DNA from: Polytrichum commune
Taxonomy: Eukaryota > Streptophyta > Polytrichopsida > Polytrichales > Polytrichaceae
Length of the DNA stretch: 64,000 nucleotides
Assembly (NCBI GenBank): GCA_950295325.1
Contig: OX485807.1
Location: 23,409,666 to 23,473,665 of the forward strand
Direction of reading: 5' to 3'
In this document: one piece after another, positions 1-64,000 of the stretch
Layout: each line of letters opens with the position of its first letter
Numbering within the stretch: the stretch's first letter is position 1
Program-made: the position numbers and the translations under genes
Notes under the pieces: generated by a model
What the model saw: the letters and a program-made list of their open reading frames with translations, nothing else
The model's database searches: none
Told to the model about the DNA's origin: nothing

Positions 1-99
1 CACAACAAAGGCCTTAGAACCAATGTCCATGGAGGGGAAGAGAAGCCGATTGAGCGTTGACAAGTCCTTCATGGCAAATTTCATCTGGGGCATCCTATC

Positions 100-1060
100 A
101 TGCATCAAATTGGAGGACACTTCCACTTGGAAACAAATCATCAATGCTTTCATACCATTCTTATGATGACAAACAATTTCAAAGCTCTTACAAAAAGACG
201 AGGATCAACCTCGTTCTCCGAGTGGCGACACTCAACTTTGATCCACATTAGGATATCTTGAAATTCTTCTTCAAGAGCCTCAAGTGTAGCGGTGACCACT
301 GCACATCCGAGCCTCGACTTCAAGAAGTACCCCTTGATCGTACCTCTTAAGCCCCTCTATAATATATGTTGTCATTTTCTTCTTCAAGTTTGCCTTAGCC
401 ACATACTATGCATCTAGCTGTCACTTATAAATGTGGACATTAGAATGGTGGTGAATGAATGCGGTGATCCCGTCTTTTACGAGACCCTCGTTCTTCTTCT
501 GAAATGTTTCCAAGCACCGTTTTGTTGCCTTGTACATCAACATTGGGAGGTTGTGTTTAATGTCATAGCAGCCACAAGTTAGGCTAGAGAAGGCAAAACA
601 TGCCTAGACAACAATTTTCGTAGCTTGTGAGTAACCAAGACATAATAAGAAGAAATAATGAAAAATAAACAAATAATTCAAGCTGAGGACAATGAGTCTT
701 ACCATGATTACAAGGTCCATGGAGAATGTCCCCCAAGCATTAAAGACCTTCCTGCCCAAAACTCCACTTGCATGCAAAGTCAACACAATGTCTTTGGACT
801 TCTGGACGCATGTGAGAAGGTCCAAGCTGATGACATTCCATGTCTGCTTAATTAAATCACCTTAGTGGATTTCTTTGGCGCAACCCCAACATCCGTGTCT
901 GTGAACTTGTCTCGTGTTTTCATCCACCGCATGTCTTCTAGGTCTTGCCTAGGGTGCACCAAATGGGAAGGCATGGCATCCGTTGGCCGCTCATTTTTGC
1001 CGTGGACGCCCATTGTGTTATATTGGTTTGATGGTTGGAGTCCGAGCAAAGGATGGTTTG
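100..1060 (-). pseudogene. Unidentified degenerate coding sequence
   Basis: I do not recognise this family. On the minus strand a reading frame from about 580 down to 290 looks protein-coding, with stretches such as KDGITAFIHHHSN and LLEVEARM, but it holds at least two in-frame stops. Similar broken frames continue toward 1050 and 100, joined only by frame changes. This is the pattern of an old transposase or other repeat-borne gene that has lost function. No catalytic motif was found, no target duplication was located, and the left end may lie outside the window. The call of former coding sequence is inference from residue composition and frame continuity. Confidence 0.3.
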
Positions 1061-1499
1061 GGAGCTCCCAAAGTTTCAGGTGTACTGCTTAGAATTTGAG
1101 CAGGGGAGGGCCTAGGAGCTCTCGAAACCTAAATTGTAATGGTTTTGGACCCTCTACATGGTCATGGTTTAGGCTCCAGACCACAATTTCCCATGTCCCT
1201 ATCCATGTCCCTCTCTTTCCCTTTTCTCCCAGATCCCACCGCGTCATTAGCCTGCAACTTCATGTATGCCCTCATTTCCTCCAATTCTTCATGTATGGAG
1301 TTCTCAACCATCCCTCTCTTCGTAGTTGGTTGCAACATGAAGACAATGTCATCACTGGAGGCATCATGTTCACAATGTCCTCGTGCTCGATATTCTCCAC
1401 TGAAGGCTCGTCCAAAGGCCTCTCTCCACCAATACCACCATTTTGCCATAGCAACTTCATATAGTTTTTTTTTAAGACTGCTATTATTTTTTAGTTATC

Positions 1500-4400
1500 T
1501 TTGCTACCGTTCATTGCAAACATCTTGAGAGGCCCATCCTTCATGACATTGTACACATGACAAAGGTCTTACTGCCTATATCATGCAAACTTAGATTTGT
1601 CCATCATATCCTTATTGCAAAATCAACAAAAAAAAAAGGATCCTCTTCGATTTCATATTGAGTGTCGTCTTGTGTTTTCTCTTCCAAAAAGTATTAACCT
1701 CCATCACTATCCAATCAAATTTTGATAGGGTGTACGATTCCCTCATCATTGGGACGATGCCGACGGAAGTTGCATCAAGTATGTCGTCCCCAAATTTGTC
1801 CAAGGAGAAGTATACAAAGATGGTAGTCTTGTCGCAACATTTGCTAGTGCCCCTTAACTATCTTGACCATTTCTTAGTTCTAGCGAGGGTCACAAGCACT
1901 AACCCTTCCCATTGCACCCATACGAATGATTAGCTTTCCATACTCCAAACCTCTTAGCTCATAGGTGGGTGACCAACCCTCCTACACTTGCATTCGGGAC
2001 TCTCCCCTTAGTCAGTAACCAATGATTAGATGTGGACTTCTGTCCATGAAAATCCAATCTTCAGTTAATCATTGCGTTGCCAGAGCAATACTACAACAAC
2101 CCAAACCATACTATGCAACTATGCCCCCACATTGGGCCAACGCCCGTGGAGGCCGTGTCATTCAACCTCATGTGGGTTTTGCCGGCCACGCCCCCTCACT
2201 CATATAAGCCTCTAGGACTTTAGGCAGGGCCCCTACCCCACCGTCAATAAACCTTTTCTCTCTTTATAAAGGTTGGGGCCAAGTATACATTTTCCCTTAG
2301 CCACTGGGGTTAGAAGCCCCTAGCAGCTTCAGACCATCATAACTTCTTCCTATGATTTTTGATGATATCAAGCAACCACTCTATCATCATTTAAGCTTCA
2401 CGTAGATGCCAATGGACCCCTCATTTGCCTCATTCTACCAAGTATTGAGGAAGTTATGGCTATTCTAACCTCAGCAGTCATGGACACCACTCCTAGGTCA
2501 CTGTTATCCTAATGCGTTGTCCTTAGACAATGCCCCACTCAAATTGCCATATCTTCTAGCCCACACCTCCAATTGAGGTGATCTTGAGCATTCTAGAATA
2601 CAAATGCCATAAGTTACTCATAGCTCATGTCCTTACCATCGTGACTCCTAGTCTCCATGGGTGGGAGGTGTTTCCAACGCCCGGGGCCCTCACCCACACT
2701 AGGATCATTTGGGCCCTCCCACCAATGGCACCACAAGTCCAAAGTGTCACTTCAAGGTCCCCCTTGTGCCCATGGAGTTTTGGGCATTCTTCATAGAGAG
2801 GTGCGCGACAAGTTTGATCTCTCAAAAAATCAAATGTTTCTCGGTAGGATATTGCAAACAAGTTTGGACCCTTACGGTCAATGTCACGGACATAGCAAAA
2901 TCATGAGGATAATCCCCTCAACCAAAATAGCCCTAAATGCGTACTAAGAAACCTCAGTGAACCCATTCAAAACATGAAGATAGATGCATTGGGGTATGAC
3001 ACCATGCATGAAAGAGGATGAGAGGAAATCAAGAAGAAACAAAAAAAACAACCTAAAATCAAAATTTGATAAAATCTTACTTTTGCAGCCATGGTGTGGT
3101 CATTGCAAATGGGAGCCTCCTTCAATTGTCTCCGACAATGCAGTGTACTCCTTTAGCTCCCTCCAAGAATGTAGTGTCTCCCCCTTAGCAAAGCAGTGGG
3201 CGCTCAACAAGAGCGGATTTCCAACCATCCCACCATAGTAGCGAGAATAAACACTCTCTTAGAAATCATGTAAATTGTCACCATTGTGCAATTTTCAAAA
3301 TTGGAAAAGCCAAAACAAATTGCTATGCACCTCATGATGTTTATAGGTTGTTATTGTTCCATCTTGTTATGTAGGAGATCAAAGTTGTAACAATATATGT
3401 AAAGATTGACGGTAACATGTTATACCCTTACCATCTCAATGGTATTGTTAGGTCCCCAAAGGCAAAACACAGCTTCAAAGAAAGAAATACAAAGGGCCTA
3501 TAATTCACAAATTTCTTCTTGTTAAGACCTATCATGTGTTTCACGCGTTGTGTACATAAGCCAAACCTAATTCTCATCTCTAAAACCTTTTAAAATTTTA
3601 AAATATTAATTCATTTAACTTTAAAAACAATAAACAATAAACAATAAAATAGATAAAATCACATACCACAATCTTCTTGTCAACATGCTTGAGCTCTATG
3701 ACGCCTCCACCACCGGCAACTCTCCACTCTTGAGGTAAGACACCAGTAGCTCCGATCCTCGCGTTTGGTTGAGAAACATTCCTCCCTCCCAGGACAGGTG
3801 TTCCGCTCTCGTCCGCGGTGCATGGGAGCAAGAATGGCGACAACTCCCTCGGGGTGGGGAGGACAACGATTGGATGGAGGCCAGGTTGGGGGAGGAGGAC
3901 GGGTTGAGGGAGGGAGGCCAGGAGCGGGTTGCCCGCGGGAGGCCTCCTACACATTGCATCGCAATTTTTTGCACCCGTTGGAGAAGGAACCCAACATCGA
4001 CAACGTTTCAACCCCATGGAAACGAACAACAACAATTTGAGTGGCAAGGAAGATCCACAAATTAAAACCAATAGGTGGATACTTGAGCATATTACCACCA
4101 CGCCCACTTTGCTCGAGTTGTATCACACCTTGAGCACACCCCTATCATGTTCGTTGTGTATGTCCAAACAAATGAGCAGGTATTGTAGACCTCCATGTCC
4201 ATCGCAAGGCTATCAAATCATTCATTAGACTTCACCAAGGATTAGCAACAGCGTTTCAACGCCTCTACGGAGGTGAAGACCCCAAACAATTAAAGACCTC
4301 CATCAGCATCCCAAGGATGGATTTATTTATTTATTTGAAAGTGTAAAATGCTAACCATCTCTATAGAAATTATTGTAATGACATTTTTTAAGGGCTTTTA

Positions 4401-6220
4401 CCTGAGGTTTTTATTGTCGGAGGATTCATGGTTAGGATAAGATAAATTTTTGAGTAACAAGCCATGAGTTAAACTCTTTGTAAGGGTTAGTAGCAAATTG
4501 AACACAGTTAGGGTCAGGAGCTTAGCTTTGAGGCAGTCTAAACATAAACTTTGGCTATGGTGGACACTCACGGGGGGGGGGGGGGGGGTCACTCCATTGT
4601 CAAGTTGAACACCACGTGCGACCAAAAAAAATCTTCTTTTGGTAAGTTGCACCACCAAAATCGGTCAAAATTTTATCAATTTTTTTTCATGAGTAGATAT
4701 ACACAGTGCCTATGACATAGTTAAAAGCGGTAACTAAATTTGATGATTTGTTTTTTTCATAAAACATACCGTTTCTAACTAGAATGACACAAAATTGAAC
4801 TAAAATAATTACCAAAAAAAATAAAGATGACTAAAAATTTCAAAAAAGTATACAAAAGATACTATCAATGATTATGTATATGTAGAAAAAATATCATAAA
4901 TTTTAAAATTATATATGGCATGTAATATAGGGGTAGCAAACTTTGTCCGCACGTGGTGTCAACTTGACAATGAAGTGACCTCCCCGTGTGGACACTATTT
5001 GTGAGAGTCCTCATACCATGTATTCATTGTACTTGTGGGCATCGGGTTGTTGGCATTACGAACGGACACTCTATTCACGCCGGCCCCTAAAAGGGACCGG
5101 AGTTTCTATCTATCTATCATTGTACTTGTACACCCCTAGTATGGCATAAATCGAATGTCAAAATGAAAGATGAAAACCGCAACCCTTTCTTTGGTAGGCA
5201 TCAATTCAATGTTGTAGTTTGATGTGATTGACCAAATTTGTGGGGAAAACAATGTTGTATATGGATCCTAAAATTTGTGAAGACTTGTAAACTTTCCCAT
5301 TGAGCATCTGCAAATGTTGATCATTTTATCATATAGATGTATGAATAGATATGTCGACTCTCAAGAGAGCAAGCATTAATGAAAGAGCCTCTTTACCTGT
5401 GAAGTCCAGACTGCTACCCATTTTGGATTGTGGGCTCTTTACCGTACACATTGTATTCATCAATGGGTTCCAAGCAACGAAGACCACCACCTTCACCGTC
5501 AACACATATAACTAAGTTACTGCACAAGATTGCTCACTTGTGGATATATATATCCCATCATCCATGCCACGAGCTTCCGAAATCCATAAAGTTGGGCAGC
5601 TAGAATTCTGTACTCACTCAGTGTCGACCCAACAGCCCAAGCTGATCCAACTGCACAAGAATTTGAAGCTCTCGGCCATCAATGATTCCCGAGAACGCCA
5701 GGCCAGTAAGTTAAGGTATGTTTGACAGTGCCAAGCAACTTGGAAAGAAAGCTGTGGCCGAGTCAGAAGAAAAGCTTGGGCACGCCTAACAGGAACTCCC
5801 CAAAAATTTAAAGCACAGAATCATTGGGGTATATTTTTGACCGCCTATTTAATGACTGGAAAGATGCGTGCATGTCTCGATCTGCGGCAGCTGAGGATAT
5901 ATAGCTCTGTAAGTTGTAACTTCGTTTCTCAGCTTACCATTGTTGTGCAAGTGTTCGATTTTTTTCCCATGAAGGTTGCAAGCACAGTAAAGTGGACCAC
6001 AATAGTGCTATGGTATACTAAACCCATGTTTTTTGGGGTCAAAATGTCTCAAAGCAATAGCAAAGTGTTGTTTAAGTTGGATTTTTTTTCACAATGACCT
6101 TTATTGTTGTGTTGAAAACTCATATGTAGAATATCAAGTTGAGATCTTCAAACTCGTCGTTGGAAGTGATGCTCAAAAGAAAATGATTGGGTAAGGTTTT
6201 GGACGTAGATTTCATGACCT
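1500..6220. other. Gene-poor degenerate DNA with LTR-like stretches
   Basis: No convincing gene. About 2020-2960 has the texture of a decayed LTR or retroelement leader. A GC-rich, low-complexity stretch lies at 3700-4000 and an unbroken run of about 18 G near 4572-4589. At 5075-5110 a CCGG-bounded short inverted repeat is followed by a (TATC)n tail, which resembles the 3' end of a SINE or LINE. None of these could be assigned to a family by reading alone. Confidence 0.4.
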
Positions 6221-6225
6221 TGAAT

Positions 6226-6345
6226 AAAAAATAAAATAAAATAATGCCCGTAGCCAGGTACCGGCGTGACTGAGAGCCCATTGGCCTATTGTTGATCACG
6301 TTACCATGATGCAACTGTAGGCGTGATGCCTCTTGCGAGGAGGGC
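6226..6345 (-). repeat. Short dispersed SINE-like repeat, copy 1
   Basis: On the minus strand this copy contains GCATCATGGTAACGTGATCAAC, split here as GCATCATGGTAAC and GTGATCAAC, then a gggctc block, a tcacgccggta block and a T-rich tail. Two other copies share this order at 24967-25050 (plus) and 28225-28350 (minus). Size, dispersion and the T-rich tail suggest a SINE or the 3' end of a short retroelement. No RNA polymerase III boxes were identified. Confidence 0.45.
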
Positions 6346-6379
6346 TCTTTTGGTGTACCCTATAAGTTTTTCACTTTTC

Positions 6380-7107
6380 TTGAGGGGGGGGGACAGGTGG
6401 TTGTTTGTTTTCAAGTTTCCTTTTGTTTAGGATAAGGTATGTGAGGTATTTGATTGCATTTTGGTGGATATTTTGCATGAGGGTTTTGATAGCTTGTTTT
6501 GGGATTTTAATGTTTGTAAGTTTGTTAATGGAGTGTTCGTGTATGGCTCCTCTTACTCCTGCTGTGATGGTAATGAGGGGGTTTGTTTTCCATCCGTTAT
6601 TTCTTATGATATCGATTAGTGGGTCATATTTGTTATGTTTGTGTGTGAGGGCTTGTTCTAGGAATCTGTCATGGCAATATTTGAATTCGATGAGTTGGGT
6701 TGTGGTAGTGGGAGAGGGTGTAATTGGGGTTTGTGTGTGATTTGGGGCCCCAATTAGACATAGTATGTCGGGTCGAAGTTTGGCTGGGCATTGGCATGTT
6801 GGTTGTGAGCATGTACATTTAATGAGCCATTATGGGATTGTGTTTTCGGGTGGTTTGTTGTTTAGGTGGCCCGCATTAGTGAGTGTCTAGAACCTTGTAT
6901 ATTTGTTAGCTTGTAGGGCTTGTGTGATAAGGTGCACTGCTTTGTTGTGTCTTGCGATTCTTAATCCTTTTAAGAATGGGTGTTTGCATGTTGACAGAAG
7001 GTGGGGCCATGTGTCTCTGTCGTTGAGGTGGCATAATGTACAGTTGGGGTTGTGATGCGTGAGAGGCAAAAAAATGGTTTTTCTATGATTGCCCATGTAT
7101 TGTGCGT
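6380..7107 (-). mobile_element. LINE copy 1, C-terminal part: zinc finger and restriction-like endonuclease
   Basis: This is the 3' third of a LINE on the minus strand. A C-x2-C...H...C zinc-finger motif (CTLCH ... PHLLSTC) at about 7055-6975 is followed by RHNKAVHL, then by LRPDILCL and, after a spacer, IEFKYCHDR. That gives the PD...(D/E)xK signature of a restriction-like endonuclease as in R2-group LINEs. Two or more in-frame stops show it is dead. It joins in frame to 14740-15144 when the Mutator element between them is removed, so it is the end of the same insertion. The endonuclease would nick target DNA to prime reverse transcription. Confidence 0.7.
7098..7107. repeat. 10-bp target duplication, left copy
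   Basis: TATTGTGCGT, repeated exactly at 14730-14739 on the other side of the Mutator-like element. A 9-10 bp duplication is characteristic of Mutator-family insertion. Confidence 0.85.
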
Positions 7108-7147
7108 GGGGAGTGCTATCTTGTGAGCGGTGAGCGATGAGCGGTGA
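7108..7147 (+). repeat. MULE left terminal inverted repeat
   Basis: Begins GGGGAGTGCTATCTTGTGAG and continues into GAGCGGTG-type short repeats. It pairs with 14690-14729. Confidence 0.85.
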
Positions 7148-7764
7148 AGAAAACAAAATATTTGGTAATAGGACCCCTAGTATCCTATAACCGTGGCCTA
7201 AAGAAACAATTTTTAGGGTTCAATAATAAGAAGATTGGGGAGGACAAACAATATGAATGCTAGATTGCAAGTAGTGAGCAATGAAAAATACCAATATGTA
7301 CATGACTCGGGGTTGCTAGTATGTGAGCATGCGAGTGTGAACCTGTGAGCCTTCAATTTTTTCCCAGTTATGGTTTGTAAATCCGTTGGGGGCCTATGAT
7401 TGTGGAATTACATGTAAGGGTCTATAGTCCAAATGAACAACAAATGAGAATGTTGCTATACCAATTTTGTATAAAAAATGAACTAATATACATTCAACTT
7501 TTGAGATAATAATAATGTAATTGGAGACAATGTGTAAGCAAACTCATGTTGAAAACAAGTGTAGGATGTTAGAATGTCTCACTATAATACACATCAATGT
7601 AAAATTTGAATACGTCATAACACCATCATGAGGGTGACATTTACGAAGTCCAAAACATAAAGTACAACAAAAGTGAATTATAGATTTAAATCGGGTAGTA
7701 GATTTAAATTGTTAAAGTTCTTGCAAATCAAATATCAAAAATAAAAAATAGTGGGCAAAAGATC

Positions 7765-9262
7765 CATACCATCTGGAAGATAGTTGATGGACACATGCAT
7801 ATTAGCCACAGTAGCATCAAAGAGCTTCTCGGTCTCAATAGCCAACTGCCAAATACAAAATAAAGATTAGAAAATTTGAATGATTGAAAAAAAAAAATTC
7901 AAAAACCATAGACAAAAAATTATCACATGAGCCCACCAAGTAGCTTTATCAAGTCACTTAGGAAACTCTATATCATTGAATTTTGGTTTCGGAAACTTGA
8001 GGGCCTCACGAAGAGTAGGTGAATTGTTCCACCTCTCAAGCCACTTAATCTTCATAGATGTATCTATTGCCGAAGTTGCTAACATCCAAAGTTTTTCTTC
8101 AGTCATCTCAGGATTCTCATCGTGAGTTTCATAATGAGACTTCACGTGCTCTAAGAACATAGGAGAATGTCTAGGATCTGCAATGGAAAGTTGTTTCTTT
8201 AGTTCCAAATGGGAAGTCAATCTCACCTTCTCCACAACTTTGGAAACAAATTCATCCACTGCACTTAAAGTCCAATGTGTAGAATCAGGGTATTTCTCAT
8301 AAAATTTCCTTTGAGCAATAGCAGCAACATCTCCCAACTCTTGTTACACCAAGGAAAAAACATATAAGAATATGATAAATCACACATAATAAACATAAGA
8401 TGTAATAAAATATATAGTTATAGAATTTTAAAAAAATGAAAAACTAATACTTTAGAAAAATAACCTAGTATAGAAATCCATTAAAAGCCTCAACAGTCAA
8501 AGGGAACCAAGTCCTATATTTGGATTTTTGTTTGGCATCAGCGGTAGTAAGATCTTATTTGAAGACAACTTTTTAAAAATATGAAAGTGGTTGTCCAGCC
8601 ATGCTTTGAATGCGGAAAAACTTATGAACAAGATTTGTACAAACATGGGATTTTTGGTTCCTCATGACAAAATAAAACAACCAATGATAAGCCAAAGAAA
8701 AGAAATATATAATAAAAATAAAACTTAAAAGAAAACCAAATGAACCGAACAAATAAAAAAACAATAATGAAGGAATTACCACTTCATGTAAAGCTGCAAA
8801 CATGGTTGCAATATCTCCCTTGACGTCCAAAATAATACTTTCAACAGCACAATGTCAAGCATGATCATGTGTATGATCTCGATTAATAATGGGTAACCAT
8901 GCTTGCAAACGATGGTTTCCATCCCACACCATGAATATTTTGCCAGAGAAAATTTTGAGGTCCCCATCAGTTTGTAATATTTTTTGAAAGGCATCATTTG
9001 TCCGTACCCAATTTTCACTGCATGATTCAATGATACTATCGGTAATATCTATTGTTTTCCCCTCATTATTTTCCAAGGCCACGTAAAAAACCCCATTTCC
9101 CTCCATATAACCACAAGCAACAAAATGTGCAGCCAGGTTCATAACGTTATTTTTCATAAAAGACCTAACAACACGCAATGCAACCATTCGACATAGTGAA
9201 ATGTTGAACTTTGATTTTACCCTTGTTTGATACCTCAACCGTTCAAAACGGGAGATGTGTTG
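7765..9262 (-). pseudogene. ParB/sulfiredoxin-like family gene, copy 1 (broken, inside the MULE)
   Basis: A multi-exon gene on the minus strand, homologous along its length to the copy at 61427-63091. Proposed exons: about 9262-8780, 8660-8465, about 8338-7927, and 7845 to about 7765, all with GT-AG borders. The first exon contains DGNHRLQAW, the G-x-H-R type motif of the ParB/sulfiredoxin fold. Other shared blocks are ISLCRMV, SHVCTN.VHK.FR, PEMTEEKLWMLATS and KATWWAH. It is dead: a TGA at 8852-8854 sits where the sister copy has Trp, and two more stops lie in exon 2. The function of the family is unknown; in ParB-fold proteins this motif belongs to a nucleotide-binding pocket. Its place inside a MULE suggests a captured or passenger gene. 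Confidence 0.65.
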
Positions 9263-9499
9263 ATAGTTTTTTTCTTAAAAAATACATACAATTGCAATTT
9301 CAATTGATCTTCAGAAATGGGTACAACTTTCATATCTAAAGTATAAAAATATCATCCATATGAAAGATAAAAATCAATTAAAAGAAATATATACATATGA
9401 AAGAAATTACATATGCAAACTAAAATAATATACAAAAATGTTTATGAAAGTGAGAATATACATAAGGAAAAACCACATATGCAAAAAAAATTGAAATTT

Positions 9500-10120
9500 C
9501 AATAAGGGTGGCCGTTAACGGCCACCCTTGTTGGAGGACAAAATATTAAGGAAATGATTGTATACATGAAGAAAGAAACACATATAGAAAATAAAATGAA
9601 ATTTCAATAAGGTTGGCCGTTAACGGTCATCCTTGTTGAAGGAAAAAAAATAAAAATGGGTGTATACATGAAGAAAGAAACACATATAGAATAGAATCTG
9701 AAATTTCAATAAGGATGGCCGTTAACGGCCACCCTTGTTGGAGGAAAAAAAATGAAGGAAATGAGCGTATACATAAAGAAAGAAACATATATAAAATTGA
9801 ATATGAAATTTCAATAAGGGTGAAAATGAGTGTATACATGAAAAAAAAAACACATATACCAATAAATCTGAGATGCAACCAAGGGTGGCCGTTAACGACC
9901 ACATTTTTAGATGGAACAGACATAAGAAATATATGTATATATGTGATTTTATTTCAAAGAAATTATATTGTTAAATGAAGACTGAAACCCAAGAAATGAC
10001 ACCCTAAACTAGAAAATAGAAGTTAACATCATACAAAGGGTGGCCGTCTGACGGCCACCCTAAACTAGAATACAGAAGTTGGCATCATAAAAAGGATGGC
10101 CGTTAACGGCTACCCATTTG
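9500..10120. repeat. Array of palindromes with core GGCCGTTAACGGCC
   Basis: At least six copies of a GC-rich palindrome lie in an AT-rich matrix, near 9504-9529, 9611-9632, 9711-9735, 9881-9905, 10036-10060 and 10093-10115. A seventh unit near 9815 has lost the palindrome. The first copy is a perfect 26-bp palindrome. The first three sit in a tandem unit of about 103 bp that also carries the flanks TGTATACATGAAGAAAGAAA and GAAATTTCAAT. Each could extrude a hairpin. Short overlapping open frames here are by-products of the repeat. Confidence 0.8.
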
Positions 10121-10499
10121 GAAGAGAAATACACCTTGATTTGAGTCACTTCCCGGAGTTGCTATAACGTTTTCAAATATTCTAATTTATTTCCGAAAAA
10201 AATCAAATGCATAGATTATAGCCTTGTCATCTACTCCAAATGTTTTCAGAATTTTTGGAGATGATATCAATTTTACATAAATCGCCAAAGTCTACTGAAA
10301 TTAATATGGTTAGATTTCCTGCATAAAATCTTCATTTTTTGAAGATTTTAGAAGAATATAAAATGCTCTAATTGTTTTTTGGCTCCAAAACATCCAAAAC
10401 AAAATCATTTTGTTCATGCTATATACTGTTGGAATCGTATTCTCGGCGTGCACAATATAGTATACATTACATACCTCCAAATTTATTTTGATTTTAAAG

Positions 10500-12338
10500 T
10501 TATTTTCTTACGATTTCGTTCGTACAACCTACCTCCATCTCCGCCTCAGAAGATTGTTCTTTTTTTTCGTATTGTGTGGCGTATTTCTCGATGGTTGCAC
10601 ATGAGCGTACATGTCTTTTCCATTGGTCTACGAGCTTGGATAAGGTGACCCAAAAATATATCAAACCATCCTTGTAGTTTCAACACAAGCAAATATGCAA
10701 GGATTACAAAGACGCGAAAACAATGGACGACGCCAAGACTAAGTATCATGTAATTCGTTCTTGGTGGTTGTCATCCGGATCTGCCTCGGAAGAAGGCATC
10801 CTTGGCCTTTCAGAGTGGTTGGGTTTTTAGCACTTTCGTTACAGACAATGGGGTGGTCATATGTTATTTGTAAGTACATATCAAAATTCATTATTCAATG
10901 TCATTCATTTTTCTTCCATTATTATATATATCTTATATTTTTATTATCCTCATATTTGTGTGTTGTTCATAGGATATGACAATAGACCAACGTGCGGAAA
11001 TGCCAACATGCAACCTTGCAGAGACTGTACACAAAAAATGGCTCCAACAGTCCGGCAACAAGATGACTTGTTTATATGAAGCTACAGTGGATGACATAAT
11101 CTGTGCGTTCACGCAAGTTGCAAATTACCGGACATGGTTGAAAGGGGTTCTGATGTTAAAGGTCTTGATTCGGCATCCTTGAAACTCAAAGCAGCTGCTA
11201 GGTGTAGAGATCCAAAAATGTTGGTTGATGCCATGAAGTCTTATCTAGGGGCAGAAGACGTCAACACTAGAGATTGTGCATTGGAAGGGTCAGAGCTCTT
11301 TGGTTCCACCAAACGCAAACTCAACCTATCACCGGGTATTGATTCTAACTCTCATCAACCCGACAAAGTGAACTATTTCATTCCTCGTCCCAACACCCGA
11401 GCAACTCGTCAACGCATAGAGGAATCGTTGAATTATGCAATTCATGGTGTGGCTCATACCACATTTGTGTTAGAGACTGATTGTCTTGCTTCTAAGTGGC
11501 ACATTGCAAGATTGCCACCCAACTCAGTCAAACGATGTTGGACACTACAGGCCGTTACAGGGACTATGTGCAATACCAAAGTCGGGATTGGGAAACATGG
11601 CACACCTGCTCCAACATACAAAGGGCTCAGGAAGGAATTTTGCTCTCCCAACAATGTGGAGTATGAATTTTGGTTTTGCCTTGACGATATCAAGCGTTGT
11701 GTGAGTGGCAGTAAGAAGAAATATGTATTGGATTGGCCTATAGTACCCAACACGTGGCCGGTGAAAATAGGTACCAATCTATCGAGAGAGGAGGTTCTGG
11801 CATTTGAAGATGTTGAATTTCAACTACAGCAGAGGGAGGCATTGTCCCCTCGTCGTAGGCTTTCAACAATCGTAACTTTTCCCAACCATTGCTCGCATTT
11901 TTGTATGCCCCCAAACCCGGACGTCCACCTTACATTCAGGTTTGGGAAGACAGTACGTCGTAATCCAACAACACCGCTGGCGGATCACAAAAACAAATGA
12001 AGAGCACCGGACTCATGGAAGATTACTATGTGATTGGGGTCACTGCCATTCCATATCCAGGCTTTGGAGTGATAATCAACATTGTCTCCAAGCATGATAT
12101 CACCTACCATGTCACAATTGGCGACATCCCGCATTGCACATGCCTGGATTTCACGGAAATGTCATCTCATGCATCGGGAAGAAAAGGAAAATGGGTGTAT
12201 TGTAAATATCTCTATTATGTGTTTAGATTTTTCTACAAGGTGGATTACGAGAGTGACAAGTTCATTCATGCACCTACATATACCTATAATGAGGTCATGC
12301 GACTACTTGAACTTGCTAATATTGTAGAATGTGAGTAG
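10500..12338 (+). pseudogene. MULE transposase-like gene with SWIM-like zinc motif
   Basis: An open frame near 10540-10869 reads VAHERTCLFHWSTSLDKV and ends at a GTAAGT donor (10870). A 103-bp intron ends at TAG (10972). The second exon runs AETVHKKWLQQSGNK and onward through a 288-residue frame to about 12000. A one-base frame change then leads to GDIPHCTCLDF ... WVYCKYLYYVF. The last block is the SWIM pattern CxC...CxH, with Tyr in place of the expected His. SWIM fingers are standard at the C-terminus of Mutator transposases and bind DNA. The frameshift, an in-frame TAA just upstream of it in the SWIM frame, stops in exon 1 and the altered zinc ligand indicate an inactive gene. I could not identify the DDE catalytic core. 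Confidence 0.6.
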
Positions 12339-12572
12339 TATTGCAAGTGTTCTATTAAGCAACATATATTTGAATGTCAATAAACGACATGTTTTGGTTT
12401 GGATTATTATAATAAAAATTAGCTACGGATTGAAAATATTTCAAATGATTCAGTAAGTTCAATTCTATTTAGACTACGACCCAACCGTGAGCGGTTTGAT
12501 TGATTCACACGGATAAATATTAACAAGTTTCTAAAAATACAAAATAATCGAAAAGATTCTACTCACATCCGT

Positions 12573-14051
12573 TGTGAGGCCAAATCCACCCCCCTTTAGC
12601 GTCCTAGTCCGGGTGATGACTTTGAGAATCACATGTGTCTATTACAACATTGAACCGTGTGTAAGGCAATTTTCATGTTCAAATGAACACATATTGTCTC
12701 ACTCATTGTGCTCTATTAATGTTAGCCTCTTGGCTGGTGGTAGAGTTGGTTCTCTCAAGAGTCCAACCCGCGGTTTTAGCCACACATGCCCTCAAGGACA
12801 TTCCCCTCACTCTTTTAATCTTCACTTCCTTTTTCTTGCCATTGCAAGAATCCTCCACATTCTCCATTGATTGTGCACGTGAATTATGCTGACTGAGAGT
12901 GTACAAGTGTTAAGAAACACTTTACTCCATAGTCAATATTAAATGCAATCACATGTGACTTCCACCCACACATCGCCTATCCTATTGAGCTTAACACTTG
13001 TCTAGGAACTATTTTAATCTACAAATGGTCTAACACCCTCATGGCTAGTTTAGTGGCATCCTCTTCTTAATCTTAACCTTAGCTCGCTAAACTAGCCAAC
13101 CGGCTAATTAACCTATCGGTCCAAATCCGGCCTATTTACCGGCAGTCCATTGGTTAACCTGGGATCAGCAAATAAGCTCGGTGCAATCCAGCTGCCCAAC
13201 AACAACTAACTCGGTGCAGTCCAGCTGCCCAGCAGCACTAACTCGGTGCAATCTCAGCTGCCCAGCAGCAATTCACTCGGTGCAATCCCAGCAGCACTAA
13301 CTCGGTGCAGTCTAGCTGCCCAGCAGAAAATAAACTCGGTTCCCCAACAGTGTTTAGGCAGATGTCTAATAAGTCCTAACAACTACTCTCAACCCCTAAT
13401 GATTAATCAAATATTCCTCTAGTCCCTTAACCAATGAATGAACATATCCCACTAATTTCACTAAACTAACCCCTAATCCTCCTAGGCAATCTCAAGCTCT
13501 AAGAGCTCACTCACTTGGGAGGCCTTGAGAGAGAGAGAGCTTAACTAATTAACTTTACTAAAACTACTAACCCACACACGTGGCTCAAGCTCTTAAGAGC
13601 TTGCTCCCTTGAGAGCGCTTGATGGAGAGAGAGGAAAATAAGAGAGAAACCACCTTAAGTAGTAAAGAGGGAGAGAGGGAGAGAGAGGTAAGGATAGGGT
13701 GAGAGGATTAGCACCTCCAATCACAATCCCTTAACCTTCACCTCTAAAGTAGGGACTAATCCCCTTCCACCAAGCTTCCTTCTTCCTAAACTAACAAGGT
13801 GGATCCAAAAGTGGGCATTTAACCCGCGGAGCTCACCTTCCTTCACCTTACCCCCTACTCACATTATCAAGGCATACTCTTATTGAATTCAACCTTGAAA
13901 TAATCACACAACACATTCTAAAGCCTAAACTTAAATCCAAACCACACTTCACTCTTTTTATGTTTTGTGAATAATCATAACACATCAAAGTCAAACTAAA
14001 ATTGGTTTCGAAGAGTTAATCACCACATGTGGGCACCATTTTGGGCTCACA
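12573..14051. mobile_element. Solo LTR, copy 1 (1479 bp)
   Basis: Starts TGTGAGG and ends GCTCACA, giving the TG...CA ends of an LTR. It is flanked by TCCGT (12568-12572) and TCCGC (14052-14056), a 5-bp target duplication with one change. It aligns through both ends with 46584-48503. Shared landmarks include CCAACCCGCGG, an ACACGTGGCTC block, a (GAGA)n tract and GTGGGCACCATTTTGGG. No internal coding region accompanies it, so it is a solo LTR. Its strand cannot be set. Confidence 0.8.
13155..13350. repeat. Minisatellite inside solo LTR copy 1
   Basis: About five imperfect units of roughly 36-40 bp built on AACTCGGTGCAGTCCAGCTG and CCCAGCAGCA. The array sits exactly where the sister LTR carries a different and much longer minisatellite (47160-47810). 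Confidence 0.8.
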
Positions 14052-14075
14052 TCCGCGTAGTAACCTCTTCTTGGT

Positions 14076-14212
14076 ATCCGCCTATAGATTATTCCTACTT
14101 TATCATTAGCTCAATTTGGGATAGCACCAGTCAATATAACCAACCGGATTCGAACCCGGGTTGATCCAGACCTATTACCAGTCTCTTACACAACTCGCAT
14201 CTACAGGCGGAT
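14076..14212 (-). repeat. tRNA-like SINE fragment with 12-bp inverted ends
   Basis: On the minus strand GGTTCGAATCC (14146-14156) is a perfect polymerase III B-box, and TGCGAGTTGTGTAAGAG (14183-14199) resembles an A-box at suitable spacing. The block is bounded by ATCCGCCTATAG (14076-14087) and its near-exact inverse CTACAGGCGGAT (14201-14212). A cloverleaf with proper stems is not evident, so I read it as a tRNA-derived repeat, not a working tRNA gene. Confidence 0.5.
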
Positions 14213-14329
14213 GTCTCAAAACCTAGTAGCTACCTACATATTGACTAATTCTAATATCTATTTTCCTTGCTTTTGTAAATTGTGGGCCTTAACTCAGCCC
14301 GTGAGCGGTTTGAGTGGTTCACAATTATG

Positions 14330-14400
14330 ACACCTACATATACGTATAATGAGGTTATGCACCTACTTGAACTTGTTGGTGTTGTGAAATGTGAGTAGTT
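14330..14400 (+). repeat. Duplicate of the end of the MULE gene
   Basis: ACCTACATATACGTATAATG and the following bases repeat the last codons of the SWIM-like gene (12271-12338), including its stop region. The flank GTGAGCGGTTTGA also occurs on both sides of the solo LTR (12489 and 14302). This indicates a local duplication of MULE 3' sequence. Confidence 0.6.
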
Positions 14401-14689
14401 GTGCAAGTGTTGGTTGTAACTACATGTATAAGGATGTCAACAAATGACATGTATTGGTTTGGATTATTATAATAAAAATCAGCAATGGATTGAAAGTGTT
14501 TAAAATGATCCATGGCAATAGGGCCCTTTTCACGTGTGCTTCATTTAAAATGCTGGCAATTTACAATTGAAAATATGCAATTAATTTGTCAAAATTCTGG
14601 TTATGTATCCTAAACCTGTGTGTCTTTACTAAATTTGGAATCATTGCTCATATATTACTACTCATTGCTCATGTGTTACTGCTCATTGC

Positions 14690-14729
14690 TCACCGCTCAT
14701 TGCTCATCGCTCATAAGATAGCTTCCCTC
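14690..14729 (-). repeat. MULE right terminal inverted repeat
   Basis: Inverse of 7108-7147, ending GATAGCTTCCCTC next to the second TATTGTGCGT copy (14730-14739). Inward it continues as repeated GCTCATTGCTCA units to about 14643. Confidence 0.85.
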
Positions 14730-15144
14730 TATTGTGCGTATCTAAATTTCAATGTTTGGTTGATTTGAGCGTCCATTACAGTTTCATTTTTCCAAAAGTG
14801 ATTGGATAATTTTTGGTGTTTTTGGGGTATTTGGGTATTCGATAGCCATTTGTCTACGTATGGGAATTTGGCTTTGGCGTATATCATTTCATATTTTTGG
14901 TGTTCTTTTGTGATGAATGTGTGGAGGTTACGTATGGCTCCATCATGTGTGGTTGTTGGGCAACTTGCTAGCCAATATGGTGTGTGATGTGCCGTATGTA
15001 TGTGTGGGATTTTGGTTGGTTTTCCCTTGTTTTTCCTTCGTTGGCTAGTGTGTCAGCTATTTCGTTTCCCGTGATAGGTGTTGGATGTCGTTATTGATTA
15101 GGTATATGTTGTTTAGGCTATCTGTAAATATGTGTACGTCTTGT
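14730..15144 (-). mobile_element. LINE copy 1, middle part: end of RNase H domain and linker
   Basis: The minus strand reads HIFTDSLNNIYLINNDIQHL, then a linker ending KFRYAQ at the MULE insertion point. FTDS supplies the third acidic residue of an RNase H domain whose first two (DGS and RAEL) are at 19652-19993. It is separated from that part by the CACTA-like block. Confidence 0.7.
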
Positions 15145-15640
15145 CACTACAACAAAATACGTCTTTTACAACTGGGTTTTTCAACTTCGACAAGTGAGAA
15201 AACCTGGACTTTACTGCCGTGGAAAACAACCAATCGCTTCAGACAAGCAGTAAAGTATGGTTGTAGTCATGTCAGACAGGACGTTCCCAATGGACACGTT
15301 CCTAATGGCAGTGAAGTTTGGGGTGCTCCGCGTACTTTACTTCATAAAGTCATGTCCTACTTCACTATGTCTCGTCAATATAGGTAAGATAAGACACACG
15401 TCCATATAACTAAGCCTAGTGGACTCATGGCACTGGCACCAGTCATGTATGGTATTTGCACTTCACTACACAAAGTCATATCATGTGTAATGCATATACA
15501 TACATTTCAAATTACTAGTCAACATAAACAACATGGTTGAAACAAATATGTTTTCATGTGACGAAGATTAGTTGAATTAATTTTCCCACATGATTGCTAT
15601 TTCCCGTAATCGTGGACAACAATGTGGGAAGTCAATAACG

Positions 15641-16268
15641 TTACATAGTAAGCGTCTGTGACTGCTAATAGTAAATAAATACAAAAATGACATATATTTC
15701 TTACTTCATGTCGTGATATCTACTTTACTAAGTTGGGTAATGTTTACATCAACCAGTGGTTTTTGGCCTACGTTGTGAGGTCATGTGGTTGTCGTATGTC
15801 TTTATTATATATTACTAGTAGTGAAGTGTATATGACTTTGTCAAGTGCCATGTTTTAAATACAAATGAGTGTGTTTACTATAACGAGTAACATAGGGTTC
15901 ACTTAACATAGTCATATGTTTATGGCATGCACGTTTTATTTCCACTGGTCATACTAGGCAATAACTCTACGTAGTAAGAGTGAATAAATACGAAAATGAC
16001 ATATATTTTTTACTTAATGTCGTGAAATTTACTTTACTATGTAAAGTAATGTTGACATCAAACATTGGTATTTTGCCTACGTTGTGAGGTCATGTGGTCG
16101 TCGTATATCTTTAGGGTTTATTATTAGTAGTGAAGTTCATATAACTTTTCTAAGTGCCATGTTTTGCATGCAAATGACTGCGTTTACTATAACGAGTAAC
16201 ATGAGGATGACTCAACATAGTCATATGTTTATGGCATGTACAATATATTTCCACTTATCATACTAGGA
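15641..16268. repeat. Tandem duplication of about 310 bp in the CACTA-like block
   Basis: 15641-15958 and 15966-16268 are diverged copies sharing CCTACGTTGTGAGGTCATGT, ACTATAACGAGTAACAT and CATAGTCATATGTTTATGGC. A third partial copy is at about 17361-17515. Such arrays fit the subterminal repeat regions that bind CACTA transposition proteins. Confidence 0.7.
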
Positions 16269-16510
16269 TCACTATGCGGAGTCATATACTTTTTGGTCAC
16301 TTCACTCTGGTAAGTAGTATCCTTCATTTACGAGATATATTGTAATCCATAATACAATCATCTACCAAATGCAGTCACACAAACATGGTTATGATGTTCA
16401 AAAACCAAATCATATTTATACAATAGTATATCAAAGATGTTTCAAAAATCACTACTAACAATGGTAAGCACTGAACTTCATAGGAATAAATGTCTGAAAA
16501 TCAACATAGG

Positions 16511-19500
16511 TCTACAAATCCACTCCACACTCACGTAGCCGCACACAACCTTACACAATCATTTGGCCAAAGAATGTAATGACTTTTTGCTTGGCCAATT
16601 GTAGAGACTAGAGGGTCGTCTCCAGTGAGGGGTTCAAGTAGGAGATAGTCGTCTTCATATGACTCCATGATTGTCAACGAAACGTAGAACTTGCCAATCA
16701 CCTTTGAATGCAACATCCCACCTGTTACATTTTGAATAACACCCTTTCCAATGAATGTCACTTTGGAATCCTCCTCTTTATGGCTACATAAGTATACCAC
16801 GTCCCCACGAGTATGCACAATTGGAACAATCATATGTTAGTGTTAAGAATATATTGTTTTAGGGTTGCGTGTTTTACAATTATTTCATACTGCACGTTCC
16901 ATAATATATGCTCACCAATTCATTCGGGGATTAAGTCTTCTTTGAAGCCTTCGTGGCAAGGGGAGGTTTATCACCCGACGTTTATCCACCAATTCTTTGT
17001 TTTCTTCTTTTTCCATTTTCTTCGAGCCATTTTTTAATGGGCTACACCTCAATTTCTCTGCAATGTATACTCAACAATTTTAGCCTTACATTGATTAACG
17101 CATTGTAAACTGATGTAGCGAAGATACTTTATGTAAGTAAGACTAGACATGGCCGAATATTTTTTATTTCCTATCAACTGATCCAATATTGGCAAATTCA
17201 ACCAAATTCAAAGAAGGATTTTGTTTGAGCGATTGTAGGTTGGGCCCTAGTTTTAGAATTTTTTACCCCTGCTTCTTTATATGTTCTACTTCCTATAGAA
17301 ATGTACAACTCTTTGAATCCAAGTCTAATGTCTAAACACTCTAGGGCTTTACATATACCACATTACTGCTTCTCGTAATCGCGGACAACTATTTGGGAGG
17401 CCAATAACTATACGTAGTAAGCGTCAGTTTCTGTTGGTAATAAATAAATACGACAATAGCCAATATTTCATACTTCATACAGCGATACTTCACTATGTGG
17501 AATAATGTTTACATAACAATATAACTTAGCATGAACATTCGGAATAATATAGCCCCCCTTCGTAACAACGTAATATTTCTGCAACATTGGCATTGCCTCC
17601 AAAGTCAATTTTTCGCCTTTACTTAGTCGTATTTGCTTGGGTTTAGCTATCCTCTCTATTTTTGCATCTCCTTCGTGCGTCTTCACATTGTCGGTTGATG
17701 ATGGCCTTCCAATTGACTAAATTGCATCGCTAGAAATGTCTTGTACCTATTCATAACAACTTCCATTAACTGCATTAAACACACACATTGAATGAAGCAA
17801 CTCAAACTCCAAACATGATGCTATAAAATTAGAATAGAATAAATTTACATAACGTACATATAAGTTGTAAAATCTCGTATTTTCCAAATTGATCACACCA
17901 AATTCTATACATGTTCAGGTTCCTCATGCTTTGAGGAGGGTTTTTTGGGACCCGCAAGGGATCTCTGTGCTCAATACCATGGGTTTTTCACATGCACTAC
18001 CAAAGTCTAGTAATTTGCTTATAGGCTCCTTTGACATTGAGCGTGCAAAGGAAGACACACTTCTACGGAAGTTTGACCTTCATTTATCAACATTAGAAGG
18101 GTGTTCTCCATGTAAGGGTGCGTTTGTCACCCTGTCCACCGTGATACTAAGCTTGGTCATCACCGCATCTAGCAAGCTTTACATTGTGTTGAATTTTTCA
18201 TCTAAGGTTTTTACCTTTGCCCTCACTTCCTCAAGTCTTGCATTACCCGTGTGGCTTACATGCGGAGATATTCCGAATCTGCATTCATATTAAGCATCGT
18301 TAACCCCCTTTGGCATAGTGGAAGACATTGGGCGGCCACCTTTCGAACGTGATGTGTTCTTATCCCTAATAAGCTCCATCTCAATCTCGTCTTGGCAGGG
18401 GTCTCTGTTCAATTATGAGGCCTACACGCATGTAGCTCGTGAGCAACAAACTTCCGACAAGTATACATCCTCGTATATTGTAATTCAATGAAACAACAAA
18501 TAGACGACAACTTACCAACCTAGCTCGCACCTCCTCTTGGGATCAGCCAAACGTAGATACCTTCTTAACACATTTTCTCGTCTCCCGCATAGCATTCGTC
18601 TACTCAATCTTCTTTGAGTCGCGAGTGTGCTCCACCATATTCAACTAGTGATCCAAACGGAAAGTCTCCGGTTTTCCTATACCTTTCAGTATATGCATCT
18701 TTATTTGAATTATTTTGTTCTTCAACTGCTGGTATAGGTTGCTTTCAAAAACCTCATACCTTAACACTCTCGGATCCCCTTTCAAACCGCGATATTCCCA
18801 ATTCTCCTTCATTCACGTGTAAATATTGTCGAAAGCCGTTTTATGTTGGTTGTTTATGTTGGTTGTTTATGTTGTTAACACTCCAATCCAGATCGCTAGA
18901 GTAACCGCGCAAGACGTTCAACCATTGCGGCCTATACACCCTGCTAGGAAATCCAAAAACAATTTTTTTATTTTTTATTTATATATATATTAGCTACAAC
19001 CCATGTTTAAAACATAACCACATTAGCTTCAAATTAAACAAATTATTACGTAATAGTTCAGAGTATTGCATGCCTATGAAACATCTAAAGAAGATTGGGA
19101 ATAGAATAGATTGGAAAGCATGTACCGTTATCGTCAAGATCCACCACAAATTTTTGTTTTGCCTCCCTTGCTCTCTCTTCAAATTGTTCCCGGCATGCTT
19201 TATTGGCAGCCCTCCTCTTAGCTTTCATTTGCGAGTTATGTGTTGATGGCGAGTCCATCTTCTTCTTCATCACTACTATGTGCCCTCGCCGAGTGAAGGC
19301 GTGATGTCAATGCCAATTTCCGTTTCATGATTTCCAACTTTTGCTTTCCTATTTTCAAAGCCAGCTTGGCTACAATACCATCTTTGGGAGGAACATGATC
19401 ATCCCGTTATTATTGTTTTCCTCGCACCCGGACATAATTTCTCCCCTCCTCTATATGAATTGGCTTACTCCAATCAAAAGCCTCACCTTCGTCTTCCTCA

Positions 19501-19583
19501 TCCTCTTCATTCTCACGATCTTCCTCCCAATCTCCAAGATCGTCAACGGGTAATTTTCTCTTCCCACTGCAAGGCGAAGCCAT
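16511..19583 (-). pseudogene. CACTA TNP1/Ptta-type protein remnant
   Basis: The reading starts near 19583 with MASPCSGKRKLPVDDLGDW and an acidic stretch. It continues at 19235 (basic, QMKAKRRAANKACREQFEER) and 18300-17890 (a likely coiled coil, LEEVRAKVKTLDEKFN). It passes through 17686-17468 and ends at 16833-16531 with LLEPLTGDDPLVSTIGQAK followed by YILWPNDCVRL. The last block matches the conserved C-terminal pattern of plant En/Spm TNP1/Ptta proteins (TxGxAxxxxxxWP). Stops and frame changes between segments may be introns or decay; I could not separate these. The product would bind element ends during transposition. Confidence 0.5.
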
Positions 19584-19658
19584 CTTCTTCTTCCTCTGAG
19601 ACCAGATTCTTGGATTGTTTGTTGTCTGCAAAAAAAATTGAAGAAACAATCTCATTTA

Positions 19659-20944
19659 TGTAAATATGTGTATGTCTTGTAAACACGTTGGGTGGATTTA
19701 ATATTTTTGACGGCAATGAGTATTGCATTAAGTTCGGCTCTTAAAATGTTTTGGTATCCTGGAAGTCTTTCTGCTATGCGGATGATGTTGTTGGGGCTAT
19801 ATACTCCAGAGCCTGCGGTGTTGCCCTTTATATTGCCTTCGGCGTTTTTGGTGGGTGGAATAAATGATCCGTCTATGTTGATGCAGTTTTGTGGGTGGTA
19901 TTTAAGAGGGTGGATGTGTTTGTATTTATTTGGTATTGGTATTTGAGGATTGTGTGTTGGGGTAGTAATTGTTGTTTTGGGGGCCTTTTCCATGCTTTGG
20001 AGGTTTTAACGTGATAGTTTGTGGGGGTAGGTTTGATGGGATATGTATCAACTTGTATGTTGAGTGTGGCTTTTAGGACATTGTAAAGTTCACTTGGGAT
20101 TTTTAAGTTATTGGCAAGGTTGGTTTGGTTGTGTATGCATATTATTGAAGTTGTAGTCGGTTCTACGTGGTTATAGTATTTAGGCCATTTTGGTGTAGGG
20201 TTGTATTGTATGGCGTGGGGTGGGATGGTGGCTATTATGTGTATGTCTGCATGTGTAGTGATTGGGAGTTGTTGTGAGGTCCAGTCTTTGTGATTGAGTA
20301 TTAAGATGGTGGTAGTGTGTTTGTCTTCCTTGGCTGCCATTCGGGCCTAGTGTATGGTTTCCAGGGACGTGCGGTGGTCTATGGGATAGGCTAGGCCTAT
20401 TCCTTTCCATCTGGAGGATTTAGCATGTCCCATGGATCCAAATATTATGTCTCGGTTATGGGGTGAGTTGTATTGTGTTAGTTGTATGGGGCAGGTGAGC
20501 GGGGAGGAGTAGTATGAGTGTGTGATTTTGAAAGAGTCAATTAGTAGTTTGGTGATTTTTGGGTTTAATGTGTGGTGGTTGTTGCAAGGTTGGATGGTTT
20601 TTGGTTTTTTCTTGGGGAGTATGGTTATGTATCTTTGTATGAGCCACAGTACCTCGGTCTCAAAATCTTGTGGGCCTGGCTAAAGGAAGGTGGTTAGGTG
20701 TTGGAATGTGTTATGGGAATATTGGTTCCATAACCATCGTAGTCTCTCTGTGGTGATGGTGGCCATGTAGTTTCCATTTTGGTCATATATGTGGGATTCG
20801 GGGCCTTGTGTTTGGATTGTTGGTACGTTAGTATGGATGTCCTTGTCCGGGTTCCTCTTTTGTGTGGAGAGTATAAGGTTGGTGATTTTTAATGGGGGAC
20901 GTTGTCGTAGTGTAAATATGAACATTATTTACATGTGTACGTAT
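19659..20944 (-). mobile_element. LINE copy 1: unidentified domain and start of RNase H
   Basis: The minus strand contains NIDGSFIPP and, about 45 residues on, RAELNAILIAVKNI, the first two acidic motifs of an RNase H domain (19993-19700). Upstream (20925-20000) is a region I cannot name, with RDIIFGSMGHA and IPPHAIQYNPTPKW. It is shared with LINE copy 2 (LFGSLGHAFSFQW near 46410). One frameshift lies just before the CACTA junction and at least two stops lie upstream. Confidence 0.6.
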
Positions 20945-21664
20945 TTTGTGTTTCATGGTGATTCCTTCACTTGGAGATGAAGGAGAAAAGTAAAAGGGAG
21001 TAGAATTAGATTACCTTTTTGTTACTCATAGTTATTCTTGGTAACTTTTAGTTTATCTTTTTTATTCTTATCTATCTTTTTTTACTCTTAGTTTACTCTT
21101 AGTTTACTCTTATTATCCTTTTAGCCTTATTTCTAGTTTTATCCTTAGTTTATCTTTAGACCAATGGATAATTAGAAATCACGTGATGAGGATAAGAGGA
21201 GGATTTGAGGCCTTATCTCATATATGTGGTTGAGGAGAAGAGAGTGGGGAGAGACAAGTTTTTTTGTTGTGGAAAGCTCGACGTTTGTTGTGTGTGTTTT
21301 TTTTTTGGAGAAGAAAACTTGAAATAAAATATGCAATTGAGTTTTCATGTGATTGTTTTATCTTGAGTGTTTACATGCTTGAAGGAGAATAAGCGAAAAC
21401 AAAGTTGTGCTAGTTTGAGTGGAGGGAAGTTTGCTAGCTCTTGCATAGAAAGAGCTGAGACTTCAACCGTCCACAAAAAGACGGACAAGTCTTTGTTGGC
21501 AACAATCCTTTGAGAGTTAAAACTTATTGATAGATTTGTTTTGTAAAGATTTGAAAGATTGAGGAAGTTTTGAGGACAATTGAAGATTCGACTGTCCGGC
21601 GAGCGAAACCAGTTGCAGCCAGAAGCCCCGTGCTTTCCTAAAGCGGACCCCTCTCTCCACGACA
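20945..21664. mobile_element. 720-bp insertion in the LINE, flanked by ACGTAT
   Basis: ACGTAT occurs at 20939-20944 and 21665-21670, and LINE-like reading resumes on both sides (DNKFIR before, RQRPPLKITN after). The insert has repeated TTTACTCTTAG units near 21075-21110 and ends CACGACA. A 6-bp duplication and a CA end are compatible with a solo LTR, but the left end is not a clear TG terminus. Confidence 0.4.
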
Positions 21665-21670
21665 ACGTAT

Positions 21671-22595
21671 AAATTTATTGTCTTTGGTTTGGATGCTATT
21701 GAGGTAGTTGGTAAAAGTTTGGGTGGTTTTTTGTTTTAGGGTTCTCATGTGATATTGCATTATGAGGAGCAAGTTGTGGTCCAGTAGTATGTTGTCGGGG
21801 TGTATGAGGTCTTATTATGTGCGCCATTGTTGTGTGGAACCTTGTGAGGTTCGCCATTTGCATAGGTATGCTCTCTTGATGGCTTGTGCTCCCCACTTAT
21901 CTTTTCTAGTGGTGATTTTTTCTTGAGTGATAGCTTGGATTGCTAGTCCTAGGGTGGGTTGTAACAAGGTATTTGGGGTGTGTTCATCCATTGTGGGCGT
22001 GTGTTGTGCTGCAATTCTTTGGTTTCTGTAGGGGGGTGTGATTGGAGGGGGGAATAGGGAGTGGGCTTGTTGAAATGGTTCTTTGATGAGCTTGGGTACA
22101 TATTTGTATGTGGTGCGAAATTCTTCGGGGGGTGAGTATGGTTCCAGTTTATGTGTGTTTGGATTTGTGGTAGTGTTGTGATACTATATGTGTATAGTTT
22201 GTTTAGGTATTGTTGTGATTTTGTTTTGGCGGTGTTTGTGAGGTTATCATATGTGGGATTGGTTCTCCATGTTTTTTCCGAGTGGGGTCCATTTAATGGA
22301 GAATGCTCGATTTGTAGTGGTGGCATGTATTTCGTACTCTCGTTCGAGCAGAAAGAGTGTTTTGGCAATAAGTGATCTTATGCATGCTTGTTGTTTTAGT
22401 TTAGGAAGGTGTAGCGAACTGCCATATTTGGCGGCTATGTATTTGGTTAGGCCTTGGTATATGGTACCCAATTGCCTTGGGTCGTTAAGAGCTTGTAGTA
22501 GTTGTTGTCCAATGTAGTTTATGTAGTATGGTAGAAGTGAGGTCATATTTAAGCCAAATTCTTCGTGTGGGAGTTAGGTAAGGATGTTGGCCGTG
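21671..22595 (-). mobile_element. LINE copy 1, N-terminal part
   Basis: Minus-strand frames carry QLLQALNDPRQLGTIYQGL and QACIRSLIAKTLFLLEREYE, then a low-complexity Thr/Pro/Asn-rich region. LINE copy 2 matches these (KGPEDLGNIYQGLAMFI at about 49440). Similarity between copies stops at about 22590 here and 49562 there, so both share nearly the same right boundary. No reverse-transcriptase core (YxDD) was seen, so RT must lie in missing 5' sequence or the family is non-autonomous. Confidence 0.55.
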
Positions 22596-22599
22596 CCCC

Positions 22600-24386
22600 A
22601 GGGTGTGCACTATTCATTAAAACCAAGCATCACGTGCGTGCATGCCCCTTATTAAAATACCCCTGTATACATTTTATTTTTGCTAAAATCAAGCAATATA
22701 CTTACAAATCTCATTGCTTCAAAATACATTTCCATACATACACAAGGGTCCAAAAACAAATACAGAAATTGTATATAACATGTGTACAAATGTTTGGAAA
22801 TCCAAAAATATGGCCCTATTATATGTATAATATCAAATCATGGATTTTTAGTTATAAAGTCGTTACTTAGTGGATGAAAAAACACATGATTCTTGGTCCA
22901 GGTCTAACTTGAACGCGTAAACGCGTAAATGCGTACTTTACATATATTTTTCTATAGCCTCATGTATATCTACTTCTTGCTTAATAGCAATATGTCTCTT
23001 GTACGTACATTTTGTACATGCTTGTTGTAAATAATACCCCTTTTGTGCACCCACGTGTATAAATACAGTACTTGAACAGTGCACTCCCTGGGGGCCGTGC
23101 TTTTAGGTATATTGCATATTTCTTTCGTTAGTTTGCTAATTATTTTGTCTAGTTTTTTAATGTCCGGTTTAATGACCTTGAATATATTGAAGTTGGATTT
23201 TTTTTCGTATTCTTTGAATATGTTATCTACTAAGAGTGTTATCACAAAACTTTGTAGAAAACCATCCATTTAATGTTATTTTATTTTATTTTAAACAAAT
23301 TTTAGACAATTGCTTGTTTGATATCACCTACTTGCACACCACTTGCATCGTCTGCTAAAACATGTAGATTTTTTTTGGAATTGTTTGTCATCATGAATTT
23401 CTTGGCTTTGTAGATCAATATGCTTTTGAATGTCTATGAATTTTTTCTACAAAAAAATTGAGCTAGTGTATATTTTTGAATCACTCTCACTGAACATTAT
23501 GCAGGGATAAGGAGTTGTCCACTTTACCGTGTTTGCAACCATTCACCAATTACAAAAATTGAAAAGAACTTAAATGTTGATACGTGGTAGTAGGTCATGA
23601 TGTCACAAAACCCCCTAGACATTGTCCAAGAAAATTTTGATGCAATGAGGTATTTAATTTGATACAAAGAGAATTTTATTGGTAATGTTTTTTTTTTCAA
23701 GTGAGGATGTTATTCCTATATAGTGTCCAAACAAACAATTTGACCTTCTTGGTAAAGAATGAGATCCATAGTAAAACATTATAGCAAAACGTAAATCCAA
23801 ATAGGAAGTGACACTAGATACCATAAACGGTGCAGTGATCAATGACCGCGACCATTGCTTTCTAAAAAAATTATTGGTTGAGAAATGAATGGCAGTCCCA
23901 CTTCGGTTTTCACAAGGTCAGCATAAATAAAAGCAGACATTTCAAAGAAGGGATGATAAAGTGGCATGGAACCCCACATGTCCATAATTGAATAATGTTT
24001 AGTGCTCACCCAAATTATGCAACAAGAAAATCCAAATAAATTGTCCTAGTAGAGAAAGAGAGGGAGAGAGATCACCCTCTATCAAGGCACTACCTTCTCA
24101 CCTATTACTTATTCAAAGAGTAGTATTTAGAATTGTCCAGTTTCTCATAGTGTTTATTTTCAAGTGTTCAAAAACAAAACGAGGTGTGATGTAAAACTTC
24201 CAAATTTGCCGCTATAATGTGAGCTTCTGCATGTCGCACCATAGGTGGCATACTAACTACCAAAAGCCCTCATTAGAGTTTTGAGGCCTAGTATCATTGT
24301 TTCCACATCATACAAGCCTAGCCAAGTTCGCCACATTCCCAAGATATTGCACATTGTTTGCCAAAATCAAAGTGTATTGGCTATAT

Positions 24387-24418
<32 letters not shown>

Positions 24419-24960
24419 CACATCTGATTACCAACGTCTTCTCTAGCTATATATGGAACGTCACACAACACAACATCTCAGTCCATCCTTCTTCACAACA
24501 TCAAATCCTTATGACTATGTCCTTGAAGGAATTGCCTCACATGTGCCCACAACCAACATTCATAAGATGAGGTTAATTATGTGCATGAGGTGTCCATAAC
24601 AATATTTCATTTGTCATCGATGTGACAAATATGCATACATAGATTTTTACTGCAAGAGGTGGATAACCAACATTATCTTCATTTTGTAACAATATCCTAT
24701 ATTGGGAATAAACTCTATGCACCTTGAAAAACCATGATATGCGTGTTTTATGACCTAAAGCTTTGCACTAGTGCACTAGTTTGGCATATGTCCCGACAAC
24801 ATGTACCTCATGTAATGTGGTAGATTGGACATCCATGATTGAATGTCTCACACATGGACGTCGCAAAATGGCCTTAGTACTAGAATATGGGCATCTCCCC
24901 TTCCTTAAGGTATGGCCATAACCTCCTCACCCTTTATCTAACCTTACATAAGTATCTTGT
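22600..24960. other. Gene-poor AT-rich stretch
   Basis: No supported gene. It contains a short ACGCGTAAACGCGTAAATGC repeat near 22913-22934 and a (TG)n(TA)n microsatellite at 24387-24422. The open frame at 22970-23269 (minus) has no recognisable motif. Confidence 0.5.
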
Positions 24961-24966
24961 GTATAT

Positions 24967-25050
24967 AGGTTCACGGGATACCGTGATCAACATAAGACCA
25001 ACGGGCTCAATTTCACGCCGGTATTTAGATACGGGCGTAATTTTTCTTTT
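24967..25050 (+). repeat. Short dispersed SINE-like repeat, copy 2
   Basis: CCGTGATCAACATAAGACC, GGGCTCAATTTCACGCCGGT and GGGCGTAATTTTTCTTTTC follow the same order as the copies at 6226-6345 and 28225-28350. The T-rich tail is at the right end. Confidence 0.45.
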
Positions 25051-25239
25051 CTTTTCTTCTGTATATAGCATAATGTTAGCCCAATAATTTATACCCTCAC
25101 CATTGCACATTCATAGCAAGGTATGGGTATGTCATGGTATATAATGGTATACAACCATGCTCTCAAAGCCTTTGAAGATATATTCTCCAGTATTCCAATA
25201 CATAATCAAACTGCAAGGTTTCTTACCTTAATACTCAAA

Positions 25240-25270
25240 CATAGATATAGATAGATAGATAGATAGATAC
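25240..25270. repeat. (GATA)n microsatellite
   Basis: About seven perfect ATAG units. Confidence 0.9.
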
Positions 25271-25699
25271 TTGTTACTCAAGCACTAATGACTGGAGGGT
25301 TGTGGATATGAATCTAAGAACATATACCTTAAAGACACATGTTTAAAAGACGTTAGGCTATGTCCTTAGGTTTTATCAATTACTATACATTCGACAATGA
25401 ATACAATTGGGAGGACCTAGATATTCACTTAAGGAATCGATATACATGTGTTTTTAATAACCGTGATTAAATAAAAGGAAGTTTGATTTTCGTTCATGTT
25501 TCATCATACATTTGCTAATAAAACACAAACTTCAAGAGGTATAGCTGATCAATAGAAGTGCAGAACAAGGAAAATGAGCCACTTAACACATGCATACCTC
25601 TATGTCTATTCTAAGCTTTTCTAGACTATGATGCTTTTGCTCCACCATGGAACTTGTTTGCAAAAGCAATTTACACTCCTTGCACATTTTTTGTTGATG

Positions 25700-26260
25700 T
25701 GGACATCAACATGAGTAGAGGCACCCATAATCAACCACTTAAGAGATTATGCGCTATGTCCAAAGAAGTATAAGACGGTGTTATTTTACTTGTGTAGGAA
25801 GATATAAATTAGGAGGATTGTAAATATTATGTACTTTCATTCCTTATATTAAAATTACCAAGAATTTTGGAAACCAAAAGTTGGCCCAGACATATTACCA
25901 ATGTTTGAGAGTCTAACATAACTACTCATTCCTCCTCATTTTAGCACTCAAAACTATGATGTGTCATGACATTATTGATTCCGACTTGATTGAAATTCAA
26001 TCTCAAGATGTATGTCATGACATTATTGATTCTAGCTTGATTAAAATTTGATCCCAAGATATGTGTCACGGCATTATTGATTCCAACTTGATTGAAATTC
26101 AATCCCAAGATGTGTGTCATAACATTATTGATTATAGCTTGATTGAAAATCAATCCCAAGACATGTGTCACGACATGATTGATTCCGGCCTGATTGAAAT
26201 TCAATTCCAGTCTAATCAAAATTCCGGTGCCCTATGAAGTGATGATGGGGTCTCGATTGG
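25700..26260. repeat. Dispersed repeat containing a 51-bp tandem array
   Basis: 25961-26215 holds five units of 51 bp (GTGTCATGACATTATTGATT and following). Because 51 is a multiple of 3 the minus strand stays open for 92 codons as a 17-residue repeat, which is a by-product. The surrounding 25700-26260 recurs in inverted orientation at 33480-33870 with a single unit (GAATCAATAGTGCCATGACA), so the array expanded in this copy only. Confidence 0.75.
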
Positions 26261-26630
26261 GAACAAACGCCTCTACTATAGTTGAGATTATTAGAGCCCA
26301 TGGATGTGAGCACTTTGTTTGCTTGTAAGTATATGATCTACATTAGAATTAGACGTTAATTAATGGTTAATATGGTGCTCACTATGGGGCCGCACACCCC
26401 TGTTTTGATACCTTGACTCGAGGTTTATCCGTCAATTGTTTAATATTTGTTAGCTGCACACAACTAGGTGTTTGATACACTTAATACGAACGCATACACT
26501 AAACATCAATAACCCTATGAAAGTAAGTAACATTAAACGTAAACTCAAATACTAAATATCAACTATGATATTATGTGGAAGTTAAATGTTTGAATTTAGT
26601 GTTAGTAAGGATATGAAAACAAAAAATAAC

Positions 26631-27412
26631 AATGGTAAGAGAAGAATTCCAGCATATCTCCTAGCATATTTTCTAACACTAATTATCAAGGAATTGAAAA
26701 TTAATGTCGAGCAGGGTAGGGTGGTAACAACATTAAATATAATCAAACACTAAATATCTTATTTAGTGTAGTGACCAGGTGGTGTGGGCTGGCAAGATGT
26801 TATGAGAGCCTGGTATTCTAAGCTAGCTCAATGGATGTCATGTTCTAGCATGTCCTCGTAGACAGTGGCACACAACTATCAATACCACACACAATGGTAA
26901 GAGAAGAATTCCAACATATCTTCTAGCATATTTTCTAACACTAATTGTCAAGGAATTGAAAATTAACGTTGAGCAGGGTAGGGTGGTAACAACATTAAAT
27001 ATAATCAAACACTAAATATCCTATTTAGTGTAGTGACGAGGTGGTGTGGGATGGCAAGATGTTATGAGAGCCTGGTACTCTAAGCTAGCTCAATGGATGT
27101 CATGTTCTAGCATGTCCTCGTAGACAGTGGCACACAACTATCAATACCACACACAATGGTAAGAGAAGAATTCCAACATATCTTCTAGCATATTTTCTAA
27201 CACTAATTGTCAAGGAATTGAAAATTAACGTTGAGCAGGTAGGGTGGTAACAACATTAAATATAATCAAACACTAAATATCCTATTTAGTGTAGTGACGA
27301 GGTGGTGTGGGATGGCAAGATGTTATGAGAGCCCCGTATTCCGAGCCAGCTCATTGGATGTCATATTCTAGCATGTCCTCGTAGACAGGGGCACACAACT
27401 GCCAATACCACA
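26631..27412. repeat. 262-bp tandem triplication
   Basis: Three direct copies start at 26631, 26893 and 27155, each beginning AATGGTAAGAGAAGAATTCC. Copies 2 and 3 are more alike than copy 1, and copy 3 has a one-base deletion. No open frame runs through it, so it is a non-coding amplification. Confidence 0.9.
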
Positions 27413-29187
27413 TGCCATATGCTCCATACTCCACCAATATTGGTGGCAAGCCATATACGTTCCCTTTGTTCCCGTGCATGGGAACACGTTCACATAAAGT
27501 GAAATTATGTTCCCCACGAATTCGCATTCCCAAAACCAGCAAAGTAAGGCCACTGCAAAGTAAGGTAGACGTTAACTTTATATGTCATTTGGTCACATAA
27601 GCATTGATTTTAATAATGCATTGTTTGGTCACCCACAACTATGCTTGCATTTAAGTTTAGGTGTCATGTCACTGCTTATTCAATGCGGATCATGTTTAGA
27701 AAGTCGGTTGTAGTCATGAGTGACTCTGAGAATGATCACGAGTGGAATGAAAGCTCCTTCCCTTTCAATTCTTCAAGTTGAGAGGATAGTTCAAGTAGTG
27801 ATGTGGAGCATTTTGGCAAACTAGACAATGAATCATTATCATAATAGAGGTTGCACTTGCGGGAAACCAAACTTAAATGTTTTTCGATGCATAGGAACTC
27901 AAAGAGCAAAGCCAAACATGGGTTGACCTTGAAGTTGGTGTTAGAGACCGGTTGTGTAGTGTGTGGGCTAGACCCCTCATGTTCAAAAACTTTATGGACT
28001 TCAAGTTGCAAAGTTGTGCTCGTTTCATAACATAAATTGTGAGGCGTTAAATGCAATTCAAGTTAATTTAAGGGACAATTTAGCTCTGCATCCACTTTTT
28101 GTAGGATAATATGAGTGATGCAATTCTAGTGCAAGATGATTGACAAATCCAAATCGTGACCACAATGCACATGAATATATTATCGTGGTTGTTAACACAC
28201 AAATCCATATCATGGCCGTTCTCCTCATAATTTTTGGAGCTCGTATGAATTAATTACAAATATGCCCATATCAAAATACCGTTGTGAATGTGAGCCCGTT
28301 GGCCTTGTGTTGATCACAACTTTCTATGATGCAACATAAGGTTTTTGCGTCCTTTGGGAGGTGGGCTATGGCTTATATGAACATCTTATTCATTATCAAA
28401 GTGAAGATTGGCTAGCTTAGTAAATGGCCATACAAGTTCTTCCAATCATGTTGATTGTTGAGCCTACAACGAGTAACTACTTCTAAGCACATAGTCCAAT
28501 TTTCTTTTGAGCACTTGCTTTTATTGGTGTCCATTCTAAGCTCCACACCTAACCACACACCACTCAAGTATAGAGGTTTGGTTGAGAACAATAATTGAGT
28601 ACTAAAGACTTGCATACCTTATTTAGTTTAAAATTCAAAGGTCATATTGATTTTGCTCAAACCTTAGTGTCATAGTAGGTTGAAAATGCCAACTACTTAT
28701 TGTCATATAATAACCCCTAAAACAAAGCCCCAACTAAATATCCTCAAACTTGCCTTTAAAAATTCATCCTAATTCTACAAAAAAATTAAAAATTAAAATA
28801 AAATGATGGATCTAACCCTACAGATGGCATCTTTGTAAAGTTTCCCACAAAATTTTAACCCATCCAAGTGTCCCCAATCAAGAGATGATATAATAAACGT
28901 GTACACTGGTAAGATCGGACATAAGTGATTGCCCGGACCCAAAAAAATTCATTCTCAACCTTTAGGGTTAAATTATCACAATATTGGAAGAGATCACAAT
29001 AAACTCATGGATAGATGGTCAGATGTAGATGAAGCAAATTGTGCTTGTTTATTCATATATAGCAACTTCTGAAGTCTCAATCATTGTTCGTTTCTAAAAC
29101 ACGTGAAACCCGTTTGCTCTAAGCCCTTTTTTGCATTGAATGACAGGGCAAACAAATATTTTTTACACTCATAGACCAAATAATATA
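27413..29187. other. Gene-poor stretch with one SINE-like copy
   Basis: No supported gene. The minus-strand frame at 27736-28056 (106 codons) has no recognised motif. 28225-28350 is the third copy of the SINE-like repeat on the minus strand (GTGATCAACACAAGGCC and CGGGCTCACATTCAC). Confidence 0.45.
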
Positions 29188-29578
29188 CAGTGTTCAAGAT
29201 TGAAGCCCTCATATGAATTTCATTTTGAAGGGCTCTCAAACTTCAGAGCTTCAGTTGAAGGGCTCGTTCAAATCCAAGATGTCGATCCAAGAACATGGAA
29301 ATGAAACACAACACTCGTATTAAACTTGTGCACGAACTATATGGTACATGTTTGGAGTACAATGTGAAGAATTAAGAATCAACCATCTGACTCCACTTCT
29401 TGTACTGACAATGCCCTATGCTTGTTGGTTCTTGTGGCGGGCTTATTATTTTAAGTCTTCAAGCGATGTCTTCGTTTTCAATTTGGGATTGCGTTTTGAA
29501 GGGTTGTTTTGAGAGAGGTATATTTTGAAGGGCCAAATCGCATTTGAAGAGCATTGAAGACTTCAATCTTGAACACCG
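29188..29578. mobile_element. hAT-type MITE, 391 bp
   Basis: The left end reads CAGTGTTCAAGATTGAAG and the right end is its near-exact inverse, CTTCAATCTTGAACACCG. It is flanked by the perfect 8-bp duplication ATAATATA (29180-29187 and 29579-29586). A CAGTG start with an 8-bp duplication is diagnostic of the hAT superfamily. There is no coding capacity. Inner TTTGAAGGGC motifs occur in several copies, the usual subterminal repeat pattern. The insertion is non-autonomous. Confidence 0.85.
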
Positions 29579-30539
29579 ATAATATACATACATAGTGGAT
29601 GAGTCTTCCATCTTGCTTCTGTATTGTTGGATACTATTCCATGAAATACCTATAGAAACAGGTTGAGCTTCTTCACATTCATCACTTCAGATGATAAAAG
29701 CTGGAAGCAAAGTGGTAATATATATTGCCCCGTTTTCCCTCCGTTGCATGCCTTTGTAGTTAATCTCATCTTTGCTCCCTGTGAAAAGGCTAGCTTACTG
29801 CCACTTCACAGATGAGACTGAGGGCCCGTGACCATTACACTTCAGGCCCTCTCCTTTGGTGGAAATGGCAGAGCCGGTCCAAGTTCGCTTCATACTATGC
29901 TCGAGGGACCAACGGAGTAAGTCGATGCAAGATGGATGTAAAGCTACATGGATTCCTACATGCCATCAAATGGATCATGTTTCATGGTTACTTGGATTAT
30001 TTTTAAAAACCACCTCTTTGGAATGTTAACGATAAAAGCAAGGAAATCTTTACCAAAACAACATTAAGTATAAGTAATTAGGGGAAGGGGCATGAATGAG
30101 CAACAACAACAAAGAAAAAAGAAAAAAGAAAAGAAAAGGATACGATGGAAGATTTCATCGAAGAGGAACCAATGTTTAAGGGATGGTTGGAATTGAAGGA
30201 GGGGATAACATGTAGAGGGAATAAATAACATTTTTAAGAGAGAAAGAACAATGTGGAAGTTTGGCCATTTTGATTACATACTTGTGGTTGTTGCCCCTTG
30301 TGTAGATTAGTTTTGGTGGATATGTTCTCTTAGTCACTACTGTTTGTGTGGATGTTGAGGGATTACTTAAGAGAATCTATGTGTTTGGTTGTGTAAATCA
30401 AAATACCAAAAACCCCGCATCTCAAGGATTGTGAATGTATTAGGAAATAGGCAAAGTTAGGGTTGATGTGCTTTACTTCTACCTCTAATTAAGTGTATGA
30501 TCTTGAGCAAGAGAGTAAAGGGTAAGGAATGAGACCTCA

Positions 30540-31690
30540 ATGGTAGTGTAGTAGTGGTTGAACGATTGACCTTGTTAGACTACAATATTGGTTGGCAGTC
30601 TAGAGTTGAACATAGTTATAGAATTGGTATATGGAAAGACAAGTTGAAGCAACCGTCTATACAACATGCAAGCAACAAGCTAATCGACTTTGATTCGACT
30701 TACAAGCCAAACATGCAACCACACAATTCCAAAAATCACAAGTTCAATACCTCATCCATGCCAATGAGAAAACGAAACTACAATTGGTTGTGAATTTGGA
30801 CAAAAACACAAGGATCACCATACATTTGGAGCATATCAAAGACCAACTCGATGCAATTTCAAACAAACATGACAAATTACATTCGGCTTGGGAAGAAATG
30901 GAAATGCTCACATGGCCAATAGACACGAATCAGAGACCCATGGCGCATGTTCTCAAAGAACTTCGTTTCTTGCATATTGCACTGCAATTCAAGACCATGT
31001 TGTCCCCCCATCATAGCCCATCTTTAGATTTGATAACGCACCATCAATGGGTTGAAGGAATGGAGATCCAAAATGAGAAATTGCGGGATGAGGAGTTGGA
31101 CTATGAAACTACACCCATACATGTCAAGCAATTAACACCGAAAGTAAAATTAATTGGGCTTGCAAGTGTACCTTTGGTCCAACACCTAAATGAAAACTTA
31201 GATGATTCCACAACACCACAAAAGAGGAGGAAATGTTAGTCGAGACACCTTACTCCATCCAAAGGCACAACCTGCAAATGATTGTCAAAGAACTTGACAT
31301 ATAAAACAATTTGTCTTTGGATCAAATGCAAGGCAACGAGAAAACCATCGAAGATGAATACCCCCCAACAAGAAATCAATTGCCAAGTATTGGAGGATCT
31401 GCAACAAGGTACTTGTTGAAACCTGTTGCGCCATGGACACACCAAGCGCATGTTCCCCATGCATGACCAATCTGCACAACAATCTCACCAGGTTCTGTAC
31501 ACATTGTATGGCCACAAGGACCACGGCCATAATGCACAAGGCTTTAGCCGCAACAATTCAACACATCCATGAAGGGAAGGAGCTCGTACGCACCAAAGGA
31601 AAAAACGAAGGTTTAGTTTGTTCCCAATTCGCATTCCGAGGACAAAATGAAATCTACAAGGAGGGAAAAATGTCAGTGGACAAGTAATTT
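30540..31690 (+). pseudogene. Unidentified coding remnant with coiled-coil character
   Basis: The longest frame (30784-31239) reads EHIKDQLDAISNKHDKLHSA and stays charged and helical to PQKRRKC before a stop. Upstream in the same frame, QVQYLIHANEKTKLQLVVN extends it with one stop further out. Downstream frames continue to 31687 with frame changes. I do not recognise the family. It could be a structural part of a retroelement (gag-like) or a decayed host gene; nothing nearby decides this. Confidence 0.3.
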
Positions 31691-31699
31691 GGTTTGCCA

Positions 31700-33480
31700 A
31701 AGGATAACAAATAACTACCTTGAATCAATGTTTTACCTATTCCTTTGGAACATCATGTTAATTTATAATTGCTTGAGGAATACCGTGTCTCCTTAACGTG
31801 CTCGGTTAAGCCATTAATAAATTATTATGATCCCTTCCTTCTTATAATTAATATATAATTGCTTTAGAGTAAGAGGTCTCGATCTTAATTGTCTTCACCT
31901 TCAAAGTAAGGCTCGTTGCTTGCGAGAACAACTAAGATGGAGTGAGCTCTTGGAGGTGTATTAATCTTCTAAAGTTCCGTTCATATCTTATATCAATTAA
32001 GATCTTTAAATTGTTGATGACAAACACAACCTTTGAGTTTATCAAAGAAGGCTAATTTCTTGGTTCGGCTTATAAATCTTACAATATTAAGTCAATTATT
32101 TAGACATTTATATCAATTATACTATCTTGATTTTAAAACCATGTTAGTCTTCATAATACCAAATCACTTTCTTAATAGGTTGTAGTAGTCATGAGAATTG
32201 TATATTAATGTCTCACGCGGTATATGTTCTTGTGTTCTCTTCCTTTTAGCTCAAATGTTATTACTTTATTTAAAAGTGTATATGATAAGTTTGATTACAT
32301 TGATATAATATAACTATTTTACTTCATTTCTCACTTAAATGCTTAAGTCCACAAAAACTAAAGTTAAGCTAAATCTTTGATTTATAAGAGAGAAAATCCA
32401 TTTTCAACACCCCCTTTTAAGGAATTCAACACCAATGATTACTTAAGAGAATAATATATTTAATCTTAGATTCTCTCAAAATATCAATGTGAGTTGAGGT
32501 TAATTGAATATCACTTGATTCTCAAAATTCCCATTATTCTCCAAAGTTTTGATCGCTTCAATCTCACCCTTACACTACCCTTTTGAGTGAGCTACTCTCC
32601 TCTCAATTTGTGATTGCTCAAGTGTCGCAACATCCAACAACTTATGAAGGATTGAGAGAGAAAAACTAACACTTCTTAAGTATAAAGAAATTATGTGTGT
32701 ATTGAAAAAGAATGCGTCGAAAAAGGTGAGATACAATGTAAGCTCAAGTGTTGTTTGACACTCAATCTTAAGATAACATCGTTGCTATTAAAAGAGGTAT
32801 TTGCTCCCAAAACTTCAATCTATATATAATATTTATTCGCTAGTCCTAAACTCATATGGTGTGTGGTTGACATCACAACATTTTCTTTGCAATCCACACA
32901 TCCAATGCGTTTCCGTGTTGCCAATTTCATATTGTAGAGGGCTCTCTATTCTGACATGAAATAGTTATTTTTCCCATCGAAATTTGCCATGTGTCATGCT
33001 CATATTTGCTAACACACACTAATATCCCACGTGGAAAGTACATTCCAACACATGTAAAGATGAAATAGATAACCCTCTATGGTGACATGAGGTTGCATCC
33101 CTGGTGTGCTTCTCGGAAATTTCAACATTCTTTTCCAAAGGCATAACTTACACAAGAAGAATATTCATCCAATTTGTAGTAGCAACCACCGCCGCAGGTG
33201 CTGGTAAAAATTCCTTATTGTATACTTTTATGGGTCCCGGTCGCTTTTCTTGTTGTGCTTTATTTGTTTGCTTTTGTGGGAATGCAAGGTGGGCCTGGTA
33301 GTGTGAGTTATGATGGGATTGGAATACGTATTAGATGATGTTAGAGGGGATCCACTAATGAAAGCTAAGGTGAACTAGATATAGTGTCATGATCTTGCAC
33401 AATTACCATGTGTTTATGCAATGTAACTCCGCAATGTAATTCTACAACAATTTGACTAAGTATAGTAGAAGTACATGTTC
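31700..33480. other. Gene-free AT-rich stretch
   Basis: No open frame with recognisable content and no clear repeat boundaries. A (TC)/(AG)-rich patch near 32580-32660 is unremarkable. Confidence 0.5.
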
Positions 33481-33870
33481 ATGATTAGGACCCCATCGGC
33501 AATTCAAAGAGTACTAGAATTTTGATCAAGTTGGAACGAAATTTTGATTAGGTTGGACTGGATTTCAATCAGACTGGAATCAATAGTGCCATGACACATG
33601 TCTTGAATTTGAATGCTTTAATGAGGAGGAGGGAGCGGTTAAAATGAGTGGTTATGACATACTCTAGACATTGGTAATATGTTCAGATCAACTTTTGGCT
33701 TCAAAAATTCATAGTAATTTCAATATTAGAACTAAAATTGCCAACAAAATTGTAGTCCTCTAGATTTCTACAATCCTACATGAGAAAAATTTGCACCCCC
33801 TTATACTTCTCAAGATCTGGTGTAGTTACTCTTGAGAGATCGGTTATGGGCGCCTCTACTCTAGTAACAC
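33480..33870. repeat. Inverted copy of the 25.7-26.3 kb repeat
   Basis: ATGAGGAGGAGGGAGCGG, ACATTGGTAATATGTTC and CGCCTCTACTC correspond in reverse to 25700-25950. It has one unit of the motif that is tandem there. Confidence 0.65.
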
Positions 33871-35330
33871 ATAATACATAGGTAACAATGAAGATGAAGT
33901 TACAAGAATATGAATAGTTTGAAATATAGCATGCTTTTCAAAGTAAAATGTGCATAAATACTTTCAATCAAAGAACCTCTTGAATTTACATGTCTTGAAG
34001 AACAACAAAATGAATTTTGTTTTCTTTATGTTATTCCAAAGCTATACACATTGAGCAATAATATGAACCAACAATCAAAAGGTGTCTAGAAGGTGCCTTA
34101 TTCAACCTTTTTATTAGCATCTTAAAAAAGCCCAAATGTGCCAAGCCCACTTGATCCATCCTATGCTAGCTTGACCTTGCATCTATGTGCATGTCTTCTT
34201 AGTGTCTACTCCCTACAAAGGGTGAAGATACATTAAATAATATAGTTAGTGTCACCAATTCTAATCGTCTTGCGAAATACTAATTGTAAACTGCGGTATA
34301 GCATCACGGACACGAAACGTTAACCCGACATTATTTGTCATTCCTTGTAAATTCTCAAAGGACTATAGATTTACAACGTTGCAATTACTATCACATATCA
34401 ATTGATTTTTCTTTCATATTTCAGCTACCATGGCAATATTTCATCACAAGTTGATGACAAAAGAAGGTACGGTTTTGGTCAATGAATGAACTCGTCCATC
34501 ATCCATGACAATATATGTTTAGTTAATCATAATATTTGTTATCCAAAAAGTTACTAGAGTGACATTAAATACCATATGAAATTGAATGCCAAATTTAGTG
34601 TAGTTTTACATCTAACATCATTGTCTTTTAGGACGTGGCTAAGGATATTCTATGAACAAACACTCTATTCACTCCAATCTTTAAAAGACAAAGTAATCAA
34701 GGAGAAGGCTTGTAGTCCTTTCCCAAAATGCTACCTTCTGAGGCGGCCATGTCACTTGCTAGGGTTAGGGTTAGAAACAATTGTTGGCTTAGGTTCTTGG
34801 TTCCTCTCTTCTTGTATGTCTTCTAGTTGGGGCATTCAATTAGAAGACTAGTTTGGGTAGTATTTTGGAGTTAACGACCAAACCCTATGTGAGGCATTAT
34901 CGAATCTCCTACTACGATAAAATGAAATTGATTTTTGAGTCCAAGGAGCCATAAGATCTTATGGTACTATAAGGTTAAGATATCACAAATCCTGACATAT
35001 CGGTAGAGGTAGACATGTACTTAAAATAAATTGAATTGCATGATTAAAATATTATTATAATATAAGCTCAATAGTCAACATAATTGCGGAGACCACCATG
35101 ACCATTTAATGAGTACGAGAATCTTCACTTTGATAATAAATGAGATATTTATATGAGCTCCAAAAATTATGAAGAAAGTGTCTACAACCTTGATTTGGAT
35201 TTGCTAAAATTCTTTTACTGGTTGTGTGTTTCATTTCATAAAGAAGTGGGCTAGTTGGAAAATTTAACCATTGAAGACCCATCTGCCTCATGTAGTATTA
35301 ATAATAATATGAGATGAACAAGAACTAATA
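33870..35330. other. Gene-poor stretch upstream of the ceramide synthase
   Basis: No supported gene. The frame at 34576-34851 has no recognisable domain. A few bases near 34655 (ACACTCTATTCACTCC) recall the SINE-like tail at 5065-5080. Confidence 0.4.
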
Positions 35331-35338
35331 TTACGAAA

Positions 35339-35545
35339 CTACCACCCCCTAAAGCCGCCCTGGCACCACCCGGTCAAATACAGGGTGGCCCAAGGAACTA
35401 CCCGGCCAGGCCAAACCTCGCCCGGGAACCCGGTCAAAGGGAGGGTGACCCGCCGATTCCCCGCCCTCCAGAATGCCGGGTCAATGGGAAGTCCGATCCA
35501 CGTCCCGCGACAGCCCTCTCTTCTCTCCTCTCCTCTCCTCTTGGG
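35339..35545 (+). promoter_or_regulatory. GC-rich promoter or leader region of the ceramide synthase gene
   Basis: An abrupt GC-rich island in AT-rich DNA. It contains CCGGTCAA at two places and the close variant CCGGGTCAA once (about 35369, 35430 and 35477). It ends in a CTCTTCTCTCCTCTCCTC pyrimidine patch (35516-35541) typical of plant core promoters. No clear TATA box. The start codon is about 3 kb downstream, so the gene probably has a long, intron-containing 5' leader. Assignment to this gene rests on position alone. Confidence 0.4.
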
Positions 35546-36658
35546 AGTTCGTGGGATTCTCACCCCACTTCCCTTCCGCCATAGCCACTACAACAAACAA
35601 CTACACGTTGCAATCCGCCTCATTTGCTTCACATCATCTCCCTTCCCTCGTCTCCAGATCGCTCCCTCTCGATCCACATTACCAGAAAACCGGTTCTCTA
35701 CACCCGAATCCACAAAAAGACTTATGCCTAGAGCGTCAGAGGAGGTCTTCATCTCATTCTGCGTCATTGCGGAGCTAGGAGGCAGCCAGAGACAAGGTGT
35801 GGTGTTTGGAGCTTGAATCTGCGAAAAAATAAATAAAATAAAAGCTCAACCTCTTGTGTTGTGACGCGGGGGAGCGTCCGAGAAGGTTTTCATCAACATT
35901 ATCATCATCATCGTCATCATCATCTCGTTTGTTTTTTGTTTTGTTTGAGGCAAGGCAAGGGAAGGCGGGAACGCCGAGGTCGCCACGGTAGTGTGGGAGA
36001 AACAGAAGAAGGCCTGGTGTTTAGAGTTTAGAGACAGTTTATGTTGTAAACTTGAATCGGCTGGAAACTCAAATCTCTTGAGGGAGGGGAAGCTTCTGGA
36101 GCTTTTTTTCTCCCATCTTGTCGTTGGTGCGGACTTGTTGCGGAGTTCGGAGTTAGGTAGGAGGCGGGGAAGGAAGGTGAAGTTCTCGTTATCATCAGGT
36201 GTCGAGAGGTCGAAGTTCGAGTACGTAGAGTTTACCGCATTGGCGAATGCAGGTGGCAGAGTCAGGGGAGAGCTTTTATTCTTTCAGTAGGGCAGGGTGT
36301 GGTGCTATGTGCACCTGACAGTATTATCTAGCATTGCTCTTTACCGTGGACGCTAGCTGAAGATTTTGGAAGCTTGAAGACAGCATCATCCAGGTGTGTG
36401 CAAGGGTTTAGTCAAGTCTACGCAGCTAGGACACTATCTTTCCCGCGGATGATGCGCGAGCAACAGGCGGCGCTTCATGGAGCTTGTCAGTCGTAATCGT
36501 CATTTTTGAAATCCGTACTACTGCAAAGGTTTGTACTATCGACCTACTAGGGATGTTTAGCAATCTTTCGCACATACTTATAATGTTTTTCTTGTTACCA
36601 GCTTCTCCTCTCCTCTCCTCCTCTTCTCTCTTTCTCTCACAGGCTGTGCGATCGACCG

Positions 36659-36660
<2 letters not shown>

Positions 36661-36694
<34 letters not shown>
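36661..36694. repeat. (ATT)n microsatellite in the putative 5' leader
   Basis: About eleven uninterrupted TAT units. Confidence 0.9.
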
Positions 36695-38408
36695 GCGTGA
36701 GAAATCTATCTACCCGACAAACAGACATTCGCAGTTATGCCGCCTCATCGTTTTCTTGTCGCGATGATGATCTCTGTTATTTCAGTTCCATTTTTCTCAT
36801 CATCTTCTTCTTCTTGGTCAATGCTGTTACTAGTAAAGTGATTTTCTAGGGACTACCTTCGCTCTTTCTAATTTCTTACCGCACACTTAGCACGCATTTG
36901 ATGAGTTTTGCTCAGTTGTATGCTTGGTCATGCTTCCCTGGCCTCTTCTATTGGGCAATGCAGCCTGAATCTCTCAAGATTCTGAGTCTCTGCTGCGTTT
37001 TCTGTTATCATTACGTGTTTCGCCTCCCTATCTTCAGTTAGTTAATCATCACTATTATAATTTCCTCGGTACAAGTTTCAGTTCTATTTCTCTCACATAA
37101 AGTACTTTAGGTGTACATTTATGGTAGACTCGCACTTATTTCAAAACACCTTTCCCGTCTCTACATTACCGCAAACATATATCATATTATCATGTCTTTC
37201 GTCTCTATATCCTCTCTGTTCAGTTAAACATCATAATTATGATTTCCTCGGTACAACTTTCTGATTTACTCGTTGATCATACGTTCAGTTTTTCCCCTCA
37301 CATGGAGTAACTCTAGGTGGAAAATCATTCTGCCTACATTCTCCACAACCATTTATTAGACGGTGTGAATCAAAACACCACACATGATCCTTTCCTTGTT
37401 GCCAGAGTACTTTAGATTCTTTTTTCTTTGTTCCCTTGGCAATTTGGAACAGAATCTGCCCTGTTTCAGTGTGGTGGCGAAGAGATATGATATGATCTCT
37501 GATTTGAAAATGCTGAGACCAGAACTGTTACTGAATTTCCAGTCAGGGATCGATTCATGCATTTCTAAATTAGTGCTTACATTCCCCCTGATTGAAATCT
37601 TCAGCTGTTAAGAACTGCATCAAATGACAGCTCTAAAGAAGTGTGAAAAAGAGAGATTGCATGGAAACCTAGTTTTTTCTGTTTGTGAGGGCAAGCTTTT
37701 GGGAGTCTGATCTGTCAAGGATGTTGGGCAGAGCATCCAGGCCAGATATTCCTCTTGCAATTCACAAGTGGGTGTTAGGGTAATTGACTATTGTTTAGAG
37801 TACGTGATAGTCATGTTTGGGATTGATGTCTAATTGTTCTATTTTGCATGTTATAGTCTTTCGCAGTAGTTTTTGCAATGATACATCTTCAAAATTATGC
37901 TTTACCCAGTGGTGTTCCACTGTCAATCTGAGAAGTTCATACAGGCATCAACACAAGGTGCTGAAAGGTCTAGTTACAGTATCTGTCTCAAAGAGTCATA
38001 GGTATTGCAGGTTTTTTGGTGCCAGGTTGCATGGAGTACCCACCACTGATAGCTAACTTTGTCCTAGTCATCCAGTGTGAGACTTTGAAGGTTACAGACA
38101 GCAATTGTGGAAAAGTGTTATTTGACAGTCGTATAATTCTTGTTGGGAGTGGAGGCCAATCTTAATACAATATGCAAATTGTGTAATAAAGGAGCTTCAT
38201 GGATCCTATGTGTTGCACCTAGTAGTTTATGGTCACAGTCTGGACTTATCCTAGTCTATGATTAAGCTTCTGCGGGATGAGTGTGTGAAATTTGTTCCAA
38301 CTTTTGATTATCATGTGTTATTTTCTTCGCAGAGAGGATAATGGATGGTACAGATTTGTTGAGGCTTTGAAGATTTGAGCGTATTGCTTGTACATTGCAA
38401 GGGAGGAC

Positions 38409-41400
38409 ATGGGTTCAATCTGGGAGGCAGAGAGTCATCCGTCAGTGCAAGATTATTATCTAGTCCTCTATTTTGCTCTGGCATTTCCAGTTGCCCGCTT
38501 CCTTCTCGATTGCTTCTTTTATCAGGTACATGATTTGGGTGACATCATTGTCTACACTATGTTTTCCGAAACTGCTGTGAGACTGCTGCCTTAAGTCCCT
38601 GGTCATCTTGCAGGCTTAACTGATGTTGATCATTGATACTGTGTCTTATGCTGCAGAGACTTGCTAGGTGGTTTATATTTCCATATGGAGTTAAAGGCCT
38701 GAAGAATGGTGCAAGAGAGGCTGGAGAGAAGAAGATCCCTAAATTTACTGAGTCTGCATGGAAACTCACTTACTACCTGGCTACTGAAGTGTTTGTGGTC
38801 CTAATCACCTACAAAGAGCCCTGGTTTGGTGATACGTCTGCATTTTGGCATGGCTGGCCATATCAAACTGTGAAGTATGTTCTTTAACACAGTGTGCCCA
38901 GAGTTCCTTCAGGAAATTTGGAAATCACAAAGTCTGCATGTTGCCATGGTTTGATTCTGTACATGAGCTGTTACACCACCAAGTTGTGTGTTAGTTGTAG
39001 TGGTGTCTGTTGTGACTACTGTGATCACTTGGATGAATCAGTTGCATATGAGGCAGGTTATCAATAAATCTGCAGGATTTGATTCTTGGAGGACAACTAT
39101 TTGTTTGCTAATCTTGTTGATATGGAGGAATATGTTCAAGACAATATTTTTGATGGACTGGGTTTATGGGCTGGTGCAGATTTCAGTTGACACTTTTCTA
39201 CACGTTCCAATGTGGGTTCTACATCTATAGTGTAGCAGCACTGCTAGTATGGGAAACTCGTCGAAAGGATTTCAGTGTTATGATGACACATCACATTGTA
39301 ACTATTGGTCTTATTGCATACTCTTACATTACTGGGTATGTTTGCCTTCAACACTCTTGAGAACTGTTATCCTTAAAAAGCAAGTCTGTTCTATGTGATG
39401 GCATTCTAATTTAAGATCTGCTTAGCATTTTAGTCTGCAGGTAAATAGCCTGGGAAAGGGGATCTGAAGAGGGATACTCTTTGTTTTGAATTTTGGGGAT
39501 CCACGTATAGATAGCTACATAATCATAAAATTTAGGCCTTTGTTTCTGCAATTGTTGTAGGGCTTTGTTAGTTGGCTCATGTATATAGATTCTAAACCTA
39601 CATGCATTGTAATGTGGTAGCTGGTACTAATTATTAAAACTGTAAGTACAAGTGTGATAGGGTACATGGGGTATGTAGCCACAAATGCACAATTTTCTTA
39701 AAAGCTTCATGAATTTTAGTACTCAAAAATCAACATGAACAATTAGACTTTATAGTTTCTTTGGTTATCTCACTACTGCTACAAATCTTGTGATCTTGTG
39801 GCTGCTTATCTCGTCTAGATCGTCTCATCATCATGCCTCACTCCTATTTGGCAACATCCCACTATGCAGTTTGGAAACCTCTTGCTTCAGAAAGCAAAAA
39901 GTAGAGACACTGTTACTGCCATAGGGAGTAACTAAGGAGGGTTATACAGATTGATGACACATTTTTCAGATGTTGGAGGCAAGAGTATTGAGAAGTGTAA
40001 AAATTGCTCCCTATTTTAAGCCAAAAAAGCACTCTGTTCAATTGTATGGACCCAGAGAGCTTTTGAGAAAATATTGTTGGTCTTGCTTCCTGACCTTAAA
40101 CCAGACAGAAGTTAATCCACCTGTGGAAGTAGCCGTTGGTGACACTGCCTCAATCTAGGTGAGGAAGCACCTTGCAAGATTGGAGTTGCTCGTGGCCAAT
40201 TAAGAGGATAGTATATGCAAGTCAAGAAAGAAGCACAAAGGATCAAATGGAATGTTCCTACAAGTGTAACCTTCCTATCCGCATTTACTGTGACTGCTTG
40301 CTATAGACATTCATCCTGATGATTATGCCGATAGGATGGAGACGAGGAGTGCCTAGAGTCTTCATGGAAAGTAGAAGAGGATTGCATAGAAGATTCCCAG
40401 AGACAAGTGGGGACATTGCACCATATGGCTAAATATCTGGTGTTTATCTCCCTACAACTAGTTTCCTTTAGTGTCTTTCCTTAAGCTACAACACATCCTT
40501 GTCTCACAAACTGAAGTCACTCAAATGATGTGTGCAATTGACATAAATTACTGATGCCTGGTACTATGACATATTGGTAATTTGGTGGCAACTTGCCATG
40601 GTGGTCATGATTTTGGTGATTAAAAATACTGGATGAGCTTTAGAGTTACTTTACATGCTGATTATTACATAATATTTCCCTTTCCCAGTAAGTTGACAGC
40701 CATTGATGAATTTTTTTGTGCAGATCATTTCGTGCAGGTTCCATTGTGCTGGCGCTGCATGATGTAAGTGACGTCTTTATGGAAGCTGCCAAGCTATGCA
40801 AGTATAGTGGGAGCGAGGTGGGGGCTAGTATTGCCTTTGGCTTGTTTGTACTTTCATGGGTGCTACTCCGGCTGATCTACTTCCCTTTTTGGATCATCTG
40901 GAGCACCAGGTTCTTGTCCACCTCATACCCTTTTCAGCAAAAAACTTACCACAGGAATTAACAGCCATCTTTGTCCATATTTACTCAAATCAAACATAAC
41001 AAAATCGTTCCTTAGAATGAAGCATACCCAACTTATCAGTGTAATTACAATCCATACTGGCACTATGTTATGGGCTGTAATTTGGCCAGAATATGCATAT
41101 TTACTTTTTGAAGTGTATCAAAGAGAGTGTTCACAGTATGAAGTGGATCTGTATCTTTTAAAATCAATCTCTGTTCTGATCTCTTCAGTTAAATTTAAAT
41201 TTGTGATAATGAAGCAAATCTAGTCTTGTGATAATGTGTAGTGACCTCATCTCTGACTTCGAAGATGGGATGTGTGTCTGTGGGTGGCAGCTATGAGGTC
41301 ATAAACTATGTGGACCTCTCTCAGTTCTATGTATCATTTCAATACTATGTGTTCAACATGCTGCTCATCACTCTTCTTGTGATGCACTTGTACTGGTGGG

Positions 41401-41902
41401 TGCTGATCTTGAGAATGGTGGTTAAGCAATTACGGAATTGTGGAAAAGTTGGAGAGGACGTCCGATCAGGTTTTATTATTATTCAGATTCTGAACTTTTT
41501 CTTATTTTCTTCTGAAGCGTTGAGACAATATCAGGATTGCACAGTCTGAAGTGAAGTTGAGAGACCACTGATCTCTTCTCTTGGCCTAGGGCACAGCCAG
41601 ATTTCAAGACTAGCAATTATGGGTACAATTATGACAATTATGACAGATTTATGGTTAGTTTTGTCTGAGATCACGATATGATGTTAACATTGCAACAAGT
41701 GTGAGAATCGTAGGCCTTTTCCAGGCAGGAAATTGTCACACTTGGATAGATTTTTGATTTATGTTGTTAATAATTCACAAGAACTTTGTGCAATATCTTA
41801 TGACACACTGGTCTTACCCAATATGTAATGGGCACACTGGCACTCAGCTTGAGAGTGATGGCGGAGTTTGTGATATGCATTACAGATTCAGAAGAGGACT
41901 AG
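38409..41902 (+). CDS. LOH: Ceramide synthase, LAG1/LOH family, six exons
   Basis: Ceramide synthase N-acylates sphingoid bases with fatty acyl-CoA in the endoplasmic reticulum membrane. Exons: 38409-38525, 38657-38874, 39180-39335, 40724-40909, 41291-41469 and 41886-41902, all GT-AG. They join in one frame of 873 bp, 290 residues, the usual plant length. The start MGSIWEAES is the first ATG in frame with the family N-terminus. Hydrophobic segments alternate with loops. The Lag1p core is intact: RRKDFSVMMTHHIVT with the paired His, then LALHDVSDVFMEAAKL. The C-terminus GEDVRSDSEED is the acidic tail typical of plant members; its last five residues come from a 17-bp final exon. No stops or frameshifts were found, so it is probably functional. 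Confidence 0.92.
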
Positions 41903-42700
41903 GGGCGGAGCTTGAGGAGTTCTTTACAACATGCAGTGGTATTCATTTGCCCTGGGATAGGACCCTAGCACATGGGCTTCATTATTGGAATGACCTTTGT
42001 GAACCCTGGTGATGGGCGTTCACAGCTCGCTTTTGCTTTCTGTATCCAAAGCAAAAGAGGATCAACTCAGGCAATCTGCTTGCAGGATTGAGCTGCAACG
42101 AGGTGCATTGTCAGGTTATGTTTGGTCCACTGATTGAATTGCAGTTTTGATTGGTAGGATCGATTAGGGAGAAAAGGTGAGTTGAAGTCTGATCTCTTTT
42201 GAGCATTTGATATATGCTCGAGGAAGTGGGCTGCCAAATCTAAATGAGCCAAGCCTCTTGGAGTGCTAGCCAGCATCCCCACATTGCGACGGAAAGTCGG
42301 CTTGTAGATTCTCTTATAGTGATACGCTCTTAAATGTGAGCACATTCTTATATGCGAATTCCTATGTGCTTTAGGATTTGATGAATTGAGTAGAGTGGGG
42401 CAACTTGTTCTTGCCATCCACAATGGAGCTGATGGCTCAATGCTCTGTGATTGAGTGTCAGAAGGGTAGCATTGGGGCAGATGTGTATCTGTTTTTATTA
42501 TTGATGTGGGCTTTTTCTGCAATGACACAAATATTTAATGGTGGGATTGAATCGGGAGAACTCGTGCATCTTTTGAGCAGGACAAGAATGCAGATTTTGA
42601 TGTAACATGTCCTCTACAGTGAGCTTATGAAAGCATCAAAGTTGTGCCAATATCTTAACCTTTTTTTCCCTCAAGTAAGTTGCCATCTAATTCAAGTTGT
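41903..42700 (+). other. Probable 3' UTR and downstream flank of the ceramide synthase gene
   Basis: No other gene is supported. Composition stays like the gene body to about 42.7 kb. A minus-strand frame at 42067-42528 has no domain and appears incidental. The polyadenylation site was not located. Confidence 0.4.
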
Positions 42701-44325
42701 TTTATTAGCCAAGCAAGTAATTTGATTAATTCTGGTCATTAAAGTTCACTTATTAATCTACTTTTTGGAGAATAAAAGTGTATTATGTGAAAATTAACTT
42801 CAACTGTCCTCACCCAGGAATCTTTTCGTTCTGAAGACTCTTAACTGCTTCCGGCAAAACAGAGTTTAATTTGGTTATTGCTCTCAGTAGTTATTAACAT
42901 TCATTTTGTATCTGATCAAAGTGTGCTTTCTTCAAGAACAACAGCCGGAAGGATTCACAATTGCACAAAGTTCAAGCTTTTTGCTCTCGATAACAGCTCA
43001 TGGGGTGTGGTTTAGGGTGTTGGGTTTACCATGCGTCAGCATACTTGTTGCTCTAAGTTAGTCCAAATGCACATACACATTTGAAGTATCCTCCATTCCA
43101 CCCATATTTATGCATCAGCTTAATGGTTTCAAGATGACTCATCTAGATGATCATGCTTACAAATGAAGGTGATCCAAACTTGACTCATCAGCACTACTGT
43201 AGTATCCCTCTCCATTGCCAATTTTTGAGTGTTGTGGTTAATACAAGTGCCACTTCCTCCCTGTAAAGTTCACATGGGTAAATGAGTGCGGAGGACCAAT
43301 TTGGGGAGTACTTTCATCTCTCTGCTGAGCCCTAGTGCCTCCATTTGAAAACCCTTCCATCTCACATCAAGGCACCCAAAACCCATGTAATGCATATATT
43401 GCAGAAAATTCTCCATAATCATGTTTTCGATCGACATTACACTGCCACTCACCCTAGGCAGGGGAATAATTCGGCCAGGGGCTGCAAATTGTGAAGATGT
43501 TGTAATTCTTGGAAAATGAGGGCTTCAGTCTCATTGCGGGCTGAGTTTGAGAAATAATGTGTGTTCAAGATTTTAGGCAAATTGTCATTTATTTTAGAGA
43601 CAAATCTATAGCACACAAGGGATGTTGGTAGTCGACTTGCCTTGTTGATTGTTATCTTAGTAGTGGATCCCCCCCAACATGACATATTTGGATCCCTTGG
43701 GGTGAACTCTGCATACCATGTATGAACTAACGTGAATGTAGAAAGGGTATTTATTTGATGCATTAGTGCATATTGTATATGTAATGGAGAGGTATTGTTT
43801 TTTCTGTAGTGTGTACATTTAATAACTAGGCTATAAATTTGAAGTAAAGGTAGATGTACAAAAGGGGGCCCTAAAGATTGATGATAGATGTGTTGGTTTC
43901 ATTGAGTTCACATTTTCATACATTAATCGTCCCCAAACACTGCTATGTCCATTCTTGTTAGAGTTTGCATTTGGGTTATAGTTTTTTTCCAAATTGGGTC
44001 AAAGTGGATTTAGGGTTTGATTGATCATATGATGGTGAAATTAGATGTTATTATTGCCTTAGATTCAATGACATGTGTTTTAGGGTCAGATAAGTACAAG
44101 TTACATCTTAAAGATGAAAGAGATCTTCAATAGCTTTCTCATTGGAATGTGAAAGTTGGTTATGTGGGTAATAAAGGCTTATTTATTTCATGATGTATAT
44201 TATGTGTATGTAGTGGTGGCATTTATCACATTAAATATTTTTTTTAAAAAAATGTAAAATCACATGAAGCATGTATAAGTAAATTTAAACATGTTTACAA
44301 AATCTAGACTTTTTGGTTGCTTTGA
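42700..44325. other. Gene-free stretch
   Basis: Single-copy-looking AT-rich sequence without recognisable genes or repeat borders. Confidence 0.45.
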
Positions 44326-44329
44326 TTCT

Positions 44330-46583
44330 ATGGGAAGATCTTTCGATACACTTCTAATAAAAAAGAAAAGAAAAAGAACATTAGCTTTGCCAACATGAAT
44401 GTGGCTTGTTGGGCATACACTTGTCTTGTTGAAGTGGTGTATGGTTTAGTGCCTATTGCTGGATAGGTGGGACTCATGTTGAGGAAATGTAAAATGGGGA
44501 AAGGAGTAGTGGGAGCATTAGTCAAGGGGGATTGGGGATTGGTATGTCTCAAGTTTTCTTTTGTTAAGAACGATGTATGTAAGGTATTTAATGGCATTAA
44601 GGGATGTAAATTCCATTAAGGATTGACATTTGGATGTGGGAACATGACGATCTTGAAGTTTCTTAGTGGATGGTTTATGGACAACACCACATATGCCAAC
44701 CGTAATGATGAGTGGGGGAGTGTATTCTAGTCCAATTATTGGAGATGGGGTACGAGGGCGTCATATTTGGCATGTTTACAAGCAATGGCCTTGTTTGAAA
44801 AATTGTTGTTATAGTACGTGAATACAATAAATTGTACTTTGTTGTGATTGGAAGGATAGAATGGGGGCACATCCATAGGGGGATTTCCCTATGAGACACA
44901 AAATGTCTGCATAGAGTCTAGCAAGGCACGTGCATTTGGGTTTAAGCATGTGCATGGTAGGAGCAAAAAAGTAAGTGTATTGTCTTGGGGTTTATTATGT
45001 TGAATACCGACATTAATTAAGGTAAAATGTTGATTGAGTGGGTGGGCAAGCAGAGTGGCGACTAGAGCATGAATTGCTTTATTTTGTTTATTGGTGCAAA
45101 GATTTTTAATATGTTGGTTGGTGCAACAAGATAGGCGGTGCAAACAAGTATCGGATTTAGTAAGGTGACATAGGGGACAAAATGGCAATAGAGTTGGATT
45201 TAGTATTTTTTGTTTGTTTGCGGTAGTTGTCCATGTATTGACCATAGCAAACTATAAGGGTTTGTGAGATTTGGGCATCCGTAGTTTGTTTACGATCCCA
45301 AAATTGGTTAGACCAAGTTGGTGGATGTCGTCTTTACTAAGCTATTTGTTTACATAGAGGTAGGTGAGGGTAGCATATGCAACAATAGAGTTGATGTTTT
45401 CATGTTCAATATAAGTTACAAATGGATCCATCATTTTGGGATGATGTGGGTACACTAGCTGACCAATATGGAATTTTATGGCCGATGAGATGAAATGGGA
45501 TGTCATGTATATGTTCTTTAAGTGAGCCCTGCTTGGCAAGCTGATCAACCTCAATATTGCTTAGGATATTTAAGTGTGCACAAACTTTTTGGATGGTTAC
45601 ATGATGTGTGGTATTTTGAATGGTGTATATAATGGCTACGATGAGAAAGTTTATTAGGGTGATTATGTTGTGAGATGAGGCCGCGTGTATGGTTGTGAAG
45701 AAGGTAGATACTATTAAGGTTGTTTGTAAAAATATTTATGCTTGAGGTATGTGTTGTGTGTGTTGGACTACAAGTAGAAAAGCACATAGCTTAGCATGAA
45801 ATATATTGGGGTAGCCTAGGAGTTTGGCAACTATATAGGTGTTGGAGGGACCATTATATATGGCCGAACCAACAAATTTGTCATCACCTTTGGTGTCGGG
45901 AGGTTTGAAAGATCCATCTGTATAGTATGCGGAGTGGGGGAGATGGATTATTATCCTAATTTCGTGTGTTGGGGTGTAGTGTGCACTTGGAGGTGGGGAA
46001 AGTTTCTAACAATGACAGTGGTAGATGACCAATGGAGAGAAAAGAAGGTGGGAAGGTTGAAAGGAATTTTGGGATGGGAGGACATGGGCTTTGGTGTACA
46101 TAAATAATACTAAATAGAAAAGGTTCTTTAGTATTCTAGCAAGAGGAGAATTTGATCGGAGGGGAGTATTGGAGTGTAAGGGGGGTCTTGTAAGGATGTG
46201 TTGGATGTTATGGTGTTGAAGAAATTAGGGTGGGTGTTGTGTCCAATCTTCATGGGGTATGGTCATGATGGTGAGGTTTTGCGTGTGGTGTTGGAGAGAT
46301 GTTTTGGGCCATTGAAGTGCTTTGGGAAGAAAATCAATATGGGGATATGAGCATAGCGATTACCTGTCCACTGGAAGGAGAATGCATGGCCTAGTGAACC
46401 AAAGAGCATATCTCAATCATGTGAAGAGTACTATTGAGTAAAGGTGAGGGGGGATGAGAAATAAGAGTGGGTGAGATTGAAGGTGTTCATGAGTGGGGAG
46501 ATGATATCTTGAGGGAGATAATTATGGTTGTTCAAAGGGAAAATGAGGTCGTTATCTAAGTAAAGATTTAATATAATGTTGGG
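44330..46583 (-). mobile_element. LINE copy 2, C-terminal part
   Basis: On the minus strand this carries, in order: LFGSLGHAFSFQW (the unidentified domain of copy 1), a decayed RNase H (GSAIYN, INIFTNNLNSIYLLHN at about 45740), a zinc-finger motif (FCPLCH ... CLHRLSCC near 45180), and a very decayed endonuclease end near 44900-44650. Stops are frequent. It continues across the solo LTR into 48504-49570. Confidence 0.65.
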
Positions 46584-48503
46584 TGTGAGGCCAAATCCAC
46601 CACCCTTAAGCGTCCTAGTCCGGGTGATGGCTTTGCGAATCACATTCACCTAATTCAATCTTGAACCATGTGCAAAGTAATTTTCATGTCCAAAAGAACA
46701 CATATTGTTTCCGCTCATTGAGCTTTATTAATGTTGGCCTCTTGGCTTGTGCTAGAGTTGGCTTTCTCAAGAGTCCAACCCGCGGCTTTAGCCGCACATG
46801 CCCTTACGGACATTCCCCTCACTCTTTTGAGCTTCACCTCATTTATCTTGCCATTGCAAGAGTCCTTCACATTCTCCATTAATAATGCAAGTAAGTTGTT
46901 TTGAACGATAGGTGCAAGTGTTGAAAAACACTTACTCTATAGTCAATGTCACATTCAATCACATGAAACTTCCACACGCCTTGCCTATCCTATTGAGCTT
47001 AACACTTGTCCAATGACTATTTTAGTCTATGATTGGTCTATCCCCCTATTAGATAGTTTAGTGGCACCCTCCACACAATCTTTAGCCTTAGCTTGCTAAA
47101 CCTAATAACTATCTAATTAGCCATGGGTACAACTCCCGCCTAGTTACCGGCGGCCCCTTGATAGCCTCGGATGCCACAGCTTAATACTCCTTAAGGCCAG
47201 CAGCCTTGGCTCCACAGCTTAATACTACCTAAGGGCCAACAGTCTCGGCTGCCACAACTTAATACTCCTGAAGGCCAGTAGTCGGCTGCCACAGCTTAAT
47301 ACTACCTAAGGGCCAGCAGTCGGCTGCCACAACTTAATATTACCTGAGGCCAGCAGTTCGGCTGCCACAACTTAATATTCCTAAGGCCAGCAGCCTTGGC
47401 TCCACAGCTTAATACTGCCTAAGGCCAGCAGTTCGGCTCCACAGCTTAATACTACATAAGGGCCAGCAGTCGGCTGCCACAGCTTAATACTACCTAAGGA
47501 CAGCAGCCTTGGCTCCACAGCTTGATACTACCTAAGGGCCAGCAGTCGGCTGCCACAACTTAATACTACCTAAGGACAGCAGCCTTGGCTCCACAGCTTG
47601 ATACTACCTAAGGGCCAGCAGTCGGCTGCCACAGCTTAATACTACCTGAGGCCAGCAGCCTTGGCTCCACAGCTTAATACTACCTAAGTCAACAGTTCGG
47701 CTGCCACAGCTTAATACTACTTAAAGGCCAGCAACCTCGGTTTCACAGCTTAATACTACCTACAGGCCAGCAGTTCGGCTGCCACAACTTAATACTTCCC
47801 CCCAAGGTCCTAGTGACTATATGTTAAGTCTACCTGCTATCTACCCTTAATGCACCCCTCCTAATTCACTAATCAAAGGTTTTTTTTTTTGTTCTTCTTT
47901 TCTTTCACTAACTACCACCTAATCACTACATGCAAACTTAAGCTCTAGAGCTCCCTCACTTGGGAGGCTTTGAGAGAGAGAGCTTAACTAATTAACTTCA
48001 CTGAAACTAGTGTCACACACACGTGGCTCAAGCTCTTAGGAGCTTGCTCCCTTGAGAGCGCTTGATGGAGAGAGAGGCAAATGAGAGAAAAAACACCTTA
48101 AGTAGCAAAGAGGGAGAGAGGGAGAGAGGGAGAGAGAGGTGAGGATAGGGTGAGAGGATTAGCACCTCCAATCACAATCCTTTAACCTTCTCCTCCAAAG
48201 TAGGGACTAATCCCCATCCACCAAGCTTCCTTCTTCCTAAACTAACAAAGTGGATCCAAAAGTGGGCATTTAACCCGCGGATCTCACCTTGCCTCACCTT
48301 ACCCCTTACTCACATAATCAAGGCATCCTCTTATTGAAATCAAACCTTGAAATAACTACACTACACATTCTAATGCCTAAACTTAAATCCACACCACACT
48401 TCACTCTTTTTGTGTTTTGTGAATAATCATAACACATCAAAGTCAAACTAAAATTGGTTCCAAAGAGTTAATCACCACATGTGGGCACCATTTTGGGCTC
48501 ACA
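46584..48503. mobile_element. Solo LTR, copy 2 (1920 bp)
   Basis: Same family as 12573-14051: it begins TGTGAGGCC and ends GGGCTCACA. It is flanked by the perfect 5-bp target duplication TTGGG (46579-46583 and 48504-48508). The host LINE reads DFETKFLLLAQ on one side and NIILNLYLDN on the other, as the intact family does (DFETEVLWLIQRYITIL in copy 1). It is about 440 bp longer than copy 1, mostly from its minisatellite. Confidence 0.88.
47160..47810. repeat. Minisatellite inside solo LTR copy 2
   Basis: About 16 imperfect units of roughly 38-41 bp built on GGCTGCCACAGCTTAATACT and ACCTAAGGGCCAGCAG, alternating with variants reading CAGCCTTGGCTCC. The unit differs from that in the sister LTR although the flanks match. 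Confidence 0.88.
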
Positions 48504-49570
48504 TTGGGCTAAGAGTAGAAATTTTGTTTCAAAGTCTAGTGGTGTGGGTTGGGGGGGGGGGGGGGGGATTGCATGGTGGAGAAGTGGGCCCAAAGGCAAT
48601 ATAATCTTGTATGTGAGATTGAAAGTTGAAAGGAATTGTTGTGGTCATGAATGTAGATCTGTAGGGGACAAATTTGGATTGTGGGTTTAGATATAACAAT
48701 ATCCTTGTTTGGGTTAATATTCTTGAATTTGGAGGGTAAGGTGGGAAATGTGTATTTGATCTCTTATATGGCGGCGGTCTTTGTGTTGGGGTTGGGAGTA
48801 TGATTACAATAATTGATTTTGGAGGATGAGATGTTTTATGGATTTTAAATGTTTAGACAAAAGGATTAAATGTTGGTCATAAGAGATGCTATATGGATGA
48901 GAAAATGTCTTGGTTGTGATCCATTGGGGGTTGTTGTGGGGGGTGGCCATGTGGCAAAGGAATCTAGAGGTTTGTTTGATAGCGCAAAATTTACCTTTCT
49001 TGTGAATATGGCGAATGGCAATGATTTGGGGTGTAGGATTCCCTTCGGGTAGTGACATAGGTGGAATTAAGGCAATGGATGGAATAAGGGTAAATGGGCT
49101 AATGAAGTTGTGGGGGTGGTTTGTAAGTGTAGCGTTCATTTAATTATGCACGATTTAGTGGGGACTTTAGCACAAAAATCTTGTAAGGTAAGGATGTATT
49201 TGGCATGTGGGTCTTGCACTTGAGGTAATGTAGTAATGTTGAAACAAGTTTGGTGAGGAATTTATTATTTCTAGTTTATTTTATTGATGGATTTGAAGTG
49301 GATTTAATTTTTTTTTTGAGTATGTAGAGTGCACGGGTTGTGGATGAATGATGACATGCATGTTGGGTTAGGTGTGGTAGGAATTCAACCCTGCCATGTT
49401 TTGTAACAATGAACATGGCTAGTCCTTGATATATGTTGCCTAGGTCTTCCGGGCCTTTAAGTGTTTGAGAAAGTTGTTTAGCTAGGTGGTTGCATTTTGT
49501 GGTAGAAGTGAAAACACATTTATACCAAAGAAATCTTGTGTAAGTTGTGCAAGGACGTTGGTACATGTAT
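48504..49570 (-). mobile_element. LINE copy 2, N-terminal part
   Basis: Contains KGPEDLGNIYQGLAMFI and QHACHHSSTTRALYILKKK, matching copy 1 at 22247-22546, followed by HPYSISYDQHLILL. A run of about 18 G is at 48551-48568. Like copy 1 it lacks any RT core. Confidence 0.6.
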
Positions 49571-50100
49571 GTATACTGAGTTTTTTAAAACTTGAAGTAA
49601 TAAATGCCTCAATACAAATACAATATATAAATCATGAATGAAATAGGCCTTTATTACATAAAAATTCCACTTTCACTTTTCAATGAGAAAACTCATTGGA
49701 CATTCTTTTTATCCATAGTATGTGACTTGATGATTGCATCAAACAAACAAAGACAAGAGCAAAATAAGTTAGCCACAATCTCGAAAGCAAACCTCAAGGG
49801 AGCCCATGAGAGCTCTAGGAGCCTCTAGTTTGTAAAACCTAGAATCCAAAAGCAAAGTCTAACAAGAATGGACATGGTAGTCATTAATGACTATTACCAT
49901 ATGACAATTATGGGTGAAAACATGAATTGGATGAAAATAAGACATCTATTGTCATTATTTTAATTTATTTTAAATTTTAAATTTTTCTCAAAGATTAGGG
50001 CCCCTTTTGTACATGTACCTTTACTTCGAAGTTCTTAATAGTTCTTATAAATGTATGCACTAGAGAGAAATAATTTCCTTGCGTTACATATACTATGTAT
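49571..50100. other. Gene-free AT-rich spacer
   Basis: No supported gene or repeat between the LINE and the gypsy element. Confidence 0.5.
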
Positions 50101-50648
50101 TGTCGTGTAAATAGCGATCGTGTGTCACTGCAGCTCGAGTACCAACCACCACTAACAAACAACACTAAAACATAACAAAATCACACATAAATCACACACC
50201 TCGACAGAGAAGGAAGAAAATAGAACACTCATAATAGCTCTAAATCTCTCTTCAAATGCACACAAATAGTCAAGATATCTCTTACTCCACCAAGGGAAAA
50301 TCCAAGAGTGTGAGTAGGGGAAGAAGAACTCAAGATTTATTGCAAAATCATGCAATCTACACCTCACACAAGCTCTTTCCACACACTAACTCACAAGACT
50401 TGACTTGGCAAGAATGCCAAGCCAAGGAGGAGGCTCCTCACTTAGGAGCCTTCCTCTCCACATTTAGATTCATCCATCCAAATCTAGATGGATGAAACCC
50501 AACGGATAAGGTGCGGCCGTCGACGCCGCATACCATGACAACTGTAGTGTAAATAGCGATCGTGTGTCACTGCAACTCGAGTACCAACCACCACTAACAA
50601 ACAACACCAAAACATAGCAAAATCACACATAAACAACACACCTCGACA
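50101..50648 (-). repeat. LTR-like end of the gypsy element with 106-bp terminal direct repeats
   Basis: 50101-50206 and 50543-50648 are 106-bp direct repeats with about six differences, each with TG...CA ends. The segment between them contains, on the minus strand, GCAATAAATCTTGAGTTC, typical of a poly(A)/R region in an LTR. A purine tract (minus strand GAGGGGGGGCA) abuts 50648, as expected for the polypurine tract beside a 3' LTR. Either the whole 548 bp is the LTR or the 106-bp units are very short LTRs of a miniature element. No matching 5' LTR was found near 55-58 kb. Confidence 0.6.
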
Positions 50649-50977
50649 TGCCCCCCCTCAGCTGACTATGGAGTCCCGCCAAGCAGCTAGGACCAATGCC
50701 AATCTAAAGGGCATGGATAATAAAAGATTGCTCCGCAACTAACTAGTGTGGTAAATGCTATTCCAAGGAACTGTAGGCTGGGTGCAAGGTGAGCCCCATC
50801 CTTAATCGCCTTTGATGTTTGGCCATCAGATCCCAAAGAATTAAATCCACTGCCTCATGTTGATTGCGTCTTTAAGCCATAACTCCTCATTTTCCATTTG
50901 GACAGGCACAAGATGATGAAAACCACACAGGGTCATTGAGTACGATTGGTGGAAGCACCAAGTACCAAAGATCCTCG

Positions 50978-51112
50978 ACAGCGAGGACAACTCCACTGTC
51001 CAGATGGTAGAGAAGTCAAGGGTGGCCTCAAGCATGCCATGTGCCAACCGCGTTGATACTAATCACACAAGAACATAGTAGCTGCTCCTTTCTTCTCTCC
51101 ACACACAAAACA
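50978..51112 (-). pseudogene. PHD finger at the end of the integrase
   Basis: Reads CFVCGEKKG ... FLCD, then a stop (51059-51061), then [10 protein letters not shown] and GQWSCPRC. The spacing fits the C4HC3 PHD pattern: CxxC, CxxC, HxxC, CxxC. The fourth Cys is now Tyr, next to the stop, so the finger is decayed. PHD fingers read histone H3 tails. In chromoviruses a chromodomain sits at this position and steers integration, so a PHD finger here may have done the same; that role is inference. Confidence 0.75.
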
Positions 51113-52342
51113 TGGAAGACCCTCTGGCACGACGGCCAGTTCAGGATGAACTGTACCTTCAATAGGTAGATGACATGGGGCACAGTTTTTGGAATGCTCG
51201 CGACATTCCCTGCCATCCTTGCCTTCCAACAACAACAAACCACTCGGTAACACCTCCTTCACCCGAAGAATAGTGCGCCCCGCCCTGACATCCAATGTCG
51301 TAGGCGCCTCACGTTGGAGATAGATATAATCCCCCTGCCGGAATCTCCGCAACTGAGGTCGGTAAGCACCACTGCGAATGCGTGCATAACGCAATATGTC
51401 ACGATGCTGAGCAATGGACAAATTCTCCATGGCCATAGGTATGGCCCTCTGGAAGAATTGAGCCCGCTCCTGCAAACACTCTGCCCAAAGGTCTAGGTCA
51501 TCCAAGTTCACAACATGAGCTAGTTTTTCCCGAATAGAACTCGGGAGTATAGGCTCACGTCCATACAACAACTGATACGGGCTGTAGGACGCCAAAGAGG
51601 CCTGCCTACTAAATCGATAGCCCATAGCAATCCAAGGCAACATAAGGTCCCAATCCCGGTGGCTTCCCCGAAGTAATCCATACTTCCTCAAGCCACGTTT
51701 GGTTGTCTGAACAACCCGTTCAGCCAAGCCATCTGCCTCCGGATGATCCCGAGAGGTGGTACGGTGATCTATGAGCGCCTTAGTGCACAACTCTTCAAAA
51801 GCACCAAGGAACTCCCTCCCTTGGTCCGTCAACCCCTCAGTCGGTGCTCCAAAACGTGCCAACACACGATCCAAAAAGGCGGCCGCGGCCAACTCTGCAG
51901 AGTTTTGGGGCAGAGCAACAAGCTCAATTCACTTGCTAAAATGCTCCACCATCACCAAAACGTACTTTGCTCCACGTGCTGTAACCACCAACGGCCCTAC
52001 AAAGTCCAGCGACCAGCGGTAGCCCAATCCCATGATAGATAAGGGCTGTAACTGAGGTGATAAGGTGTTAAAGCTAGACCTGACCCGGTCACAAACTTCA
52101 CACCTCCCGACATACGCAGCCACCTGCTGATACATGCCAATCCACCAATATTGGCCACGCAACATCGAATGTGTCCTGCGTATGCCAAAATGGCCAAGTT
52201 CCTCGTGCACTTGTCGCACCAAGGAGGCCCTCTGATCCGGCCTAGGAACAATACGCCTTGTCCCATCCGGCCACAATCGAAATAACAAACCGTTCTCCCA
52301 ACGGAACCTTGTTATTCGATGTCCAATCCTATCCCTTTCCAT
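51059..52342 (-). pseudogene. Integrase of the gypsy element
   Basis: The N-terminal HHCC zinc region (HEELGHFGIRRTH and CEVCDRV) is at about 52210-52080. The catalytic core follows: WSLDFVGP (first Asp), TDQGREF (second Asp) and DGLAERVVQ (Glu). A conserved tail contains YGREPILP and GDYIYLQRE. One in-frame stop (51929-51931) interrupts it where related integrases have Trp. It would join cDNA to the host genome. Confidence 0.85.
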
Positions 52343-54066
52343 TGCTTAGGTAGACGAAGGAAAGGTCCCATGCTGAAGCTTTTGCAATACGGGAAGGTCC
52401 TCCCATATATCCGCAATAGCTTGCGGTTGATCAGTCTCATCATCTGAGCCCTGTATTGGAACCTCAACAGTTGCACCAGAAAATAGAGTGAGGTAAGCAA
52501 CCGCGTGCCAACCTGGAACCGCCTCCCGATCACAATCTCCATGTCACCTGGCCCCGGTCAAGTCCTCATCCGAAGGACTTGGATTGCGTGAGAGTCCATC
52601 TGCATCAAAGTTGGTAATGCCAGCACGGTGCACCACCTCAAAGTCATATTCCTGAAGCAACAAATCCATCTGGCGAGCTTGCCAGTAAGCTTATCCGACT
52701 CCATGAGCCACCATAACGGCTAATGGTCAGTCACCAAGGTAAAGCGCTGACCATAAAGATATGGCCAGAAATGGGCAATAGCCCACACTGCCGCCAATGC
52801 TTCCCCCTCATAAAATGAATAATTGGCCTCCGCCGTGTTGTTGCTTCGCGACGCGTAAGCAACAACATACTTCCGGCCAAAGTCATCCTTCTGAGTGAGA
52901 ACTGCTCCCAAACCCAATAAGCTCCAGTCCGTATGCAACTGGAAAGATTTGGAGACATCTGGACGTCGAAGCACTAGAGCCGAACCTAGTTTCTGCTTCA
53001 ATGTCTCAAATGCCTGTTGCTGCTCACGACCCCAAGTCCACGGTTGGTCCTTGCTCGTGAGAATGGTGAGAGGCTTGACGATCAAGCTAAAGTCCTTGAC
53101 GAATCGCCGATAGTAATTCGCCAAGCCCAAGAAAGCATGAAGTCTCGGCACATCAACCGGTGCCGGAATCTTCTGCAAGGCGTCCACCTTAGCTTGTTGT
53201 ACCCCAAGACCTTCTGGAACAATCATATGCCCTAGATATGCCAGCCGGTCATGGAAAAACTTGCACTTGCCGTGATGCAAGCGCAATCCCCACCGCTGCA
53301 ACCGTTCAAAAACGGCTTACAGATGCCTTACATGCTCCTGTGGTGTTGTGTTGAAGATGATCACATCGTCTATGTAACACCGAGCAAAGGGCAAGCCAGA
53401 GAGAACCTGATCCATCACCCGCTGAAACTCAGCGGGTGCATTCTTTAGGCCAAATGGAAGAAACTTCCAATGATAAAGTTGATCTTTCCCATCTTGATCA
53501 ACTTCCCAAAATGCGGTCTTCACCCGATCTCCCGTAAGTAATGGAAGTTGGTGATATCCGGATCTCAAGTCCAAGGTGCTAAAGACCCGAGAAAATCCGA
53601 TGGCATTGAACAATTCCTCCGGGATCGGCATGGGATACCGATCCGACTTGGTCTTCCGATTAACTGGACGGTAATCCCCACACATCCGCTTCTCCGTCCA
53701 ATTGCCAAAGATATCCTTCTTCGATGGCATAACCGTAGTACAAACATACTTCATGTTGGAAAGTTCGATTAGCCCTACTGCCAAGAGCTCTCGGCAACGA
53801 GCTTGAACACCAATCCGCTCGGAAACACTGAGCCTGTAAGGTCTCCGAAAAATGGGATGGTCGTCCTCCAACTAAATGTGGATGGGTTTTCCTTTATAAC
53901 CTTCAAGATCCTGAAGGCTAAAAGCAAAACATCTACAGTACGAGCGAATAAATGCTCGTACCTTTCGTGCCTCAGTACCAGTGAGACGAGGGTCTAATTC
54001 AAGTGGCCAATCATCAAACTCTGTAGTCTCCCTCTCCACCAAAAGAGAACCACCTGATACTGGCAC
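52343..54066 (-). pseudogene. Reverse transcriptase and RNase H of the gypsy element
   Basis: The spacer from 54066 leads into RT: DYRPVNRKT, STLDLRSGYHQLP, FLPFGLKNAPAEFQRVMD and the catalytic YIDDVII near 53380. RNase H follows: QLHTDWSLLGLGAVL, EGEALAAVWAI and LVTDH. Stops lie at 53872-53874, 53317-53319 and 52720-52722. Near 52675 the frame shifts; in the next frame VVHRAGITNFDADGLSR continues the domain. It copies element RNA into DNA. Confidence 0.88.
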
Positions 54067-54078
54067 AGACTCTAATTA

Positions 54079-55192
54079 CTAATGAGAGGAGGGGACATCA
54101 ACCATGCCCCCAGTCTCGGTGCTAGCACTAGAGTCTGACATTTCTTCATCACCACCAATATGTGATGATGAAGCCACCACCGAAGGCGAAGAAACCGAAG
54201 CAGTGTAAAAATGTTGAGCTCGAAGCTCCTCCATCACATGCTGCTCGAATTGAAAAATTCGTTCGGCTTCTCCAACCATGGCGTGAATTCCCTCCTCCAT
54301 GGGTGTGGACTGCTGTGCCCCCTGACCAGAGTCCTCTGCCCCCAGAGACAACCATTGGTCACCACGATGCCTTTGCAATGAAAGGCATAAAGCAACAATC
54401 CACACCATGGTATGAAGATCCATAGCTTGGCCCAACATGAAGCGTCGTTGGCCCTCAAAAAGGCCGGGAGCTGCGGTGGTGCCAGTGCGGAATCCCATGG
54501 CACGCTCCCGTTCGTCTGCCAATGGTTCGGTGTGGGTTTTGGTGTGAACATCCCACACCATACCCGGCCCCCTATCGTGGAAATCGGATGACTGTGGAAA
54601 CGTCATAAATGTGGGAAAGGCCCGCCGTGGTGCCCCCATTTTATTGACCAATGCCAACGGGGGTAAATCATCTTGAACAACCGGCAAAGAAGTCCGGTTT
54701 GGATCCAAGATGTCATCCACCTTTTGATCAAAAGGTGGAGGCACTGCAGAAAATGTTGTAGCTAAAGTAGATGACGGTGCGAGGTTGGTCCAAATTCGCC
54801 GAGGCCGGTGGGCATAAGAACAAATGCTCGCGGCATCCACAAAAATGGGATCTCCAAGGTGTTGACGAACATAATAATTGCCTTCCAACACCTTGTCCCG
54901 AGAGTCTCCCAACAAAGGTACATTCTCGAAAATATAGCCTGGAGGGAAAGGTTGGTGGGAATACCACCACTGCATGAGGCGGATGAGGTCCCAGAATAGA
55001 ATAGACTTGGGATCCTCTAGTCCTCCGCCTGCTCCAGCACGTGAATGGCCCTGGCATGGCCATCTGTGGTACTTTTGGGCCACCCCCTTTCGAGGGAGCC
55101 TAAAAGTATCACACAAGCCCTTCGGTGAAGGTGGCCTGCATTTGCAGGCGCCCAAGCCGAACCCGGATGATAGGTGTATAACGTGAGTAGTT
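54079..55192 (-). pseudogene. Cytosine-C5 DNA methyltransferase domain of the gypsy element
   Basis: Numbering from 55155: WPCQGHSRAG at 32-41 is motif IV with the catalytic Cys. FENV at 76-79 is motif VI. YAHRPRRIWTNL from 114 is motif VIII, in the AHRxRxxWxN style of DNMT3/DRM enzymes. ERERAMGFRTG and FMLGQAMDLHTMVWI near 240 fit motifs IX-X. Just upstream VIHLSSGFGLGAC may be a decayed motif I, but the distance to motif IV is too short, so part of the N-terminus is lost. The frame is open for 358 codons, then TAG TAA, then RT in the same frame. The intact ancestor could have methylated DNA. Confidence 0.82.
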
Positions 55193-58100
55193 AGATTTTT
55201 AAGGGAGATTAAATATGCGTCGTAGTACCTCCGGAGGTTAGGCCTTAGTTTTTTACTAGTGTGGCTTTAAACTCCACTAACCAATTTCATATCTAGTTCT
55301 AACCTTAACCTACAACCTATTCTACGCGCAGACGCACTAGCCTTGAAACCAAGGCAATCCTAATTTGTGAATTGGGATGGTTCTGATACACCCAACCGGG
55401 TGTGACTCATACCACCCTAACTCAACGAACGGAATAACGACAATTTGATGGACCATTCAATTCTTCCTATTTCTTTATTTAGTTCTATTTAGTTTTCTAA
55501 GCGGGGGAACTTGGCCTAAGTCCCACCCTTCACACAAATTCCTTCTTAATTACTTACTTTTGTTTGCACGTCCTAACTCACTACATTAACATATTAGGCA
55601 TCACCCCTTACCTCGGGTCTCTTGCCAACAAGGGTTTACGATTTATTTTGTATGTTTTGATTGTTAAATGTGTTTACACTGGATAGACCACGAAATGCAA
55701 CTCAATGGGACCAGGGTGACGGGCGACCTGTAGGTTCAACCTGTTGCGCAATCTTCATAAATTGGGGCCATTACTCCCAATCTATGGGGCCAACAACATA
55801 ATAGTGGATTCGCGGGTCATTAACCCCACCTTTCCACCAACAACATTCAGAGTCGTCGTGTCGGTGATTAATCCGACTTACTACACACGAAACTTGCTAA
55901 TAAATGAAGCTACTACCACAAAACATACCAAGGGCCCCGAAAACAATGGAATTGGGTACTCCCTTGGCGGTCAAGTGGTCAAGCCACTTGACCTTACGAG
56001 ATAGGTGAGTGGGTTTAGAAATGCGTACCTTAGCCGTGCTCCCTCCAATCCTAAATGGAAGGCTTAAGGTTAGTTAATTTACCTCAATTTTCCTCGGTTG
56101 ATTTGGGCTTGATGTAGGCCGAGCCGCTACCTCCTTCCTTGCTCCACTTTCCGAGCGTCGACCTTGCCTCCTTCTTTGTAACTAGTTTGGTAGTAAGCGT
56201 ACCTTAGTTAACAATTAAAATATAAAGTGTTATTCTGCCCTGTAATTTAATCCTAAGCATAATATTTATACTTAGTGCACCAAATTATCTTTCCAATGAT
56301 CTAAAAATCACTCTAATCGGATAAGAAATGCAAAAGTTATGAGGGTTGGAAGTGTGAGGTCGATTCAACCGACCCTTCCAACCCACCTATCTACCTTCAA
56401 ACTTCAAAAATTCATAGCACATTCCTTACTACTTGGATCTAGGCTTTCCTTATACCATTGGAAAGCTATGAACAAGCTCTAACTAGAAAAATTATGACAT
56501 CAGCAGGTTAAGCTAATAGAAATTCAGCGGACTCCTTGTAACACAGCAGTCAATCAAGAAGGCTTAAACTATGTATCTCGCCTTCAACAATTCATATCTA
56601 ATTCAAATCTTAGTCAAATCAAACGTTCTATATGACCCTGGAGAGATATTAAAAAGATGTATTTGATAAAAATATGTGATTAGAAAGGTAAGCCGAAGTG
56701 AACCCAGCAGGTCCTCTGTAATGCAGCAGTCAACCAAAAGTTCTCAAACTATGTGTCCCATCTTGCACAATTCATATCTAATTCAAATCATGCTCAAATC
56801 AAATGTTCTAAGCCATTTTGGAAAGCTACACAAAAGTTCTACTTGGGAAAAATATAATTTCTTGGAATTAAAATTCCTATTGGGCTCGCAGGTCTGATCC
56901 AGCAGCCGCTACCCACAAGACCACCCAGTTTTTCTACTCCATCTTTGAAAATCCATAACTAATTGTCATCTCAACCAAATCACAAATGGGAAACGGCTAT
57001 GGATAGCTATATGAAATCTCTCTAAGAGAAAAATGATAAGTATCTTGTTCTAGCTTTTGAACTAAGCCTTCAGGGCATTGGCAGATGAGGTCTATAATGC
57101 CTCTACTCAAAACTCTACCATCCAACCTACCTCTACAAAAGAAGGAATAATTTTGTTGGTGTGTTAATAAACACACAACCTAACTAGGAGAGAGAGAGTA
57201 GAGGAGGTTCTCAAGCCTTTCTTCTAGACCATTGAGAATACATGCTAAAGGATTTTTTCCTAACTACATTGAAGCAGGGCTTCGCCCAAAAACTAGAGAA
57301 AGAGAGAGAGCTACAAGGTGGAAGGAGGGGTTTTTAAACCCTCTCACAAAAGGGTTGGACCCCTCCTCCACCGGATCCATTTTTCAAACCCTTTCCCGAA
57401 ATTTTGGCTCGGGGGTTTTCCCGGTTGAGGTTGCCACCCTCTCGCCGAGGTGGCTCCGACAAAAAACCTTTAGAAATCTTTCTAATTTTTCCGCCATCGA
57501 GTTGGCAAGGGGGCAAGTGGGCAAGTATCCCCCTTGCTCTCTTTCTTTTTTGTCTTCAAAATTCTTCACGCCGATTTTATCTTCTTACGTAAAACACCTC
57601 CAATAGTCTTGTGTGCCTCACACTAACTAATAAACTAACACTTGCTTAGCTAGCATCTACTAACATTTGCTTAATAACTAGCATCTACTAATATTTGCTT
57701 AGCTAGTTGTTTTTACTAGCTAGCACATTTTTTCTACTTTGCTATCTTCTAGCACTACTTAGTTTCATTTTGACCTTCCTTCTTCTAGGCTAAATGCTAA
57801 ATGAACTAATTTTCCCTAAATTCCCTATCAATTCTAACTTTTAATCCTAACATTCTAACTAAAAGTGATCCCGCAGAGTGGTGGACCACTCAAAGGGTTC
57901 ACACCATTGGAGAAGAATATGATGAAACGAGATGAAGGAATGGGTACAAGCAATCTCGTATTATATACACCCAATGTAGGCACCAATGCCTGTATATATG
58001 ATATCTTGTAGATCAATTAATAGTCAATATTTATTTAGGTAAATGCTGGACAACCTGTAACATGTAAGAATAGAATGGACTTGAATAATTGTGAATCATT

Positions 58101-58270
58101 TATGAACACCAAATATCTGACATGGCAGGATTCGATTAGGTATAATAGGTTATAGCGCCGAGTGATAATTCAAGAATTAGGAGATTAATTATCTATATCC
58201 AATGTGAACAAAATGGCGAATATATGTTAATTATGACAGAGTTGACAATGATATATAAGATCTCTTTGCA
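55193..58270. other. Repeat-like DNA beyond the gypsy element
   Basis: No gene is supported. 56400-57055 is a diverged tandem array of about 180 bp (roughly 3.6 units, each with AATTCATATCTAATTCAAAT or a variant, then GGAAAGCTA). GTCAAGTGGTCAAGCCACTTGAC at 55970-55993 is a hairpin (arms GTCAAGTGG and CCACTTGAC). The texture resembles a long LTR of another retrotransposon, but I found no matching TG...CA ends or target duplication. Confidence 0.45.
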
Positions 58271-59557
58271 TCAATAATGATAGAGATGAATACTAGGTCG
58301 AGAGCGAGAGCAGATCAAGAAGTTAGGAGGAACATTGAAAAGCAGAGGCGTATTGAGAGAAGGCAAAGGTTAGAATCAAGGGAGAGGATTGGAACCCCGT
58401 ATAACTTGCGGACAACAATGGGTAGGCGAGGAGTTAAATCTTCCAGGGCCACAGCTAGAGGATCTGAAGGGGAAAAACCATTTGATGTTTCAGCAGTAGA
58501 TCCAGTAGTTTTATTTCCTGTATCGGAGGAAGAAAACCAAGTTGACAAAGGGGGAAGTGAGGTGATGTTTATGTGCTATCATAATTATATTTCTTTAAGT
58601 GCAATGATATAATTAACTTTGTGGACAGTAAGTTACAACATTTGAGACCCAAAATATTCCATTGCCGTGTGGGCAATATTATCGGCTCACATTTGTTGTT
58701 GAATATGGAATATGACTTCGACTTGGCTTTGACATTTGGAATAGGGCATGACCCAGACAAAGGAACAACCTGGTGCAGCCTCGACTACCTCAACATCGGA
58801 TCATACTGAGCAGCAGGTCTGCAAAGATTGTTTCAATTGCTGAATTTGAGGGTTTTTGGTATAGGTTAAGGTGTCGCTTTCAATGATAACACTTTATGTG
58901 GAGTACAACATACATACTAAGCACAGGGCATATTTATTGAACAGAGCCTTGCCGAATTCGATGAGGACGCTGATGTAGTTGATTTATGCGAAGCCAGCAT
59001 GGACAACAACGAGCATCAATTCGGGGAAGAGGTACGATGTCAAACCATAAACCAAAATCTGCCGCCTTTCTCGAATGTGGTTGAATGGTGTAGACTCGTA
59101 TAAGGGCAAAGATGAATTTTGGCTTATGGGTTTGATTTGGTATGTGCTGAGTTCAACATTGCAGCTTGTTTAGGGGCATTCGGGTCCGAACCCAGTCTGC
59201 AAACATTACAGTTTGATAGGGTTAGTCGGGGATGTGGATACCCATTTTACTGATAGAGCTCGACGCATACTGGTAGTAGGGTAACAACCGAGGAGGTAGA
59301 AAGCGCCGTTTCTAGCATGGATTCTGACTTAGAGGCATTCAATCATAATCCTACACATGGTAGCTTCGCGACACTGGCTTTTCAACCAAGCGCAATGACC
59401 AATTACGTGAATCAACGGTTACTCTCGTACCTTAGTTGAATTACTATTGCGGCACCGCGCATCAGTAGGGTAAAACTAACCTGTCACACGACGTTCTAAA
59501 CCCAGCTCACGTTCCCTATTGGTGGGGAACAATCCAACACTTGGTGAATTCTGCTCG

Positions 59558-59592
<35 letters not shown>

Positions 59593-59850
59593 CGTTGCTA
59601 TGAACGCTTGGTCGCCGCTTGCCGTCTGTGTGGCAGGCTCGATGTCTGTCTCTTTCAAGTTAGGTTGATAGAGTATTTCTCTCTGTAAAGAAATAGAGTA
59701 GGGTCTTGGCTTCAACCTGCCAATTTTGAGTCTTGTCTGAAACGCGGATTGGAGACGCAGAGGAGGTTGGGCCGGCAGAGACGGTTGTGGGGATTCTCTA
59801 CAATCTAAACTATGTTGGAACATGTGAGTTTGGGGGGGGACCATCAATTG

Positions 59851-60574
59851 TTTGACTTTCAGTTTGATATCAGTCTTGTTTCAGGTTGTATGATTGATAG
59901 GCTTCTGATTTAGGGGGGGGGGTTAGGGTGAGTGCTTTTGGTTTTATTTCTAAGTTCTTTCATCAAGCTTGAAGCCTTCATTATGTACATTCGGGCCCGA
60001 GCATCATTTTTTTGCCTTTCAGTTTGATATAGGTCTTGTTTCAGGTTGTAGGATTGATAGGCTTCTGATTAAGGGGGGGGGGTTAGGGTGAGTGCTTTTG
60101 GTTTTATTTCTAAGTTCTTTCATCAAGCTTGAAGCCTTCATTATGTACAGTAGGGCCCGAGCATCATTTTTTTGCCTTTCAGTTTCATATCAGTCTTGTT
60201 TCAGGTTGTAGGATTGATAGGTTTCTGATTTAGGGGGGGGGGTTAGGGTGAGTGCTTTTGGTTTTATTTCTAAGTTCTTTCATCAAGCTTGAAGCCTTCA
60301 TTATGTACATTCGGGCCCGAGCATCATTTTTTTGCCTTTCAGTTTGATATCAGTTTTGTTTCAGGTTGTAGGATTGATAGGTTTCTGATTAGGGGGATTT
60401 AAAGTGAGTGTTTTTGGTTTTATTTCTAAGTTCTTTTATCAAGCTTGAAGCCTTCATTATGTACATTAGGGCCCGAGCATCATTTTTTTGCCTTTCAGTT
60501 TGATATCAGTCTTGTTTCAGGTTGTAGGATTGAAAGGTTTCTGATTTAGGGGGGGGGTTAGGGTGAGTGCTTTT
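59851..60574. repeat. 160-bp satellite array with G9-G10 runs
   Basis: About 4.6 tandem units start at 59851, 60011, 60171, 60331 and 60487. Each has TTTGCCTTTCAGTTTGATAT, GGATTGATAGG, a long G run followed by TTAGGGTGAG, and CGGGCCCGAGCATC. It lies in a putative intron of the ParB-like gene. Confidence 0.92.
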
Positions 60575-61232
60575 GGCATCACTTTGATAGGCCATATCTC
60601 TTAGTCATTTCATTCCCTTGCTTTGAGACTTTGTGACCTTTTAGGTGCTCATGTTAGCTTTCTAGAGATATATGGATCTCTCCATTTGAAGTTTTCAAGT
60701 AGAAGTTATGGACATTTGAACGCAGGGTGGTCATGCTGGAATGGTATGCCGTTGACGGCATCACTTTGATAGACCACATCTTCTAGTCATTTCTTTCCCT
60801 TGCTCTGAGACTTTGTGACCTTCTAGTTGCTGATGTTAGCTTTCTAGGGATGTATGTATCTCCACATTTGAAGTTTTCAAGTAGAAGTTATGGACATTTG
60901 AACGCATGGTGGTCATGTTGGAATGGTATGCCGTTGACAACATCACTTTGATAGGCCACATCTCCTAGTCATTTCTTTCCCTTGCTTTGAGACTTTGTGA
61001 CCTTTTAGTTGCTGATGTTAGTTTTCTAGGGATGTATGGATCTCCTCATTTGAAGTTTTCAAGTAGAAGTTATGGACATTTGAACGCAGGGTGATCATGC
61101 TGGAATGGTATGCCGTTGACGGCATCACTTTGATAGGCCACATCTCCTAGTCATTTCTTTCCCTTGCTTTGAGACTTTGTGACCTTTTAGTTGCTGATGT
61201 ATGGATCTCCTCATTTGAAGTTTTCATTTTGA
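60575..61232. repeat. 182-bp satellite array
   Basis: About 3.6 units start at 60575, 60757, 60939 and 61121, each with GCATCACTTTGATAG, GACTTTGTGACCTT and GGAATGGTATGCCGTTGAC. It abuts the 160-bp array without a spacer. Confidence 0.92.
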
Positions 61233-63091
61233 AGTTTTGAAGTATCCATTTGAACTTTATAATACCATTCATGTTCAAATACTGGGTCTGCTGTGCATTA
61301 TAAATTTGGTGTTGTTTGGGTAAAGTTGTAACTTTTTGCATTAAGTTGGGAGCTTTCACTAACTTTCTAGTACCTTTAATTTTTAAACATTGCTTCTGGT
61401 GGAACTTGAATCGGTTGTAGTATCACTTGATGCAATATTTGGACGACTTGAAGATAGTTATTGAGTCTTTAGCCACTCTGCTTGAACATGAGGCAGCAAC
61501 AAGTTGTCCACGTGATCCACCAGTTCAACCTTCGGTTGTCGCTATTGCGGACACAGATATGGAGGACGATGTTGGAGAGGACCAGGATGAGTCCCACAAC
61601 GACGATGAGTCGTTTGGAGATGACGAGGACGAGATTCGAACCAGACAGAAATTAAACTCCGTTGCCACCATTTCCAGCCTGAGATTCCAGCCAATTTCAG
61701 TTTCACGCTTTTCGATTCCACTTTGCAGGTTGGTTACCATGCCTTTGGTGAGGCCGACCCTCTAGAGTGATCTCGATAAGCTTGAACAAGAGTTTGTTCA
61801 TGGCTATCGTGACGGGGCTGCAGTGTTCTACGTTACATTGACTGATGAACATGGAAGTACTCAGGAGGTTACATTTGTGGTGAAGGAGAATTGGGGATCC
61901 ATCTGGAATGCGCAGAATGAGGAATTCAACAGGTATATCCTATCGGTACCTGGACTTTCACATATGAAGAATCTTATGTTTTTTGTCTGTGATGGTAATC
62001 ACAGACGCCAAGCATGGCTCAACCATATTGACCGCCTTCATAAGAATGATCTTTCCTGGCATTTTAGAGTGGACTCCATTCTCCTCAACACGAAGGACAA
62101 AATCGGCTTGGTTATGCAAGTGATGCACACGATCAACAAGTAAGTGTGATTTTCAGTGTTTTAATTATCTTTGAGGTTGTTCCTGAATTCGAAATATTTT
62201 CATGTATGTATTGTTGTGTTTCAGGCACACCGAGGACTCCCATGTCAGAACGAATACTGTCCACACGCTATTCAGAGTTAGGAAATATGGACAAATGGAT
62301 ATTGAGAAACTGAAGGACGTGTTGTCACCAGCTGACTTCATGCGTTGTAAGCGTGGCCAAAAGAAAACATGGTACACCTTACATTTGAATGTTTTCACCT
62401 CCTTCATCTTTCAGGTGAGTGCACTTGTTCCTTTTGATTTAAAGTACTGTGCTTCACTCATTTTGATTAAATGTGTAGTTCGTTGAGAGTACTGAAGTTC
62501 TTTGTTTAAGGATTCTTCGTAACAGAAGTGTGGATTATTCGCAGCACGAACTAACTTGTGGATAATTGGCAGCATGAAATAAGCATGGCTTCTGACGAAG
62601 GTGTCCGCCAGCTTGTTGAGCAGTCTGATGTGGTTGTATCTCCTGCTCAAAAAGCGGCCGCGGTGAAGTCTGCAGTGGACAAACGATGTATTTCATTGCG
62701 TCAGAAGATGGGAAAACTGGTCGCGGTTGCAAATCGAGACCTCAGTGATGGTTGGTTTGATGAGGTAAGTTCCATTCCTTGAATCCAGTGTTTTATCAGG
62801 TTGATCATTCTGAATTTGATTTCAAGATACCTGCTTTGTCCATTTTTAATGAGGACGTTTATAATTGGGTAGATTGAGCGGCATTATGCCAATAATTCAA
62901 TATCTCCAGAGCTTAACTTGGGAAAACTTCAGCTAATTGCTACGTCAAGAGCATCCCCGATTTTCAAAATCAAATGGCTTCAATACATAAACGCCTCTGC
63001 CGCAACTCGAGAGGCAAGAAGAGTTCCTGCGAAGCCCGTTACCGAAGAAAAACTTTCAATTTTCCTAGCAAAGGCATGCTGGTGGGCTGGG

Positions 63092-63708
63092 GTATGAATA
63101 TCTTGAAACTTCAGTATTTTCCAACACAGTTTGCAATGTTGAAATTGAAGTTAGAGAACTTGGAAAATTAAGGAAATAATACCCACACACTTTGGGTTGT
63201 ACTATGGGCTCCTTGGAGCTATATGGGTTAAGTGTTTTCCAATTTATATAGCATTGTCTTTATGGACACACCATTTCATAGATGGGTGAAATGGTATTCA
63301 AAGCTTCTTCCGAACATCACTACCTTTGCCGCAAGCTTGACCAGTTGACCTCCAATGCTTGCTTTGGATTATGAAAGGCCTAGTTTGTGCCCTATTGAAC
63401 CTATACATTAAGTGCAACCTCAACACATATGGAAACTAGCAATATAGAAACTAGATAACTAATGTGGATGTATCAAAGTATACCTTAGATAACTAGATAT
63501 TAATTAACTGAAATTAGATAGAGCTATCTAGAACTTAAGTTAACTTCCACTCTTGAAATAAGGCATGGGGGGAGCTATATATGAGGAGAGGTTATATTCA
63601 GCCTTACATGTGTAGACCTTGATCTTAAGTCCATTTGAATATGTTGGTGTAAATTTTGTGGTGCATATCATTGGGCATTGAGGTCATGCATTGAGCAAGT
63701 TGTGTGGT
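63092..63708. other. AT-rich flank of ParB-like copy 2
   Basis: A donor GTATGA at 63092 implies a further exon, as copy 1 has one (LAIETEKLFDATVANMHV), but I did not find it here. No other gene seen. Confidence 0.4.
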
Positions 63709-64000
63709 ATTTCATGTGGATTTAGTTCAACTATGTAGACACTCTAAGGAGCATTCTGGTCCGAGACCACTATTTTGGAATTCGAGGTTGATAGGAATTA
63801 AGGGCAGGTTAGGGGGGGGGGTTAAATGATTTTGGTATATATTTTGATTTCATGTGGGTTTAGTTCAACTATCCAGGCACTCTAGGGAGCATTCTGGTCT
63901 GATACCACTATTTTGGAATTCGAGGTTGATAGGAATTAAGGGGAGGGTAGGGGGGGTTTAAATGATTTTGGTTTATATTCTGATTTCATGTGGGTTTAGT
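63709..64000. repeat. 136-138 bp satellite, running off the window
   Basis: Units start at 63709, 63847 and 63983. They share GGTTGATAGGAATTAAGG, a G run before TTA, and ATTCTGGTCYGA blocks with the 160-bp array, so the two are related families. Confidence 0.88.

Follow-up and report, generated by a model that had tools for sequence, protein, structure and literature searches.

The window, i.e., the whole 64-kb stretch of Polytrichum commune DNA that was analysed, contains the remnant of a Gypsy-type retrotransposon in which a DNA methyltransferase (DNMT) domain precedes the reverse transcriptase (RT). A match to the C5 methyltransferase family PF00145, located on a minus-strand frame extending from 54079 to 55266, stands above the cut-off (E 4e-5, 23.6 bits, cut-off 22), and motifs IV (WPCQGHSRAG), VI (FENV), VIII (AHRPRRIW) and X (LGQAMDL) occur exactly as quoted in the original prediction, the strand of which had to be corrected to the minus strand of the window. 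On the same strand, 3' of this frame, matches occur to RVT_1, RNase H, H2C2 (the integrase zinc finger) and, weakly, rve. When aligned to one longer copy of the same family, the region from 55064 to 50101 (minus strand) displays 94.2% identity over 4,966 aligned bases. The family homology begins abruptly at 55064, within the DNMT domain and just 5' of motif IV, so that the first ~67 residues of the 395-residue frame correspond to non-element sequence; the sequence upstream of 55064 in the 64-kb window exhibits no family match.

The DNMT3-type methyltransferase remnant, comprising motifs IV to X, occupies positions 54390-55064 (minus strand, as all of the following features; 54390 is approximate) and is followed by the C-terminal extension of the gag-protease-DNMT polyprotein past motif X (54082-54389), delineated by alignment to the ORF1 end of another copy. 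A TAG codon (54079-54081), with TAATTA as its next hexamer (54073-54078) where 39 other copies have CARYYA, separates the DNMT from pol. Downstream occur the stop-interrupted remnant of RT (53220-53871; PF00078, split over two pieces of which the second lies below the cut-off), the RNase H remnant (52720-53034; PF17919/PF17917) and the integrase remnant (51059-52345), which was aligned as a whole by DNA to another copy; its first piece matches PF17921 above the cut-off and rve weakly (0.13), and the piece 51059-51928 gave no Pfam match. A PHD-finger remnant with one stop inside (50975-51112), at the integrase C-terminus, was read from the sequence, PF00628 being matched in two other copies. 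The polypurine tract GAGGGGGGGCA (50649-50659, also a sequence reading) lies directly 5' of the 106-bp repeat B1 (50543-50648; repeat family D6 and copy alignment), which is followed by a 2-bp spacer plus repeat A2 (50207-50542; copy alignment) and by repeat B2 (50101-50206; repeat search and copy alignment), the 3' end of the element (...CACGACA).

Truncated at its 5' end and interrupted by several in-frame stops, the window copy is a fossil that encodes no working enzyme. It lacks gag, protease and the SAM-binding motif I. The DNMT had been predicted to lie upstream of RT in the same reading frame and the phase is indeed kept, but the TAG and then a TAA intervene, and further stops occur inside pol. 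Similarly, the idea of a Gypsy element encoding its own C5 methyltransferase holds for the family and fails for this truncated copy. The window looks gene-poor and repeat-rich. Ten other open reading frames (117-288 aa) all gave no Pfam match up to E 0.01, and tandem arrays occur at 47166-47796, 59842-60576, 60575-61200, 26629-27412, 15666-16267 and 9457-9819, with units of 38/76, 160, 182, 262, 309 and 105 bp, respectively.

Organization of the Family in the Genome

The gene sequences of this genome agree with a bryophyte host: rbcL, compared with solved structures, indicates a green plant, and accD shows 93% identity to a cluster labelled Sphagn..., 90-92% to the liverworts Pallavicinia and Aneura, 89% to Anthoceros, 87-89% to five other labelled mosses and 85-86% to early ferns and Huperzia. 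The seven large contigs suggest n=7. The family is abundant and recently active, and encodes a DNMT3-type DNA methyltransferase of its own. When the 408-Mb genome was scanned with PF00145, 123 scored matches were obtained among 353 candidates, one of the 123 being the host DRM gene, which leaves 122 DNMT places; a DNMT3A query, the 299 candidates of which were scored in part only, retrieved at least 150 places. Of the 123 PF00145 matches, 18 are located in open frames of 1,356-1,386 aa. In the eight full copies used for the layout and the ends, chosen for their long ORF1 frames, ORF1 comprises a CCHC knuckle, an aspartic protease motif (DSGA) and the DNMT, and terminates in TAG; the Pfam matches of the knuckle and the protease are weak and below the cut-offs, the protease being assigned by its DSGA motif. 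ORF2, located 3' of the TAG in the frame of ORF1, consists of RT, RNase H, H2C2, a DDE core and a PHD finger (PF00628, E 2e-8 and 2e-10 in the two copies scanned). Both ORFs are open in 5 of the 8 full copies. The domain order protease-RT-RNase H-integrase, with a DDE integrase, is that of Ty3/Gypsy elements, and Pfam searches of two copies revealed neither a tyrosine recombinase in ORF1 or ORF2 nor a chromodomain on the integrase, the PHD finger occupying its place. Another Gypsy element of this genome (L093:1888-7941, minus strand), made of a single 2018-aa frame with gag, RT, RNase H and integrase, matched neither DNMT nor PHD.

The element DNMT consists of an unrearranged C5-methyltransferase domain, motif I preceding motifs IV to X, with DNMT3 as the nearest fold (25% identity to DNMT3B by structure). 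The catalytic cysteine, ENV and R.R are invariant among 12 aligned proteins, and in this genome PCQ and ENV are found in 36/36 loci, R.R in 33/36 and the core of motif X in 31/36. No Pfam match to ADD or PWWP, the regulatory domains of animal DNMT3, was found in ORF1 of two copies; such companion domains are also missing from the protist and algal DNMT3s described in PMC12344493. By contrast with the element DNMT, DRM enzymes have a rearranged motif order, and the host DRM gene at ~C2:4703600 (L092:1265-1855, minus strand), found by both scans, encodes such a rearranged methyltransferase (DRM2, E 6e-52). No host DNMT3 was recognised among the at least 150 places of the DNMT3A query, few of which were inspected and where short exons could escape.

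The Stop Codon between the Methyltransferase and Pol

The junction DNMT-TAG-pol was matched in 36/36 loci (up to four mismatches allowed), one of them (L090) weak, so that the DNMT is not an isolated fragment absent from the related gypsy copies. Altogether, the junction was read in 40 non-DRM places, i.e., these 36 loci and four further copies. The six bases following the TAG are CAATTA, CAGTTA or CAATCA in 35 of the 36 loci and CAGTTG in L090, whose four-mismatch match may be spurious since two unrelated four-mismatch matches arose in the same search. The four further copies also fit UAG-CAR-YYA, which accordingly occurs in 39 of 41 copies once the window copy (TAATTA) is counted. The varying letters of the hexamer change only as this consensus allows, across subfamilies that are saturated at silent sites.

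UAG-CAR-YYA is the type I readthrough consensus of tobamoviruses, as given in PMC3542737. The stop codon and the six next bases are the same in both systems, but the stop of the moss element is located between gag-protease-DNMT and the RT of a retrotransposon, where readthrough is predicted from the sequence. The DNMT appears to be co-produced with the capsid protein ahead of a leaky stop, and ORF1, hence the DNMT, would be produced in large excess over pol.

Ends, Repeats and Integration

All eight full copies are flanked by a perfect 4-bp target duplication surrounding 5'-TGTCACG...CACGACA-3'. Depending on the copy, the repeats are split in the order A1-internal-B1-GC-A2-B2 (6/8) or reduced to A-internal-B devoid of any terminal repeat (2/8). 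None of the eight integrated copies exhibits LTRs at both ends, and the name "Gypsy-type" therefore rests on pol. In the two copies inspected, the polypurine tract adjoins B1 and an AATAAA occurs within A, from which it follows that the LTR resulting from reverse transcription should be B-GC-A, with the integrated ends located inside the LTR. No TATA box was found by pattern in two copies, and no primer-binding site was recognised by eye.

Genome-wide, the string that spans the GACA-GC-TGTC junction was counted 151 times, compared to 4 times for the reversed control. Using the first 100 of these 151 places, a junction was found 4.3-4.9 kb 3' of 38/81 DNMT copies of the PF00145 scan and of 16/39 further copies of the DNMT3A query, 2 of the 39 lying beyond the last junction listed (contigs C1-C4; control 0); 46 of the 100 listed junctions are near no listed DNMT copy. 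The simplest reading of the ends would be that integrase acts on this junction in circular molecules, the short A-internal-B form deriving from circles with one LTR and the long A1-internal-B1-GC-A2-B2 form from circles with two. Plain recombination between B1 and B2 could be an alternative source of the short form.

Age, Selection and Methylation Marks

Within-copy repeats differ at 0 of ~538 bp in three copies, at 1/666 in one and at 4/439 in another, and a sixth copy, in which B alone was compared, shows 2/107 differences; this near-identity indicates that the family has been recently active. Between subfamilies, the DNMT evolves under purifying selection; three pairs of close copies, with few changes, give DNMT dN/dS values of 0.35-0.72. 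For the copies c8 (L040/L041) and c4 (L034/L052/L053), dS amounts to 0.256 in the DNMT and 0.068 in RT, a mismatch which suggests mosaic copies arising from template switching or recombination. The CpG observed/expected ratio reaches 0.65-0.71 in five copies and 0.68 in the window copy, compared to 0.48 and 0.57 for two further segments of the window. The lack of CpG depletion in the five copies indicates that they were not strongly marked by lasting CG methylation. In three copy pairs, the C/T differences per site are 0.0405 for CG, 0.0288 for CHG and 0.0188 for CHH.

Relatives and Origin

A search with the DNMT region returned 73 proteins, including proteins from Marchantia polymorpha (up to 50%), Closterium (41%) and Sphagnum fallax (35%). 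Among the best 120 of 545 matches to ORF2 are KFL_009030040 from Klebsormidium nitens (48% over 89%), proteins from Calypogeia, Riccia, Marchantia and Closterium, and the entry Chrzof1/Cz02g39130, presumably from the chlorophyte Chromochloris zofingiensis. KFL_009030040, organized as protease-DNMT-RT-RNase H-integrase, falls within the RT clade of the Polytrichum commune family and is taken to be a copy of KnitGypsy-Dnmt3. The rows from Marchantia and Chromochloris appear solely in the DNMT trees, those from Closterium in the DNMT tree and among the ORF2-only rows of the first RT tree, and Sphagnum, Calypogeia and Riccia are search matches outside the trees.

According to the position of the DNMT, the proteins matching DNMT plus RT or RNase H were subdivided in class I, with the DNMT before RT (19, of which 5 with a PHD match, many rows being cut short), and class II, with the DNMT between RNase H and integrase (33, of which 31 with a PHD match); 5 others are cut short. 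The listed class II DNMTs are 34-43% identical to that of the window family. A tree of RT, RNase H and integrase comprising 52 rows separates by a 100/100 branch the 37 rows with a DNMT, including two of the window family, from 15 without, i.e., with no BLAST match at 1e-3, and assembles class II in one clade (100/100); ORF2-only rows and the long-branched DNMT rows P0058, P0141 and P0073 were excluded. In the first RT tree, all 38 DNMT rows fall in one 83-row clade in which none is labelled DNMT-less, 43 rows being ORF2-only. An unrooted DNMT tree of 63 rows, from which the long P0120, P0087, P0068 and P0073, 14 near-duplicate or cut rows and the rows of unclassifiable position were excluded, opposes class II (35) to class I (28) by a 100/100 branch. 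With a single long human segment as its root, the first DNMT tree does not recover a monophyletic class I, K. nitens and some long rows falling outside. The simplest history compatible with these trees, built without many host DNMT3 genes, would be one ancient gain of the DNMT before RT and a later move in class II.

Seven relatives (P0028, P0029, P0034, P0036, P0038, P0039 and P0040, one labelled Closterium) exhibit GWECQ instead of GWPCQ in motif IV, a glutamate replacing the usual proline ahead of the catalytic cysteine. Some gene models from Marchantia polymorpha, e.g., Mp_4g09160 and Mp_8g17980, resemble ORF1 of such a Gypsy element. A scan of IMG/VR gave partial matches in 28 loci (30-60% identity).

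Comparison with Known Systems

Chromoviruses are Gypsy elements with a chromodomain on the integrase; the bryophyte family likewise carries a chromatin reader at the integrase C-terminus, which differs in being a PHD finger. A DNMT-bearing Gypsy element, KnitGypsy-Dnmt3, was already known from K. nitens (de Mendoza et al. 2018, PMC5890265). Both families share a Gypsy pol, a DNMT3-type domain, DIRS-like repeats (A-coding-B-A-B in a figure legend) and purifying selection, but the DNMT of KnitGypsy-Dnmt3 is located in the Pol ORF, whereas in the bryophyte family gag-protease-DNMT form ORF1, followed by UAG-CARYYA and then by RT onward. The bryophyte family further differs by its 122 DNMT places, its defined target duplications, polypurine tract and junction, and the PHD finger seen. 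Kinship with the elements of de Mendoza and colleagues, left open in the original prediction, holds for K. nitens but not for the dinoflagellates: SymbioDIRS-Dnmt3 also has a DNMT3-type domain in a retroelement polyprotein and A...B-A-B repeats, but carries a tyrosine recombinase and a DIRS instead of a Gypsy pol, and its DNMT is described as active on CG in yeast (PMC5890265). The repeat order A1...B1-A2-B2 is that reported for the PAT, Ngaro and VIPER elements in PMC6681497, which are tyrosine-recombinase elements, whereas the bryophyte family combines it with a DDE integrase and 4-bp target duplications. A 2025 paper (PMC12344493) terms the streptophyte and dinoflagellate elements Copia and DIRS; the domain order of the Polytrichum commune family is that of Gypsy.

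Searching the open PMC literature for KnitGypsy and similar terms gave one paper only, and reports may exist elsewhere. As far as found in this literature, the following are new: the bryophyte family, the leaky stop by which the DNMT falls on the side of Gag, the permuted junction together with the target duplications, and the union in one RT clade of the Gypsy elements that bear a DNMT and have PHD fingers.

Possible Role of the Methyltransferase

The layout, the selection, the stop context, the ends and the tree are matters of observation, from which we infer the following functional steps. Most ribosomes would stop at the UAG, giving the DNMT at the level of Gag, and a few would read through to pol. 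Carried in the particle, the DNMT would methylate the double-stranded DNA of the element before integration, probably as a circular intermediate with the GACA-GC-TGTC junction, which the integrase would then open to insert the element. The PHD finger of the integrase would steer the insertion to chromatin with unmodified H3K4, and the new copy would arrive pre-methylated, resembling host DNA. The PHD of this element type is one that we take to be a reader of unmodified H3K4 (H3K4me0); its best 60 sequence matches include CHD4, PHF12, lid, PHF21A and ATXR5, together with DPF2, KAT6A, KMT2C/D and UHRF1, which are other reader types. As a whole, methylation by a particle DNMT before integration, PHD-guided insertion and the arrival of a methylated copy represent the best explanation, with a probability of about one half. 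Against it count the dN/dS values of the close copies, the lack of CpG depletion, the 46 listed junctions distant from any listed DNMT copy, the TATA box and primer-binding site that were looked for and not seen, the recombination that could equally yield the short form, the other reader types among the PHD matches, and the negative yeast assay of the K. nitens domain, in which human DNMT3B was negative as well.

Among the other explanations, the least improbable, although still unlikely, assumes that host chromatin and already integrated copies are the targets of the DNMT, the element thereby lowering its own expression or seeding the silencing of neighbours and gaining the tolerance of the host. 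A benefit from slowed retrotransposition was indeed proposed by de Mendoza et al. in their discussion of these elements (PMC5890265), nothing was found that would keep a Gag-level DNMT away from host DNA, and the C/T differences of the three copy pairs are most frequent per site at CG; they are, however, raised in all contexts, as host methylation alone could do, and a family with 122 DNMT places and several very young copies is not strongly restrained. Somewhat less probable is the retention of the domain for a non-catalytic or RNA role such as DNA binding, base flipping, capsid assembly or RNA methylation. A yeast assay revealed no methylation by the K. nitens domain, and none by human DNMT3B either (PMC5890265), and seven relatives have ECQ for PCQ, but the invariance of the catalytic cysteine, ENV and R.R among the 12 proteins, and of PCQ and ENV across the 36 loci, argues against such a role.

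With respect to origin, independent gains of DNMT3 by the Gypsy elements of K. nitens, bryophytes and chlorophytes are a little more doubtful again. Such gains would agree with the acquisition described within the K. nitens lineage in PMC5890265, with the unlike position of the DNMT in the two classes and with the first DNMT tree, on its single long human root; against them stand the 100/100 separation of the 37 DNMT rows from the 15 others, the unrooted DNMT tree, which, like the RT tree, sets class II apart by a 100/100 branch, the PHD matches in both classes (31/33 and, with many rows cut short, 5/19), and identities of 34-43% between class II and the window family, to be compared with the 25% of DNMT3B (by structure). 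A chance neighbourhood, i.e., a nested host gene or a bacterial insert lying beside RT, would suit the truncated window copy taken by itself, but is virtually dismissed by the junction matched in 36/36 loci, by the 94.2% identity to a longer copy and by the nature of the sole host DNMT found, a rearranged DRM that is located on a different chromosome.

Significance for Retroelements and Their Hosts

Hosts silence transposons by cytosine methylation, and a lineage that amplifies while its DNMT is kept under selection runs contrary to this usual picture. The putatively leaky stop predicts the enzyme as a structural-level component of the particle. The permuted repeats and the target duplications point to a DDE integrase acting on an LTR-internal junction, a matter relevant to the kinship between the replication of LTR and DIRS elements. 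Some DIRS elements carry Dam-like enzymes, and both SymbioDIRS-Dnmt3 and the DNMT/PHD Gypsy clade have split repeats, which leads to the more speculative and rather improbable idea that retroelements gain and keep DNMTs where their DNA passes via a circle. A Gag-level DNMT, a junction serving as integrase substrate and a PHD finger reading unmodified H3K4 might then form a self-contained module that both writes and reads, of ancient date in green plants, dressing the circle as host DNA before its insertion by the DDE integrase.

The only green-plant case found in the open literature becomes a single tip of a large clade. In gene catalogues, several related Marchantia models are listed as hypothetical proteins and the name of one entry starts with "DNA (cytosine-5"; such models could inflate the counts of plant DNMT genes. 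Finally, owing to the recently active copies of bryophytes, the role of a transposon-borne DNMT could become testable in culturable plants.
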